Source of the DNA: Tetraselmis striata
Lineage: Eukaryota > Chlorophyta > Chlorodendrophyceae > Chlorodendrales > Chlorodendraceae
NCBI GenBank assembly: GCA_006384855.1
Contig: VCJN01000900.1
Span: 1-64,000 of the forward strand
Reading direction: 5' to 3'
DNA: 64,000 nucleotides
In this document: piece by piece, positions 1 through 64,000 of the stretch
Position numbering within the stretch: the first letter of the stretch is position 1
Layout: the number at the start of each line of letters is the position of its first letter
Position numbers and translations under genes: made by a program
Notes under the pieces: model-generated
The model's database searches: none
Told to the model about the DNA's origin: nothing
Seen by the model: only the letters and a program-made list of their open reading frames with translations

Positions 1-3000
1 GGGGGGAGAGACCTTCTTGTTGGGGTTGGGTTCCCGGTAGAGGCGATGCGCCTTCAGGCGGTTGATCTGCTGCGCGAAAAGGAGGTCCCTCATCATGGTC
101 TCGCAGACATTCTTCGGCAGCACGCGCTTGGCGCCCGCCTTCAAGAAGCCCATGAGGTTCTCCATCCACAGCTCCGCAAGCGGGTGCCCGCAAGCCATCA
201 TCTGGTGGATCATGCGGCACACCGCCGAGTGCAAGTTGGAGACGAGGAGCGACACGAAGCCGTTTCCCTCAGCCAGGCGGGCATACACGGTGATGTCCGC
301 TAGGTATCGAGTCCTCCCCTCCCTGGTGAGCGCGTCCACCTGCGCCTTGCGCTCAGGGCCGTCCTCCTCCGTCACCACGTTCTGCAACCCCCACCGCGTG
401 ACGAACCACACAGCTCCTTGCAGGCGCTTGTACATGTGCCCAAGCACCCCCAGCTGCGACACCGCACGCATCACCGCTGGGGACGCGAGCTCCTTCGCGG
501 TCATGATCGCCTTCACCCGGGCCTCCTCGAACAGCGGACCGGCAGTAAGAAGGGAAAACGTTTCCGAGTGGTGCCAGCAGTCCTCTATGACCCAGCCGGA
601 CAGCACCGTCACCTTGCCTGACCCTGCAGTCATGAAGGGGAATGCCGTCACGCCCCCGCGCCCGCCCACGCCGCCCACGCCCATGGGGGGGGGGGGGGGG
701 GGGGGGGCTTACCTTTCGACTTCTTGGACACCGCAAACGAAGGGCGCAACCCGCGTCCAAAGTTGCTGGGTATCAGGACTAACGCCTTGCGCCGGTCTTC
801 TTGCTTCATAGCCCGAAATCCAACGTGGCCCAGCACGTCGAGGAAGTTCCTCCAAAAGTCCTTTCCCAAGCCCAAAAAGCACAGGTGGTCCGGCGCGAGG
901 GGGAAGAGGTTGACCATGCTGACATAGCCCAGGACCACAGGCACCTGGCACACGCCATGGCAGCCAGTGTTCTGCTTGGCCTCCGCCAGCCGGGTTGTGT
1001 TGAACGCACGCCGGGCAGCGGGGCTCAGTTCGCCGTCCTCATCTCCATCGAGGTCCGACTTGGCCAAGTCCTCCTCTATCTGGCCGATGACGCCCATCTG
1101 CTCCAGCATCTGGTCGCCGGAGAGCAGGAGGCAGCTCGCGCCTGTGCGCACAGCCTGGTACTCTACGCCATCCACCCTCTGGATGACGTCCTTTGCATAC
1201 CCCGCAGGCGCCACCTTCACCGTGCCGTCCGGGCCCTCCACATGGCTCTTCAGACGGCACCAGGGGCAACCTCTGAGCTGGCTAGGCCCCCCCCGCATAA
1301 AGATCTTTCGTCTGCCTTGGGCGTCGCACACCCACGTACCGAGGAAGACCTTGTGCACGAACTGTTCCCCCCCGTCTGCGGGGGTGACCCTCACTCCATG
1401 CTCGCCAAGCACCGCGAGCTCGTCCAGCACCTCTAACAGTATTTTGCCCAGGTTGGGCGGCTCCGGGGGGCCGATGAGTGCGACTGGGTGCCAGTTGCTC
1501 CTGGAGGTCAGCATGTGGGGCGGCATGTCCTCACACCTGATCCCAACCCCGGTGACAGACTGGGTGGCCCGAAGGTGCGACAGGAAGCCATCATCTGTGA
1601 GTGTGTAGATCCCGTTGTCGGCATGGAGGAAGTCTCCCGCGGCGAGGCCGGTGCCGTGCCCGCCTTCATTAAGGCGCTCCGCCTCCGACGAGGCGCGGAA
1701 GGCGTTGATAGACACGTCCGTCCCCTTCTTCCAGCAAGCGTACCACGCAGGGTCTCGGAACCAGCCCTTGATGATGTCCACCACGCTCAAGACGTACCAA
1801 ACCCGTGCAGCCGTGAGCTTCAGGGACTGCGGCGTGCGGATAAACATGTCGGCATTGCACTCCGGGCAGTGGTGGTCGGGGAGGTTCGCCCATTCGGCAG
1901 CCTTCCCGGGCGCCCCGCTGAACGCCACGCACCCCTTGGGGCACATGTGCCGGACATATCTGGATGTATCAGGCACCTGCATGCATCGGGAGGCGAGGAG
2001 CGTGAGGGGCCTGACACCCCAAGACGCGCCGCATCAAGCACGCACGCACCCAGGCACATCCCGGCCGTACCCGCAGGAACTTCCGCATCGCCTTGTGGCT
2101 GCGTGGCACGGCCATCCTACCCCAGGTGAAGCCGGCGGGCATGATGTCATGCAACAGCTGCCACTCGCTGTCAGCGGAGTTGTTGGAATTCTTGCTCTTC
2201 ACCTGGGCCGAGCACTTCATGACTGCAAACGTGAGGGCATTCGTCTCGGACCCCGGCACAGCCGCAGACTCCCACGCCCGGAGGTGCGCCTCCTCCTCCT
2301 CCTCCTCCTCATCGCTCGTCCACCCGGCGCCAGCCGCGTCCCCCCCCCCTTCCCAGCCCTCCTCTTCGGATTCACTGGACTGGTCATCGCCTTCAGGGAC
2401 GGTTACCAAGCGAGCCTCCCCGTCCGCATCCACAGGGGGGTGCTCCTGGGCAGCCGCCATAGCCTCCACAACCTGCCACGCCGACCGGGCGGGTGCGTGT
2501 GATTCCATACAACCGCAGTTGAGTGGTGCCACCAGCACACAGGCCGGGCCCACTCACCTCTGAACGCAGAAGGTCCACAGTGTCACCGTCCTCGAAAACA
2601 GCGCGCCACTGGGTCGCCCCGCCGTAGTCCTCCAACACCCACTCGGTAACAACGCCGGTTATTACGCCGTAGTGCCATACTCCACAGAACTTCTTGGCGA
2701 TGACCTTCATGTAGAAGTCACCGGGATCGCCTCCCCGTATCACGCCCTCATCGGCGGCTTCCATGCCCGCCGGCGGCCACGCAGGCGCGTCGATGTCCAT
2801 ACCGTCTTCGCCAACGGGGTCCTCCCCCCCGCCCATCACATCGTCCTCCTTCGAGCCGCCGTCGTCCGAGACCAGCGCCGGCGGGGCGTTTCCGACGGCT
2901 GCAGCTACTCCTGCTGCCGCCCCTGCTGCTGCTGCTGCTGCTGCTGCTGCCGCCGCCCCTGCTGCTGCTGCTTGTGATAAGGCGGCCTTGCGGCGCAACT

Positions 3001-3154
3001 TAGCCGCACGCTTCAACGAGTGGCTACAGGTCGGGAATTTTAGGAAGTGCCGCTCTCGCGCCGTCCTTTCACTACTGCCCGTCACGTTGCCCCGGCAGTG
3101 CTTGCATGCGTACACGCCATCCGAGACACTCGCTATCCATCCCTTTGCCGGCAT
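1..3154 (-). CDS. CACTA tnp2-type transposase (3' end beyond window)
   Basis: Four exons fit: 3154-2558, 2472-2050, 1976-713 and 623 to the window edge, all GT/AG with matching phases, giving over 960 residues. The start MPAKGW is chosen because the poly-P stretch before it is only the frame of a G/C tract and copy 2 has the same Met. In order: a BED-like zinc finger (CKHC...H-x5-C, residues about 14-45), an Ala/Gln-rich linker, a Tudor/Agenet-like segment (residues about 145-198, ending in WRAVFEDGDTVDL), an acidic stretch, then the tnp2 core with a CPKGC...CPEC cysteine pair, the ALIGPPEPPNLG segment and a GCPWCR motif. The last exon holds the ELWMENLMGFLK segment typical of the tnp2 C-terminal part. 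The 3' intron (712-624) begins with a long C tract and is shared with copy 2. Assignment to Transposase_21/tnp2 is by motif resemblance. I saw no stop in the assembled frame, so it may be intact. Confidence 0.8.
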
Positions 3155-3778
3155 GCCTACCTGCTGCCGCGCGCGCGGGCGGGGGGGGGGGGGGGGGGGG
3201 GGGGGGGGTGTTTGAGAGTTGGGGTGGATGTAGCCCACCACCGGCAGGGAGCACAGATGCGAGTGCGCGGCTGTCCGCGCTTGGTTCAGCGGTGAGCGGC
3301 GGGGATGACCGAGAGGCGACCCCGTACTTCATGCGCGTGCTGGGGCGATAGACAATCATCAGCAGTTAGGGCGGCTGCATTAAAACGCGCACCTACGAAC
3401 ACCACCTACCGCCTACCAGCCACCCAAGCTACCGGACCACCTACCTCCGCCAGTCGCGCCGCACATCGCCGCACACAACGTGACGCACATCGCCGCACAC
3501 GTCGTGCCGCACATCGCGACTGCACCGATACATCGTACTACTACTCGCGCTGCGACTACGCAAATAAGCGTCAATACACCGGGCTAATATCGGGTGTATA
3601 TCGCCGCTCATCTTTATGTTCACGCACACCTAGCTAGCGACGGCAGCACTTGCCCACTCCGCGATATGTATATCGCGCACGCAGCAGCGCCGCGACGGTA
3701 CGGACGCGCGACGCCGCCTGCTTCGCAAGGATATCAATCACAAGAGGCGACGAAGTGTCACCAGTTGCACCACCCACC

Positions 3779-4606
3779 ATGGCACTATCCATGACACCCC
3801 AGAAAAGGGCCAGGATGGTGGAGCGCTGTACACGCACCCAACTAGCATACGCGAGCGTGGAGGAGAACACGCTACAAAATAGACTCACCGACGAGGACAT
3901 GAGAGGGGAATACATCCATCTCCCCGGCGGCTGGACTCCCACCCAGTCCAGCAACCCGGCCCTCTACCGCTCCCTGCGCCACGCTTGGCACTGGCACACT
4001 TTGCTGGATGTCGGCGCGGACGCGCTCGCCCAGTACAAGCTCTTCCTGCTTGATCAGCCCGATCTGGACGGGGACATCGTCGACGCTGATACGCGTCTCA
4101 CATACCTCCGCGGTTCGGATTCGGTGTGGCTGCAAGGCGCCGAGGATATGCTCGAGATCGCTGCGAAGCAGGCCGCTGTACTCGTCGAGCACGATGACGA
4201 CGGGGCTATGGAGCCTCTCCTCGCTGGGGCCCATGCGGAGCAGTTCCCGCTGTTCCAACTCATGCGGCTGACCGCACGCGTGGTGCAAGAAGCCCTCACC
4301 CACACATGGATTCAGACGGACAGATTCAGCCGGTTCTTGTCCGACATCACAAAGGAAGCCCACAAGTGGGAGACAGACAGAGCGGCAATCCCCGGGAGCA
4401 CGCACCACGTCGGGTCTTTCCTCCCCTATGCCCCTTTGACGTGGACCGCGACTTCCCCGCCAAGGCTTGCGCACATGGAACCCATTCATAAGTGGCGCGA
4501 GGGGTATTTCCCAACGGTAAGCCCAAGGAGGCACAGTATCCTCACAGCTTCCACGGAACACTTGGCGCGGCTTCCAACTGTGGCAGACCTCACGAAGGTG
4601 CCCTAG
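3779..4606 (+). CDS. Second ORF of the CACTA element, function unknown
   Basis: A 275-codon open frame lies between the transposase start and the element terminus, on the opposite strand. The ATG at 3779 sits in a good context (CCACCATGG) and is preferred over the upstream in-frame ATG at 3650. The protein is acidic to neutral, with two Trp/His-rich stretches (HAWHWHTLL near residue 70), and has no motif I recognise. A TGTAA poly(A) signal follows about 100 bp downstream. A GTAAGC at 4516 could be a splice donor, so the C-terminus is uncertain. CACTA elements often carry a second, DNA-binding product beside the transposase (the TNPA role in maize En/Spm). By position this could be its equivalent, but no similarity to TNPA was seen. 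The whole block is missing from copy 2. A 318-codon frame on the other strand overlaps it and looks like a shadow. Confidence 0.45.
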   Translation: MALSMTPQKRARMVERCTRTQLAYASVEENTLQNRLTDEDMRGEYIHLPGGWTPTQSSNPALYRSLRHAWHWHTLLDVGADALAQYKLFLLDQPDLDGDIVDADTRLTYLRGSDSVWLQGAEDMLEIAAKQAAVLVEHDDDGAMEPLLAGAHAEQFPLFQLMRLTARVVQEALTHTWIQTDRFSRFLSDITKEAHKWETDRAAIPGSTHHVGSFLPYAPLTWTATSPPRLAHMEPIHKWREGYFPTVSPRRHSILTASTEHLARLPTVADLTKVP

Positions 4607-4703
4607 CCGCCCCCCTAAAGTCTGAATTTCATATGTATAGAACATTAGGCAGGAGCTGTTTTGTGGTGGGCACCGCCCACAACGGCGAAGTGAAGCCCAG
4701 CAA

Positions 4704-4708
4704 TGTAA
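4704..4708 (+). promoter_or_regulatory. TGTAA poly(A) signal of the second CACTA ORF
   Basis: TGTAA, the usual poly(A) signal of chlorophyte nuclear genes, followed by TAAAA, about 100 bp after the stop codon at 4606. Confidence 0.4.
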
Positions 4709-4982
4709 TAAAAGCGCCTCCGCGACACCGGCCCACACCTCCGCGGGGACTGCCGCGCAAGCCATGATCGCATGCCGGCAGCCTGCGATCATGGTTTGCC
4801 ACGCACTCCCGGCACCCTGCCGGCACATGCATGCTGTGCCGCAACGCTACATACGCGCGAACTAAGCACCATTGCTGTGCGAGAGTCGGCCGTGCGCCCA
4901 GTACTTATCGTGATTACTCCTTGGCAGGGGCCGGGGGCGCGGCCCGCCAGCGTGGCGCACTGCGACGCCAGCGACCCCGCGG

Positions 4983-5017
4983 TGTGCAGCGATGTGCAGC
5001 GATGTGCGGCGATGTGC
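4983..5017. repeat. Subterminal GCGATGTGC repeats of the CACTA element
   Basis: Three near-perfect copies of (G)CGATGTGC in a row. Inverted and dispersed copies (GCACATCGCC) occur at about 3460-3530 and, in copy 2, at 30563-30640. CACTA elements carry short subterminal repeats that bind their transposition proteins; that role here is inferred from position only. Confidence 0.55.
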
Positions 5018-5246
5018 AATGAGTGCGTACATCCGCCTTTACTTAGCCCGGGTGCTCCGCGTCGGCGGGCGACACGCGAGCCCGCGTGCGCATATCAATT
5101 TGATGAAATTATGGAAACGAGAAATTCATATAGTACTTTACAGATCGCGCGCGATATTCGTCGCTACTGGGTATGAAATCCACGTCCCTCGTCCGTCCCG
5201 TATCGTCCCCGTATGTCGTCGTTCGTCACCAGTAGGGCACATTTAC

Positions 5247-5268
5247 GTCACATCTGAATCTCACAGTG
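5247..5268. repeat. Terminal inverted repeat of CACTA copy 1
   Basis: 22 bp identical to both ends of copy 2 (30312-30333 and, inverted, 39018-39039). Outside it the Gypsy polyprotein frame resumes directly. Confidence 0.85.
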
Positions 5269-8200
5269 TATACGCCATTGTCGTCCACCTGCGAAAGGCA
5301 CGCTCCTATTCCAGCTCGGGACCAGTCGGTGTGCAGCACAAACGGGCGACGCCAATCAGGATGGCGCAGCACCGGCGCCGAAACCAGCATGGCCTTGATG
5401 GCGTCGAAGGATTGCTGCTCGGCTGCGCCCCATTTCCACGGCGCATCCTTCTTGGTCAACGCTGTCAAAGGTGCCTTCACAAGCGAGAAGCTCTCCAAGA
5501 AACGGCAGTAGTAGGTGGCCATCCCGAGGAAATGGCGCACATCACTGACATTCTTCGGCGCCGGAAGAGAGTTGATGGCCTCCACCTTGTCAGCCATAGG
5601 CTCCACGCCTGCGCCGCTGACAATATGACCCAGAAAGGTCACTCGTGACAGTCCGAGCCGTGTCTTGGGTGGAGAGACCTGCACTCCCCGGGCCTTGAGT
5701 CGATCAAACACAATGCGCACACGGCGCATGTGCTCCTGCTCATCGTCATGACTGAAAATCAGTACATCGTCCGCGAAGGCGACTGCGAAGTCCAAACCAG
5801 CGAGCGCTTGATCCACAACGCGCTGCCATGCTGCCACGCAGTTCTTGTGTCCGAAGGGCATGCGTTTGAAGGTTAGCAGCCGATTGCCTGCATGGAACGC
5901 GAGGCGTTGCTGCGCTGACAATCCATCGGGTCCGGACGGCTTATCCGACACTCGGCGCTGATGAAACGCCTTTGTGCAGTCAGTCGCGGTGAATCGCGAA
6001 GCTCCCTCCATGCGCGTCATGAGCTCGTCCGCTGTCGGGCACGGGTACTGATCGCGGATGGTACGCTCGTTGAGCCCACGATAGTCCACCGCATAGCGAA
6101 GATCGGTCCAGGCGCCATGCTCGTCCTTCTTCGGCGCCACGATGACTGGTGCAGCATAAGGGCTCTCGATCTCGCCCACGATGCCTGCCTTCTCCAACTT
6201 CTTGACCCAATCGTTAGCCCACTCTTGCTCTCGATGGGCAAGGTGATACTGGCGCTTGAAGACTGGGTTGTAGTCGACCAGCTGGAAGTCATAGGGCTCG
6301 GCGTCAACGGCGCGCAAGTCGTCCAGACCCCACGCGTACCAACCCGGGTCTGAGTCCATAAGTGCTGCGAAGCCCTCCTTGTCCTTCCAATCTGCCGATA
6401 TCGCCCAGTGATGAGGCTGCTTGGAGTCCTTGGGGTTGATCAGCTTGCTCGTTACCTTCACCGTTGGGGATTCCTTACCGAGATGCTTCTCGTTGGCGTA
6501 TGCGGCATAGCACTTCACGAGAGCTGCCTGGCTGCGTCGACTCCATCTGTCCGCTGCAGCTTTGTTGTCAACACCGTCCACATGTGAAGTGGCCCACGCA
6601 GGACGCTCTTGCGCTCCACCAAAGACATCTGCCATCAGTCCAGCGCCAGCACGCGAACCGACGCCAGCGGCGACGAAGCACGCGGGGCCCAAAAGGGCTA
6701 GCCACATCAGAAGTGTCAACGCCGCGCTGACAGTCTTGCGTCCGGTAGCAGCTCTACCACGACGGGGTCTTGGTTTGGCAGCCTTGTGATCGCCGGCAAC
6801 AACTCGGGCTGTGTGGTCAGCTGCCAACACACGGCGCCGAGCCTTGGCGACCTCCCGCTCCGTCGCTCGAGTCGCTTGGCGCTGCTCCTCCAGCCAACGG
6901 CGCCCCGCCTTGGTCACTCGCGCTGCTGTGCGTGGGTTGTCAGGAGGTTTCACTCTAGTACCTTGTTTGAGGGTAGCCATGTTGATGGCATGCTCCATCT
7001 CTGCCTCCACGGCGGCAGCCGTTGAGCGGCGGAGCTCGTGCTGTGCGGCGCGCAGCTCTTGCGTGTCGACCAAATGATCTTCAACTGCTGCGCCGGCAGG
7101 GGCGTCCTTCTCAATCGTTGCTGCACAAACAGCTTGCAGCATATGTTGATGTCTGCGCTCATGCGCATAGGCGACAGCACACCGGTTCATGACCGACACC
7201 GACGTCGGCGCACAAACATTTCCGATGGCAATCACCATCTCCTCCTCAGAAAAGCCTAGCTCCTGCCGGGTGTAGAAGCCAGCATAGTCTCTGTCGAGAA
7301 GGCACGCCTCACGCATGACGGCTGATGACGGACGGTATTGCGGCGGGTCAATGCCGACAACCTCCACCATTCCTGAGCCGGGCGCCCCCCCAGGTCGGAG
7401 GCGCTGCGTCCGCGTGTTGGGCGTGCTGACTGACTTGGGCGCATAAATCATGCGCCGACCGGCAACGTTGAGCCCCCCCAGCAGTGTGCCTGGGCGTGTG
7501 GGCGTCGCCACTTGAGCGCGAAGCAGCCCACCGCTGCAACGCTCCACAATCTGCGCGTAGGTCTCGCGAGGCGGCCGCTCAAACTCGTGTTGCACAGCCT
7601 GGTAGTAGTGCTGAGTGAAGGTGTTGGTCCACCACAAAGCAGAGCGAAGAGAGGCGTCTCCGCATTTGTGGGCATGATGCGCGTTGGGCTCGCCAAAGAC
7701 ACGGGCCATGAAGTCGATGAACTCCTGCACCTCAGGGCTGCGCCGGCTCGGCGCAGCCGGTATCACGTTCTCGATAACGTATCCATACTGCGCGGGAGCA
7801 GCCCAGTACTCCTTGACGCCTCGTGCCTTGGCCAACATGCAGTTGAGCTCGCTCATCGCCTCTGCCAACGGGACTATCACTCCAGTACGCTCACCACGTA
7901 GTCCATGCTGAGTGCCCATCGATGACACGTCCTGACAGGGCGGCTCAGCGCGTAGCTCGTCCAGCTCCGGCAGGTGCCTCAGGATGGCTGGTGCTGTGAT
8001 GTGCTCCACGTCATGCTCCAACTCGTCGCTAAGAGCGAAGCACTTCTCGAACGCATTGCGGGGAAGTTGCACGGGCCACCGCTGATGCATCCACTCAAGC
8101 TGTCGCAGCAGGCGCTGCCGATGAGCCACGCTCCGGAGCATACGATCCACGATCTGTATCAGCTCATAGTGGTACCCGTCGACGAGGTTGGTGAACAACA

Positions 8201-11200
8201 CTGACAGCATGCCAGCGAACAAGAAGAGCCCTTGCTTGGCGCGTCCCTCCTTGCCTCCGGTCCGGTCGAGGTCGATGATGTAGGTCAGCTCCGGCGTCGA
8301 ATGCGGCACGGCGCGCACGAGCGCCAAACGCTCCAGTGTGTGGCCGCTCAAGTGCAGCCGTCCGGCGGCTTGACGCTGCCTCCGGAGCTCCCTCCAGCCC
8401 GGTATCTCGTCCTCATGTTCCTTCAATGGCATTGCAGTGCCATCCTCCAGCTCCTCATCGTCTGATGGGCAGTCATGCTCCTGCAGATTGTCGGCGCCGG
8501 GGCCCTCCGCGCGCAGGGCGTAACACGCGCCCGCGGCCAGTGGTTCGCTATCAAGCGTTGTTTCGACCTCCGGCTCCATCTGTGTCATGATGGTGAGCTC
8601 CACATAGACATCGTCATCATCGCTGGAGTCCTCCATCAGGTCCGGCAGCTCCTCGTAGCCATCGTCATCATCGCTGGAGTCCTCCACCAGGCCCGGCAGC
8701 TCCTCATCGCTATCAGAGTCGACGTCCATGGGACTGGCGTGCAGGGTGAAGCATGACGCAATGGCGTTGGCAACATGGTCGGGCACTTCCTCTACCCAAC
8801 AGGGCACAAAGTCCTCCTCGCCATCTGAGTCGGCTACAAGCTCCGGTAGCTCAGCGTCGTCGTCTTGCTGCTCCAGCTGCACTGCAGCGTCGGCGCCCAC
8901 GTTGTCCGGTTGCAGCTCGATCCGGCTGTTGAAGGAGAATGAAGAGGTCAGGTTGGCTGCGGCATCGGGCTCCTCCCCCCCCCCAACTCCTGACGGCAGT
9001 CCGGGAGATGGGCCGTCCGATGCCAACACGGCCAGCGTTGCGTGCGGCAGCCTGCGCGGGACTTGGAGCTTGGGCATGTTGTGATGCTTCAGCGGCACAT
9101 CGACGTGGCGGCTGAGATCGTGGGGATCTGGGCGGTATGAGGCAGTATGCCCCCCCACATCGATGACCATGCCAAGGTGTGCCATGACGGATGTGCACAA
9201 GATGACATCTGGAAGATGATCGCCTTCGAGAATGGCGAACGATGGCCACTCAAACTTGCGCTCCCAATCAGTGTCCGGGTTGATCACGTAGGAGATGCGC
9301 CCCACAAGGCGCTGCATCTCCATCTTGCCGCCAATGCCTTGCATGGACATGGACTGCAGCGTGGCGTCCGCCTCGCCCGGCTTCATGCGATCCACCACGC
9401 GCCGGTGCACACCGCTGTAGTCACAGCCGGTGTCTAACAAGGCCATAAGGATGCGCACGCCGCCAATGACGACGACGGTCAACTTGCAGTCCACGTAGAA
9501 AGCACTGTGGCGGTCATACTCCGGGTAGTCAGGGTATGCGCTGCGCTGCACCTCTCGCAACTGTTGAAGTTCCGAAGATGTCGCTGACAGTTGGCGCCGA
9601 GACTCCAGAGGCTTGACGCCATGTTGCACCACGTCCACTGGATGAATGTTGGCTTGGGGCTCCGCTGATGGCAAGGACAGTGGCGGGACACTGACGCGTG
9701 GGAGAGACAGACCATAGACGCTCTGCACGGCTGCGGCAAAGACGCGCGTCAAGTCGAGGTGCGTGTAGTCAACCCAGGTGAGCCGCGCTGTCGCCTCGAA
9801 GCGTCGGACGGCTTGCTGAAGCACCGTCTCCCATGCCACGGCCATGTGGTCACGAGTGTCAAGTCCTCCACGCAGTGCAGTGTTGCGTGCCTCCAACCAC
9901 CTTGCAGCATGCTCGGGTGTCATGTCCGATACTACAGCAACGGGTAGACCAGGGAACTTGGCGTGCTGTAGCGCTGTGCGCAGGTGCTGCAGGAGCTGCT
10001 GATTGCGGATGTCCAACATGTCCGAGGTGATTGCTCCTCCTGCACGGCGGCCCTCATAGGACGCAGGAGCCTCCTGCTCGACTGCCGGCTCAAAGCCTTG
10101 GGGCCGCTGCTTGGTGAGCTGCTCGCGTTGGGCGTCCCATCCGGGTTGGCGCATGCGAAGTTCAGGGTTCCGCGCCGATCCTGGAGGCAGCACTGCCGGG
10201 CGTCCACGCGGTCTTGGCACAGTTGACTCCGGCGTCCAGTCAGCTCCCACAGGTTGCGCACGACCTGGAGCTCCAAAGAAGACTTCACGCAGCTCACGCA
10301 CGGGCAGCTCCACACACGACGCTCCATGTAGCAAAGTGCCGTGATCGTCGGTGTCAACGCAATCCAGAAAGGGGTCTGGCACCTCCACGGCCAAGCGCAT
10401 GGCACCCGTAGCACCATGGGCAGCTTGAGACTTCTCGAGGATGCGAGAGAACATGGCCTCCAGGTCTGCCATTGTTGATGATCTCGCCGCTCCGTCAACA
10501 TGGGCGTCGTGTCGCCCAGTGAGCATGTGTCCGGCTTTCCTCGCCAAGTCCATCTCGAGCTTGGACAGTCCGGTCTCCACGTCCATAGCCCATCCGCGTT
10601 GCTGTCCATAGGCAAGACGGCGCTCTCGCTCCCGCTGGTTGCGCTTCAGTCGTGCGATGAGCGTAGGGTCAGTGATTGGCTTGTCGCACTCAGTAAAGTT
10701 ATGAGCGCCGTCGCACCCAGCGTTCCAGCACGGTCCTCGTCCGCCTCCGGGTGCGCCTCCATCGCCGCGTCCGCCGCCATGACCACCACGGCCAACTCGG
10801 CCTGCGCCTCGGCCGCCTCCACGGCCGCCACGGCCACCAGCGGCGTCGTTGACATACATGGTTGAGCCGAACTTGTTGGCACACTCTCGGTAGTTGGCTC
10901 CGTGAAAGATGTCGCGTCCACGCGCCTTTGTGCATGCCTCGCACAACGGGCGGATCTGGTGGGTGTCCTTCACGACGACAAGCTGCGCCCGCACACGACG
11001 TCCGTTGACCATGGTCCATGTGATGACCGGTTCTGGAGTGCTGGTGCCGTGCTGCCGTCCTCCACCAGCTGCCGGCGCCGATGCTCCAGTCAGTTCCGCG
11101 AAGTGTTGGGCAGCCGTCAAGGCCTCCGCCATTCTAATCTCATCCTTCCTCACGATGTCCTCATAGCGCTCCACCTCCGCAGCTATCTCGTCCAAGCGGT

Positions 11201-12155
11201 CCTCATGAGACTGGCGTAGAACAGCGATGTCCTTGAGCTGGTGGAAGCCAGCGTCGAGGGATTGCTTGAGCGCCGGAATAGAGCGCCACACAGAGGTCAT
11301 GACGTCGAACGCTTTCTGGTTGACCTTGTCCCACGTGAGGTCTGGTAGATGCGCCTTGAGCTCGCGAAGAGTCATCGCCAAGCTGGCAGGGGTCTCGCGG
11401 AAGCCCTCACGGGTGTAGGCGTCGTACCTAGTGCGCATCTTCGGCGCCTCATTGAACTTGGTCTCAAAGAGCTCCACGTAGCGTCGATAGCGGAACTCGT
11501 GAAAGGCGTCCGCATCCTCGCGCGATGGCACTCTAATGCGTCCGGATGCAGGGTCGAAGCGGAGAGTTTGTTGTTGATAGCGTAGAGTGTCCTTCTGCCA
11601 TTGATCGATGATGGGCCTGGTGACAGCGTTGATCTCGACGTACTCTTGAAGAAGCTGAAGGGAGTCTGCTGGGCTGAACACCCACTCCGGTCCGGTGCTC
11701 TCGCCCTCCGATGGACCAGCTCCGTCAGCCCTCGGGGCTGATCTTGGTGGCGCCTTGTTAAGCGCGTATGGCACCAACACGTTGGCGTTGAATGAACTGA
11801 ACCACTCCGTCCATATTGAGGTACCGCCGTCGAAGCGCTCATGGCGTGGTGTTGTCTCCTTGCGTAGACCACCGGCGATTGTCCGCGCGTCTTCTCGCTC
11901 CTCGTAGATGCGCTCCTCCGCTGCACTCAGGTCACCCATGATCTGATTGGGCGTGTAGTGCTGACTTCCAGGTGGTCGTCGTCTTGATGGTGTTCCAGAT
12001 CCTACGGCGCTGGGGTCTCCACCGCGCTGCGCCATGGCGTCACGGAGCGCTTGACGCAAGACGCGCTCCGGCTCCAATAAGGGTGCTGCCACAGGTGCTC
12101 CGGTACTCCTCGTGAAGCGTCGTCTGAGTTGGCGCGGGCTCTCTCCCTCTGACAT
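5269..12155 (-). mobile_element. Ty3/Gypsy retrotransposon carrying a DNA methyltransferase, interrupted by CACTA copy 1
   Basis: One uninterrupted reading frame covers gag, protease, methyltransferase, reverse transcriptase and the start of RNase H. It then stops being Gypsy at the CACTA terminus. The rest (RNase H end, integrase, 3' LTR) should lie on the far side of the CACTA element, outside the window. The 5' LTR should lie somewhere in 12.2-13.3 kb but cannot be delimited without its partner. The absence of stops over about 2295 codons suggests a young insertion, with the CACTA insertion younger still. Confidence 0.85.
5269..12155 (-). CDS. Gag-Pol polyprotein with embedded cytosine-5 DNA methyltransferase (truncated by insertion)
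   Basis: About 2295 residues of Gypsy frame remain. Order: Gag (about 1-470); one zinc-knuckle-like motif CWNAGCDGAHNFTEC from C476 (spacing C-x4-C-x3-H-x4-C, unlike the usual C-x2-C-x4-H-x4-C); a retropepsin-type DTG at D908; an acidic linker with two near-identical EDSSDDDD units; a C5-methyltransferase-like domain (about 1300-1660); a hydrophobic stretch (about 1805-1832); reverse transcriptase with FADD (F2127-D2130) and MPFG; then the RNase H start (HTDWS...GIGACLSQ) cut at the CACTA terminus. Methyltransferase motifs: SAM-binding-like LFLFAGM (F1313), catalytic PPCQDVS (C1407), YVIENV (E1462), SALWWTN (about 1505) and IGNVCAP (I1644). The RT placement is typical of Ty3/Gypsy; the methyltransferase is not. 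Start chosen at the first ATG of the frame. Confidence 0.85.
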
Positions 12156-12521
12156 GCGCCTTGCTCAGTGACCGCTCCCCCCCAATTGCCGCGCAGAAGT
12201 CTGGACTGAACAGGTTGATGAAGCGGTTGCCGACAAACGCGCTCCAGGCTGAGGTAACCACCACACGCGGCTCCTCTCAGCTCGTTGCACGCGTTGTAGG
12301 TGTAGGCGATGCCTCCTACGCGCGCCTTGCACAGTGCCTTGCCAACAATAGCGCAGAAGATCGGCGCCGATGAACGTTGCACTGTGATGACTTGCTCCCT
12401 CCACTTGTGAAGACGTGGCTGACTGCATGAGGTGAGGGCGTCCCCTGAACAACCTCGAGGTCATCGTCTAAGTGGGGGTATTTGGATGTGGGCGTTCAGG
12501 ACTAAGACCACTTAGGAACAG

Positions 12522-13239
12522 CCACTCTTTGGCTTTCCAAACGATCGCCTAACAGACTCTTAGGCATGTGGTCTTATGTACGTGTCCTGGCCTCTAAGTC
12601 TCTGTCTAAGACTTGCTGACTCTTGGCCTCGGTTCCTATGACTCCAGTAGAAGTACGTCTCACAGTGCTATCGGCCCTATTGGCCGGCACTACACACGCG
12701 TGCGAGTTGCTTGGTTACTCGGCGTGACAGAGGTGTGTGTGTGTGTGGTCGATCGACGCGAAATACGTCAAGCACTCCTCACCCTGTGCCGCACGACATG
12801 CCTCTCGCGAATGGACTACGAGTGCCCGCACGCGCGCATATGCGTACGCGTACGGTATCACGACACGACTCGACGACGACGACGCGCAGTACCGACTGCT
12901 CGCATATGGCAACAAGCAAGCCAGTGCTGATCAGGCACGTTCGGTACGCTAATCGGTCGGTCGGTCGGTCGACAAGTCCAGGCAGTCGGTACGACGGGTT
13001 CACAGGAGGTAAAAGCAAGACGGGCGTCACGACGCAAACAACACAGGTGTAACCGCGACTCACCACCGTTGCTTGCTGCGCGATATCACTCGCAGCTCGA
13101 CAGCAGGTTGTACTGCCCTTGATGGACAGCAATAGACGAGGCACGTGCATGTGTGGTGTGCACAGAGTCGAGGTTTTTGTGGTGTAGTAGCGTGGTTACA
13201 AGATGGGTGGGATGAGACGTTTGGAAAGCCAAAGAGTGG
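12522..13239. repeat. 22-bp perfect inverted repeat enclosing about 0.7 kb
   Basis: CCACTCTTTGGCTTTCCAAA(CG) at 12522-12543 is the exact reverse complement of 13218-13239. The enclosed sequence has no ORF of note. This could be part of the Gypsy LTR, or a small non-autonomous element. No target duplication was recognised around it. Confidence 0.5.
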
Positions 13240-15144
13240 GCGGGCAGCGCGCCGACAGGATGCTAAAGCATCCCGCGGGCGCGCGAGCCGACTAAGCCCC
13301 TAGGCCTTCCCACGCGCTATTGGTCTGCACGGGCGCCGTGGTTGGCGGCAGTTAGCCGTTGGTACGGGCCCTAGGTCTGTCGGTGGTTCTAGGTGTGAGA
13401 GCTGAGCGACAGACAGTTGGTCGTTGCGCCATGGGTGACTGCTCGCTTGGACATCAGGCATACACATACAACGCAGTACTGCAAGTACTAAAATTGATAC
13501 CCGTATGACAGGCGACGAGTATTCGCCGGTATGCCAAGTAAGCAAGTCCCCGTACGCGCGCATGCGTACGCTGAAACGTTGTACGCTGTGACATACGTCA
13601 TTTATCTCGGCAGCTACCTGTGCACCATATGATATTCTACCGGACGAATTCAGTCGCTAGTAAATTGAATTTATTAAATTATAAATAATAATTGATACCG
13701 CCGCCAGTCATAAGATAGCATAATCGCTTGTAGTAATTGAGAAGTATACTGCTAGCAGACATCCACACATCATATCAATAAATTAATCACGGACGATGGG
13801 CCGTGGGATTCTCTTTGACAGGGGGGGAATTCCGTATATACGATGCCTGCCTTTGCCTTTTATTTTGGTGATTTCCGATATCGCCTTCTGCTGCTAGCTC
13901 ATGTAATTAATATTTACGATGGGGCCCATATATCTACAGGACATCATCAAACATTCATTCTCTTGACGCTCTCCGCCCTCACCATACCAGTAAGGCCAGT
14001 CAGAATTGTTAATGTGTTTTAGGTACCCCCCCCCTCTAATCTGACCCGCCCCTCCATAAGTGTTGAAGCTGGCTGATGTAATGTGTTAAGTACTATCAAC
14101 ATTAGTGTCCAAAACTGTCCATTGGAAAGGTGCTGCAATTGTCCATATATTGTGTAGGGGGCAACTGCCACACACGTAGGTGTGCATATCAATGCACGAG
14201 GGCAGCATTGAGATAACAAAGCACACGATTATACAGCATTAGTGGTATATGGCTCCTCCTCCCCTTCTGGCGTGTGCCCACCAGGCTAACTCGAAGTGAG
14301 ACCGAGTGGGCACCTCTTCCATCGAATCCCACACGTTAGGTTGTCTTGGAGCATGCGGCTGCCACCGGACTCGCCGGACACATGCCGCCTCTTATTGCCC
14401 GAGGATGGCGAGCTGAACAGCTCATATTACTCCACGACGACCACTACAATGTGTTCAACGAGCTCAAAGGATAGGCTAGGGTACAGGTCGTTCACTGCAT
14501 ACTCTATAGCTTGCTGCGCACGGTACGGGCATCTAGCCAATCCTGCTCTAGGGGGTAGATCACGGGCTTATCGGAAAACCCGAAAACTCCCTGCCGTCCC
14601 ACTTCACCTCCCCCTTCACGGTGTGCCTGGTGGATACCGACATGGTGTCAGCTACCCAAGCCGAAGGCTGGCGACGTGAGGTAGGAGTGGTTGTGGTTGT
14701 GATAGGTATTTGCGCTCGGGGCAACAGCAGCATGCCGGCCTAGCGCGGCGGCGGCAGTGCTGGCGAGGGTTGTGTGTTGCGTACGGTACGGCAGTTAGTT
14801 GGAGCCGGTAAGGGAAGCGGAAAGTACTAGCTACCAAACTTTGCCCAGCTACAAAATCCCCCGCCCCCCCCCCCCCCCCCCCCCGCCCCCCCCCCCCCCC
14901 CCCCTCTGTTTTGAGCGACATGTGGCACCTAAAACACACTAGCTAACAATTCTTACTGGCCTAACCAAAAATATAGCTGAACATCATCTAACATACGGGT
15001 CACGATCAGGCGCGGGTTGCGTATCTTCTTTTTGGCTTTTAAATTTAATAATAGCCCCATTTTAAGCGCGTCGGTTTGTGGCCGACGGTTCGTGGCGGAA
15101 GCTTCTGATCTTATTTGCGTATATATTACTGTATTTACGTCTTA

Positions 15145-15517
15145 GGCAGGTATGTGCCTTTGTACTTACCTGCTTACTTCACTCGCCTAATGTCCGAACG
15201 GTATAACGTGAACTATACGTTCGTCCGCCACATCCGCGAAAGATGCCTTTGTGGTTAGCCGAGTACCTCGTTATGTCGGGCGCATCGGATGCGGTTGGCT
15301 CAGCAGTGTTCGATTCCCGGCGGCGGTGATGGTTATAAACCTCACTGCTATCTCCGCCCCGGGATTCGGATATCTGTGTCCATGCCGGGTGCGGGGTTAG
15401 CGGTGCGGGGGCTTGGCAGGTAAGTGCCTTGTACTTAACTGCTTACTTCACTCGCCTAATGTCCGAACGATATAACGTGAACTATCACGTTCGTTCGCCA
15501 CATCCGCGAAAGATGCC
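15145..15517. repeat. Tandem direct repeat, 103-bp block with 270-bp period
   Basis: 15145-15247 and 15415-15517 are near-identical (both contain CCTAATGTCCGAACG and CACATCCGCGAAAGATGCC), and a third copy seems to begin after 15517. The spacer carries GTTCGATTCCC, a good match to the tRNA B box, after GGTTGGCTCAGC. The two are too close together for a tRNA, but a tRNA-derived repeat is possible. Confidence 0.6.
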
Positions 15518-16251
15518 CATATATTTACGTCTTGGCAGCTATCAGCCAGCCTCCTGCCAAATACCTCCGTACGATACTGAAACCCTTACAGCGACTGCGA
15601 AGAGTGAAGACACATGGCGATAGCGACGCGGCTACCATATTTTCAGTCATCAGTCATATAGTCGCTACGGCGGTACGGTGCCTTTACTGAGAAAACACGC
15701 AAAAAATTATGGATTTTGGTCGCCTATCCCCTCCTCTCCGGCAAAGTCGCCACGCGAATCGGTACGACTCGCCGTAACTCGTGTTGCCTATCTATCTAAC
15801 TGGCTGTCCTCGAAGCGACGACCGATACCGCAAACGCTATTGCGCCACCCCCCATTTGCATAGTACCTGTACCAGTTTAAAGCCTTATGTTGCAGATGAC
15901 GCAAACCTTATGCGACCGGGGATTCGTGCAAATCCTGACCCAAAGCACTCACTCCCGCCCCCAACTACCCGTAGAAAGCTGCACAATTGACCCCTGTCGG
16001 CGCGCCATGAACCTTTACCAGTGCCGACGGACTTTCATGACACTGATAATAATATGCTTCTTCCGGCGTCCCTGATGTGCATTTCTCGGTTGCATCACAT
16101 GTTTATAGTCATATATTTGTTTGGTTTGAGGAGGGCAAAGGGTGAGCGCTTTCTTGTAAATGCTTTTGCGACAGTGCGTTGGCACCCGTAACACAGAGGC
16201 AACCATTAGCAGTGCTGCACATCACGGCTCGCATTCAACGGTTCACGCTCA

Positions 16252-16256
16252 TTTAC
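16252..16256 (-). promoter_or_regulatory. TGTAA poly(A) signal of the PNUTS-like gene
   Basis: TGTAA on the minus strand about 225 bp after the stop codon at 16479, a normal 3' UTR length for an algal gene. Confidence 0.5.
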
Positions 16257-16478
16257 AGATTGAATCTAACGCTGCCGCCCCTGGTGTGGGGCTCTATTTC
16301 CTAAGTGCAGCTGACTAGCTTGAGCGTGCGGCGTGAGATCCATGCCCGTTGACGCTGCTTGATGTGAGCCCAATAGAGGCGGCAGTGGTGGTAATACTGC
16401 TGCTTCGGCGGCAGCCGGCGGTGCTCCTTGGGCTGGGCGGGGCAGCTTGCCCCCGGTAGCAGGGCCACCAGTGCGTGG

Positions 16479-19400
16479 TCAGTCGAGCCGCCGGCGAGTG
16501 GCGGGGTGGTACTGGTCGTACTGCACCTCTCGCGGCGGCGGGCGCTTGGAGATGGCGGAGATGTGCGAGACCAGCTCGTCCTGCTTCATGCGCACCTCCA
16601 CATGCGCGAACTTGCAGGCGGCCCCGTTGCGGCAGCCCTTGGGCGTGTTGAAGAAGAGGCATGCCTTGCCGCTGGGGGGCGGGCCGACCGGGCCGGAGGG
16701 CGGCGGCGGCCCGCCCGGCCCCCGCGGCCCGGAGGGGCGCTCCGCCTCCACCTGCCTCCAGCCAATGCTGGCCCCAAGCCGCCCGACCTCGCGCTCCCGC
16801 TCCTCCCGCCAGGCTGCGAGGTCGCGGTCCCCGCCGCCGCGCCGGTCGACGCCAGGACCAGGCCGGCGGTCCCAGCCACCGGGCCCAGGGCCGGGGGCAG
16901 GGCGGCCGCGGCCCTCGCGCTCGCGCTCCTCCCGCCAGGCCGCCAGGTCCCCGCTGCCTCGGCGCTCGCCGCCCGGGCGGTCCCACCCGCTCGCGCGCGG
17001 CGCGTCCCAGCCGCTGTCGCGGCGCTCGTGCCGCCGGCCTCCCCCGCGGGGGGGCGGGGAGCCACCGTGCGCCCGGTCGCCCAGCGCGCGCCAGGAGGTA
17101 TCCCCCCCCGGAGGCGGCTGCTGCGCCATTGCGGGCGGAGGCCCCAGGGTTGTGCCCCAGCCGTCGTTGGCAAACCCCGGAGGCGGCGCCTGGCCCTGGT
17201 CCGGAGGCGGAGCGTGCGGAGGCGCGTGGGGCCGCTCCCAGCCTGGCTGAGCCGGAGGGGCCTGGCTGGCCGCAGGCGTGGGCGCCGGCGCGCCGCTGGT
17301 CATGGCCTGCAGCTGCGACAGGAGTGCGGGGTCCATCTGGGACACGAGCTCCAGCACCGAGGACGTGCCGGTGCCGGCAGGGGCGCCGGCCGGCAGCGCC
17401 TGCAAGGCCTGCGGGGCGGCCGCCTGCGCGGGCGCCGCGGGCTCCTCGACCGCCCAGGGGATGCTCGGCACGGGCTGCTGCAGCGCCTCGCGCTCCTGCT
17501 TGGACAGCAGCATCGGCTCCTTGGGGCTGTGCTCCTGGGACAGGCCGCCCGAGTAGAGCGACGGCACCAGGCCCGCCTCGCGCCGCAGCTGCTGCGGCGC
17601 CTCCAGGCTGTCCTCCCCGCGCCCCGTCGCGGTGTGCTCCGGCCCCAGCAGCAGCGCGGGCGGCGGCTCCCACGCCACGCCTGGCGCTAGCAGCTGCGCC
17701 TCCTCCTGCCCTTCCTCCGGGTGAGAGCGCACGTGCTCGTTGGCCTCCGCCTCCGCCATGTGCTCCCGCCTCGACGCCGACTCAAAGCCTGTAGCAGCGA
17801 GGAGAAAGGCCCCGGGGAGGGGGGGGGGCGTCAGACAGCGCATCCTCCCAATGCTAGCAGTTCTCCACAGGACGGGACACGCCTTCAGAGCCGGGGTAAA
17901 CTCGGGCCACATGACACACCATGTTCGGGGCTGGTAATAAGATGTCGTATGTTAATATTCATGTGGTGGGTGGGAAAATAAGTCAACAGCAGGATGATGG
18001 GGTGGAGTCTTTCAATAATGCCGTAGAAGTGGGGTGGTGGAATGCAGCTCGCGCCCTCCTCCCGCAGGTTTCCTTCTCGCAGGCGTGGGCATAGGTGAAG
18101 AACGGAGAAGCTGAAAGATAGTAATCTTGTTGGTGAGAGGGGGGGGGGGGGGGGGGGGGGCGGGGGGGGCACCTGCGCGTGGCGAGTCCGGGTCAAGCAC
18201 CTCCTCGTCATCGCCTCCCATGTCGTCCTTCGCCGCCGCCTGCGGCGGCATCTCCTTCCGGAATAGGCGCACCTCAAACTCGCGGACAGCCCGGAACGAG
18301 ACCGTCTTGGCCTTGGCCTTCTTGGGGGCGGCGGGGTCCGGCTCAGAGTCCGGGATTTTCGCAGCGGCCTCGGCAGCGCGCTGCGCGGCTGTTCGCTGCG
18401 TCGGGTTGAGCGTGACCTTGATGGTGACCGGCAGCCGGGCCATCTGCTTGGGCGGAGCTGCCAGGTTGGTGACCTTTGGCCCGGCGACATCGACCTTGGT
18501 CTCTGTGGGCGCGGTCGGCCCTGCAACTTGACTCTCCTCAGGTGCGACCTCCCCTGCCGGGTCCTTCTCATCGGGGCTATCTGCGCTGCCTTCTGGCTGT
18601 GCACTGCTGAAGGGGGTGCTGGCGTCCTCGCCGCCCGCCTTGGGGCTCTCGCCGGCCTTGGGACTCAGCAGGCCGTCGCCCTTGTCCCCGTCACCCGGGA
18701 CCTCCAGCTTCTGCACCCTGCGCCGCACCACGGCAGGGACGGCAGCCTTGGGCCGCGGCGCAGCCTTGCGCGACGCAAACAGCGAGTCGTCGTCCGCAGC
18801 CTTCAGGGCGAGCCGGGGCGCGCCGCCCCCCCTGCCCTGCCCTGCCAGCTTGTCGGACTTCTCCTTCTTGGCAGCAGAGGCTGCCGCCCCCTCCCCATCC
18901 CTCCACAGGATGCGGTGATCATATCAACAGAATCAGCAGCGATAGCAGAGCGTCCTGCCAGGCAGGATCGGTCACAAATAACACTGCAACCCACTCCCGA
19001 AGAAATGAAAAATCCCGTACCCAGGACAGCCCGCGCACCTTTCACGTTTCTGCCCAGCCTTCTGACTATCTGCGGCAGGCTTGATGAACATGCCCTTCCA
19101 CTTGTTGACCAGCGCCTTGGCAGCGCTCTTGACGCCGTCTGGAAACGTCGTCTTGATCAGGCTCTTGACAGTCTTGCCGAGCTGCGACTTGGACAGCGAC
19201 TCGATGGTGACGGGCAGCTTGTCCAAGGCGGTGATGATGTTCTTGGCAAAGGATGTCAGGTCGTTCCGCTCGTTCACGGGCAGGGCGGTGCCCGTGTCCC
19301 GCGCCTGCAGCAACCAGGTGTTGAGGGTGACCAGGCCGTCATTGTCCACAAACTGCTTGTGGCAGGCCGTGTTGGTGGTCAGGTTCATGATGGCTAGCAG

Positions 19401-22400
19401 CAGGTAGCGCTTGTGGAGCTCATCCTCCTTGGCCAGCAGCTGCTGAAAAGCTGCAAACTTGCTGATGTCCTCCACGCCGCCCATCGGGCTGAGCAGCGGC
19501 TGGAGCAGCTTGCCCAGGTCAGCCTGCTCGCGGGCCTGCGACTGCAGGGCGACTTTCTGGTACCGCCTCTTCACGTTTGCAGAGGGGCGTGCCTTTGGCG
19601 TCTCCTCCGCAGCTTCCGGCTGTGCAGCAGCCGGGCTGGCTCCCGCTGCTGCGCTCATGGATGGACCCACGACAGCAGCCTCTGCGCTAGTTGCAGAAGG
19701 AGCCAGGGGGGCGGCGGCCGCTGGCTGTGGGACGGACTCTGGAGACGTGGAAGGGGCCGCTGGTGCGTTGGCAGCCGCGGGGACAGGCAATTGTGGCGCG
19801 TCAGGAAAGGCGATGGCGGCTTCCTTTGCAGCTGCAGCCTCGGCCTCCTCCTTTGCCTTCTCCGTTAGGCAGCGCTTCTTCAGGTGCTTGTTCACACATG
19901 TGTGGCAGTGTCCGCATTTATTGGCCTTCTTTCGCGGCCGCTTCTTGCCGCTTGGGCTGAGTGGCTCGGGGGAGGCCCCTGGCTGACGGGTGCCAGGAGA
20001 CAACGGACTGGCTGCATCCGTGGCGGCACCGCTCGCATCCGCAGTTGCCGCAGACGAGTGCATTGCTGCACCAGCAGCGGTCCCTGTGGCGCCCGTGCCA
20101 TCAGCTGCTGAATCTGCGGGGTCAGCTGGAGTGCCTACAGCGTCAGCGGGGGTGGTACTGCCACCTGCTGGGGCGCCCTCAACATCAGCCACTACTGGAG
20201 GGCTGTCAGATGCATCATCAGCTGCACCGCTGACATCATCTGGGCCGCCTGCAGTGTCCGCTGGGGTGGGAGTGGCGTCGGTTGGGGCGTCTTGTGTGTC
20301 AGTTGGAGCTGGAATGCTGTCCGATGGAGCAGCTGCGGCGGCGGTTGAAGCGCACATGGTGTCAGCTGGGATGGCAGCGCTGCCGGCTGGCGCGCTCGCG
20401 CTATCAGCTCCTGTAGGACTGCCGTCACTCGGGACAGCGGTGGCATTGTTTGATGCGCCTGCAGTGCTAACAGGGACGGCCGCTGGGTCGGCTGGGGTAT
20501 CAGTGACGGAAGTTGATGCAGTGGGGGGTTCAGCCGTCGCTGCGGGGCTGTCAGCGGCCGCGGCGGCATCTGTTGCTGCGACAGCAGTGTCGCCTGCGTT
20601 GACAGCGCCGTCAGGTAGTTCGCTCAGGGAGGCAGATGCCGTTGGATTGCTGTCACTCGGGGAAGCGGCAACATCGCTTGGTGCGCCCGCGGTGTCATCA
20701 GGCGCTTCCGCTGTGTCAGCTGGTTTTTGAGTGGCGGAAGCTGCCGCGCCTGCGGTTTCAACCGGTGCTGGACCACTGTCGCTGGCGGTGGCAGCGGTGG
20801 CATTGGTTGGGGCACCCGTGGTTTCCGCTGGGTTGGCAGTGCTAAAGCCTGGGGCACCTGGGGTGTCGGCTGGTGCTGCGTTTTTGCCACCAGTCGGGCC
20901 AATAGTGGCAGTAGTGACATCTGTAGATGCGACCGCAGTGTCGCCTGCGTTGACAGTGCCGTCAGGTAGTTCGCTCAGAGAGGCAGATGCTGTAGGGCTG
21001 CCGCCACTCGGGGCAGCGGTGGCATCTGTTGGGGCACCCGTGGTTTCCGCTGGGGTAGCAGTGCTGAAGTCTGGGGCACCTGGGGTGTCGGCTGGTGCTG
21101 CATTGCCACCAGTTGGGCCAATAGTGGCAGTGGTGACATCTGTTGATGCGACCGCAGTGTCGCCTGCGTTGACAGTGCTGTCAGGGAGTTCGCTCAGGGA
21201 GGCAGATGCTGTTGGATTGCTGTCACTCGGGGCAGCGGCGGCATCACTTGATGCGCCCGCGGTGTCACCAGGGGCTTCCGCTGTGTCGGCTGGTTTTTGA
21301 GTGACGGAAGCTGCCACGCCCGCGGTTTCAGCTAGTGCTGGACCGCTGTCGGTTGCGGCAACAGTGGCGGCGGTGGCATCTGTTGGGGCACCCGTGGTTT
21401 CCGCTGGGGTGGCAGTGCTGAGCTCTGGGGCACCTGGTGTGTCAGCTGGTGCTTCATTGCTGTCAGTTGGGACAACAGTGGCAGTGGTGACATTCGTTGA
21501 TGCGCCTACGGTGTTAGCTGCCGTGGCAGTGCAGCCGCCTAATGCGCCCGGGATGCCAGCTGATGCTGGAATGTCGTCTGCCGCAGCGGCTGCAGCATCC
21601 GCTGCTCCGCATGACCCATTAGCTTGACCGCCTGCTGTGACCCCTGGCGCAGCAGTGTCGCTGGCTGGGGGACCAACAGCATCGACAGGGACGGCGATGG
21701 TGGCAGCTACGGCGGCTGCTAAGCCTACGGCATCTTCCAGTCCTTCGCTGATGTTGCATTCGCTGCTGCCTGGCATCTCAGCCACTGCCGTCGGTATTTC
21801 TGGCCCTGGCTCGGAGTTGCCTGTGTTGTTGAATGAGGCAGTCACGCTCGGGGCTTCGATGTCGTAAATGGGTACCTCCTGTTCCGGATGCGGGCACTCT
21901 ACCTCGGGCTGTGCCTCCTGCCCATCCCTGCCTGCATTCTCTTGCGCTGCGCCACTACCAGGTGCACATGTACCAGGCTTATTGTCCTCGATGGCCTCGC
22001 CACACAGCTGTTGCCCAGGCGCGAAGTGCCCACCCTGTTCAGGAGATGGCTCCCTAGCGTCTACCATGGCACACGTTTTGCCTGCAGCAAGGCAGACACA
22101 GCAAGGAATCAGGCCGAAACTTCCACACACGCTGTGATTATCAAGATGAGGGTGATGCGATGGGCCCTCTACGTCAATTGGCTCTCATGGACTTCTGCTG
22201 TGGTGGGGGGTGACTAGCGCTCATGAGCTATGCTGCGATAAACTAGGTGGGTCGAGGGCAGGGACGCTTACTCGCAGGGGCAGTCTCGGATGGAGCCGCG
22301 TCAGGGAGGGCTGCGTCGTCATCAACGTATGCTATTTCCTCGTCGCAGAGCATGGCATCAACCACGGGGTCCGTCAGGGTCTCGGCTTGGACAGCGACGG

Positions 22401-22419
22401 CGGTGCCGGCGTCGCCCAT
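16479..22419 (-). CDS. PNUTS/PPP1R10-like nuclear scaffold protein
   Basis: Four exons fit: 22419-22272, 22081-19039, 18900-18173 and 17788-16479, with GT/AG borders and matching phases (1, 2, 1), giving 1742 residues. An upstream in-frame ATG at 22560 would add 47. Residues about 60-760 are a low-complexity Ala/Thr/Pro/Ser repeat region. A short Cys cluster (CGHCHTC...RC from C772) resembles half of a CXXC zinc finger. A TFIIS N-terminal (LW) domain follows at about 904-1050. KTVSF at 1262 fits the RVxF motif that docks protein phosphatase 1. The C-terminus has RE-rich repeats (LAAWREERERE twice) and one CCCH finger (C1683-x8-C1692-x5-C1698-x3-H1702). An LW domain, an RVxF motif and a C-terminal CCCH finger in that order are the plan of PNUTS, which brings PP1 to transcription termination and chromatin. 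Human PNUTS is about half this length; the excess is mostly the repeat region. The name is inferred from architecture. An LW-domain elongation factor is the alternative. Confidence 0.75.
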
Positions 22420-25400
22420 GGTCTCGGCGTGAAGGGGCGCGAGTGGCGGCCTCTCAACTTGATATACCTTGCCCCTCTCGCCTGTCGACAAGATCGTGGG
22501 CAGCCCGCCCGCGCCCGAAGATTGGAGCGGAACGAGCCTGGGAAGCATCCAGTCGGGCACAAAGCCCTGGAACTATCTGCCCCCTCCGCGCGTCTTCGTC
22601 ACCCGCTTGCACTAGTATTCGTACGGGTGAAAGATAATCGACTTCGCTGCTTCGGAATCCCCAGCTACTCCTCCGATGTCCTGGCGGCGGCGGGATCGTC
22701 CGCGGTCCGAAGGCGGTTTCAGCGTCCTCGCCGATTCCAAGAACCTGCAGATACGGAACGGCAATCCCATGACGGTGGATGCACTGAGAACTCGGTCGGG
22801 AGAGGGTGCCGGAGAGGGGGAAGGAGCGGGGCAGTTCCAAGTGTATGATCATGGCCAGCAGTCTTTAAACCAGTAGTCAGACGGGCGACCTCTGTTAGAG
22901 GTTTCAGCTGGGGAAGCAGTGCCGCATGCGACCACAGATAGCGACCAACCGGTAAGGATTGGTCGCTACAAGCAGCAGCAGTAATCCAGCTACAGGTCGC
23001 TACAGCTACCAGTTCTTGCGAAAGTTTAGCGCTTTGTTTAACTCAAATTGGTAGCGACTACTTGTACCAAACTACGGGTAGCGAGTAAGAATTACCGGTA
23101 AGGAATACAAGGGCTAGCTATCTCTGTTGGTCGCGGTTTCTGTGCAAGCGGAAGTGCGCGATTTCGCCGCTACGTACCTGCACCTGTAGCGAGAGGATTT
23201 TGAGAGGAGGGCGAAGCGATGCGTTGTCGCGCGAGGGAGAGACAACGTAGTCTAGCCTGCTTGCAGGCAGGCAACTCTGGCTGGCGATATTCGCTTGCGC
23301 TGCGCAGACGCACCCCTGGCGCGAGGGTTTTTCCAGACATAGCGACTAGTCGGTATACGTCCGCGCTGGAACCACGCTCCTAAGCCGTGCATCGCGACGA
23401 CTCCTAGCAGCAACTGGTAAGGACTGTGGAGGGCTGACTGGAGAGATCCGCAAACGCCACTTGGCCGACACGACGAGCATCGCAGGTGCGGAGCAATGTG
23501 CGGCCTTTCGCCTGATGATTGCGATCAGGATTCGCTGATAATGATTTCTGAGGCGTAGCACGTTGTCATTTGCGGCTGGGATATAGCGCCCCGATGATCT
23601 TCGCTCAATCGCCATTTCTTGGTGATCCAGAATTCCATTGGTGATCATCACAAGGACATTCAGAGGACCGGGAGCGACTTTCCAGTGAATGTCAATATAA
23701 ATAGTCATAGCAGCTACTACAGCATTTTTTGCACTACATGCAGGTGCGGGTAGAGGTACCCATACCAGATATGACCTTAGCTGGGGAACTGTCCTTGTTG
23801 TAATTCACACCAGTACCAGATATGACCTTAGCAGTGCTGCTGCGACACTGCGGTCATCCCACTCTCGCGCCGGGCAACCGTGCTGGCCCAAAACCAACCT
23901 GCCCAAAACCCGGGCGCATGGAGAATCAAAATCATCAGGGCACACCTTTCTTGGTTGCCTTGATTTCCGCCTGGGGTCGAGGGAGAAGGGTATCGTCTGC
24001 AACGGAAGTGGCGAGCTCAAGAGCTGCCGGTTTTCTCGGTTTCGCTGCAGTTTTGGTAGACTCCCCCCCTTTTTTCCGGCCCTGTTTCCGGTACCCCAAA
24101 ACTTCCAGATGAGGTTCCAGATGATGCGCGGGGTGCCGACCCGCCACCCGGCGGCGCAACAGCTGCGCTCGACACGGGTTGTCTGGCGGCAGTGGCGCCC
24201 TTGCCTCTTTCTTGTTCCAGGCGCTAAGTTTTTTTGCCTGCACGCGCGCTTTTGCTGGCAGCTTTGAACACTTAACAGTGCTGGCGCCGACACCAGGCGG
24301 ATTAACGCCGCACGGCAACCACAGTTGGTAAGTACTCGTGCGGGGTGTGGGTGCCGCAGACTCGGCCGCGGCGTGCGACGGTGTATTTTGCGGCCTGTCT
24401 TTAGGTCTTCGGTGGTGACGCCGCGTTTTAGCAGGAAAAATTACGGCACAGCCGTGCTAGAGACCTGGCTGCGGGGCCTGGGCCTTGCTTTGCACCGCTG
24501 CTAGTTTGGTGGGGCAGCTGGTGGACAGGCCAGAGAGGCACAGCGGGTGGCGGCGGGCGACACACAGCGCAGCTTCTGCGCGACAGTAGTTAGCAACTGT
24601 TTTCCAATGAACCGGTATAAGACGACTAGCCGCCGCTGGGCAGCCACTGGCGACGGATGAGGGCGCCCAAGACCAGGCACGGGGGTACTAGCGCACAGGG
24701 GTTGCTATGGGCCCCCAGACCACTAATGGTTTGCTTGTCAGTCCAAATGCTGCAACTGTGGCTAGCTCCTAAGTTTCACGCGCCGGGTGGGGCGGGTGCG
24801 GGGGGCGTATTGTGGTAAGTCGTACTCGGTTGGCGCGGGGTGGCAGCCGCTTCGTCCGCGCTCGAGCGATATCTCCGCCTGCCCGCCGTCGTCAGCCGTA
24901 GGTTGCGCCGCAAGAGGCGCGCGGAGCAGCAGAGGTGACGGAGCTCATAGTAACTACGGATAGTAGGCGATATCTCTACGCTATTATTGCATGAGCACAT
25001 GCCTCCGACGTCTTATGATGTACGGACGAATGTACTGAATACTGTACTTGCAGATAGTGCCACTGGTGTGAATTACAAAAAGGCAAGTAACAAATCCACC
25101 GCTGAAAGCAGTACTAAATGCAGTACTAAAAGTCATCGTTCCGCGGCGGGCCTGCTCGCGGGTGTCGCCAGCGGCTGCTGGCGGCTGCCCCGCGTCCCCA
25201 CGGCAGTTCTGAATAACAGAGCAAGCAGCCGCCTAAAACCGGCCCGCATCCCGCACGAAGCGGGATGGATGAGTGATGCGCGCACGGCTAAGAGTCCGGG
25301 CCACTCATGCGCGTATGTGCGAGGGTGATATACAGACATGCTATGCAGCTTCAGCAACAGCCAACGGGATGGCGGACGAATTTGCTCCGTCTGATGGGCA

Positions 25401-26260
25401 GCGAGCACGCTCTCGAACCGCCACCAAGCTCATGACCCCGAGGAAATCTCTTGCGAGTATGGCCTCCTGATGAGCCCGGGTGGTGCACCGAGTGCCCCAC
25501 GATGAGAGGGCACCCCGATCTGCGGCCAAGCATGCGACACCGCGCAGAGTGCGGCGCACCCCCTTGCTCACCACATCCATCGTACCGAAGACCATGCCCG
25601 TGAACTCCGACATATCCAAGACGTCTCGAAGAAGGCCCTTATGTCCGGGCTCCGTGTTGTGCCACGCCGCATCCCGCACTGCCGACCCCCGTTGTATTCC
25701 GTCCACCGGGGAGCGCTCAAACCGATCCACAGCCGTGGCCCGGGGGCACAGCAGCGTTGTACTTGACCCCGTACCGCATAGTCTATTGGTACCGCATAGT
25801 GGTACTATATAGGTACATGAGCTAGCGGGAAAAGCCGATCCGGAAACTACCCGAAAAGGTAATAGGAAACGTCCACTACAGCAATTCGCGGTGGAAGCAG
25901 CACCAGAAGAGGGCGCGGAATGAGCACGGGCAAACGCATCAAACTTGGCCGTATGCACTTCGGCAGGGAGAATGCCGCCCAAGGCACCATGCACCCAAGC
26001 TGAGACTCGTTGCAACAACTCTCGCCGCGTGCGCGGCAGGCAGGTGATGGCGGAACTCAGCGGGCTGGCTGGCAGCAAAGTTTCGAAGAGCATGGACGGA
26101 CTGACCACGCAGCATATATAGTAGAGGCTGGTACTAGTAGACAATGCCAATGGTACGAGTACTCATTGACGATTCATCCCTCGCGTTGATATATGTATAT
26201 GGAGATGCTTTACTAAATATGGAGATAACCGTACGTACCAGTACCAGTATAGCTAGCGAC
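22420..26260. other. Intergenic region with small repeats, no supported gene
   Basis: It begins with the presumed promoter/5' UTR of the PNUTS-like gene. A 9-bp perfect hairpin lies at 22940-22967 (AGCGACCAA...TTGGTCGCT), with more AGCGAC/GTCGCT motifs to 23100. TACCAGATATGACCTTAGC is repeated at 23763 and 23814. A 269-codon minus-strand frame (25341-26150) and a 127-codon Lys-rich minus frame (23935-24318) have no family features and are not called as genes. Confidence 0.4.
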
Positions 26261-26659
26261 AGGGTAGTAGACACTTCAAAGGGAGCTAGGCAGGGAAGAT
26301 TAGCCACAAAGTGCGCATGTTTTAATATAACACAGAAATCGCGGGGGACTTTCGGCAAAAGAGTTGCAAAAAAGGGAGGGTGGGTCGTGCATGTAGGAGG
26401 ACAGCAAAAAACTTAGAGAATGGTCCCATCTAGCGACGATGATGGTTTCAAAAGATTTGACGGTACTGGGGTTTAGGTTGTTTGTCGAGTGCGGCAAGCT
26501 CAAAGTGCCGTACTGCAGCATTAGTGCCAGCAAAGCACCAACCAAGACTGCCCGTGCACGCGTGCATTGCGCTTTGGCCGCCTCGTCGAATTGGCGTGGC
26601 GCAGAGGACCCGGGCAGCCGGTATAGACACCCGCATATCCGAAGGGAGGTAGGCCAGGG

Positions 26660-27990
26660 AGACTAGCCACCTCAGTCTTCAAAAATGCGGAGGGGGCGGG
26701 GCGGCGCTCGGCAGAGCGCGGGCGCCGCCGAGAAGGCTGCGGAGGACCACCGTGGGAGAAAGCCAGCCGACCGGGAGCGCGGCGGCGCGGGTAGGAAGCG
26801 TAGTCGGGTCGATGTAGCCGTCGATTACTGCAGAATTGCGGGCCCAACCAGTGGCGGCGGATTGTGTCCAGAGGCACGCCAACTGCGTTTGCACCGGACG
26901 CCACGCCCTTCCGTGAGGAGTGCGAGCTCCACACGAAACCTTCCGGGGGGGGGGGAGGGGGGGGGCTCGATATTGATGCGGCCTTCGGCCCGCTTGAGCC
27001 AGTCGCAGCGGGTAGCGGCGTTCCGCGTGAGGGGTGGTCTGGCACCGTCGCAGGGGAGCGCCTAGAATCGGTCGGGTTGCTTTTGCGGAGGCGGGGGGAG
27101 TATGGAACGCGGCATCGCGGTAGGTGACGAAGCGGCGAACAAGGGCTGTCTAAGTGGGCACGGCGGAAGCATGGCTTTGAAGTAGGGGCTTGAACCCGTC
27201 TCGACGCTTGCGATGACCCGCCGTTATTTTTTGGTTGACGAAGACGTTGACGCTGCGGGCGTCGATGGCCATGTCGTGCGTGCCGCATGAGACGCTAGAC
27301 CCACTACCACGCGAGTTAAACATGAACATCGAACACACGGTCGCGCCGGCGCAAAGGATGTTACCGTCGTCGGGGGTAGATGTAAGAAGGCAGCAAGGTC
27401 GTCGAAGAGGTCGGAGATGACGTCGCACAACAGGGGGCGCGCCGAAGCTCCTCGTTGGTTGTGTGCTTGCGGAGCTGAAGCGCACGCTCCATATAGGTGA
27501 TAGGCGGACCGGTGGCAGGGGCGTCATAACGACCGACCGGTGTGACGCCGGAAGGTGTTGATGGCGGAGAGGTAGTGTTGCAGGGAGCCGGCGCCGATAG
27601 TGCCGCGCTCTGCGATCCATGCGAAATAGCGGACCCACGTTGCCCCGGTGCACTCCAGAGGTGAGACGCCGTCCTCGTCGATGCAGATATCGGCGAAAAG
27701 GCAAACCTTGCCCTCGTCGTACTTGGAGTAGGTGCCGACTGTGAGCGATTTAGTCAAAAGGTTGAGCACCTTGGCACTCCATTCGTCCGTGCCGTACATA
27801 GCTTCGATGCTGCCTTGCATGAGCTCCTCTAGGCGGCCTTCGCCTCGTGTCGGCGATAAAATACGGGGGCGGTTTCGTGGAGCGACGGACTCGCGCCTAA
27901 ATGCGCCGTGTGCTGCCGCGGATTTTGCTGATGGCGTTGGCCGGGTGCTGACGATGACGACGGGAGCATATGCAGTACGAATGTAATGCC
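26660..27990 (-). pseudogene. Tyrosine recombinase of copy A (frameshifted)
   Basis: The N-terminal part (27820-27524) has the core-binding pattern SPLE.T.AT.VRY.AWI.ERG.IGA.SLQ.Y..AINTF shared with copy C. The middle contains FMFNSRG, the likely first catalytic Arg region. The C-terminal part has SSHSSRKG (HxxR box), then a frameshift, then WARNSAVIDGYIDPT with the candidate nucleophile Tyr at 26816-26814. DIRS-type retroelements and Cryptons both use such enzymes. Several frame changes make this copy non-functional as read. Confidence 0.6.
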
Positions 27991-29849
27991 GGGAAGGTAG
28001 GTTGATGTAGCCGGCTGACCTCGTAGCGGGCGCGTCGCGCGAGCCACGTACCTAGCCCGACGGGCTGCGCGCGAGAGGGCGATGTGCGAGCGGCGGGCAG
28101 AAAGTGTTAGCGCGGCAAGTCGAGATGGGCGCGCGAGAAATGGGGCCGGAGTCGGTGTATATTTTCGTGAAGTAGAAATTTACATTCAAATTTGAATTAA
28201 TTACAACGTGCTACCCGGCTGCTCTCCACCGCTAAGACCGGGTTGTTCTTAGGGCCTACCATCTGTAACCATAGTAGGAACACATATAGTTTAATTGCAG
28301 GTCAAGCTTCCGGCCACCCTCTTTCGTTTCTAAACCCCGTCTCCTTCCATCACGTGATCAGAAGCTGTATTATTTTCCGGATAACTACGTCTAGCCGCAC
28401 GTACAAGCGACTGCCGCTAATTGGCAGCAGTACGGGGATTACAAATGCAAAACTCGCCCCACCCCCGTAAATAAGGTGTTCATGTACATCGGTAATGCAC
28501 CGGCACCGCGCAGTCTTCGGTCGTCGTGCTGCGTCTTGGCTCTGCCTGCAACTATCGCTGAAAATATCCCGCAGGTCGCAGTAGTGTTGATTGCCCCACC
28601 GCGCCGGCGCTGTTGCGGTCCGCCGGCCTCGGCCGCGGTCCACCGATGCTGCCTCGTCCATCTCTCCCGCCTGAGCTCTTGCGGTAGGATCCCCAATGGG
28701 GACTGGAGCGAGAAAGGCGGGCACCAACCCCCCCCCCCCCCCCTCCCCCCCCATCCGTCCGCGTGTCGTCGCTCCGTGGTCGGGACTAGGCCGGTCATGC
28801 TCGCCCGCTCGCTTCCGCAGCGCGCCTCGCGTCGCTGCAGCCGCCCGTCCATGGTCAAAGCAAGGTGGCCGCCAGCCGACTCCTCCCGTTGCATGGCTGC
28901 GACTCCCTCAGGGTACTCCGGCTCCTGTCTGATGGCCCCTTAGTCGTTGCCACGCCTAGCTCCCCCCTCCCCCCCCTGAACGCCCGCCCCACTTTTAAGT
29001 GCCGGCGGGCTCCCGTCTCCTCGCGCTCGCCGCCCTCGCCCGTTCTCACGGGGTGGCTGAGGGTTTCCCGTGTGTTCCGAACGGGTCAGCCGCAGATTGC
29101 CGCTATATTAGGCCGGGCATCGAGTGATTCACATGTGCAACACATACGGGTGGGGGGTACACACGCCAGCTCTTTTGCCAGTCGGTCGCGGGTCGAGGTA
29201 CGGTCGCGGGGGCAAGGTACGAGAACACGACTTTTTGGAACACCCTACTTCGCGAGTAGGCTCCCCCCGTCCGAGTCGTAAACACCCCCTCCCCACCCGT
29301 AGGCGGATCTCAGAGAGGCCGCCGCAAGGCCGAGGTCGTACAAGAATTTTTTTGCAGGCCCCGTACATGGTTGTTGCCCGGCGGCGGCGCCAAGAGGCGC
29401 TATTGGGACTCCGAGTATTATTTGAAAAGCCCCCCGTATGGCTCCATGGTCGTCGCATGATCCATTGACTCGCCACAACCGGCCACCCCGCTCAGCCCCC
29501 TGCCGCACCCAACCGGGCAAGGGTCTTAGGGGCTACAAGCAAGGTGAGGTGAGGTAGAGCTGAGGGTGGTGCCGCCGGGGCTGCCGCACCCAGGATCCTC
29601 AGCTCCCGGTGGGCCGCAGCTTGGGTGCGGGCGCCTAAAGTAGAAGGGCATGTTAAAGTTGGAGGGGTTGACATAGGCAAGGGTAGGGAAAGGACGACGA
29701 CCCGGCTGGGCGAGTTCGTAGTCAGGGAGTCCCGCTCATGCCGACGACTTCAGTGCACTGTCGCTTGGAAAGCACGCCCGGAGTCGTGTCCTTGAAACGA
29801 TGTTGCAAGGGGGTCGGCACCGAGGAGCAACCCATCATTCGGCCTTGTC

Positions 29850-30311
29850 GGTCGTCTAGCCCGCGACCTTCGTCTTGCCCTTACCAATGTCCTTGGCGGT
29901 GTCTTTGGCGGTTCGTGCCGCCGCCGCCTCGCGCGTCGGTCGGGTGGTCTTGAAGTAGTCGCGGTTGTTGCCGCTCCCGTCACAGTCGTGGTCGTTGCGC
30001 CGTTTGCCACCTCCGAAGCGCAGGCGGACCGACGTCTTCGCGGCACTCGCGATGTTCGTGATCCTTGTAGAGCTCCGGCAGCTCGGTGAACTCGGGCGGT
30101 TCCATTTTCTCGGTGCCAAGACGGAGCTATCGCTAACATCGAGAGCTAAGGGGCCGCCGTTGTGCATTTACGTGTCCTAGTGCTTGCGAAGGTAGGCCAA
30201 GCGGAATCAATGACCGTCGTCGACGGCCTCCATGCTGTGGACGACGGCCTCGAGCCGCTGCCCGAACGCTTGCATAGTCACATCGGTGACACACGCCGCA
30301 ACTAGCAGCTT
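29850..30311 (-). pseudogene. Gag-like fragment of copy A (C-terminal part)
   Basis: Contains the ANIASAAK...NRDYFKTTRPTREA stretch, which matches residues in the C-terminal quarter of the gag-like protein of copy B, with frame changes. The N-terminal part is absent because the CACTA element begins at 30312. Confidence 0.55.
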
Positions 30312-30333
30312 CACTGTGAGATTCAGATGTGAC
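30312..30333. repeat. Left terminal inverted repeat of CACTA copy 2
   Basis: Begins CACTGTGAGATTCAGATGTG; identical to the end of copy 1. Directly preceded by gag sequence of copy A. Confidence 0.85.
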
Positions 30334-30911
30334 GTAAATGTGCCCTACTGGTGACGAACGACGACATACGGGGACGATACGGGACGGACGAGGGACGTGG
30401 ATTTCATACCCAGTAGCGACGACTATCGCGCGCGACCTGTAAAGTACTATATGAATTTCTCGTTTCCATAATTTCATCAAATTGATATGCGCACGCGGGC
30501 TCGCGTGTCGCCCGCCGACGCGGAGCACCCGGGCTAAGTACAGGCGGATGTACGCACTCATTGCACATCGCCGCACATCGCTGACCGCACATCGCTGACC
30601 GCTGACCCCGCGGTGTGCCGCGATGTGCGGCACGACGGGCGGAGGTGTGGGCGGATGTAGGTGGTACGGTAGGTGGTAGGCGGTAGGTGGTGTTCGTAGG
30701 TGCGCGTTTTAATGCAGCCGCCCTAACTGCTGATGATTGTGTAACGCCCCAGCACGCGCATGAAGTACGGGGTCGCCTCACGGTCACCGCCGCTCACCGT
30801 TGAATCAAGCGCGGACAGCCGCGCACTCGCATCTGTGTTGCCTGCCGGTGGTGGGTTACATCCACCCCAACTCTCAACCCCCCCCCCCGCCCCCCGCGCG
30901 CGGCAGCAGGC

Positions 30912-32390
30912 ATGCCGGCAAAGGGATGGATAGCGAGTGTGTCGAAGGATGGCGTGTACACATGCAAGCACTGCCACGGCATCGTGACGGGTAGTAGTGA
31001 AAGGACGGCGCGAGAGCGGCACTTCCGGAAATACCCGAACTGTAGCCACTCGTTGAAGCGTGCGGCTAAGTTGCGCCGCAAGGCCGCCTTATCACAACCA
31101 GCAGCAGCAGGGGCGGCAGCAGCAGCAGCAGCAACAGCAGCAACAAGCGCGGCAGCAGGAGTAGCTGCAGCCGTCGGAAACGGCCCGCCGGCGCCGGTCT
31201 CGGACGACGGCGGCTCGAAGGTGGACGATGTGATGGGCGTGGGGGAGGACCCCGTTGGCGAAGACGGTATGGACATCGACGCGCCTGCGTGGCCGCCGGC
31301 GGGCGTCGAACCCGCGATGAGGGCGTGATATGGAAAGGCGATCCCGGCGACTTCTACATGAAGGTCATCGCCAAGAAGTTCCGGGGAGTATGGCACTACG
31401 GCGTGATAACCGGCGTCGTTACCGAGTGGGTGTTGGAGGACTACGGCGGGGCGACCCAGTGGCGCGCTGTTTTCGAGGACGGTGACATTGTGGACCTTCT
31501 GCGTTCAGAGGTGAGTGGGCCCGGCCTGTGTGCTGGTGGCACCACTCACCTGCGGTTGTATGGAATCACACGCACCCGCCCGGTCGGCGTGGCAGGTTGT
31601 GGAGGCTATGGCGGCTGCCCAGGAGCACCCCACTGTGGATGCGGACGGGGAGGCTCGCTTGGTAACCGTCCATCAAGGCGATGACTTGTCCAGTGAATCA
31701 CGCACCTTGCCCGGCGTGCGTTCAACACAACCCGGCTGGCGGAGGCCAAGCAGAACACTGGCTGCCATGGCGTGTGCCATGTGCATGTGGTCCTGGGCTA
31801 TGTCAACATGATCAACCTCTTCCCCCTCGCGCCGTTCCACCTGTTTTTTTTTGGCTTGGGAAGGGACTTCTGGAGGAAATTTGTCACCGTGCAGGGCCAC
31901 ATTGGATTCCGAGCTATGAAGCAGGAAGACCGGCGCCAGGCTTTAGTCCCGATACCCAGCAACTTTGAACGCGGGTTGCGCCCTTCGTTTGCAGTGTCCA
32001 AGAATCGAAAGGTAACCCCCCCCCCCCCCCCCCCCCCGGGCGTGGGCGTGGGCGTGGGCGTGGGCGTGACGGCATTCCCCTCCATGACTGCAGGGTCAGG
32101 CAAGGTGACGGTGCAGTCCGGCTGGGTCATGGAGGACTGCTTGCACCACATGGAAACGTTTTCCATTCTTAACGCCGGTCCGCTGCTCGAGGAGGCCCGG
32201 GTGAAGGCGATCATGACCGAGAAGGAGCTTCGCGTCCCTAGGCGGTGCTTGGGCACATGTACAAGCGCATGCAAGGAGCTGCGTGGTTCGTCACGCGGTG
32301 GGGGTTGCAGAATGTGGTGACGGAGGAGGACGGCCCCGAGCGCAAGGCGCAGGTGGACGCGCTCACTAGGGAGGGGAGGACTCGATACCC
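30912..32390 (+). pseudogene. Degraded CACTA transposase, core deleted
   Basis: Starts MPAKGW like copy 1 and keeps the BED-like finger (CKHC...H-x5-C), the Ala-rich linker and the Tudor-like segment, with a frame change near 31310. After the acidic linker (31695) the sequence jumps to the segment that in copy 1 lies about 1.35 kb further on (near 1030 there), removing the tnp2 core with its cysteine pair and GCPWCR motif. The C-tract intron (donor at 32011, acceptor near 32095) is kept. The frame then runs TREGRTRY straight into the minisatellite. Encoded transposase activity is not expected. Confidence 0.75.
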
Positions 32391-33587
32391 CGCGCGGCGC
32401 CAAGGCGCGGCGGCCGGGGCAGCGCGGCGCCAAGGCGCGGCGGCCGGGGCAGCGCGGCGCCAAGGCGCGGCGGCCGGGGCAGCGCGGCGCCAAGGCGCGG
32501 CGGCCGGGGCAGCGCGGCGCCAAGGCGCGGCGGCCGGGGAGCGCGGCGCCAAGGCGCGGCGGCCGGGGCAGCGCGGCGCCAAGGCGCGGCGGCCGGGGCA
32601 GCGCGGCGCCAAGGCGCGGCGGCCGGGGCAGCGCGGCGCCAAGGCGCGGCGGCCGGGGGAGCGCGGCGCCAAGGCGCGGCGGCCGGGGCAGCGCGGCGCC
32701 AAGGCGCGGCGGCCGGGGCAGCGCGGCGCCAAGGCGCGGCGGCCGGGGCAGCGCGGCGCCAAGGCGCGGCGGCCGGGGCAGCGCGGCGCCAAGGCGCGGC
32801 GGCCGGGGCAGCGCGGCGCCAAGGCGCGGCGGCCGGGGCAGCGCGGCGCCAAGACAGCGGCGGCCGGGGCAGCGCGGCGCCAAGGCGCGGCGGCCGGGGG
32901 AGCGCGGCGCCAAGGCGCGGCGGCCGGGGCAGCGCGGCGCCAAGGCGCGGCGGCCGGGGCAGCGCGGCGCCAAGGCGCGGCGGCCGGGCAGCGCGGCGCC
33001 AAGGCGCGGCGGCCGGGGCAGCGCGGCGCCAAGGCGCGGCGGCCGGGGCAGCGCGGCGCCAAGGCGCGGCGGCCGGGGCAGCGCGGCGCCAAGGCGCGGC
33101 GGCCGGGGCAGCGCGGCGCCAAGGCGCGGCGGCCGGGGCAGCGCGGCGCCAAGGCGCGGCGGCCGGGGCAGCGCGGCGCCAAGGCGCGGCGGCCGGGGCA
33201 GCGCGGCGCCAAGGCGCGGCGGCCGGGGCAGCGCGGCGCCAAGGCGCGGCGGCCGGGGCAGCGCGGCGCCAAGGCGCGGCGGCCGGGGCAGCGCGGCGCC
33301 AAGGCGCGGCGGCCGGGGCAGCGCGGCGCCAAGACAGCGGCGGCCGGGGCAGCGCGGCGCCAAGACAGCGGCGGCCGGGGCAGCGCGGCGCCAAGGCGCG
33401 GCGGCCGGGGCAGCGCGGCGCCAAGGCGCGGCGGCCGGGGCAGCGCGGCGCCAAGACAGCGGCGGCCGGGGCAGCGCGGCGCCAAGACAGCGGCGGCCGG
33501 GGCAGCGCGGCGCCAAGACAGCGGCGGCCGGGGCAGCGCGGCGCCAAGACAGCGGCGGCCGGGGCAGCGCGGCGCCAAGACAGCGCA
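32391..33587. repeat. GC-rich minisatellite, 30-bp unit, about 40 copies
   Basis: The unit is CAAGGCGCGGCGGCCGGGGC plus AGCGCGGCGC, almost perfectly repeated. Near the right end several units are 31 bp, with AAGACAGC in place of AAGGCGC, and a few units miss one base. Each unit carries GGCGCC and CGGCCG palindromes and a GGGG run. It is open in several frames on both strands simply because it has no A/T-rich codons; none of those frames is a protein. Confidence 0.95.
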
Positions 33588-34175
33588 TACAGCGGAATCG
33601 GCGGAAAGGGATGCATTACAAGCTGTGGACGGCAGCCGCTGAAAACTATGCGGTCATGCCGCAACAACCCCAGCACTGGCTTCTGGATACCTCTGATCTG
33701 GCTGACGGCGGCGGGCTGCGGGATGCAGGGCCGCATGACTGAGGTGGCGGTGCTGGTGAGCCCGCAGAGTCTGCATGCGGCGGAGGCGGCGCAGCCGCAT
33801 AGGCACTAGACAATGCTCTGAAGCGAGCCCCAATTGTCTGCCCAGCGCCTGCCCCAATGTAACGCACCAGCTTGGCAGCAATTGGCAGCTCTTTTGCCCC
33901 CCCCCTCCACCCCACAGACACACTACCAATACCAGTTTCTCATCCCGGCGGGCAGTTGATGCGTATACCCAGGCTTGTGCGTACGCGGTGCGGGGGGGGG
34001 GGGGGGGGGGATCACTATAGCTAAGCTAGTGATGTGAGATATGAGTGCAGCAACAGATATTGTGCAAGATATTATACGATGGCATGCAAGCGGGTCCCCG
34101 CTCTTCCACAATCATTGGCCCTGCTCCCTCTTGCCCCGCCCCCGGTGCCCTTTAGCTGCTCTCAGCATCCCGAGT
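33588..34175. other. Non-coding sequence after the minisatellite
   Basis: No gene seen. A G tract lies at 33990-34009, and the sequence near 34020-34090 is AT-richer. Confidence 0.4.
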
Positions 34176-34490
34176 GGGATGGGCGGGGCAGCGGTTGCTA
34201 CCGAGTGAGGCGTAGCATCGTTTGCAGTAGCAACGCAGCCTTTCCGGTGTGACGCCGCCTGGATGTAACCCAGCAATACGCGCAAAGTGCAAGTGCAAGC
34301 TGCTGATGGCGGGGATCCCGCGCGGGGGGGGGGGGGGGGGGGGGCAGCGGCTGTGGGATAGGCGCGGCAGCGGTTGCTACAGAGTGAGGCGTCGCATTGT
34401 TTGCAGTAGCAACGCAGCCTTTCCGGTTGCATAGTGTGACGCAGCCTGGATGTAACCCAGCAGTACGCGCAAAGTGCAAGTTTTACACGT
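34176..34490. repeat. Tandem duplication of a ~130-bp block
   Basis: 34176-34300 and 34355-34485 share the order GCAGCGGTTGCTAC, AGTAGCAACGCAGCCTTTCC, CTGGATGTAACCCAGCA and ACGCGCAAAGTGCAAG. A G tract (34324-34344) lies between the copies. Confidence 0.75.
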
Positions 34491-34524
34491 CCGTGTGCCC
34501 CACCCAATGACATTGCGCCCGACC

Positions 34525-35424
34525 TCACTGACGGCATGTCTCGCTCTCCTTCAGCTCCTGGGCCGTCCGCCGCCTCACCCTGCGCACCCTACCAGCCGCG
34601 CGTGCCTTCTCGGAAGCCCCACACACGGCGGCGCGAGTCGCGTCGTGGAACGCGTCCCTGACATGGCGGAACTCCGCCCTCACCGTGGCCGTGGTCGGGC
34701 AGGGGACTGCCCGCTGATGGGTCGCCATGCATGGGTACTTGGGGCCGCACAAAGCCGGGGTGCCGTCGCAGCAACACTCCCAGTCCGTCCGTTGGCCGCA
34801 GTCCACGCATGACGGGCGTCCGGCCAGGACACGCACATGATAGTGCACGTGGCCGCCTCCCGCCACTGCTCGTAGTGCTCCGGTCAACATGGCGACGAGC
34901 AAGTCGGCATGTCCCGCAGGTGGCTGCGGGGCGGGTGGCGCGAGCGCAGCCTCGCTCGCTCGCCTCGACAACCCCCTCAGCCCGATCAGTCGCCTCGACC
35001 ACGGCCTCCTCCGCCTCCTGACGCGGCGCACCAGGCGCCTCATCGTCGCCTGGCAGGGCGTCCCCCCCCGCAACGGCGCCGTCGGCGGTGGCCGACGCCG
35101 TCGTGGCGGGGTGTTGTGAGGAGGTGGCCCTAGACATAGGTGGGGCCGGCACCGCCATGTGTTGCTCCACATTCGGTGCGGTTCCTGACGCGACAGCTCC
35201 GTCGCACCAGTACCGGCGCCGGCACCCCACGCACGCCTGCTGGGCTTACCGCCAACCGGCATGTTTCCTTTGGGAGGCGGTTCATCCGCGTCGGAGGTGA
35301 GCGGCGGTGCCTGTGTGGGTGTGGATACTGCCCGGCCATTAGGGCTCCCGCCGCCTGTCGCTCCGCCGACCCACGCCGCGGCGTGTGCTGCGCCCCGCAT
35401 AGTCGCCTCGAATATAATATACAT
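34525..35424 (-). other. ORF with a Cys-rich tail resembling a transposase C-terminus
   Basis: A 299-codon frame. Most of it is Pro/Arg-rich and may be non-coding. Residues near 205-240 read CVDCGQRTDWECCC...LCG...C-x4-H, the spacing of the small Cys-rich domain at the end of piggyBac-type (DDE_Tnp_1_7) transposases. No DDE core was found nearby, so this would be a relic at best. Confidence 0.25.
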
Positions 35425-35429
35425 GACGC

Positions 35430-36137
35430 GGGGACGGGGGGGGATTCGTGCGTTTCGTATGTCGGCGGAAAGGCGTGCGAAGCTGCGGCTGGCGAAGGTG
35501 GTGGAAGTAAGCGTGGCGGCGTCGGCGGCGTATTACCGTGCGTGCATGCGTGCGCAACCCCGCGGCAGCAAGCGCCGGACTCGGCGTGTGCCAGCGGCAG
35601 AGCTGCGAAGCCATGGACACGGTACGGGATGCCAAGTCTGGCTAAGCAACTGCCGAGGCTGGCGGCTTAACCCCCATGTCCGGCGGTTGAGGGACGGAAA
35701 GTGCGTAGAAGTTGATCGGGAAAGCGGGCATATAAGCCTGGCTGTGCTAGGTTCCTATTAAGTAATGGCGGTTTGTGCTAAGTAATTCTTAGGGGTAGAC
35801 CATGCAGCGCAGGTAGGGGGGCGGTATGAATGAGGCCGGGCACATATACTGCTCCACGAAACGACACTGTCGCACGTGTTGAATAGACGCCCCCCCCCCC
35901 CCCCCCCCCGCCGGGTCGGCCCGCCGGGTCGGCCCGCCGACCCGCCACGGCATGTAATATCTGTCATGCATCGCCGGGGTATGTGTGAGTGGATGCCCCG
36001 CCGCCACATCCCCCCCCCACCCCCCCCATTTACACTTGTGCACTCATAAAGTTTGGGCTGGTTTCGGAGCAATACATGTACGTATGTATATACATACAAT
36101 GGAACGTAGGACCTGCGCGGAAAGAGGGGGGGCTGGC
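35430..36137. other. Non-coding sequence with C tract
   Basis: A C tract lies at 35882-35909, followed by a short direct repeat of GGGTCGGCCCGCC. A plus-strand frame (35261-35761) has no recognisable domain. Nothing else supported. Confidence 0.4.
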
Positions 36138-37290
36138 GGAATGCGTTGGGGGTGCGTAGAGTAGCGTGTTGGTGAGATTCGGGGTGCATCGGACGCCGGA
36201 TGCCCATCCACCCAGCGTAAAAGACGCCTACGTAATATTCACACTATATATATTCACACGCAAATGTGTGAAAACCGGACATTCCGTGCCGGATGGGTGG
36301 GAATACGGCGTCCGATGCAGCCAAAACCCCAGCAACACGCTATTCTATGCACCGCCAATGCACTCCGCCAGCACCGCCTCATTCTCTGTCGATTTCGAAA
36401 ACGCCTTCACATTACCCACCGCTAATTGCAATTGCCACCGTGTAATGTTGTCACGATGTGCGCACACAACAACACTTACTACCGGTTCCGACGCGGATGG
36501 AGGCGAGGCTTGCGGAGTGCGTTGGGGGTGCGTAGAGTAGCGTGCTGCAAATAATTGGGGTGCATCGGACGCCGGATGCCCACCCACCCGGCGTAAAAGA
36601 CGCGTAATATTCACACTTTATTAACACACAAATGTGTGAAAACCGGACATTCCGTGCCGGATGGGTGGGAATACGGCGTCCGATGCAGCCAAAACCCCAG
36701 CAACACGCTATTCTATGCACCGCCAATGCACTCCGCCAGCACCGCCACATTCTCCGTCGATTTCGAAAACGCCTTCACATTGTCCACCGCTAATTGCAAT
36801 TGCCACCGTGTAATGTTGTCACGATGTGCGCACACAACAACACTTACTACCGGTTCCGACGCGGATGGAGGCGAGGCTTGCGGAGTGCGTTGGGGGTGCG
36901 TAGAGTAGCGTGCTGCAAATAATTGGGGTGCATCGGACGCCGGATGCCCATCCACCCGGCGTAAAAGACGCGTAATATTCACACTTTATTAACACACAAA
37001 TGTGTGAAAACCGGACATTCCGTGCCGGATGGGTGGGAATACGGCGTCCGATGCAGCCAAAACCCCAGCAACACGCTATTATGTGCACCGCCAATGCACT
37101 CCGCCAGCACCGCCTCATTCTCTGTCGATTTCGAAAACGCCTTCACATTATCCACCGCTAATAATTGCAATTGCCACCGTGTAATGTTGTCACGATGTGC
37201 GCACACAACAACACTTACTAGCGCGCTACCGGTTCCGACGCGGATGGAGGCGAGGCTTGCGGAGTGCACTTGCGGTGCACAGACTAGCGG
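36138..37290. repeat. Tandem array of 368-bp fold-back units
   Basis: AATGTGTGAAAACCGGACAT recurs at 36263, 36631 and 36999, an exact 368-bp period. The array starts with the tail of a further unit and ends with a diverged third unit. Each unit has an imperfect long inverted repeat of roughly 100 bp per arm: GCCGGATGGGTGGGAATACG...GCGTCCGATGCA and the ATGCACCGCCAATGCACTCC segment reappear inverted at the end of the unit (TGCGGAGTGCGTTGG...GCATCGGACGCCGG). Frames of about 90 residues on both strands follow from this and are not genes. A relic lies in an intron at 53428. Confidence 0.9.
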
Positions 37291-37384
37291 GAGACTAGAC
37301 CCATTGTCGCTTATTTACAAGCACGGGCGGTGCTGCCAGACCTGATCGTCTACGGCCGATATAATATTCACACTATATTAACAT

Positions 37385-37440
37385 CGGTGCACACCGCCGC
37401 ACACCGCCGCACACCGCCGCACACCGCCGCACAACGCTGC
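37385..37440. repeat. Short tandem repeat CACACCGCCG
   Basis: Four to five copies of CGCACACCGC in a row, then a decayed copy. Resembles the GCACATCGCC subterminal motif of the CACTA family. Confidence 0.55.
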
Positions 37441-37699
37441 GCGCGCACATTCGTCGCACACATTATCCCGGATTCACTCGCCGTATCCATTACGCCGTGC
37501 TACTTCAACAATAAACATTGCGAAATTACACCGACACAATGCCGCACCGACTAGCTCTTGACAATACGTGCATATAAATAGTAGTGGCGCGCTGCTCCTC
37601 GCCTCCGATGTGTCGTTGACTGCTGCGGAAGGCGGTCGTCGACTGGGTGTTAGTTTCTCCACCTCGGCCGCCCCCCCCCCCCCCCCCCCGCCCCCCCCC

Positions 37700-38330
37700 C
37701 CCCCCCCCCGCCTCACCGCTCACAGCGCCATGGCCGACCTCGCCCCCCCGGGCAAAAGTGGGCGGCGAGCCTTGTTGTCTCGCGTGTCCGCGCCGCCGGC
37801 ATCGAGGAGGACGAGAAAGACATGAGGAAACCCGTGACAAGGTGGGCGCGCAACAAAACACTCCATCCTCCGCATTAGCACGCACCCACTCGTGGCTAAC
37901 TTGTGCCGCGCGCAGGTTCGTCCGGGAGCGCCGTAAGGCCCACCTCAACGCCAAGGCTTCCACAGTGCCAGCGGCGCAACTCGTGGTGGCCGAGGAGGCC
38001 GCATCCTCAACCGCTTAAAGGCGAAACGATTGTGGCTTGTTGTGGGTGTCTGGGCACAGGGGGCGTCCCGACGCCAAGGTAAGGAAGCTCATGGCGGCGT
38101 CGTCGACGGCACAGCCTCCCGGGGTGGTGAAGACACTTACTGACGGATGACAAGAAGCGGAAGAGGCCAGTGAAGAAACGCCGAGGTAAGAAACTGACGG
38201 TCGCGGAGTCGGAGGCGGAGTCGGAGGCGCAGGCGCAGGCGGAGGCGGAGGCGGAGGCGGAGGCAGCGAGATCGTCGAAGCGGAGGGTCCCCCGGGCACG
38301 CAAGAACAAGAACAAGCAGTAGCCCCCGCC
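37700..38330 (+). other. Candidate basic C-terminal exons, origin unknown
   Basis: A spliced reading joins IEEDEKDMRKPVTR (donor AAG/GTGGGC near 37840) to FVRERRKAHLNAK at an acceptor near 37915 and stops at 38018. A separate frame at 38150-38322 encodes KRPVKKRRGKK, then an Ala/Glu alternating run and SSKRRVPRARKNKNKQ before a stop, like a nuclear basic tail. A donor (CAAG/GTAAGG near 38077) lies between them. I could not connect these to a start or a family. They may be the 3' end of a CACTA gene. Confidence 0.2.
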
Positions 38331-39017
38331 CCCTTTACCCCCCCCCCCCCCCCCAGGCGGGAGCGGCTGGCGGCGAGGGGGGGCGGGGGGGGGCGGGGCG
38401 GGCGTGGTCCCCCCGCCCCCGCACCCCCCCCCCCCCCCCCCCCCCCCCGGGCCACATCCCCCGATGGCAGCTGTCGCGAATATTGTAATTCAATCATTCT
38501 TCGGCAAACCGCTGCCTGCCCCCGCCCTCCCCCTCGCGAATATTTATGTAACGTGAGCACTCTTTGGCAAAACATGGCAGCCAAACCGCCCATCTGATGA
38601 CCTTTGATCGGACGGCTGGCAGGCCCGATCAGCAGTACTAGTACTACAAATTCCACAGTGTTACCAAGTACGTACGGCTGCGATTTGCGCTCCCATGTAC
38701 TAATAGTCGTAGTTATCCACAGGACGACTAGGGCTCGTGCCCGGGTACCGGGTACCGGGTACTACATCCCCGGTACCGGCGTAATAAATATATCGCGTAC
38801 TACCCGGTACCACACGGACAACCTTGTACCTTGTACGTCAGTGCCATGTACGCTTCACCGGGCTGGTACGGCTACCAGAATGATGACAAAAAGGATTTAT
38901 CGCCCGCCGGCAATAACGCCGGATGTACTCGCACGTAACTAAATGGACGTGCCGCCACCAGCAGCAGCCTTCACGGATAAATAATAGTCGCTAGTAGTAG
39001 TGCTTCGTCACCTGTAT
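38331..39017. other. Non-coding 3' part of CACTA copy 2
   Basis: C and G tracts at 38337-38450, then GGTACCGG-type short repeats (38745-38815). No gene seen. Confidence 0.4.
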
Positions 39018-39039
39018 GTCACATCTGAATCTCACAGTG
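39018..39039. repeat. Right terminal inverted repeat of CACTA copy 2
   Basis: Exact inverted copy of 30312-30333. Immediately followed by the terminal repeat of gag/recombinase copy B. Confidence 0.8.
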
Positions 39040-39040
39040 T

Positions 39041-39171
39041 CAGTACTAAAGCACTAGCGCTAGTGAGTGCGTGCCAACGCACATGTGCTAAAGCATCAAT
39101 GATTTTGCACCCGTGCTGCTAAAGCACAAGTACTAGACAGTGTCGGCACCCGCATACCCTATGGGCATGGA
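39041..39171. repeat. Direct terminal repeat of copy B, left
   Basis: Same orientation as 41990-42100. Built of AAAGCAC(C) motifs and ending in GTCGGCACCCGCATACCCTA. Starts next to the CACTA terminus. Confidence 0.75.
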
Positions 39172-39900
39172 GGAAAAAGGAAATCCAAGAACAAGGCTCT
39201 AAACATTTCAAAGGGAGGTAGGCGGGGAAGATGAGCCACCTCTGTCTTCATGAATGCGGAGGGGGCGGGCGGGGCGGCTCCCGACGGCGCGGGGTTGCTG
39301 TCGAGAAAGCTGCCAAGGACCACAGGTAGAGAGAGCCAGCCGGATAGAAACGCGCCGGCGCGGGTAGGACTAAGCGTCGTCGGTTCGATGTTGTCGTTGA
39401 TTACTGCAAAATTGCGGGTCCAGCCGCCCCAGTGGCGGATTACGTCCAGGGGCGCGTGTGCTGCATTTGCGCCAGACGCCGCGCCCTTCCGCAAGGAGTG
39501 CGAGGTCCACACGAAGCCTTCGGGAATTGGGAAGGGGGGGGGGGCTCGATTGATGCGGTCGACGGCCCGCTTGATCCAGTCACCGAGGGTCATGGAGACG
39601 TTCCATGTGAGGGGCGGGGTAGCTCCAACCGTCGCCAGGGAGCGCCCAGAATCGGTCCGGTGGTTTGGCCAAGGGGGCTGCTCGGAATGCCGCGTCGCGG
39701 TAAGCGATGAAGCGGCGGAGGAGGGATGTCCATGCGGGCACGGCGGTAGCATGGATTTGGAGTAGGGGCTTGAATCCGTCTTGGCGCTTGCGATGTGCCC
39801 CTATCATTCGCTTGCGATACCTGCGATACCTGCGCTTGCGATGTGTCTTGGCGCTTGCGATGTGCTTGAAAAGGTTGACGCTCTCGAACGTCATCCGCGG
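39160..39900 (-). pseudogene. Tyrosine recombinase of copy B, C-terminal half, catalytic Tyr replaced
   Basis: Reading from 39900: KRQDGFKPLLQ, then TWNVSMTLGDWIKRAVD, then the catalytic region TSHSLRKGAASGANA (HxxR) and VIRHWGGWTRNFAVINDNIEPT. At the position where copy A has Tyr (DGYIDPT), copy B has Asn (codon 39392-39390), a TAC to AAC change. The N-terminal core-binding half present in copies A and C is missing, and the frame shifts near 39750. The protein cannot be an active recombinase as it stands. Confidence 0.65.
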
Positions 39901-39959
39901 GCTCGTCTAGCTGCCCGTGAGATGCCGCTGCGCTGACGGCGGGCGAAAAGGGTTAGCGC

Positions 39960-40375
39960 TTGAAAGCAATACAAGAGATCCGAGCATGTCATATACATGC
40001 AGGCAGCCGCATATATAGCCATATAGAGGATGCACGGGCAGCCGAGTACCGGTATATCGCGTTGTGCTCGTATCGATAACGGGCAGCCGAGTATCGGTAC
40101 GAGTTAGCTAACGTTCCATTCTGTCCCATCCATGGACGACCATTCCGATTTCCGGGTGATAAGGAAGTCGATGAACCGCATGGATCGATGAACCGATGGA
40201 TCGCAGCCAAGGCTCCGAGAAACCAGTAAAAGCAATACAAAATATCCGAGCATATCATATACCTGCGGGCAGCCGCATATACAGCCATATAGCCGGTACA
40301 CGGGCAGCCAAGTACCTGTATATCGCGCCGTACTCGTACCGATAACGGGCAGCCGAGTATCGGTACGAGTATAGC
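39960..40375 (-). repeat. SINE-like dispersed repeat, 1.5 units
   Basis: On the minus strand a unit runs from TACTCGGCTGCCCG through TGCTCGGATATTTTGTATTG and TTGGCTGCGATCC to GTCCATGGATGGGACAGAATG, followed directly by a second partial unit. The same order of blocks is found at 58810-59225 and partly at 62235-62320. The 58.8-kb copy contains GGTTCGATTCCC, a tRNA-type B box, suggesting a tRNA-derived SINE. Confidence 0.6.
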
Positions 40376-40689
40376 TAACAACGCGGCTGGTTGGGGGGTC
40401 GTGCCAGAAGGAGAGTCGGTGTAGACTCGCGATGTTGACGCTGAAGGGCAGAGTGGCGCCGGAGGGGTTGACACCGACAAGGGTTTAAGGGAGGATGACG
40501 GCTCGCGCATGAGGGTGAGCGGTGAGGGAGTCCCGCTCATGCCGACGACTCCAGTTCAGCGTTACTTAAAAGGCGCGCCCGGAGTCGTGTCCTCGAAACG
40601 TAGCTGCATCGGGTCGGCACGGCGGAGCACCCCATCATTCGGCCCTGTCGGCTGAAGGCGGGCCCTCAACCTTCGCCTTGCCCTTACCT

Positions 40690-41679
40690 TTAGTCCTGCT
40701 TGGTGGCGTCCTTTGCAAAGGTGGGTCGTGGCGGCACCGCCTCGCGTCCCGGGCGCGTAGTCTTGAAGTTGTCGCGGCTGCCGCTGCGGCCGTCCCTGTC
40801 GCGGTGGTTGCGCCGGAGGGCGCCGACGAAGCGGCGGCGGGCAGTGGCTTTCGCAGCACTCGCGATGTTGGCATCGTAGACGCGGTCCTTGCAGAGCTGC
40901 AGTAGCTCGTAAAACTCGGGCGACCCTAGGTTTTCGGTGCCGGGGCGGAGGGAACGCTCCCGTACGACGTCGAGCGCAAAGGTATCGCCGTGGTGCATCC
41001 GCGTGTGCCAGTGCTTGCGGAGATAAGTGAGACGGAATCGATGGCAGTCTTCGACGGCCTCCATGCTGTGGACGATGGCCTCAATCCGCCTCCCGAAGAC
41101 AAGAGTAATCCCCTCGGTGACGCATGCCGCCGCCAACAGCTTACGTAGCTCGATTGTCGAGCCGGCGATGAAGGCTCCATAGCACGCGGCGTGGTAGTAT
41201 TCATCTACTGTCGGCTGGAGGCGGGGTTTACCGAGCAAGTACGCGGGCACGCGGTCGAGGGCGATGGGGAAGAGCCCGGGGAATCGCATACTGTCGGGAG
41301 GCTTTCCGTTCTCGAAACCGGGCAGAGCCGTGGCGAGGGCGGTTTTCCAGTCAAGGTAGTGTGGTTCGCTCGAAGGGGCGAAGGGCGCACGGACGTTTTG
41401 GTCCTGACCACCGGCGCGGGACTCGTTCCCGCCCGGAATGGCGTCCTCTTCACCGGCGGCTGCTGCCGGCGGCGTAGGAGTCTCTTGAATGGTGAAGAAC
41501 ATGGAGAGATGCTCCTGGAAGCGTTGCTTCAATCTTATATCTTCCGCCTTACGACGCGCCGCCTCGGTGAATAAGTCTGCCTCAGTAGTGGTTGTTTTGA
41601 CAGCCGCCGCTTTGCCGACAGCCGCCGCTTTGCCGGCGTCGACCATCATGGGGGCGGTAGGTGAGCTGCGGTTAGACAT
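40690..41679 (-). CDS. Gag-like protein of copy B
   Basis: About 330 residues from the Met at 41679 (an upstream in-frame ATG at 41820 is possible). A charged, probably helical N-terminal region (KAEDIRLKQRFQEHLSMFF) is followed by the block shared with copies A and C: YYHAACYGAFIAGSTIELRK, a FRLTYLRKHWH helix, and ELLQLCKDRVYDANIASAAK. It ends in an Arg-rich tail with FKTTRPGREA. There is no zinc knuckle. By position and basic tail it looks like the nucleic-acid-binding first ORF of a retroelement; the name gag is an inference. The end may be frameshifted, since another frame continues with KGKGKAKVEGP as in copy A. Confidence 0.5.
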   Translation of the reverse strand: MSNRSSPTAPMMVDAGKAAAVGKAAAVKTTTTEADLFTEAARRKAEDIRLKQRFQEHLSMFFTIQETPTPPAAAAGEEDAIPGGNESRAGGQDQNVRAPFAPSSEPHYLDWKTALATALPGFENGKPPDSMRFPGLFPIALDRVPAYLLGKPRLQPTVDEYYHAACYGAFIAGSTIELRKLLAAACVTEGITLVFGRRIEAIVHSMEAVEDCHRFRLTYLRKHWHTRMHHGDTFALDVVRERSLRPGTENLGSPEFYELLQLCKDRVYDANIASAAKATARRRFVGALRRNHRDRDGRSGSRDNFKTTRPGREAVPPRPTFAKDATKQD

Positions 41680-41989
41680 CTCAAAGGGGTCGTCGGGAAG
41701 AGAGTAGCCGCGTGGGGAAGAAAGAAAAACAGAGCATGGGCTCGAGCTGGTCATGTAACAGTAGTGAGAGCGGAGGATGGAAGGTTTAGTGCCGTTTCCG
41801 AGGGACTGAACACTCTGCACGGTCCGAAACCGAGAGTTAGTGATGTGCGGGCAGGCGGCCAGCTCGAAACTAAGAGAGTGGTCCAGTGAGTCTAGCGGAC
41901 GATGATGGTTTTACAAGATTTGATGGGTACGGGTGACCGCCGTTCTCGCCGTAGTGGGCGGCACGCAAAGTGCCGCGTACATCGGCTCT

Positions 41990-42100
41990 CAGTACTAAAG
42001 CACCAGTAGTGATGAGTGCCAAAGCACCTGTGCCAAAGCACCAGTGTTTTTGCACCCGTGCTAAAGCACCCATACTTGTGTCGGCACCCGCATACCCTAA
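41990..42100. repeat. Direct terminal repeat of copy B, right
   Basis: Partner of 39041-39171. The ~95 bp before it (41895-41990, GACGATGATGGTTTTACAAG) recur at 26430-26530 next to the recombinase of copy A. Confidence 0.75.
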
Positions 42101-42546
42101 CTAAGGCAGGGAGGGAAAAGGAAACCCCAATAACACAGCTGTACATGTACTAAACAAGCGGCGGGCGCACGTACCGGTACAGTACCTTATTGTGCGTATG
42201 GGTCGCGATGGGGTCATCAATCCTATACGGTCTGTAGCTCCAGTTAGTGGCAAAGTACGGGTACATCACTATGATGCGGCATACCTCTACTGTAACTCGG
42301 GCTCGCCGCCCCTACAGGTACCGGTACTGCGCTAATCAGCGAATTTGTAGCGTTATTAGAATGCTTAGTAGTCGCTCGACACCGTCTGACTGTCACCTTC
42401 GCGTCTCGCGCTGTGCCGTCAGACGGAGTCGCTCCTCCACACAACCCACGTTTGGAGCTCGGTTGTGAGCAACTTCCTGACCTGTTGCAGGTTACGAAGT
42501 GAACTCTTGGTTCCCCCGCACAGAGCCTCGTCCCGAGCGCGCCGCG

Positions 42547-43402
42547 ATGAACTCCAGCGGGATCGGCCGGCTGCTGTCGATGGCGGGCCGCTTCGGTGGC
42601 CTGTTCACCCGGCGGGAGATGGTGGGCGCCGACGTGGCCGGTAACAAATACTTCCGGTGAGGGCGCAAAGGGGGAGAACAGTTGTGGTGGTGGTTGTGGT
42701 GGTGTGTGTGTGTGAGGGTGAGGGGGGAGGGGGCTGTCAGGGCCACTACCCCCACGTTGTGCACTGTCCACGGCACTCGCGCTCAAAGCGGTGTGCTGCT
42801 CGGCAGCCCATTGGGAGCAGGGCGACCGGTCCAACGGTACGCCCGGCGCGCACGCCGAGTCTCTTCCGGACGTCGCTAAACAGCCCCCCCCCCCCCGCCC
42901 CCACCCCCGCCCTACCTTCTCCCCCTTCTTCCCCCAACGACCGGCGCACCGGACGCCTTACGTGAGCTGCAGGTGGAAAGAAAAGAACCACGAGGTAATG
43001 CTGTGGTGATTTTGCCCTTCGCGGTAATTGCTTTTTGATTTACTTTGCGACCAAAAAGCCCATCTGCAATAATAATTTATGTTCCTGTATGTACGACGAG
43101 TATATCCCTACGCGAGCAGGCCGTCTTGAAAATATGATAGAACGAGAGCCGCACTTGGGAAATGCACGGGAGGGTCCTACAGTCTGCCCTTTGCGCTACC
43201 CTGGCACTGTCTTCTCACATGCGAGCGCCGTGCCGGTGCAGGGGGAGATGGTGGAGAAGCGGGTATGCGAGTACCCGGACGACGACTACGACCCCACGAC
43301 GGTGCCGGTCATCTGGAAGTCGTGGCTGCAGGGCGCGCGGGAGCACCCGCCCAGCGAGGCGGACATGGCGATGTGCGTCCCCCCGAGCGTCATTGCGGGA
43401 TC

Positions 43403-43469
<67 letters not shown>

Positions 43470-44104
43470 GGGGGGGGGGGGGGGGGGCTCTCCAGGCCAG
43501 ATGTGGGCATGGGGGCTGACAGCAGCGGGCAGGAGGAGGGCGGGATTAGGTGTGGCCTGGTATGCCATAGCGGAAGACACCGCGGGCTCACGACATGGCG
43601 TTCTTGGGGGCGCTGCAGGATCGCGAAACGGGAGGCGGACCTAAAGCAGAAGGTGGCGGCGCTGGAGGTAGAGGAGGAGAAGCGGCGCTTCAAGGTCCCC
43701 CCCCCCCCCCCCCCCCCCCCCCAACCCGATGCACTGCAGTGCGCCGCATGCCGCTCGGGTGGGGTGACTTGCCGCGCAGTGTGGAGGCGATAGAACGACG
43801 ACCATGACTGCTGCTGTGCGAGTAGGCGAAGAGCCTGGAGGGCTCCGACATGGAGGAGCACGGCGAGGCGGTGATCATGCACATGCTGGGCGCCGGCAGG
43901 CGGGGCGAGGTACGCGCTGCAAACAGCAGGCATCCTGTGGGGATGGGACTACGTTCGCTGCCGACCGGCCAACGGGCCGCATGCAGTGACAGCGTGGTTG
44001 CCTGGAGCCCAAGCTAGGGTGAAATGCGCCACTCGCAGGTACATGCACTCATCTTCGCTGACCGCATGCAGGACGGCGGGCCAGCAGATGGTGACAATAA
44101 GTAG
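42547..44104 (+). CDS. NDUFAF2/B17.2L-like complex I assembly factor
   Basis: Six exons fit with GT/AG borders and matching phases: 42547-42656, 42973-42994 (22 nt), 43242-43372, 43619-43694, 43826-43909 and 44072-44104, giving 151 residues. Family landmarks: GADVAGNKYFRWKE near residues 28-41 (the VGTDQFGNKYY region of animal proteins), GEMVEKRV, and VIWKSWLQGAREHPPSE (the W..W...R..PP signature). Then comes an algal-type coiled coil (KREADLKQKVAALEVEEEKRRF) and a C-terminal tail. NDUFAF2 (mimitin) is a paralogue of the 13-kDa/B17.2 subunit that helps assemble mitochondrial complex I. The subunit itself is the alternative, but the coiled-coil tail favours the assembly factor. Four of the five introns are GT/AG with short polypyrimidine acceptors. 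Intron 3 contains a (GT)n-G tract and intron 4 starts with a C tract. Confidence 0.75.
43404..43487. repeat. (GT)n microsatellite followed by a G tract
   Basis: About 32 GT repeats, then G tract 43470-43487, inside intron 3 of the NDUFAF2-like gene. The frames through it are not coding. Confidence 0.95.
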
Positions 44105-45036
44105 GCGGCGCGGAAGCGTTGCATTTACTCAGCTGCCTGGCTGCAGCGTTGGATGTGGGACCCATGCCGCACCGCCACTGAGACGATACAGGAAGGGCCT
44201 GGTTTGTGGTATCAATTCGGTGACGCAGCCGGGAACCAAGGTGTTGTATGACGCTGCTCCCACACACCCGCGGGGGCTCTAGGCATAGTTACGGGGATGT
44301 GCAGCATGCCGCAAGATAGGGTCCATCGTGGCTGCTGGCGGCATGGGGCCAACAAGCTGTACTCTATCAGCTGCCCTTCAAGGTGGCCAAACCACCCCAG
44401 CCCAGCCCATCTCTAGGCACACGTGCGCTCCTTTCCCCATGTACCACCCCCATGGCTGTCACCTACCAGAAAGCCTCTCTGTGCCTCGTTGATGCGGATG
44501 GAGGAACTCTACCTGGCATAAGGGCCAATGGGGATGCCGCATGCCACCAGCGCGCACATCAACACCGGAGGTTACCGCATGCTGTCCCTCGTCCTCCAAC
44601 CAGCAGCTTTAGCTTATAAAGGGGTCTTTTGCGGACAAGCGGCCGAGTCCAGTGGCATATAGTGTGGTTGCCCCCCCCTTCACCCCCCCCCCCCCCCCCC
44701 TCTCTGGCGACATCAGGAGCGCGCCCTTTCAACCTCTGTAGGAGAATCAACGTGAATTAAAAAATTCCAACTCGCCGTCTTTCACCGCTCAAGCTGAGAT
44801 GCTCATTTGGTCCGGCATTGGAAGGACATCATCAGCGACTGTCTATATTTACACTTACGATGTCATGGTGCCCACTCGCGCCTGAAGGATCACATGCACG
44901 GCCCAGGGGTACGGAGCCATTAACATCACTATTAACTGCACGCAGACCTTTATCATCAGCGAATCACGAGGCACGAGGCGCCCGTGGCAGCGTCAACAAG
45001 CCCGAAGTGCTCACGTAGGACCTGAACTACTGTCAT
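44105..45036. other. Convergent intergenic region
   Basis: Between the 3' ends of the NDUFAF2-like (+) and L-domain (-) genes. C tracts at 44670-44700. No gene seen. Confidence 0.5.
44849..44853 (-). promoter_or_regulatory. TGTAA poly(A) signal of the L-domain gene
   Basis: TGTAA on the minus strand about 185 bp after the stop codon at 45037. Confidence 0.45.
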
Positions 45037-48000
45037 CTACTGCTTCCCCCCCTGCAACATTCTGCGGGGACTGTCCTTCTTCTGCTTGTCACTAGTGGCC
45101 GCCAGCACCGCATCATCCACCTTGTCATCAGCCATTGCCGCCGCAGCTGCCTTCTTTGCTCTGGCAACAACGGCGAGGGTGCTGGCATCGTCAACGTGGT
45201 TGACCAGCTTGGGCGCGACCACGTTCACATCTGGATCTGCCACGACCCCGTCCTTGACAGCCAGCAGCTGGGGGAAGAACGCGGTGCCCTTGAAGCTGTC
45301 GCTGACCGGGTCGGCGTCCCCCAGGAGGATCTCCCCGGTATTGGACTTCATGCTGGGGAAGTTGACCAGCCTGAGGTCGCCCAGTCCATTGCCATCGAGC
45401 TCCAGCTCATCCCCGTTCCTCATGCTGATGGCGCTGATTACCTGAGGGTTGCCAACTGCAGCTCAGCCATCGACACGAGCGCCGACGCACCCCCCAGAAA
45501 GTATTTGTCAGAACGTGCCTGCCTTTTGCGAAAGATTTAATATGTATTTGTATGACAAGTATAAACCCAAGTATGAAGGGCTTGGTATGATGACCAAACG
45601 AAGCGCCGCGACCCGCAGGCAGAACTCCGGAAAATTCGGATTAATGCCAAGTTGTTATTGTAGGTGCGCTGGCCCCTCCTAGAGGCTGGAGCAGGTGCAA
45701 TGAGGCGGGAATGCCCTGGCACATTCAAATATATGTGGGGCCGCGTCTCGGCAGAAGGGGAACAAAACGTCGGTCGACAACCCGACATGCTTCAAATTGG
45801 GCACCGCACCTCAAGCTCTGGCGTATCAAACACCTCCAGCCCATCGCCGTTGTCGACGTCCATGTCGAGGATGCTCGGCATGGAGATGAATTTGATCTCC
45901 TCGTCGTCCGATATTTCTATTCCCTCGCCGACAACCTTGAGGCTGGGAAGCCACAGGCCGGCCAGAGCGTTTCCGGTGATATCGATTTCATCTCCAACCG
46001 ACTGTAGGGCCTTTGCAGATATCCACCGCAGCTTGTCATTGTCTTCCACTAAAAGCTCATCGTAAATGCCCTTCACGCCAGCCATGTTGAGCAACCTGAG
46101 CTCAGGGTTGTTATTGACATCGACCCTGTTGCCAATAAGGGTGCCGGCGTCCAGATTAGACCCCACGTTAGCTACCCTGAGGTCATCGTTGTTATTGATA
46201 TCCACCTCAAACACGCTCTGAAGGGCCGGTATGTTGATCAACTTCAGCTCTGGGTTCTCTTCAATCAGGATTGGGTCCTCGTCAGAGATAGTGTACTTGA
46301 GCTTGGGGAAGTCGACGATCTTGAGCTTATCGTTTGATTCCACCTGCCAGGTGGATGTCAGCACTGCGAATAACGCTCTCCAGAGGCGGGTGAGCGGTAA
46401 TGCTGGTTGAATAAAAGGCGCAGCTGAATAAGTAAGCACACTGGTAGGTTGGATCAGGCAGCCGGCGGAGCTCACCAGCAGGCCGGCAGCGCTGATGGTC
46501 TGCAGTGAGGGAAAGGACACCTTCTGCAGCTTGTCATCATTGACAAACTGGATGCCGTCGTCATCATCACCGTTCTGCGACACAATGCGAGCCCGTGTCA
46601 GTGTGGGTAGGACACAATAATAGCACATGACTATCCCTATAAATGACAAACAAAAATGATATACAAACATGGCAATGCGTTCAGACAATATGCAACATGA
46701 AGCAGCTCGGTCCCCAGTTCATGACATGACATCCGCCCTTATTGCCCTTCATCACTCGATAAAGATGACAAGCTTGGGAGAAGAGTCGCGGGCGGAGAGG
46801 GTGATCAGGAACGCACGTGGATAGCAAACAGCGGGAAGTTTGCCTCCCTCAGCTCAGGGTTGTCGTTAACCGCGAAATCATTACTTGATGCCTGCGGAAA
46901 GCGGCAATGCGAGGGGGGGGGGGGGGGGTTCAGCGTAACAATGTGAAAGCCTAAATACCTAGCCTCAGGGTGCCTACTTCTTGGATGGGCAGTAATACGC
47001 GGATGGTATTCATTGCATTTGTTTGATTTCATGCATCAGCTTAGGATAAATGCAGACACGAAATATGGATCGATTGCCACAATTATTGAGTACCTTTACT
47101 AGAATGTGATGTGTATTTATATCATTTTTGAATAATACAAACACAACCATACAAAGTAACACAGAAAGTAATACAGGCGAACACACAGTTACAGTGGGAG
47201 ATATGGAGAGAAGTAACCTTACATGATCTAAGTTGTAAATTTTTAATATAAGGATACATCTTGTATGTCCTTCAATGTGTGAGTGATGGGCTGATGCACG
47301 GTCCATGCCAGGATACTAGTCAGTGGGGGTGTGAAAGGGGAAGAAGGGGGATGGGGGGGGGGGGGGGGGGGGCGGGGGGCGGCTAGTACTTGCGCACCTT
47401 GAGCAACGGGAAGCTGATGTAAGTCAGGACTGTATTGTTACTCACATCGAAAGTGCCGTCCACCTGCTGCAGGGACGGCAAAACAAGCCTCTCCAGCTTG
47501 TCCATGTCCGTGATTTCAAATTCTCCTACCTGGCATCAGGAGTGTGTATGCACACGTTAGCCATGCCCGGCGCTGGCGGTCAGCAATTGTAGCAATCATG
47601 TTGGCATGCGCTAGCTCCCCCCATAGATGCGCGCGCCTCTCCTCCGTTTCATGCACAAAGCTCGCAAGACACCAACCCAATTTGCTGGCTATGTGACACT
47701 CCAACATATGTCTAGACTGCATCGTCATTCATCTCCACGCGCGGCTGAGCTGTAATTTAGCATGGGATGACATCTGTATAACAGGTACTTATGTCAAAAG
47801 TGGCCTAAATCCGGGTCGGCAGTTATTCGTGTCTGGATTAACGCAGTTCAGTGCTGAAGGAAGAGAAAATGTGAATTCACACTTGAAATATTATATTCAT
47901 ACATATGCATATAATTGCTTGCCGCTCGTAAGATAAATGTGGTCTGAGGACATCGTTAAGTTCCGCCAAGCTCATTCCACGCTGTGAGACTGGGTGGAGA

Positions 48001-49012
48001 GTGGGCGAAGTACATAGGACTACTCAGGTAACAATACATATTGTGCATTCAACAGTAGTCTATTTTTATTTCCTCTTGAGCTGAGCAAAATTTAGGCGTT
48101 GGACAAACATCGCGCACCGCATTTTTCAGCCTGGAAACGAGGGGCGGTGGGGGGGCGGGGGGGGGGGCGGGGGGGGGGGGGGGGGGGGGGGGGGGCGGGG
48201 GGTTTCGTAGGTATTACACATGCGCCGGGCCAGAGCGTACCTGTTTCAGAAGGGGGGCGTCAATAGCCTCTACATCGTCTAGATCATCGAATGTGAAATC
48301 GCCACCGGTGACAAGAAGCTTCGGGAAGGAAAACCTGCATGCAGCGTGGAAATTTGGCGAGATTCGTCGTCAGGTCGGGCGATCGATCGTCGGTGTTGGT
48401 GTTGCTAGTTCGGCGACGATACAATGACTGAGTATTATATATTTGTCCATGCATACTTCTGTGAGTCATCACACGTCCAATCTCATACATTACTCCTACC
48501 GCGGTCTTGTAATTTTAATAAATAGTCGAAGTCGTGTTAGGCTCAGCCAAGAAACCGGCGATGGACTACGGGTCCGTAGCTGTGTCGTTCGACATGTAGC
48601 ACACACTTAAATACCCTCGTCGGACACAGAACAAACGACGACGAAGCTACCATTGCCCACAAGATGGTGTGTGCAAGCTGCGCGCGATGCACCAGGCGAT
48701 ACTTATTCTTCATTGTGCTCACCTTGCCACGCCGTCAAAGTCAAAATCGATATCACCCGTGACCACCCGAAGCTGCCTGAAGGTCAGCTCGCCGTCCACA
48801 GCATCATCGGCGTCCAGGTCAGCCACATCCTCCAGGTTGCCGATGAAATTAACGCACTCGTTCACGACTGTCCAGGCGGGGCAGGAGTCGTCGCACTTGT
48901 TGGGCGGGTCGCAGCCGGACGTTGCGTCAGCGGCAGGAACTGCGCAAGACAGCAGGATGAGTGCTGTCGCAAGCACGGCGGTGACGACGTGCTGAGCGCT
49001 GTAGGAAACCAT
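45037..49012 (-). CDS. Secreted receptor-L-domain-like (leucine-rich) protein
   Basis: Seven exons fit: 49012-48723, 48334-48241, 47529-47398, 46891-46817, 46574-46476, 46343-45810 and 45441-45037, giving 542 residues. All but the first intron are phase 0. Residues 1-30 are a signal peptide (hydrophobic VLATALILLSCAV, likely cut after DAT or similar), followed by four Cys (CDPPNKCDDSC, ECV). The rest is a run of beta-strand repeats of the type I.N.D.L..V.FP.L..V.G, about 20-25 residues each, as in the receptor L-domain and fungal Ecm33/Sps2 wall proteins. Many turns are Asp/Asn-rich (NNNDDL, NNNPEL), which could bind calcium. The C-terminus is Lys/Ala-rich; no membrane anchor or GPI signal is clear. 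A role at the cell surface or extracellular matrix is likely; ligand unknown. Introns 2 and 3 carry long C tracts on the sense strand. Confidence 0.75.
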
Positions 49013-51060
49013 ACTGGAGCAGCTAGGCAGCGGCTACAGCAGCGTGGTGATAGCAGGCGTCCAAGTATAGGAAAATACACAGAGCTGCGTGTCGCACAAT
49101 GAGAAACGTAAAATGCGTGAGGGTGAGGGTTTGGCTTCACTACATAAGCGTAAATTGAGAAAGATGAGACTCGCAACGCCGATTTCCCGACACTTTCCCG
49201 CTGGCGGACAGTAAGCACCTTAATATCCGCCGGGATAATTTTTGCCCCGCGTGTTGTTATAGTGGGATTTATTCCGAGGGGGACGAGGGGGCGGGGGCTC
49301 GGTAACATTGGCAAGAGCGCCCTCCATTTCGTCCCGCGCGGATTCGAGGCCCGCATTAGTCGAAGGCAATATTGTCCTAGAATTGTCGAAACGAGGGCCT
49401 AGAATCGTCGAACACTACCCGAGGGTCCCCGAGAATATGTGTACCTACGAGTCTACGAGTAATATACCTGTGCACTCAGCCATATTTGTCATCTTGCCTT
49501 TGGCTTTTGCACCCGCACCCGCTTCAGGCAAAAAGAATCGTTAACACGAAACGTACACCGGAGTATATATTCCGTTTAATGGGGGCGCCAGGCGGGCCGC
49601 GCGGGGGGGGGGGGGGGGGGGTCTCATACTCATATGTGGATGTGAATCATCTACATGTTGTGTTATCACATCCGTCGAAATTAAGTATACAACCCCGTGA
49701 AAATTTACGATATACTCGTATATGACATCATTTCGTTTTCTCTATGTACACAGTGTCATGTATGTTATCTGTAACTTTTGCAGCGGGAAGGACGAGGCAC
49801 TTATAATAGGCACGAAGCCGGGTGTCTATTATAAAGCGTACCCGGGCTCGATTAGCTGCAACGACCTGCTACTGCGACGGCCTTTCTACTGTCCGAGGTG
49901 GGGAGGAGCGGGTAGGGGTGCTGAGGTGGCTCGTAGTCGCAGCAGGCGGCGTCGACGACCTCCGGTCGAGCACCCGATGAAAGAAAGCCTTAAACATATG
50001 CCCATTGCAAACCTATCTTCATATTATGTGGCGACTAGGTGGCAACCTGCAGTTGCCCAGTAGTGCCCTTTATGTACAGAGTTTGAAAGTTATTGATGAG
50101 CAAGTTAAGAGCTGTTATCCCCCGTCCCCAACGAGTAAATATAGTGATACCATCTGCGTAGTTTATAATAAAGACTGTATGTTTCTCTGCAGTACAGGCA
50201 CCAAGTGCCTACCGCAATCACGAACCCGAGTATAGGGGGACTAACATTTGAAGTGGCATCAAGATATCCTGGTCTCAGGTGGTGGATACATATTTTACCT
50301 CATGCTGCATGAAGTTCTTAATTGATAAAACTGCCATCAAGTCCCAAGACTGAAAAATCCCCCCCCCCCCCCCCCCCCCCCCCTCCTTCCCCCATATACA
50401 TCCCCATCAGCGCACCGCTGTGCGTGTGCTAGTGTGTGAGTAACGCCCCCCTCCCCCCCCCCCCCCACACACACACACACCTTTCCCTTCTGAACCCCTT
50501 TTCGTATACGCGGATGGCAGATGCTACTGCGCTTGCAAAAAAATGCGAGCGGGCTTTGAGTCTACACATGTTTTGCGATGTGATAATTGTGGGTGAATAA
50601 GACCTGCGGATTCAGGGGCTGCTATGCAGGCCGCCCTGGCTGCATGTTGAACGGCGGCACAATGGAGGGGCACGTAGGGAGCCTTGCATGGCCGGCGGAT
50701 TGATGGCCTCCATTCACCCAGCTGCAGAACTGTGTGAACAGCACATGCCCCGCCAGCTGCATTGCTTGAAATGTCACTGGCCGGGGTATATTTATGCGTT
50801 TATCATACAGGTAAATCCGAACCGAAAAATCTACCGCGCTCATATCTCGATGACCGTACATAATTGGCCCAACCGTGTCTCAATGTGTGTCCATGCATGT
50901 GGCACGTAGGGGACGCACTTCAGGTATTCGGGGGTTGCCGGTTTGGGGGGCGGTATGTACTTGTAGGTGAGAAACATGCCGGGTACACGTTTACAGCCAC
51001 TCAGCGCGCCCGCATGAGCTGGGAGCACGTGCGCGAGAGAGGTAGAGAGAGTCCAAACAG
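49013..51060. other. Intergenic region between two minus-strand genes
   Basis: Holds the upstream region of the L-domain gene and the 3' flank of the PLP-enzyme gene. G tract at 49602-49620, C tracts at 50358-50383 and 50440-50466, the last followed by (AC)n. Short plus-strand ORFs at 49722-50063 and 50005-50235 have no family features. Confidence 0.45.
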
Positions 51061-51063
51061 GTC

Positions 51064-51068
51064 TTACA
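51064..51068 (-). promoter_or_regulatory. TGTAA poly(A) signal of the PLP-enzyme gene
   Basis: TGTAA on the minus strand about 50 bp after the stop codon; a second one lies at 50991-50995. Confidence 0.4.
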
Positions 51069-51113
51069 GTCCCCGCGCCCGATGCGCCGCCAGCCTTGGA
51101 AGATAAGCAGCCC

Positions 51114-53692
51114 TCACTCCATGGACACTTGCATGCGGTCGTGCCGGTCCAGCGCCTCCACCAGCGGCTGCATCTGGTCCGCCTTCTCGTACATACCCTG
51201 ATACCGATGGGGCGAGCCACATGTAAGTTCACGACCCAGTTCACCCATTGCGCGCACACCGCCATTTCACCACAATTTTCATAACGGGGTGTTGTTGGCA
51301 TTGCTAAATCCACATGCAGCACAATACGAAACTTATATGACGGGGCCAAACACCAATTCTACACGGTCATGGCAAATACTCAGCCTCGCAACAAACGTGG
51401 TAGTGTTGTTGATGTTGTGTGTATTATAAGCACAAATTACTGGAATACACGTGAAAACCGATGCCATGGCGTAGGGTGATACTTGTAAGATACTTCATAG
51501 GTATTAGAGCGGGCCCTAGTTTTACACATTCTGGCCTTAAAGCTCAATAAATGCAACGTAATATTATCATCATTGTAATATGCCATTACAACGACAATCA
51601 TTATAATATATTTATAATGATGATTAGCGTTTAGCCCCCAATCAACCATTACGCTTTACAAAAGAAAAGGATTGGTAGATTGTCTGAGTCATGCGCACAC
51701 GGGCGTGCCACGCACCAGCAGCCCCCCGGTGTGCACAAACAGCACCTTGCGCCCAGCCCAAGCATCTGGCTCGGCGCGCATCTCATCTAGCATGCTGGCC
51801 ACCGCCTTGCCGGAGTACACGGGGTCCAGTACCACGCCCGTCTCCATTGCCACCTGAGCCGCGAGGACAACACAGGGCCAGCGGTGACGGGGGCCGGAGG
51901 TGGGGGTTACTCTAGGGTGGAGGTACTAATTTCAAGGTCAATCAGTGCATATGGTGCCAGGGGTTAGACTACAAGGCGGTAGTTTTGATTTTATATTCGG
52001 TTTTAGGTCTTCGTTGTTTCGAGCCCGTAGCTTTGGAACATAGAGTTACTCTATGGAACTCTCAAGTACATTCCATAGAGCGACGCTGAAGCTATGGAAC
52101 ACAATTTGTAGAGATGTGGATTTGTACCCGAGGTGGACGGAGATGCACGGATGCCCGGTCACAGAACCCTTTATGTACCTCCTACCAACATGGTACATAA
52201 CGGCATCCCCGAGGTGGTCGTACCTTTGTGGTAGCGCCCACACACAGAGCATCCATCCCGTGCATGTTCCGTAAAGCCAGAGGCACCCACACAGCCCTTA
52301 TAACTGCCGTGTAGCAAGAGAAAAGAACATATTCTTAGAAAGGAAGGGACTCCCCCCTCCGCCACCTCCTTTTTCTCCCCAGATTTGCCGCCACCCACAA
52401 CCACAACCATGGATAGTCAAAGTCGCCTTGCTTAAAGTCGTCAACGCCCACCGTGACGACAGATTTACCGCAGCGGGTACGACGCCACGCAGGCGCAGCA
52501 AGGGCGTTCGCAACCGCCGCACCCAGTGATGAGTCGGCCAGCCCACCTGCTTCATGACCTGCAGCTCCTCCTCCGTGCTGATGGCGTACCCGGCGCCCCT
52601 GGCGTTCACCTGCCACGCGTCTCACGTGTCAGAGCCGCGCGGCCGACGGCAAAAGAGGACCCAGGGCGGCGTACCCAGCTGGCAGCAGAGGGGCGTGTCA
52701 GAGACTGGTGGAGCTCACTGGCAGAGATGGACGGAAGTAAACAGGGGAAGCAAGTACGTCAAGGGCGGCGCACCATGCGGACAAGCTCAGCGGCGCTGGC
52801 GCCCACCGCCTCGGGGGTCGCTCCCAGGCCGCTCAGCAGGCCGTCGATGTACTCGTAAAAGTACTTCGGGCTGTCGCACACACCTGTGGGGACCGGCGGC
52901 GCAGGCGATCTCGGCAACATCACCTCGCCTCTGCTGCCCCGGATCAGGTCGAGCTATAGCGGCCATGTTTCGTCAGTCATTATAATGCATAAATATTCGA
53001 ACTAGGTAGGAGAGCCCTCAACAACACCTGGTGACGACATGTGGAATGGAACAGCTGTACACCAAGGTGAGGGGTTACACAGGGCTTGCTAGCGCGGTTT
53101 TCAATGCATCCACAACATTTTGTCATATAAGCCTCAAATCGGATTGCATGCCAGCCGCAGGAACGTTCGCTTTTCGTCTGCGATGGTTTCGTCTTCATAT
53201 GACCTCTGACAGGCATAAGCACAGGTCTTTACTCACAGTGTTCTAATAGAATAGTAATAACAAGACCAACACAAAGATTCCAATTGTGATCTGTCTGCTC
53301 GGTGCAGGTACAGGTAGTCAGTACTGGTAGAGCTGAGGCTGTCTCTTATACTTCCCAGCGCGTATAGAGGTAATCATCATCAAATAACTTAGCTTGCCAT
53401 AAGCCATAAGGTAAGTGATTTGATCCGCGTCCGATGCATCCCAATTATTTGCAGCACGCTAGTCTATGCACTGCCAATGCACTCCGCAAGCCCCGCCTCC
53501 ATCCGCATGGGAACCGGTAGTAAGTGTAAAGCTAATCAATGCAAAGAGTCAAAAATTGATGTCGGACCATATTCTGTATCATGAATAAACAAGGAGTTCA
53601 CTCACATAGCATACATTTCTTTTGGTTCCAGGGTAGGGTAGCTACCAGCGGGTACATGGTGATGGTGCTCAAAGGAGGTTTTTTATTTATTT

Positions 53693-53723
<31 letters not shown>

Positions 53724-55919
53724 GCACACCGTAGCCATGCACACGCGCGTTCCAGCCGCTCATCTTCACGCCCAGCGCCAGGCCCGCTGTGGTGCCGCCA
53801 CTGCCGCACGCCTACAGCAGCGAGCACGGATGGAGAGTCACCTCCCTTGCCCTGCTTGCTGCCGCATGCTGTGACTGGAGGTCGATGCACCGGCGCAAAC
53901 TCCGCATCAGGTTGTAGAGGCATTACCCACATTAATTCGATTACAGCTGAAGTAATATCTAGTATACTAATAAGCTTAGTAAGAAGCCACGTAATATAGC
54001 ACCGAGATTGAGATTGCGATCGAGATTGAATAATATATATCCATATATATATATTATATATATCCAAGTACACCACGAATACCACATGGAAATTCCGACT
54101 GAATGCCGCAAAATATTTTTTTGTGTTGGGGGAGGTGCGGACCCAATTAACTGCTACGGTATGCTTGTCTCGTGATGGCGTGGTGCCAAGCCTCCCAGAA
54201 CAACAACAGTCCCATCTGATATCCCGTTGCTGAGTCCATGTTCAAAAAGAGAGCCCCGCCGTCCAGGCCATATTCGCTAGGCTCTGTGCCTGTGTGGGCG
54301 GTCAATGCCTGCCATGATGATGTCTGCAAGACAAACTTCTGAGGATTGCTGAGGTGCTGCTCTCTGCGGCTGGCCCAAAAGGTTGAAGTCAGCTGCTGGC
54401 CACCCTACTAGCATATGTTGTGTTGGTGCTTGGGGTTGGGAAGAGACGTAGGAGAGGGGGGGGGGGGGGGTGCGGGAGAGGCAGCCACTCTGGCTCTTGC
54501 GTGCGATGATGAGGGGGGCCCAGGCACTTACCATCGCGATGTCAGTGATGTCGGGACACTGCGCCTGCATCTCCGCCACGGCCTCCAGGTAGCCCCAGCA
54601 GCCCAGCGAGTTGGAGCCGCCTGCCTCCCCAGCGCACCGCGGCTCAGCCATTGCCAACCATCCCCAGGTGATAAAGGCAACATGTGGTTGGGAAGGGGGT
54701 GGTCCAGGGCGAAGAGGAGAGGGAGGGGGGTGGGGGGGGGGGGGCGAGGGGGGGAGCACCGACTGGGATGACGTAGGGCCGCTTGCCCTGCGCCTCCAGC
54801 TCCGCCTTGAGCTGCCGCCCCAGCGCCTCGCTGCCCACGGTGGTATACTCCTCTTTGGTGACCTGGCAGGGCAAGCAGGGGCAAAGGGGTGCGGGCCGGG
54901 CGGCAGCTGAGTCCCAGAACCAAGACAATGTTCATGAGATGGAAAATGATATCTACAACAGTCCGCTGCCGGAAGATTGGCGGATGCATCACGGAGGCAG
55001 TTGGTGATGACATCGCGCCTGGCAGTGATGCCAAGGGACATGCGGGCTGGGCGGGTGGCTCACTTGCCTGGTGGATGTGGCAGCCGACCAGGCGCTCCAC
55101 CAGCAGGTTGCCCACCAGGCGCGGATCCTCATCCACCGCGGCGCGTGAGTTGCGTAGTATGAGGTGGCAGTCGAGGCCGAGGTACCTCGCAGCCACGGCG
55201 GTCGCGCGGCAGTGGTTGGACTGGATGCCGCCGATGGTGATGACGCAGTCGTGGCCGCCTGCCTTGGCCTCCGCCATGAGGAACTCCAGCTTGCGAACCT
55301 GCCAAAGGAAATCGGGCACGTGTGAGCTACACGCCGCAGCACACCCCGTTGTGCGCGTGCTCGGGGATGCCATGTCACTCTGTGCAGCGCTGGACGGCAA
55401 TCGGCGATGTATAGGGTACCTTATTCCCGCTCAGCTGCATGCCGGTCAGGTCGTCCCTCTGAGGTAGCACAGGTGATGCAGGTCGTCAGCCCCCCCCCCT
55501 CTCCCCCAATAAAATGACAGAATGTATACTAATGAATAATAATAAAAGGCGAGTTGAATACGGCAAGCAAGCAAAATAGAACTTCGGATATTTGCAAATC
55601 CTCCTTACTCAAGACATAAAAGCCCTGTGAACTCTTGGTGGGGGTGGCTGGGAGGCCCGCCTTGATAAAAACCTCGACGCCCTCCGGCACGCCCGGCAGG
55701 TGCCAGCGGTGCACGGGCGTGGGCAGGCAGGCGAGGGAGTAGCGCTCGGGCGGGACGCGCAAGTAAGCCGCCCAGCTGGGCGGCTCGTAGGGCCCCGCCT
55801 CCAGGAACGCCGGCCTGCCAGTCATTTCGGCGTGCGCTGCGCGTGGCACTGCATGGCGCGCGGGACGAGGTGCGGCGATCAGGGGGGACACGCGACGTCC
55901 CGTTAGGGATACTGTAAGT

Positions 55920-55953
<34 letters not shown>

Positions 55954-56234
55954 GTCTCGACGCCGGAGTACTGATGCCGCTGTGATTTGCCCCCTTCCAG
56001 CAAACTCGTTCCCTTCTAGGCTGGCTCGTGAATGTGTCGCGCAGATTTCTGCCTGACACGTGGCGATCACTCACCGCTGGGACGACCGCCGCGGCGCCTC
56101 GGGGCAGCTCCCGTTGCCTTATTTATTGTCGTCTTTCCCCCGCCGTAGCGGAAGCCGCCGAGCGACCAGCCGCCGCTGCGGGCTGGTGGGGATAACTGCG
56201 GGCGGAGCGGCACGCACGCGAGCCGCGCGGCCAT
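51114..56234 (-). CDS. D-cysteine desulfhydrase / ACC-deaminase-family PLP enzyme, organelle-targeted
   Basis: Eleven exons fit and close in frame to 449 residues: 56234-56075, 55911-55661, 55458-55420, 55298-55068, 54862-54760, 54620-54532, 53811-53730, 52883-52774, 52609-52547, 51853-51716 and 51197-51114. Introns 2 and 4 use GC donors (AAG/GCGGGC and CAG/GCAAGT); the rest are GT/AG. Residues 1 to about 82 are Arg/Ser/Ala/Pro-rich with almost no acidic residues, a likely plastid or mitochondrial transit peptide, ending before MTGRPAFLEAG (M83), which could serve as a second start. Enzyme core: FIKRDDLTGMQLSGNK with PLP lysine K150; GGIQSNHCRAT (S177-H179); IPVGGSNSLG; the phosphate loop GSGGTTAGL from G294; and the closing FVHTGGLLGMYEK. 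The family splits D-cysteine into pyruvate, H2S and ammonia, or opens ACC. Plant members with the GIQSNHCRAT sequence are D-cysteine desulfhydrases, so that is preferred. Confidence 0.85.
53428..53528 (-). repeat. Relic of the 368-bp fold-back repeat in an intron
   Basis: Reverse complement matches one end of the 36.1-37.3 kb unit (ACTTACTACCGGTTCC, GCGGATGGAGGCG.GGCTTGCGGAGTGC, AGCGTGCTGCAAATAATTGGG). It lies in intron 7 of the PLP-enzyme gene, so the unit is dispersed and not only tandem. Confidence 0.75.
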
Positions 56235-57770
56235 CGGCTGCTCAGCAGCGGCACGAGGGCAGAGGTATTGGGGCAGCTTGTGCCAGTCCTCCCGCCCTGA
56301 GTATAAGTGGGGAAAGAGCCAGCAGGGATGGGGGTTGCTGCGAGTACGACACGCCAGGCAGGTGGTAAGGATTATTTCCTCAAAATTTCCTCAAGGTGAC
56401 TTGTGATCCTGCGAGTTCGCCAACTCAAGGGAGGCGACAAGGGACGATCCGGGGATCAACGCGATCAATTGACAGGCAGGATGCGCAGGCGACCGACAAC
56501 GTAACTCGGTCCCGTCCTCTCGACTTTGTTGCAGTAGTTATATCAGGGGTAATACCAGGGGTTTATATCAGGGGTTTACCTCAGGGGTTGATATCAGGGG
56601 TAATATCAGGGGTTATATCAGGGGTTTACCCCTGGTTATATCTGTCGTATAATACGAGTGGGTGTTTAGGGCTGCAGGAACTGAACGCAGGGTTTCCCGA
56701 TAGAGGATGATGCTGATGCAGGTTCTCTTTGAAGAATGAAACCCTATTTGTCTTGACCGCGTGACAACCTCATAACCCTACCAGGACCCATGTTCTCCGC
56801 TGCTTCGTTGACCGGTTATTACCCCCTCGTCGTCGCAGCAGCGCAGCGAGGCAGCCGAGGACGGGGAAACCCCACTGCGCTGCGCAGGCCATGCCAGGAC
56901 GACCGAACCGTCCCCAAGGTGATGGCCCAACCGGATGGTCAGCACGACACACCACCAATCTCAACTACGCTACCTACCTCAACCGCACACCCCTAGCGCC
57001 AGCCCTCGTCACCAAGAAACCTACCTCCCTCTACCCGATACAGGTACGGATGCCACCCTACCGGTGCTTTGCTCCGCGCCCACCCTACACCCGTCGCCTG
57101 ACTGGTCTGTCACGTCGCGCCGACACAGAAGAATAACTCAACGGCGGCGGCAGTCGCGCCGTAGTCAGCAAGGGCCACCGCCTCCGCTCGCCCGACCCTG
57201 ATGGCCTACGTCGCGGTGCACCCATCCTTTTAGCATTTGCAGCTCGACGGTTGCTTTCACGGGGCGGTTCCGTCCCGTTCTGTCGGAGGTCCGCAAGCCA
57301 CCCAGTCGACCGGCTCGCCCCAATATTCCCTTCCGCCCCGCCTTCGGTGCCTTACACTTATCCCCCCTTCCCCGGAGACCGCCCCTGTCCAGTCGCCAGG
57401 TAAATGTCTACGTTACTCTGTAGCTCGACCAACGGCGCACTGCGGCCTGCGTCTCACCTTCGCGAGCCAACCATAACCTCGCAGCTTCGTCGAACGTGCA
57501 TACAGCGCAGTAAACCACGCGTGGCTCCACCCGGTGGTTCACGCGGCTTGACCGCCGGCAATTTGATGGCCGGCTGGCAAAGCCCTCGAATCTGATGGGC
57601 GACACACCTGCGGTCGCTAGCGTGTCAAACGCGTGGAGTCAGTGGGTATAGCGCCCGAGGCTCAACTCACGGCCCTGGGGCTGAGACGGTTGATGTATCC
57701 CTGTCTCCTCTCCTCTCCTCTCACAGGGGCACCGCTTCCCATCACAGACTGAAACCTCGACTGTGATCAC
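56235..57770. other. Divergent intergenic region (shared promoter space)
   Basis: Separates the start of the PLP-enzyme gene (-) from the secreted-protein gene (+). Contains the TATATCAGGGGT repeats at 56538-56642. A TCTCC run (57700-57722) lies about 50 bp before the downstream start codon. No gene seen; short ORFs lack family features. Confidence 0.45.
56538..56642. repeat. Short tandem repeat TATATCAGGGGT
   Basis: Seven to eight copies of (T/G)ATATCAGGGGT or close variants, spaced 14-20 bp apart, with a final inverted copy (ACCCCTGGTTATA). Confidence 0.8.
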
Positions 57771-58307
57771 ATGGGGCACATGCAGGTGATAATGGCGTCC
57801 ATGCGCAACGTGCTGGCGCTGTGCGCTTTGCTGGCCTGTGCTTCCACGGCGACCGCCATCAGGTAAACACCCGACACCCAGCGCACTGACCCCCCTTCCG
57901 CCACCAGCACAACTGCGGACCTTTCCTCAACAGCCAGTCACAGCGACGCTGAATGTTGGGACCCGGCGGGCATCAACAGGGACCTGAAGCAGACGCAGAC
58001 AGTCGCCCCGCCTGTTCTGCGCTCGGGCCCCACCGGCTGCGTGTACACCGTCATCAACGCCTTTGTGGCCTACGGCACCTCACTGTGCGACGTCGACTCC
58101 GGATGCCCCTACGACATGGTGCCCACATCAGCGGAGTGCGAGAATAACTGCACCCTTGATCCGGCATGCATTGCGTACCACTACGACGAGACCCCGCCCA
58201 CGGGGACTCCCCGCTGCGTCCTACTTGGCCAAGTGGGCACCACCCGCCGCTCTCTCCCCGGCAACATGGTCGGCCTCAAGCGCGGCAGCCTGGATGGCAC
58301 CTGCTAA
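57771..58307 (+). CDS. Small secreted Cys-rich protein, PAN/Apple-like
   Basis: Two exons, 57771-57862 and 57938-58307, joined in phase 2 (CATCAG/GTAAAC ... CAGCCAG/TCACAG), give 153 residues. An in-frame ATG at 57792 may be the real start. The N-terminus is a signal peptide (VLALCALLACASTATA). The mature part has eight Cys, and the run AECENNCTLDPACIAYHYD...RCVLLG fits the core of PAN/Apple domains (E-C-x3-C-x4-P-x-C-x-A...C). Such domains bind proteins or sugars outside the cell. The ligand is unknown. The upstream acceptor CTCAACAG would bring an early stop, which is why the one 4 bp later was chosen. Confidence 0.6.
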
Positions 58308-58809
58308 ATCAGGCAGCGAGTGGCGTTCCTTATATAGATGTTTGAGCAGCGAAATAGTATTAGCCAGCTGCCAGAGCCCACAAACTCTGGTTTGTGCTGG
58401 CATTGATGCTTCGCTGGCGACTGCGGTGCCGTTGGGACCCTACAATTCCGCCGGCGCAGTCTGTCGGTTCAGTCTGTATGTTGTACCAAATGCGGCAGGT
58501 GCGATTGCTAAGCTAGATACAATATATTGTCAAATCAAAACCTGTGACCTTGAATTCGCATCTGTCGCCACGCACCTAATTACCTCCAGCTCAAGGCTCT
58601 ATATTCTCAAGTGGGCATGCCTCCAGGCTTCAATGCAAATACAGTCAACTGAGCTACGATTTTGCCCAAATCTACATGCATATATGCTGCTGAAGTCGAG
58701 CTAAAAGTGACCCTACAATTCCGTGAGCCATAGCCAGGATTAATATTTGTGTATTAATCCAACACAAGGGATGTGATTACTCAAAACATGCACTTGCTGC
58801 ATGCTTGTT
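58308..58809. other. 3' flank of the secreted-protein gene
   Basis: Probably 3' UTR and spacer; no TGTAA signal was found close to the stop. No gene seen. Confidence 0.4.
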
Positions 58810-59225
58810 CGCTGTACTGGTACCGATACTCGGCTGCCGGGGATCGATAGATAGTCCTTTCTTCGTATAGCGTATTCCTATCCTCATGCAAAGGGCATAT
58901 GTCACTCCCAGTTTTTATATGCAACTGCCCGCAGGCCGCGCACACCGCGCCCGCAGGCCGCAGGCGCAGGAGATATATGACATGCTCGGATCTTTTGCAT
59001 TGTTTTCACTGGTTTCGGAGTCTTGGCTGCGATCCCGGAGGTCACTGGTTCGATTCCCTTATCACCCGGGAATCGGATTTATAGTGATGCTTTTATTTGC
59101 AACATATGCGCACTACAAACAGAACTAACAGCAACTATGATAGAATTTATAGCCGTCCATGGATAGGACGGGATGGAACTATAGTTGTACTCGTACCGAT
59201 AGCGATACTGCAGGTTCCCGGAGCA
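58810..59225 (+). repeat. SINE-like dispersed repeat
   Basis: Same order of blocks as 40375-39960 read on the minus strand: ACTCGGCTGCC, CATGCTCGGATCTTTTGCATTG, TTGGCTGCGATCC, CTTATCACCCGGGAATCGG, GTCCATGGATAGGACGGGATG, ACTCGTACCGATA. Contains GGTTCGATTCCC at about 59047, a tRNA B-box match. Its first part is degenerate. A small fragment (CACTCGGCTGCCCGTG) recurs at 59566. Confidence 0.6.
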
Positions 59226-59879
59226 GCACCGATGACCTCCGGTGAGCGCCCTACTCCCCTGCACCTTCCCTCCATGTGTGCCCTCCCGTCTGCACACCTC
59301 GCTCCGCCCTGGAAATCCGGGTAGGTTCCCCGCTCGTGCTAATCAACTATTAAGGAGCCATCCCGCGCGTCCGCGCTGTGGTGTCTCGCAAGACGGATCC
59401 CGCGCGCTGCGCCCCACCCGCCCCAGCTCGCCACGAAAGGGCTGCCGGCGCTGCGATCGGCACCGCCGCCGCTGGGTGTCTCGCTGCCTTCGCCCCAGCA
59501 GGTGCGTTCGCCGCAAGTCGCTACTTGGCTGCCCGTGATCGATACTCGTAAGCGCGATATACCGGCACTCGGCTGCCCGTGTGATCAACTAGTTTATGGG
59601 GTTTCCTGCCTTGACCTAACCGCTTTTCAGCTACAAGTGCTGCTCAGTGGGACGGGAACTAGTCACCTGTCGTTGCGCCCTTTTTGGATGCAGCACGAGT
59701 AGACATAAAAGCAGCCATCACAGTTGAGCATGGCATCTTCCAGTTTCCGTTGCGTTACACGCAGCGATGTTAAAACTGTCTCGTAACCTGTTGCGAGCAA
59801 GGTCACCCCAGGTTGTTCAAGACCACACCCGGCTCACCACCCGTGTGTGATATTCTCATCCGTACGTCCGTGCGTTACC
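59226..59879. other. Spacer before gag/recombinase copy C
   Basis: No gene seen. May contain the 5' end of copy C, but the direct repeats of copy B were not recognised here. Confidence 0.35.
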
Positions 59880-60720
59880 ATGCCAGATGGAGAGGAACCC
59901 GTCGTTGAGCCGACGCTCGAATCGCTGCACGCAGACGTGAAGGCCCAGTCTATATTGCTGCGCGAGCTTGCAACATCGTTGGCCCAATTGACGGCTCGTG
60001 AGCGCGTTGTTGATTGAGAAGGGGCACATGGCTCCGGTTCCGGGCAGCGCATCGCGGGAAAGCCGACAGGCAGCGGGGGAGCCGCAGAGCGCCGCGACTT
60101 GCTAGAGCTAGCCCAGAGCGGCCGTGTCGGACTGAAATCCGTGAGTGACGAGGATGACTACCTCGCGGTGCCAGAGCTACTGCAGCGAGCAGAGTCTGGT
60201 TTAACTTACGAGGCCGTTCGACCGGTCAGCCGGTGCCTGGACTCTTCCCCCTGGGCACCGACCTATTGAACGAGTACCTCAAGCAGGATGACCGGCGTCT
60301 GCCGGCCCAAGAGGAGTATCTATGGATGTTGTGTTTCGGCGCGCCCACATGGCCGCACTTTTCGTGGCTCTCAACGAGCTGCTGCCCTACGTCCCTGATG
60401 CCAGTCAGGACTTCACCCCCTACCTCGCGAGAGCTCGGAACCACGCCGAAGCCATCGACAAGGCGTTTCGCTTTCGTTTGGGCTTCCTACGGAGGCTTAA
60501 TGAGGTCAAGCGTGTGCACGGTGACCAAGGTGTTCAGGACGTGCTGCGAGCCCAGCACTTTCAACCTGCTTCTGAGCATCTCGGTTCCGCGATTTTTGGG
60601 GACCTCGTGAGGGACTAGCTACGAGCGTCGCGTCTTCGAGGCGACCGTGGCCAGCAGCGCAAAAGCAACCGCTACTGCACGGGCGTGAACGAGGGCGTGG
60701 CGGTGGGCGTGGGCGTGGCC
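59880..60720 (+). pseudogene. Gag-like gene of copy C (broken)
   Basis: Starts MPDGEEPVVEPTLESLHAD with a likely coiled coil, hits a stop after about 45 codons, shifts frame near 60240, and continues in 60322-60618 with FRLGFLRRLNEVKRVHGDQ and then ERRVFEATVASSAKATA, which matches KDRVYDANIASAAKATA of copy B. At least one stop and two frame changes. Confidence 0.55.
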
Positions 60721-61329
60721 GCGAAGGTGAGCACGAGTGGTGGTGTGGGGCGCCTTTCGTCGGAGCTGCTGGAGCTTTGCGAGGCCACCTTTCGGTGACC
60801 GCCGCAAAGCGCACCCTTGCAGCTCAACGGCGGGATGAGCGCCCTGTGTGAGGACATGATCCCCCCACCTAACAGACTTCATTTAGACCTTCCTCGGTGC
60901 GGCGCTTCTTACAGCTACAGCCGAGTGCGGCTCAACCATCCGCACACCTGCACATGGCGGCTCAACCAACCGCCTCCCGTACCATTTCATCACTGCGTCC
61001 GTCGGTTGAAACACTGCGTGTTACAACCGGTTCGCAACGACCAAGCTTCGCGCGTGTACGTTACGCGCGTGAAAGGCGCTTTGAGCGCGAAGGGCGCGCG
61101 GGGCGGCCCTCTTATTACCTGAACCTAGCTCCGCAAACCCGTACTGGTGCTGCTGCAAACCCGTCCAGCAACTACCGGCCAACCGCCGGGAACCTAACCG
61201 CTGATGCCGAGTACTTTGCAAACAGTAGTCGCCCCCCGCCTTGTACTCTATCGGTAAGACGATGCACTTACGTAATTGACGAGCCCGAGGCTGTCGCTCC
61301 CTGGGCTGCTTCACTGCGATCTCAACTGC

Positions 61330-61920
61330 ATGATGCTTTCGGCTCAGACGCGAGTTAGTACAGCGGACGCTCGACTGCTCTCCAGCTCCCTCACCGCTCA
61401 GACACTCAAGAGCTACGCCGGCAGACTGTCTCAGTTCGCGGAGTTCTGCCACGACTCCGAGAGCATCAGCCCGCTCGAGGCGACTACTGCTACTGGCGTC
61501 CGGTACGGTGCCTGGATTGGTGAGCGAGGGCACATTGGAGCTAAGTCACTTCAACCCTACATGTTTGCAATCAACACGTTCTTCGAGCTGCACAACCTCG
61601 ACCCAATCGCCAAGGACAGCCTACACCTTACTGCAGCTAGACGTGGGCTGATGCCGCGGCAGCGCCGTCTGGAGGCCGCCCCTTTGCGAGTTCCCCTGCC
61701 TGCTGATGTAGCTTACAGATTCGTCGAGAAGGCCGAGTTAATTATGTCTGCTCCCACCACAGAGTACCAGCACGACTTCCGAGCCTTCATGGCCTCGGTT
61801 GTCAACTTCATGTTCTTTGCCAGGGGACTTACTGGCGTGTCCTGCCGAGTGCGGGATGTGCATGTCGACGATTAAAAAATTACCTTGCAGGTGTACCGCA
61901 AGAAATAAAGGTCGCGCCGG
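61330..61920 (+). pseudogene. Tyrosine recombinase of copy C, N-terminal half
   Basis: Open for about 180 codons from MLSAQTRVSTADARLL. A core-binding domain follows (SPLEATTATGVRYGAWIGERG, then GAKSLQPYMFAINTFFELH), as in copy A, then FMASVVNFMFFARGLTGVSC with the likely first catalytic Arg. A stop follows DVHVDD at 61875, then a decayed stretch (KITLQVYRKK) and a C tract at 62151-62167. The HxxR...Y half is absent. Only about 0.6 kb separates it from the gag part, so no reverse transcriptase can lie between. Confidence 0.65.
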
Positions 61921-62234
61921 CCGACGGGGACCCGACGACCTGCGCGTGCTTCTCCTTCCGGTGTCAGAACACCCCCGAGTTGCACGCCTCCTGCACCACT
62001 TCATCGACAATGTACAGTCTGTTCCCATGGTTACTGTTGCCTTGGCTGAAACAAACTTTCTGGGCGGCCACCCCAAGCGAGCAGTCAAAGCCTTGGTTCG
62101 CCGCTACCATGTCGGACTGGCTGTCTACAGCCGTCCGTCTTTTCGGTGCTGCCCCCCCCCCCCCCCCTGCCGGTGCCTCCTTCATGACCTGGCGCTACCC
62201 CGCCTTCTCCGTCAATCCAGACTCAACTTTGAAA

Positions 62235-62320
62235 CCGGATATATGGTTATATATATGCGGCGGCCTGAAGATGTATGCCATGCTCGGATATTTTGTCTTA
62301 TTGCTTTTTGTCTTCATTGC
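62235..62320 (+). repeat. SINE-like fragment
   Basis: GGATATATGGTTATATATATGC, then CCATGCTCGGATATTTTGTC, as in the other copies; truncated at the right. Confidence 0.5.
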
Positions 62321-64000
62321 TCTCCCGCAACCGCATAGCAGACCAACTTGCTCAAAGTGCGCACTTGTATATTGATTACACTACTTTGCGGCAAAAAATG
62401 TATATTTGAATATGTCAGGGGCGACAAATTATGGTCTGTTATAATGGAATCTGTCCGCCGCACATGCGTACATGAAATGTCTCTAATTTTCTAATAAGGG
62501 AAGTAGTCGCTAGATCCATAATTGAGTTATGACGACGGCGCAATGTACTTATGTACGCACTCATTTCACCGGTGTTCTAAGACAAGGCCGTAGAGTAATT
62601 ACACTAAAAAGCAAAAAAACAGAGCTAACGTCAAGATTCGGGCTCCGGTGAGCAGCATGAAGTGCAGCAAATAATTTCGATTTGTCGTGCTGCTTTGTAC
62701 GTACGTATACACGGTTCCGTATTTTTGATTTGTTGTAAAACAGCACTCGCAAACGAGTCCATGGTTGCAACAAGTGGCTTGATTATTTAGTGCTGAGTAA
62801 GCCATTAAGCAAGCTTCTATTCTAAATACGACTACAAAAATGCTGAATGTCTTTCAAGTGCAGAGCTTGGAATGCCCTTATCTATGCTTAATACCTATAT
62901 AATGCTACACTTACTCGTGCTAAGATTAACGACGGCAATAAGGCACGAAAATATAAATGCTTTTTGTGAATGTGTCCCTTTCGACAATCATTTTCGCTTT
63001 ACTATAGTAGCCTCCCGTGTCACCAAGTAGGAGCACGGACTTGCAAGTGTTACAAGCCGATGTCGCCAATTCAAATCAAGGTGGGGGGGGGGGGGGGCTC
63101 GGTGCCAAAATGGTTGGCGTGAGTGGGAGCGCCAGCCAATGGCCTAGGTGTTGTTGCAAATGCCGGTGAGGACGTCGATATGCCGGTGGCGATCATGGTG
63201 ATGATGATGATGCCGTTGTCGATGACGCGACCGGCGATGGTGATGATGATGATGATGATGTCGGTGATGATGATGACGGTGACATTGATGAAGAGGAGGA
63301 GGAGGAGTGACTCCTCCTCCGAGGAGGAGGATTCGGAAGAGAATGATGCTATAGTTCCAATGATGATGGTGATGAGGATCCGGTAGGTGATTAAGCCGAG
63401 ACCGCCAAGATACGGCCCCATATGTGCTGCATGTAGACACTCAACCTGCGCGGCCGCATATATCTTGTAATGGAGGCCCATGAACGCTTTGTGTAACAAC
63501 GTGTCAACAAATTTGGTTTCGGAGCATCTGCATATTGTTCATGTCTTTACATCAACATGTTTTGGGATGCATGACGAGCATGATGGTTTCGGAGCTTGTC
63601 ACGGAGAATAAATCAATATTTCTCTTAGATTATTGCTTGAATTATCATCATCCATGCTTTGTTGCATGGTGCATTAATTTAATTGTTATAAACATATGTG
63701 ACATGCTATATTAGCAATGGCAATGATGATTGAAAGCTATTTCAATTGCAGAGCCATAAACGGTAGCGCCCACCATGTTTACAAGTCATATCCAAGTATC
63801 TACGCTAGAACATACAAGGTCATAATAAATCGACTTAATTTTTCAACCAACCTTGAATGTCATTGGGTTACTATTCACATGCAGCAAGCGAGCCACACAA
63901 TAAGTTACATGTCAACGTCTTGCCTCCCTGAAAACAAGGCTTTTGAGGCCAATTTTGCTTAACACCGCAACTGTGCATCTAGTGACCAACCTAGCATTTG
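62321..64000. other. AT-richer region without a supported gene
   Basis: Many stops in all frames. G tract at 63082-63097, a (GAT)n-like tract at 63195-63330, then ordinary AT-rich sequence to the window end. Nothing else supported. Confidence 0.5.
63195..63330. repeat. (GAT)n-rich tract
   Basis: Runs of GATGATGAT broken by GTC/GGT and ending in GAGGAGGAG. It reads as poly-Met in one frame and poly-Asp/Glu in another, the latter preceded by a stop. Simple repeat rather than gene. Confidence 0.8.

What the first reader, a model, noticed from the sequence alone, without database searches (positions are those of the whole stretch)
7176..8260. Cytosine-5 DNA methyltransferase domain inside a Gypsy polyprotein
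Between protease and reverse transcriptase the frame contains, in the right order and spacing, the C5-methyltransferase landmarks LFLFAGM, PPCQDVS (catalytic Cys C1407), YVIENV, SALWWTN and IGNVCAP. Retroelements with captured cytosine methyltransferases have been described in dinoflagellates and the charophyte Klebsormidium. I know of none as a standard part of chlorophyte Gypsy elements. An element that methylates DNA could silence or mark its own copies, or maintain host methylation. The frame is uninterrupted, so the domain may be active.
Basis: partly seen in the sequence, partly recalled or inferred. Interest (0 to 1): 0.92.

Follow-up and report, generated by a model that had tools for sequence, protein, structure and literature searches.

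The report
DNA-methylating domain inside an algal retrotransposon
A family of jumping genes, most likely of the green alga Tetraselmis, carries its own DNA-marking (cytosine methyltransferase) enzyme domain, apparently kept by selection, inside an element whose repeat layout suggests that it passes through a DNA circle.

Summary

The window copy is not intact: it stops in RNase H (~5272). The genome gave 123 match rows; 27 cover the domain at 88-100% identity without a stop, eight in frames of at least 2934 aa. pN/pS is 0.12 (9 copies) or 0.24 (24 copies); methyltransferase and RT trees agree.

New here: host lineage, a C-terminal PHD finger, and clues to integration. Four of five copies read whole have A1-ORF-B1-A2-B2 repeats, as reported for Klebsormidium KnitGypsy-Dnmt3, with 4-bp target duplications, a self-complementary primer site, a palindromic inner junction and a variable outer one, suggesting an end-joined circle. 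Activity is unproven; a usual catalytic Arg appears to be Ala. Real; a new variant of a known kind.

The parts
12538..13593 (-). A1, the long terminal repeat (1060 bp in full copies), 5' end of the element at 13593
   Evidence: 98.96% identical over 1060 bp to the A repeat of copy C1872; start TGTCACAG at 13593
13218..13239 (-). 22-nt CCACTCTTTGGCTTTCCAAACG inside A1, proposed start of the mRNA / self-primer
   Evidence: exact reverse complement of the 22 nt at the end of A1; pair present in the window copy and in the 4 full copies counted
12522..12543 (-). proposed self-complementary primer-binding site at the A1/internal border
   Evidence: initiator-tRNA primer site not above chance (4 matches, 4.6 expected)
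5226..12155 (-). gag-pol open frame, 2309 aa from ATG; the last ~14 codons are not element sequence
10626..10763 (-). CCHC zinc knuckle region of gag (approximate)
   Evidence: alignment with 4 relatives
10197..10214 (-). AT-hook-like motif, [R/P]GRP in 5 of 5 aligned polyproteins (approximate)
   Evidence: the name AT-hook is recalled
9126..9545 (-). retropepsin-like protease region with LLDTGCD (approximate)
   Evidence: weak PF13650 (E 0.2, below cut-off); D[TS]GC in 5 of 5 aligned polyproteins
7149..8282 (-). C5-cytosine DNA methyltransferase domain, residues 1292-1669
7935..7937 (-). catalytic Cys1407 codon (motif IV PPCQ)
7764..7772 (-). motif VI Glu-Asn-Val
6660..6722 (-). strongly hydrophobic, membrane-helix-like segment between methyltransferase and RT
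   Evidence: Kyte-Doolittle peak 2.07; also in P0003, P0012, P0013, P0014, 5 of 5 scanned
5619..6134 (-). reverse transcriptase (PF00078), nearest solved structures of the Ty3 kind
5272..5432 (-). RNase H, cut off at about 5272 where similarity to full copies ends

Best explanation
The domain is a genuine, divergent C5-cytosine DNA methyltransferase that belongs to the Pol polyprotein of a Ty3/Gypsy-type element family, most likely of the green alga Tetraselmis. Full copies read gag-protease-methyltransferase-hydrophobic segment-RT-RNase H-integrase-PHD in one frame. Proposed working (inferred): the mRNA primes itself through a 22-nt fold-back; the linear cDNA ends at the primer site and the polypurine tract; its ends are joined into a circle (variable A2-B2 junction); the integrase opens the circle at the palindrome GACA-AT-TGTC inside the repeat and inserts with a 4-bp duplication. 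The methyltransferase, made in the same polyprotein, most likely methylates this cDNA or circle before or just after insertion, so that the element enters the genome already marked; the PHD finger would read chromatin at the target. Shown: domain identity, copies, constraint, repeats, ends. Inferred: activity, substrate, order of steps.
Confidence: 0.62

Rival explanations
1. The domain is a C5-methyltransferase relative that has lost catalysis and is kept as a DNA- or SAM-binding or structural part of the polyprotein.
For: Ala in 7 of 7 where HhaI/DNMT3 have the second catalytic Arg of motif VIII (the role of that Arg is recalled); motif I glycines reduced to xGM[LG] (40, 107); the C-terminal half is more conserved than the catalytic half in 10 of 10 pairs.
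Against: Motif IV Cys and ENV are kept in every row that covers them, the acidic residues of motifs II and III in nearly all; low pN/pS. A dead domain need not keep the Cys.
Confidence: 0.25
2. It methylates RNA (own transcript or tRNA primer), as DNMT2 does, not DNA.
Confidence: 0.1
3. The split repeats come from ordinary LTR-LTR recombination or nested insertion, not from an end-joined circle (bears on the integration step only).
For: Copy C2330 has two A repeats in tandem and none downstream in the stretch fetched.
Against: The same A1-ORF-B1-A2-B2 order with 4-bp duplications recurs in independent insertions and in a family whose methyltransferase is 47% identical.
Confidence: 0.1
4. Chance or misread motifs in an unrelated linker domain.
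For: Sub-threshold Pfam match.
Confidence: 0.01

Closest known systems
KnitGypsy-Dnmt3 of Klebsormidium nitens (PMC5890265; abstract and sections 6, 9, 10, 11 with the Fig. 4 legend read)
   Same: Gypsy domain set, C5-methyltransferase inside the Pol frame, purifying selection on that domain, and repeats of DIRS form with Gypsy domains.
   Different: Host is a streptophyte; its domain is assigned to Dnmt3 by the authors; no PHD finger, self-priming, palindrome, duplications or junction variation mentioned in the sections read. Sequences could not be compared here. A later paper (PMC12344493, passage) speaks of LTR Copia and DIRS for the same 2018 report.
SymbioDIRS-Dnmt3 and SymbioLINE-Dnmt of dinoflagellates (PMC5890265, sections 6 and 10)
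   Same: Retroelements with a captured C5-methyltransferase; SymbioDIRS also has A-B-A-B repeats; its domain makes 5mCG in yeast.
   Different: Tyrosine recombinase or LINE endonuclease, not a DDE integrase; different RT class.
DNMT3A/3B and DRM2 catalytic domains
   Same: Best structural neighbours of the P0012 model.
   Different: Profile score to that single piece is 20.4, against 39.9 for HhaI alone; six phage enzymes alone gave 47.6, 34.4, 30.6, 36.1, 21.1 and 22.3.
Tf1-type self-priming (recalled)
   Same: 5' part of the RNA complementary to the primer site next to the repeat.
   Different: 22 nt here, 16 nt in C2722; transcript start not mapped.
ParB-plus-DNA-methyltransferase proteins of algal DNA transposons (PMC12477816, one passage)
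   Same: Mobile elements of algae with a DNA methyltransferase.
   Different: DNA transposons; predicted N4-cytosine or N6-adenine methylation.

Membership tests
C5-cytosine methyltransferase superfamily (PF00145) | Curated Pfam score of the window domain (a detection threshold, not a biological feature) | tested here: not met
   16.4-16.5 bits vs 22; best aligned member E 2.2e-5 (bits not printed)
C5-cytosine methyltransferase superfamily (PF00145) | Profile-profile homology above controls | tested here: met
   P 8.3e-8, 61.5 vs at most 24.7 in 100 shuffles
C5-cytosine methyltransferase superfamily (PF00145) | Motif IV Cys and motif VI ENV | tested here: met
   23 of 23 and 24 of 24 rows that cover them
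C5-cytosine methyltransferase superfamily (PF00145) | Motif VIII with two Arg | tested here: inconclusive
   R213 invariant, second position Ala in 7 of 7; depends on the alignment
C5-cytosine methyltransferase superfamily (PF00145) | Fold | tested here: met
C5-cytosine methyltransferase superfamily (PF00145) | Enzymatic activity | not testable with these tools
   none
Dnmt3 class | Closest to Dnmt3 rather than to other classes | tested here: inconclusive
   fold favours DNMT3 (103), profile favours HhaI-type (76, 78); no tree with host DNMTs was built
Ty3/Gypsy | Order PR-RT-RNase H-integrase in one Pol, Ty3-like RT | tested here: met
   domain order in P0012; Ty3 Gag-Pol 7q5b E 7.5e-42, best 4ol8 E 1.1e-42
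Ty3/Gypsy | Usual layout of two plain LTRs at the ends | tested here: not met
   A1-ORF-B1-A2-B2 in 4 of 5 copies read whole, the fifth with two A repeats in tandem
DIRS order | Tyrosine recombinase instead of a DDE integrase (definition partly recalled) | tested here: not met
   PF00665 integrase core 51.4 bits in P0005 and 42.4 in P0012, cut-off 32.6; 4-bp duplications in 8 of 9 copies
KnitGypsy-Dnmt3 kind | Gypsy Pol with methyltransferase and DIRS-form repeats | tested here: met
   definition from PMC5890265
KnitGypsy-Dnmt3 kind | Common descent by sequence | not tested
   no protein named as Klebsormidium was returned, and no such sequence was at hand

The most novel reading that the evidence does not exclude
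Elements of this clade replicate like LTR retrotransposons but integrate from an end-joined two-LTR circle, the integrase cutting a palindrome inside the repeat; the methyltransferase goes with the circular intermediate, not with the element class, and marks that circle. That would explain why both DIRS elements and split-repeat Gypsy elements carry DNA methyltransferases, and would make the Klebsormidium and Tetraselmis elements one old lineage and not two captures.
Probability: 0.4. Interest if true: 0.87.

Novelty: new variant of a known kind. Interest (0 to 1): 0.74.

Why it matters
It extends methyltransferase-bearing retrotransposons to what is most likely a chlorophyte, in a domain so divergent that a survey by Pfam threshold could miss it, and gives a many-copy, recent, open set in which self-methylation and the route of integration can be tested. 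If the circle reading is right, a DDE integrase using an internal palindrome of an end-joined circle is a route that differs from that of ordinary LTR elements, and it links DNA methyltransferase capture to circular intermediates.

Tried and rejected
Rejected: chance motifs. Rejected: intact window copy. Viral origin: no relative in IMG/VR with the single domain or with alignments A1 and A3; none in genome contigs; the BFVD fold search gave phage and giant-virus C5-methyltransferases only at E 0.03 or worse, so a viral source is neither shown nor excluded. No Rfam search was run. Initiator-tRNA primer site: 4 matches in the window, 4.6 expected. CpG depletion: none. A first structure model with the window sequence leading was poor; a family missing from the structure tables is not excluded. 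The pN/pS counts used 27 of the 30 loci fetched (L024, L027, L037 dropped for length), which are 30 of 123 match rows; 9 of 27 were co-linear and open over all four parts; 24 of 27 open over the domain give 0.24. Choosing open copies lowers the ratio somewhat. A first run of that script failed because minus-strand loci were not turned. For the 3' ends, 10 further copies were asked for and 9 obtained (the C827 contig ends too early). Papers: no report of such an element in chlorophytes was seen in the listings of searches (46 listed 20 of 371 papers, 138 listed 12 of 104); the library lacks most subscription journals, so absence is weak. Besides PMC5890265, only passages of PMC12344493, PMC9998398, PMC12477816, PMC9033089, PMC11244446 and PMC6338049 were seen.
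Full report
WHAT IS THERE. The open frame 12155-5226 on the minus strand encodes 2309 aa. Pfam sees reverse transcriptase and RNase H; PF00145 appears at 13.8 bits in the polyprotein and 16.4-16.5 bits in the domain alone, below the cut-off of 22. The named landmarks are all there and Cys1407 is numbered correctly. The host is most likely Tetraselmis striata: the nearest proteins are EukProt entries labelled jgi/Tetstr1, 81-99% identical over the stretch aligned (that the label means T. striata is my reading; taxonomy).

CLASS. Two lines disagree. Structure prefers DNMT3, as does a motif VIII of the shape R.A.WWTN against HRARYFWGN. Sequence prefers HhaI-type: score 39.9 with HhaI alone and 47.6 to 21.1 with six phage enzymes alone, against 20.4 with a DNMT3A piece; two of the six phage enzymes (21.1, 22.3) are no better than DNMT3A. 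Motif IV is PPCQ, not PCN. I leave the class open.

DOUBTS ON CATALYSIS. In an ungapped match of WWTN to FWGN the second Arg is Ala in 7 of 7. Motif I varies (FAGML, YTGMG, CAGML, APGML, ASGML, GPGMG). One relative, P0033, has SC for PC. The motif IV Cys is kept in 23 of 23 and ENV in 24 of 24 rows that cover them; P0016 has changes in three other motif residues.

COPIES AND CONSTRAINT. The host assembly (224 Mb, 2903 contigs) gave 123 match rows; 27 cover residues 1-378 at 88-100% identity without a stop, eight of them in open frames of 2934-2970 aa, and a number of rows at 37-52% identity show other families. Counts are lower bounds by the tool's statement (109 of 332 candidates scored). Five copies were read whole: stop-to-stop frames of 2953 aa in C1905, C1657, C1872 and C2330 and 2936 aa in C427, all ending in the same PHD-like segment. 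PHD scores are 28.7 in P0013 and 26.9 in P0012, above the cut-off of 24, but 19.4 in the Tetstr1 protein P0005. pN/pS over 9 open co-linear copies: methyltransferase 0.12, RT part 0.05, upstream linker 0.31, linker with hydrophobic segment 0.21; over 24 open copies of the domain 0.24. Between families the domain is 43-62% identical, RT 62-80%, the linker after it 14-43%. Trees of methyltransferase and RT-RNase H of six polyproteins have the same topology, and identities correlate at 0.957 over 15 pairs. So the domain has most likely been inherited with RT since before these families split.

ELEMENT STRUCTURE. In 4 of the 5 copies read whole the order is A1 (1060 bp) - ORF - purine tract GTGGGGGGGA - B1 (about 62 bp) - A2 - B2, 11.55-11.6 kb; A1 and A2 are 99.6-100% identical, hence recent insertions. 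The fifth, C2330, has two A repeats in tandem and none downstream in the stretch fetched. The ends are TG at A1 and CA at B2, with 4-bp duplications CTAT, CTTG, ACTC, CAAC, and TGGG, AAGT, CACA, ATTC in four of five further copies; C2425 shows none. A family with 47% identical methyltransferase (C2722) has the same order, TG/CA ends, a TTCT duplication and a 16-nt self-complement in place of the 22-nt one. C2666 has repeats of 838 bp (97.9%) and about 51 bp (86%) in matching positions; its ends were not examined. The window copy keeps A1 (13593-12538) and the frame to about 5272.

HOW IT MAY WORK. The 22 nt at position 355 of A are the exact reverse complement of the 22 nt that start at the end of A1, where that complement occurs once per element (4 of 4): a fold-back primer of the Tf1 kind (recalled). 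Reverse transcription from there to the purine tract would give a linear cDNA running from B at one end to A at the other. The inner B1-A2 junction is GACA-AT-TGTC, a palindrome, in 4 of 4 and in C2722. The A2-B2 junction is different: between GGCGAT and GTATGC stand A (4 copies), GA (2), TGA, C, CA, a 12-nt filler, and in C198 about 16 nt of B are missing; 11 of 13 copies with A2 have B after it, C1064 and C1912 do not. An unchanging inner junction and a variable outer one are what is expected if cDNA ends are joined without a template into a circle or dimer and the integrase then cuts at the palindrome. This is inference from end sequences; no circle was seen, and inheritance of the outer junction from mother copies is not excluded.

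KNOWN PRECEDENT. De Mendoza et al. 2018 (PMC5890265; abstract and sections 6, 9, 10, 11 read) report KnitGypsy-Dnmt3, a Gypsy Pol with a Dnmt3-type domain whose repeats have the structure of DIRS elements. That is the same unusual pair of features. They see an independent capture in the K. nitens lineage. The elements described here raise the option of one older lineage, which I could not test for lack of Klebsormidium sequences. In yeast KnitGypsy-Dnmt3 gave no methylation, called inconclusive, while SymbioDIRS-Dnmt3 methylated CG. PMC12344493 (passages) describes ChloroDNMTs and orphan DNMTs; PMC9998398 (passages) finds DNMT5a in T. astigmata and DNMT6 in three Tetraselmis, so a host maintenance enzyme may exist (inference).

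VERDICT. Real, of a kind known since 2018, new in host lineage, domain divergence, PHD partner and in the structural clues to integration. Activity is open.

Noticed in passing
window 6660-6722 (-); P0003, P0012, P0013, P0014: A membrane-helix-like hydrophobic segment lies between methyltransferase and RT in 5 of 5 polyproteins scanned; unusual for Pol and unexplained.
   Followed up: partly
L038-L047, P0005, P0012, P0013: C-terminal PHD finger after the integrase, where chromoviruses have a chromodomain (recalled); absent from the truncated window copy.
   Followed up: partly
window 10197-10214 (-): Conserved GRP AT-hook-like motif followed by a conserved LP.G....RM..PGW block between gag and protease.
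   Followed up: no
window 8596-8697 (-): Tandem 51-nt repeat encoding an acidic ELPDLMEDSSDDDD-like linker; P0005 shows one unit more.
   Followed up: no
window 15160-15247 and 15429-15517: Two direct repeats of about 88 nt, 269-270 bp apart, 96-97% identical, about 1.6 kb beyond the element's 5' end.
   Followed up: no
G000 C2330 (L040): Two A repeats in tandem upstream of a 2953-aa frame and none found downstream.
   Followed up: no
window 18972-22130 (-): Large frame with a Med26/TFIIS helical-bundle domain (E 1.1e-11), a probable host gene.
   Followed up: no
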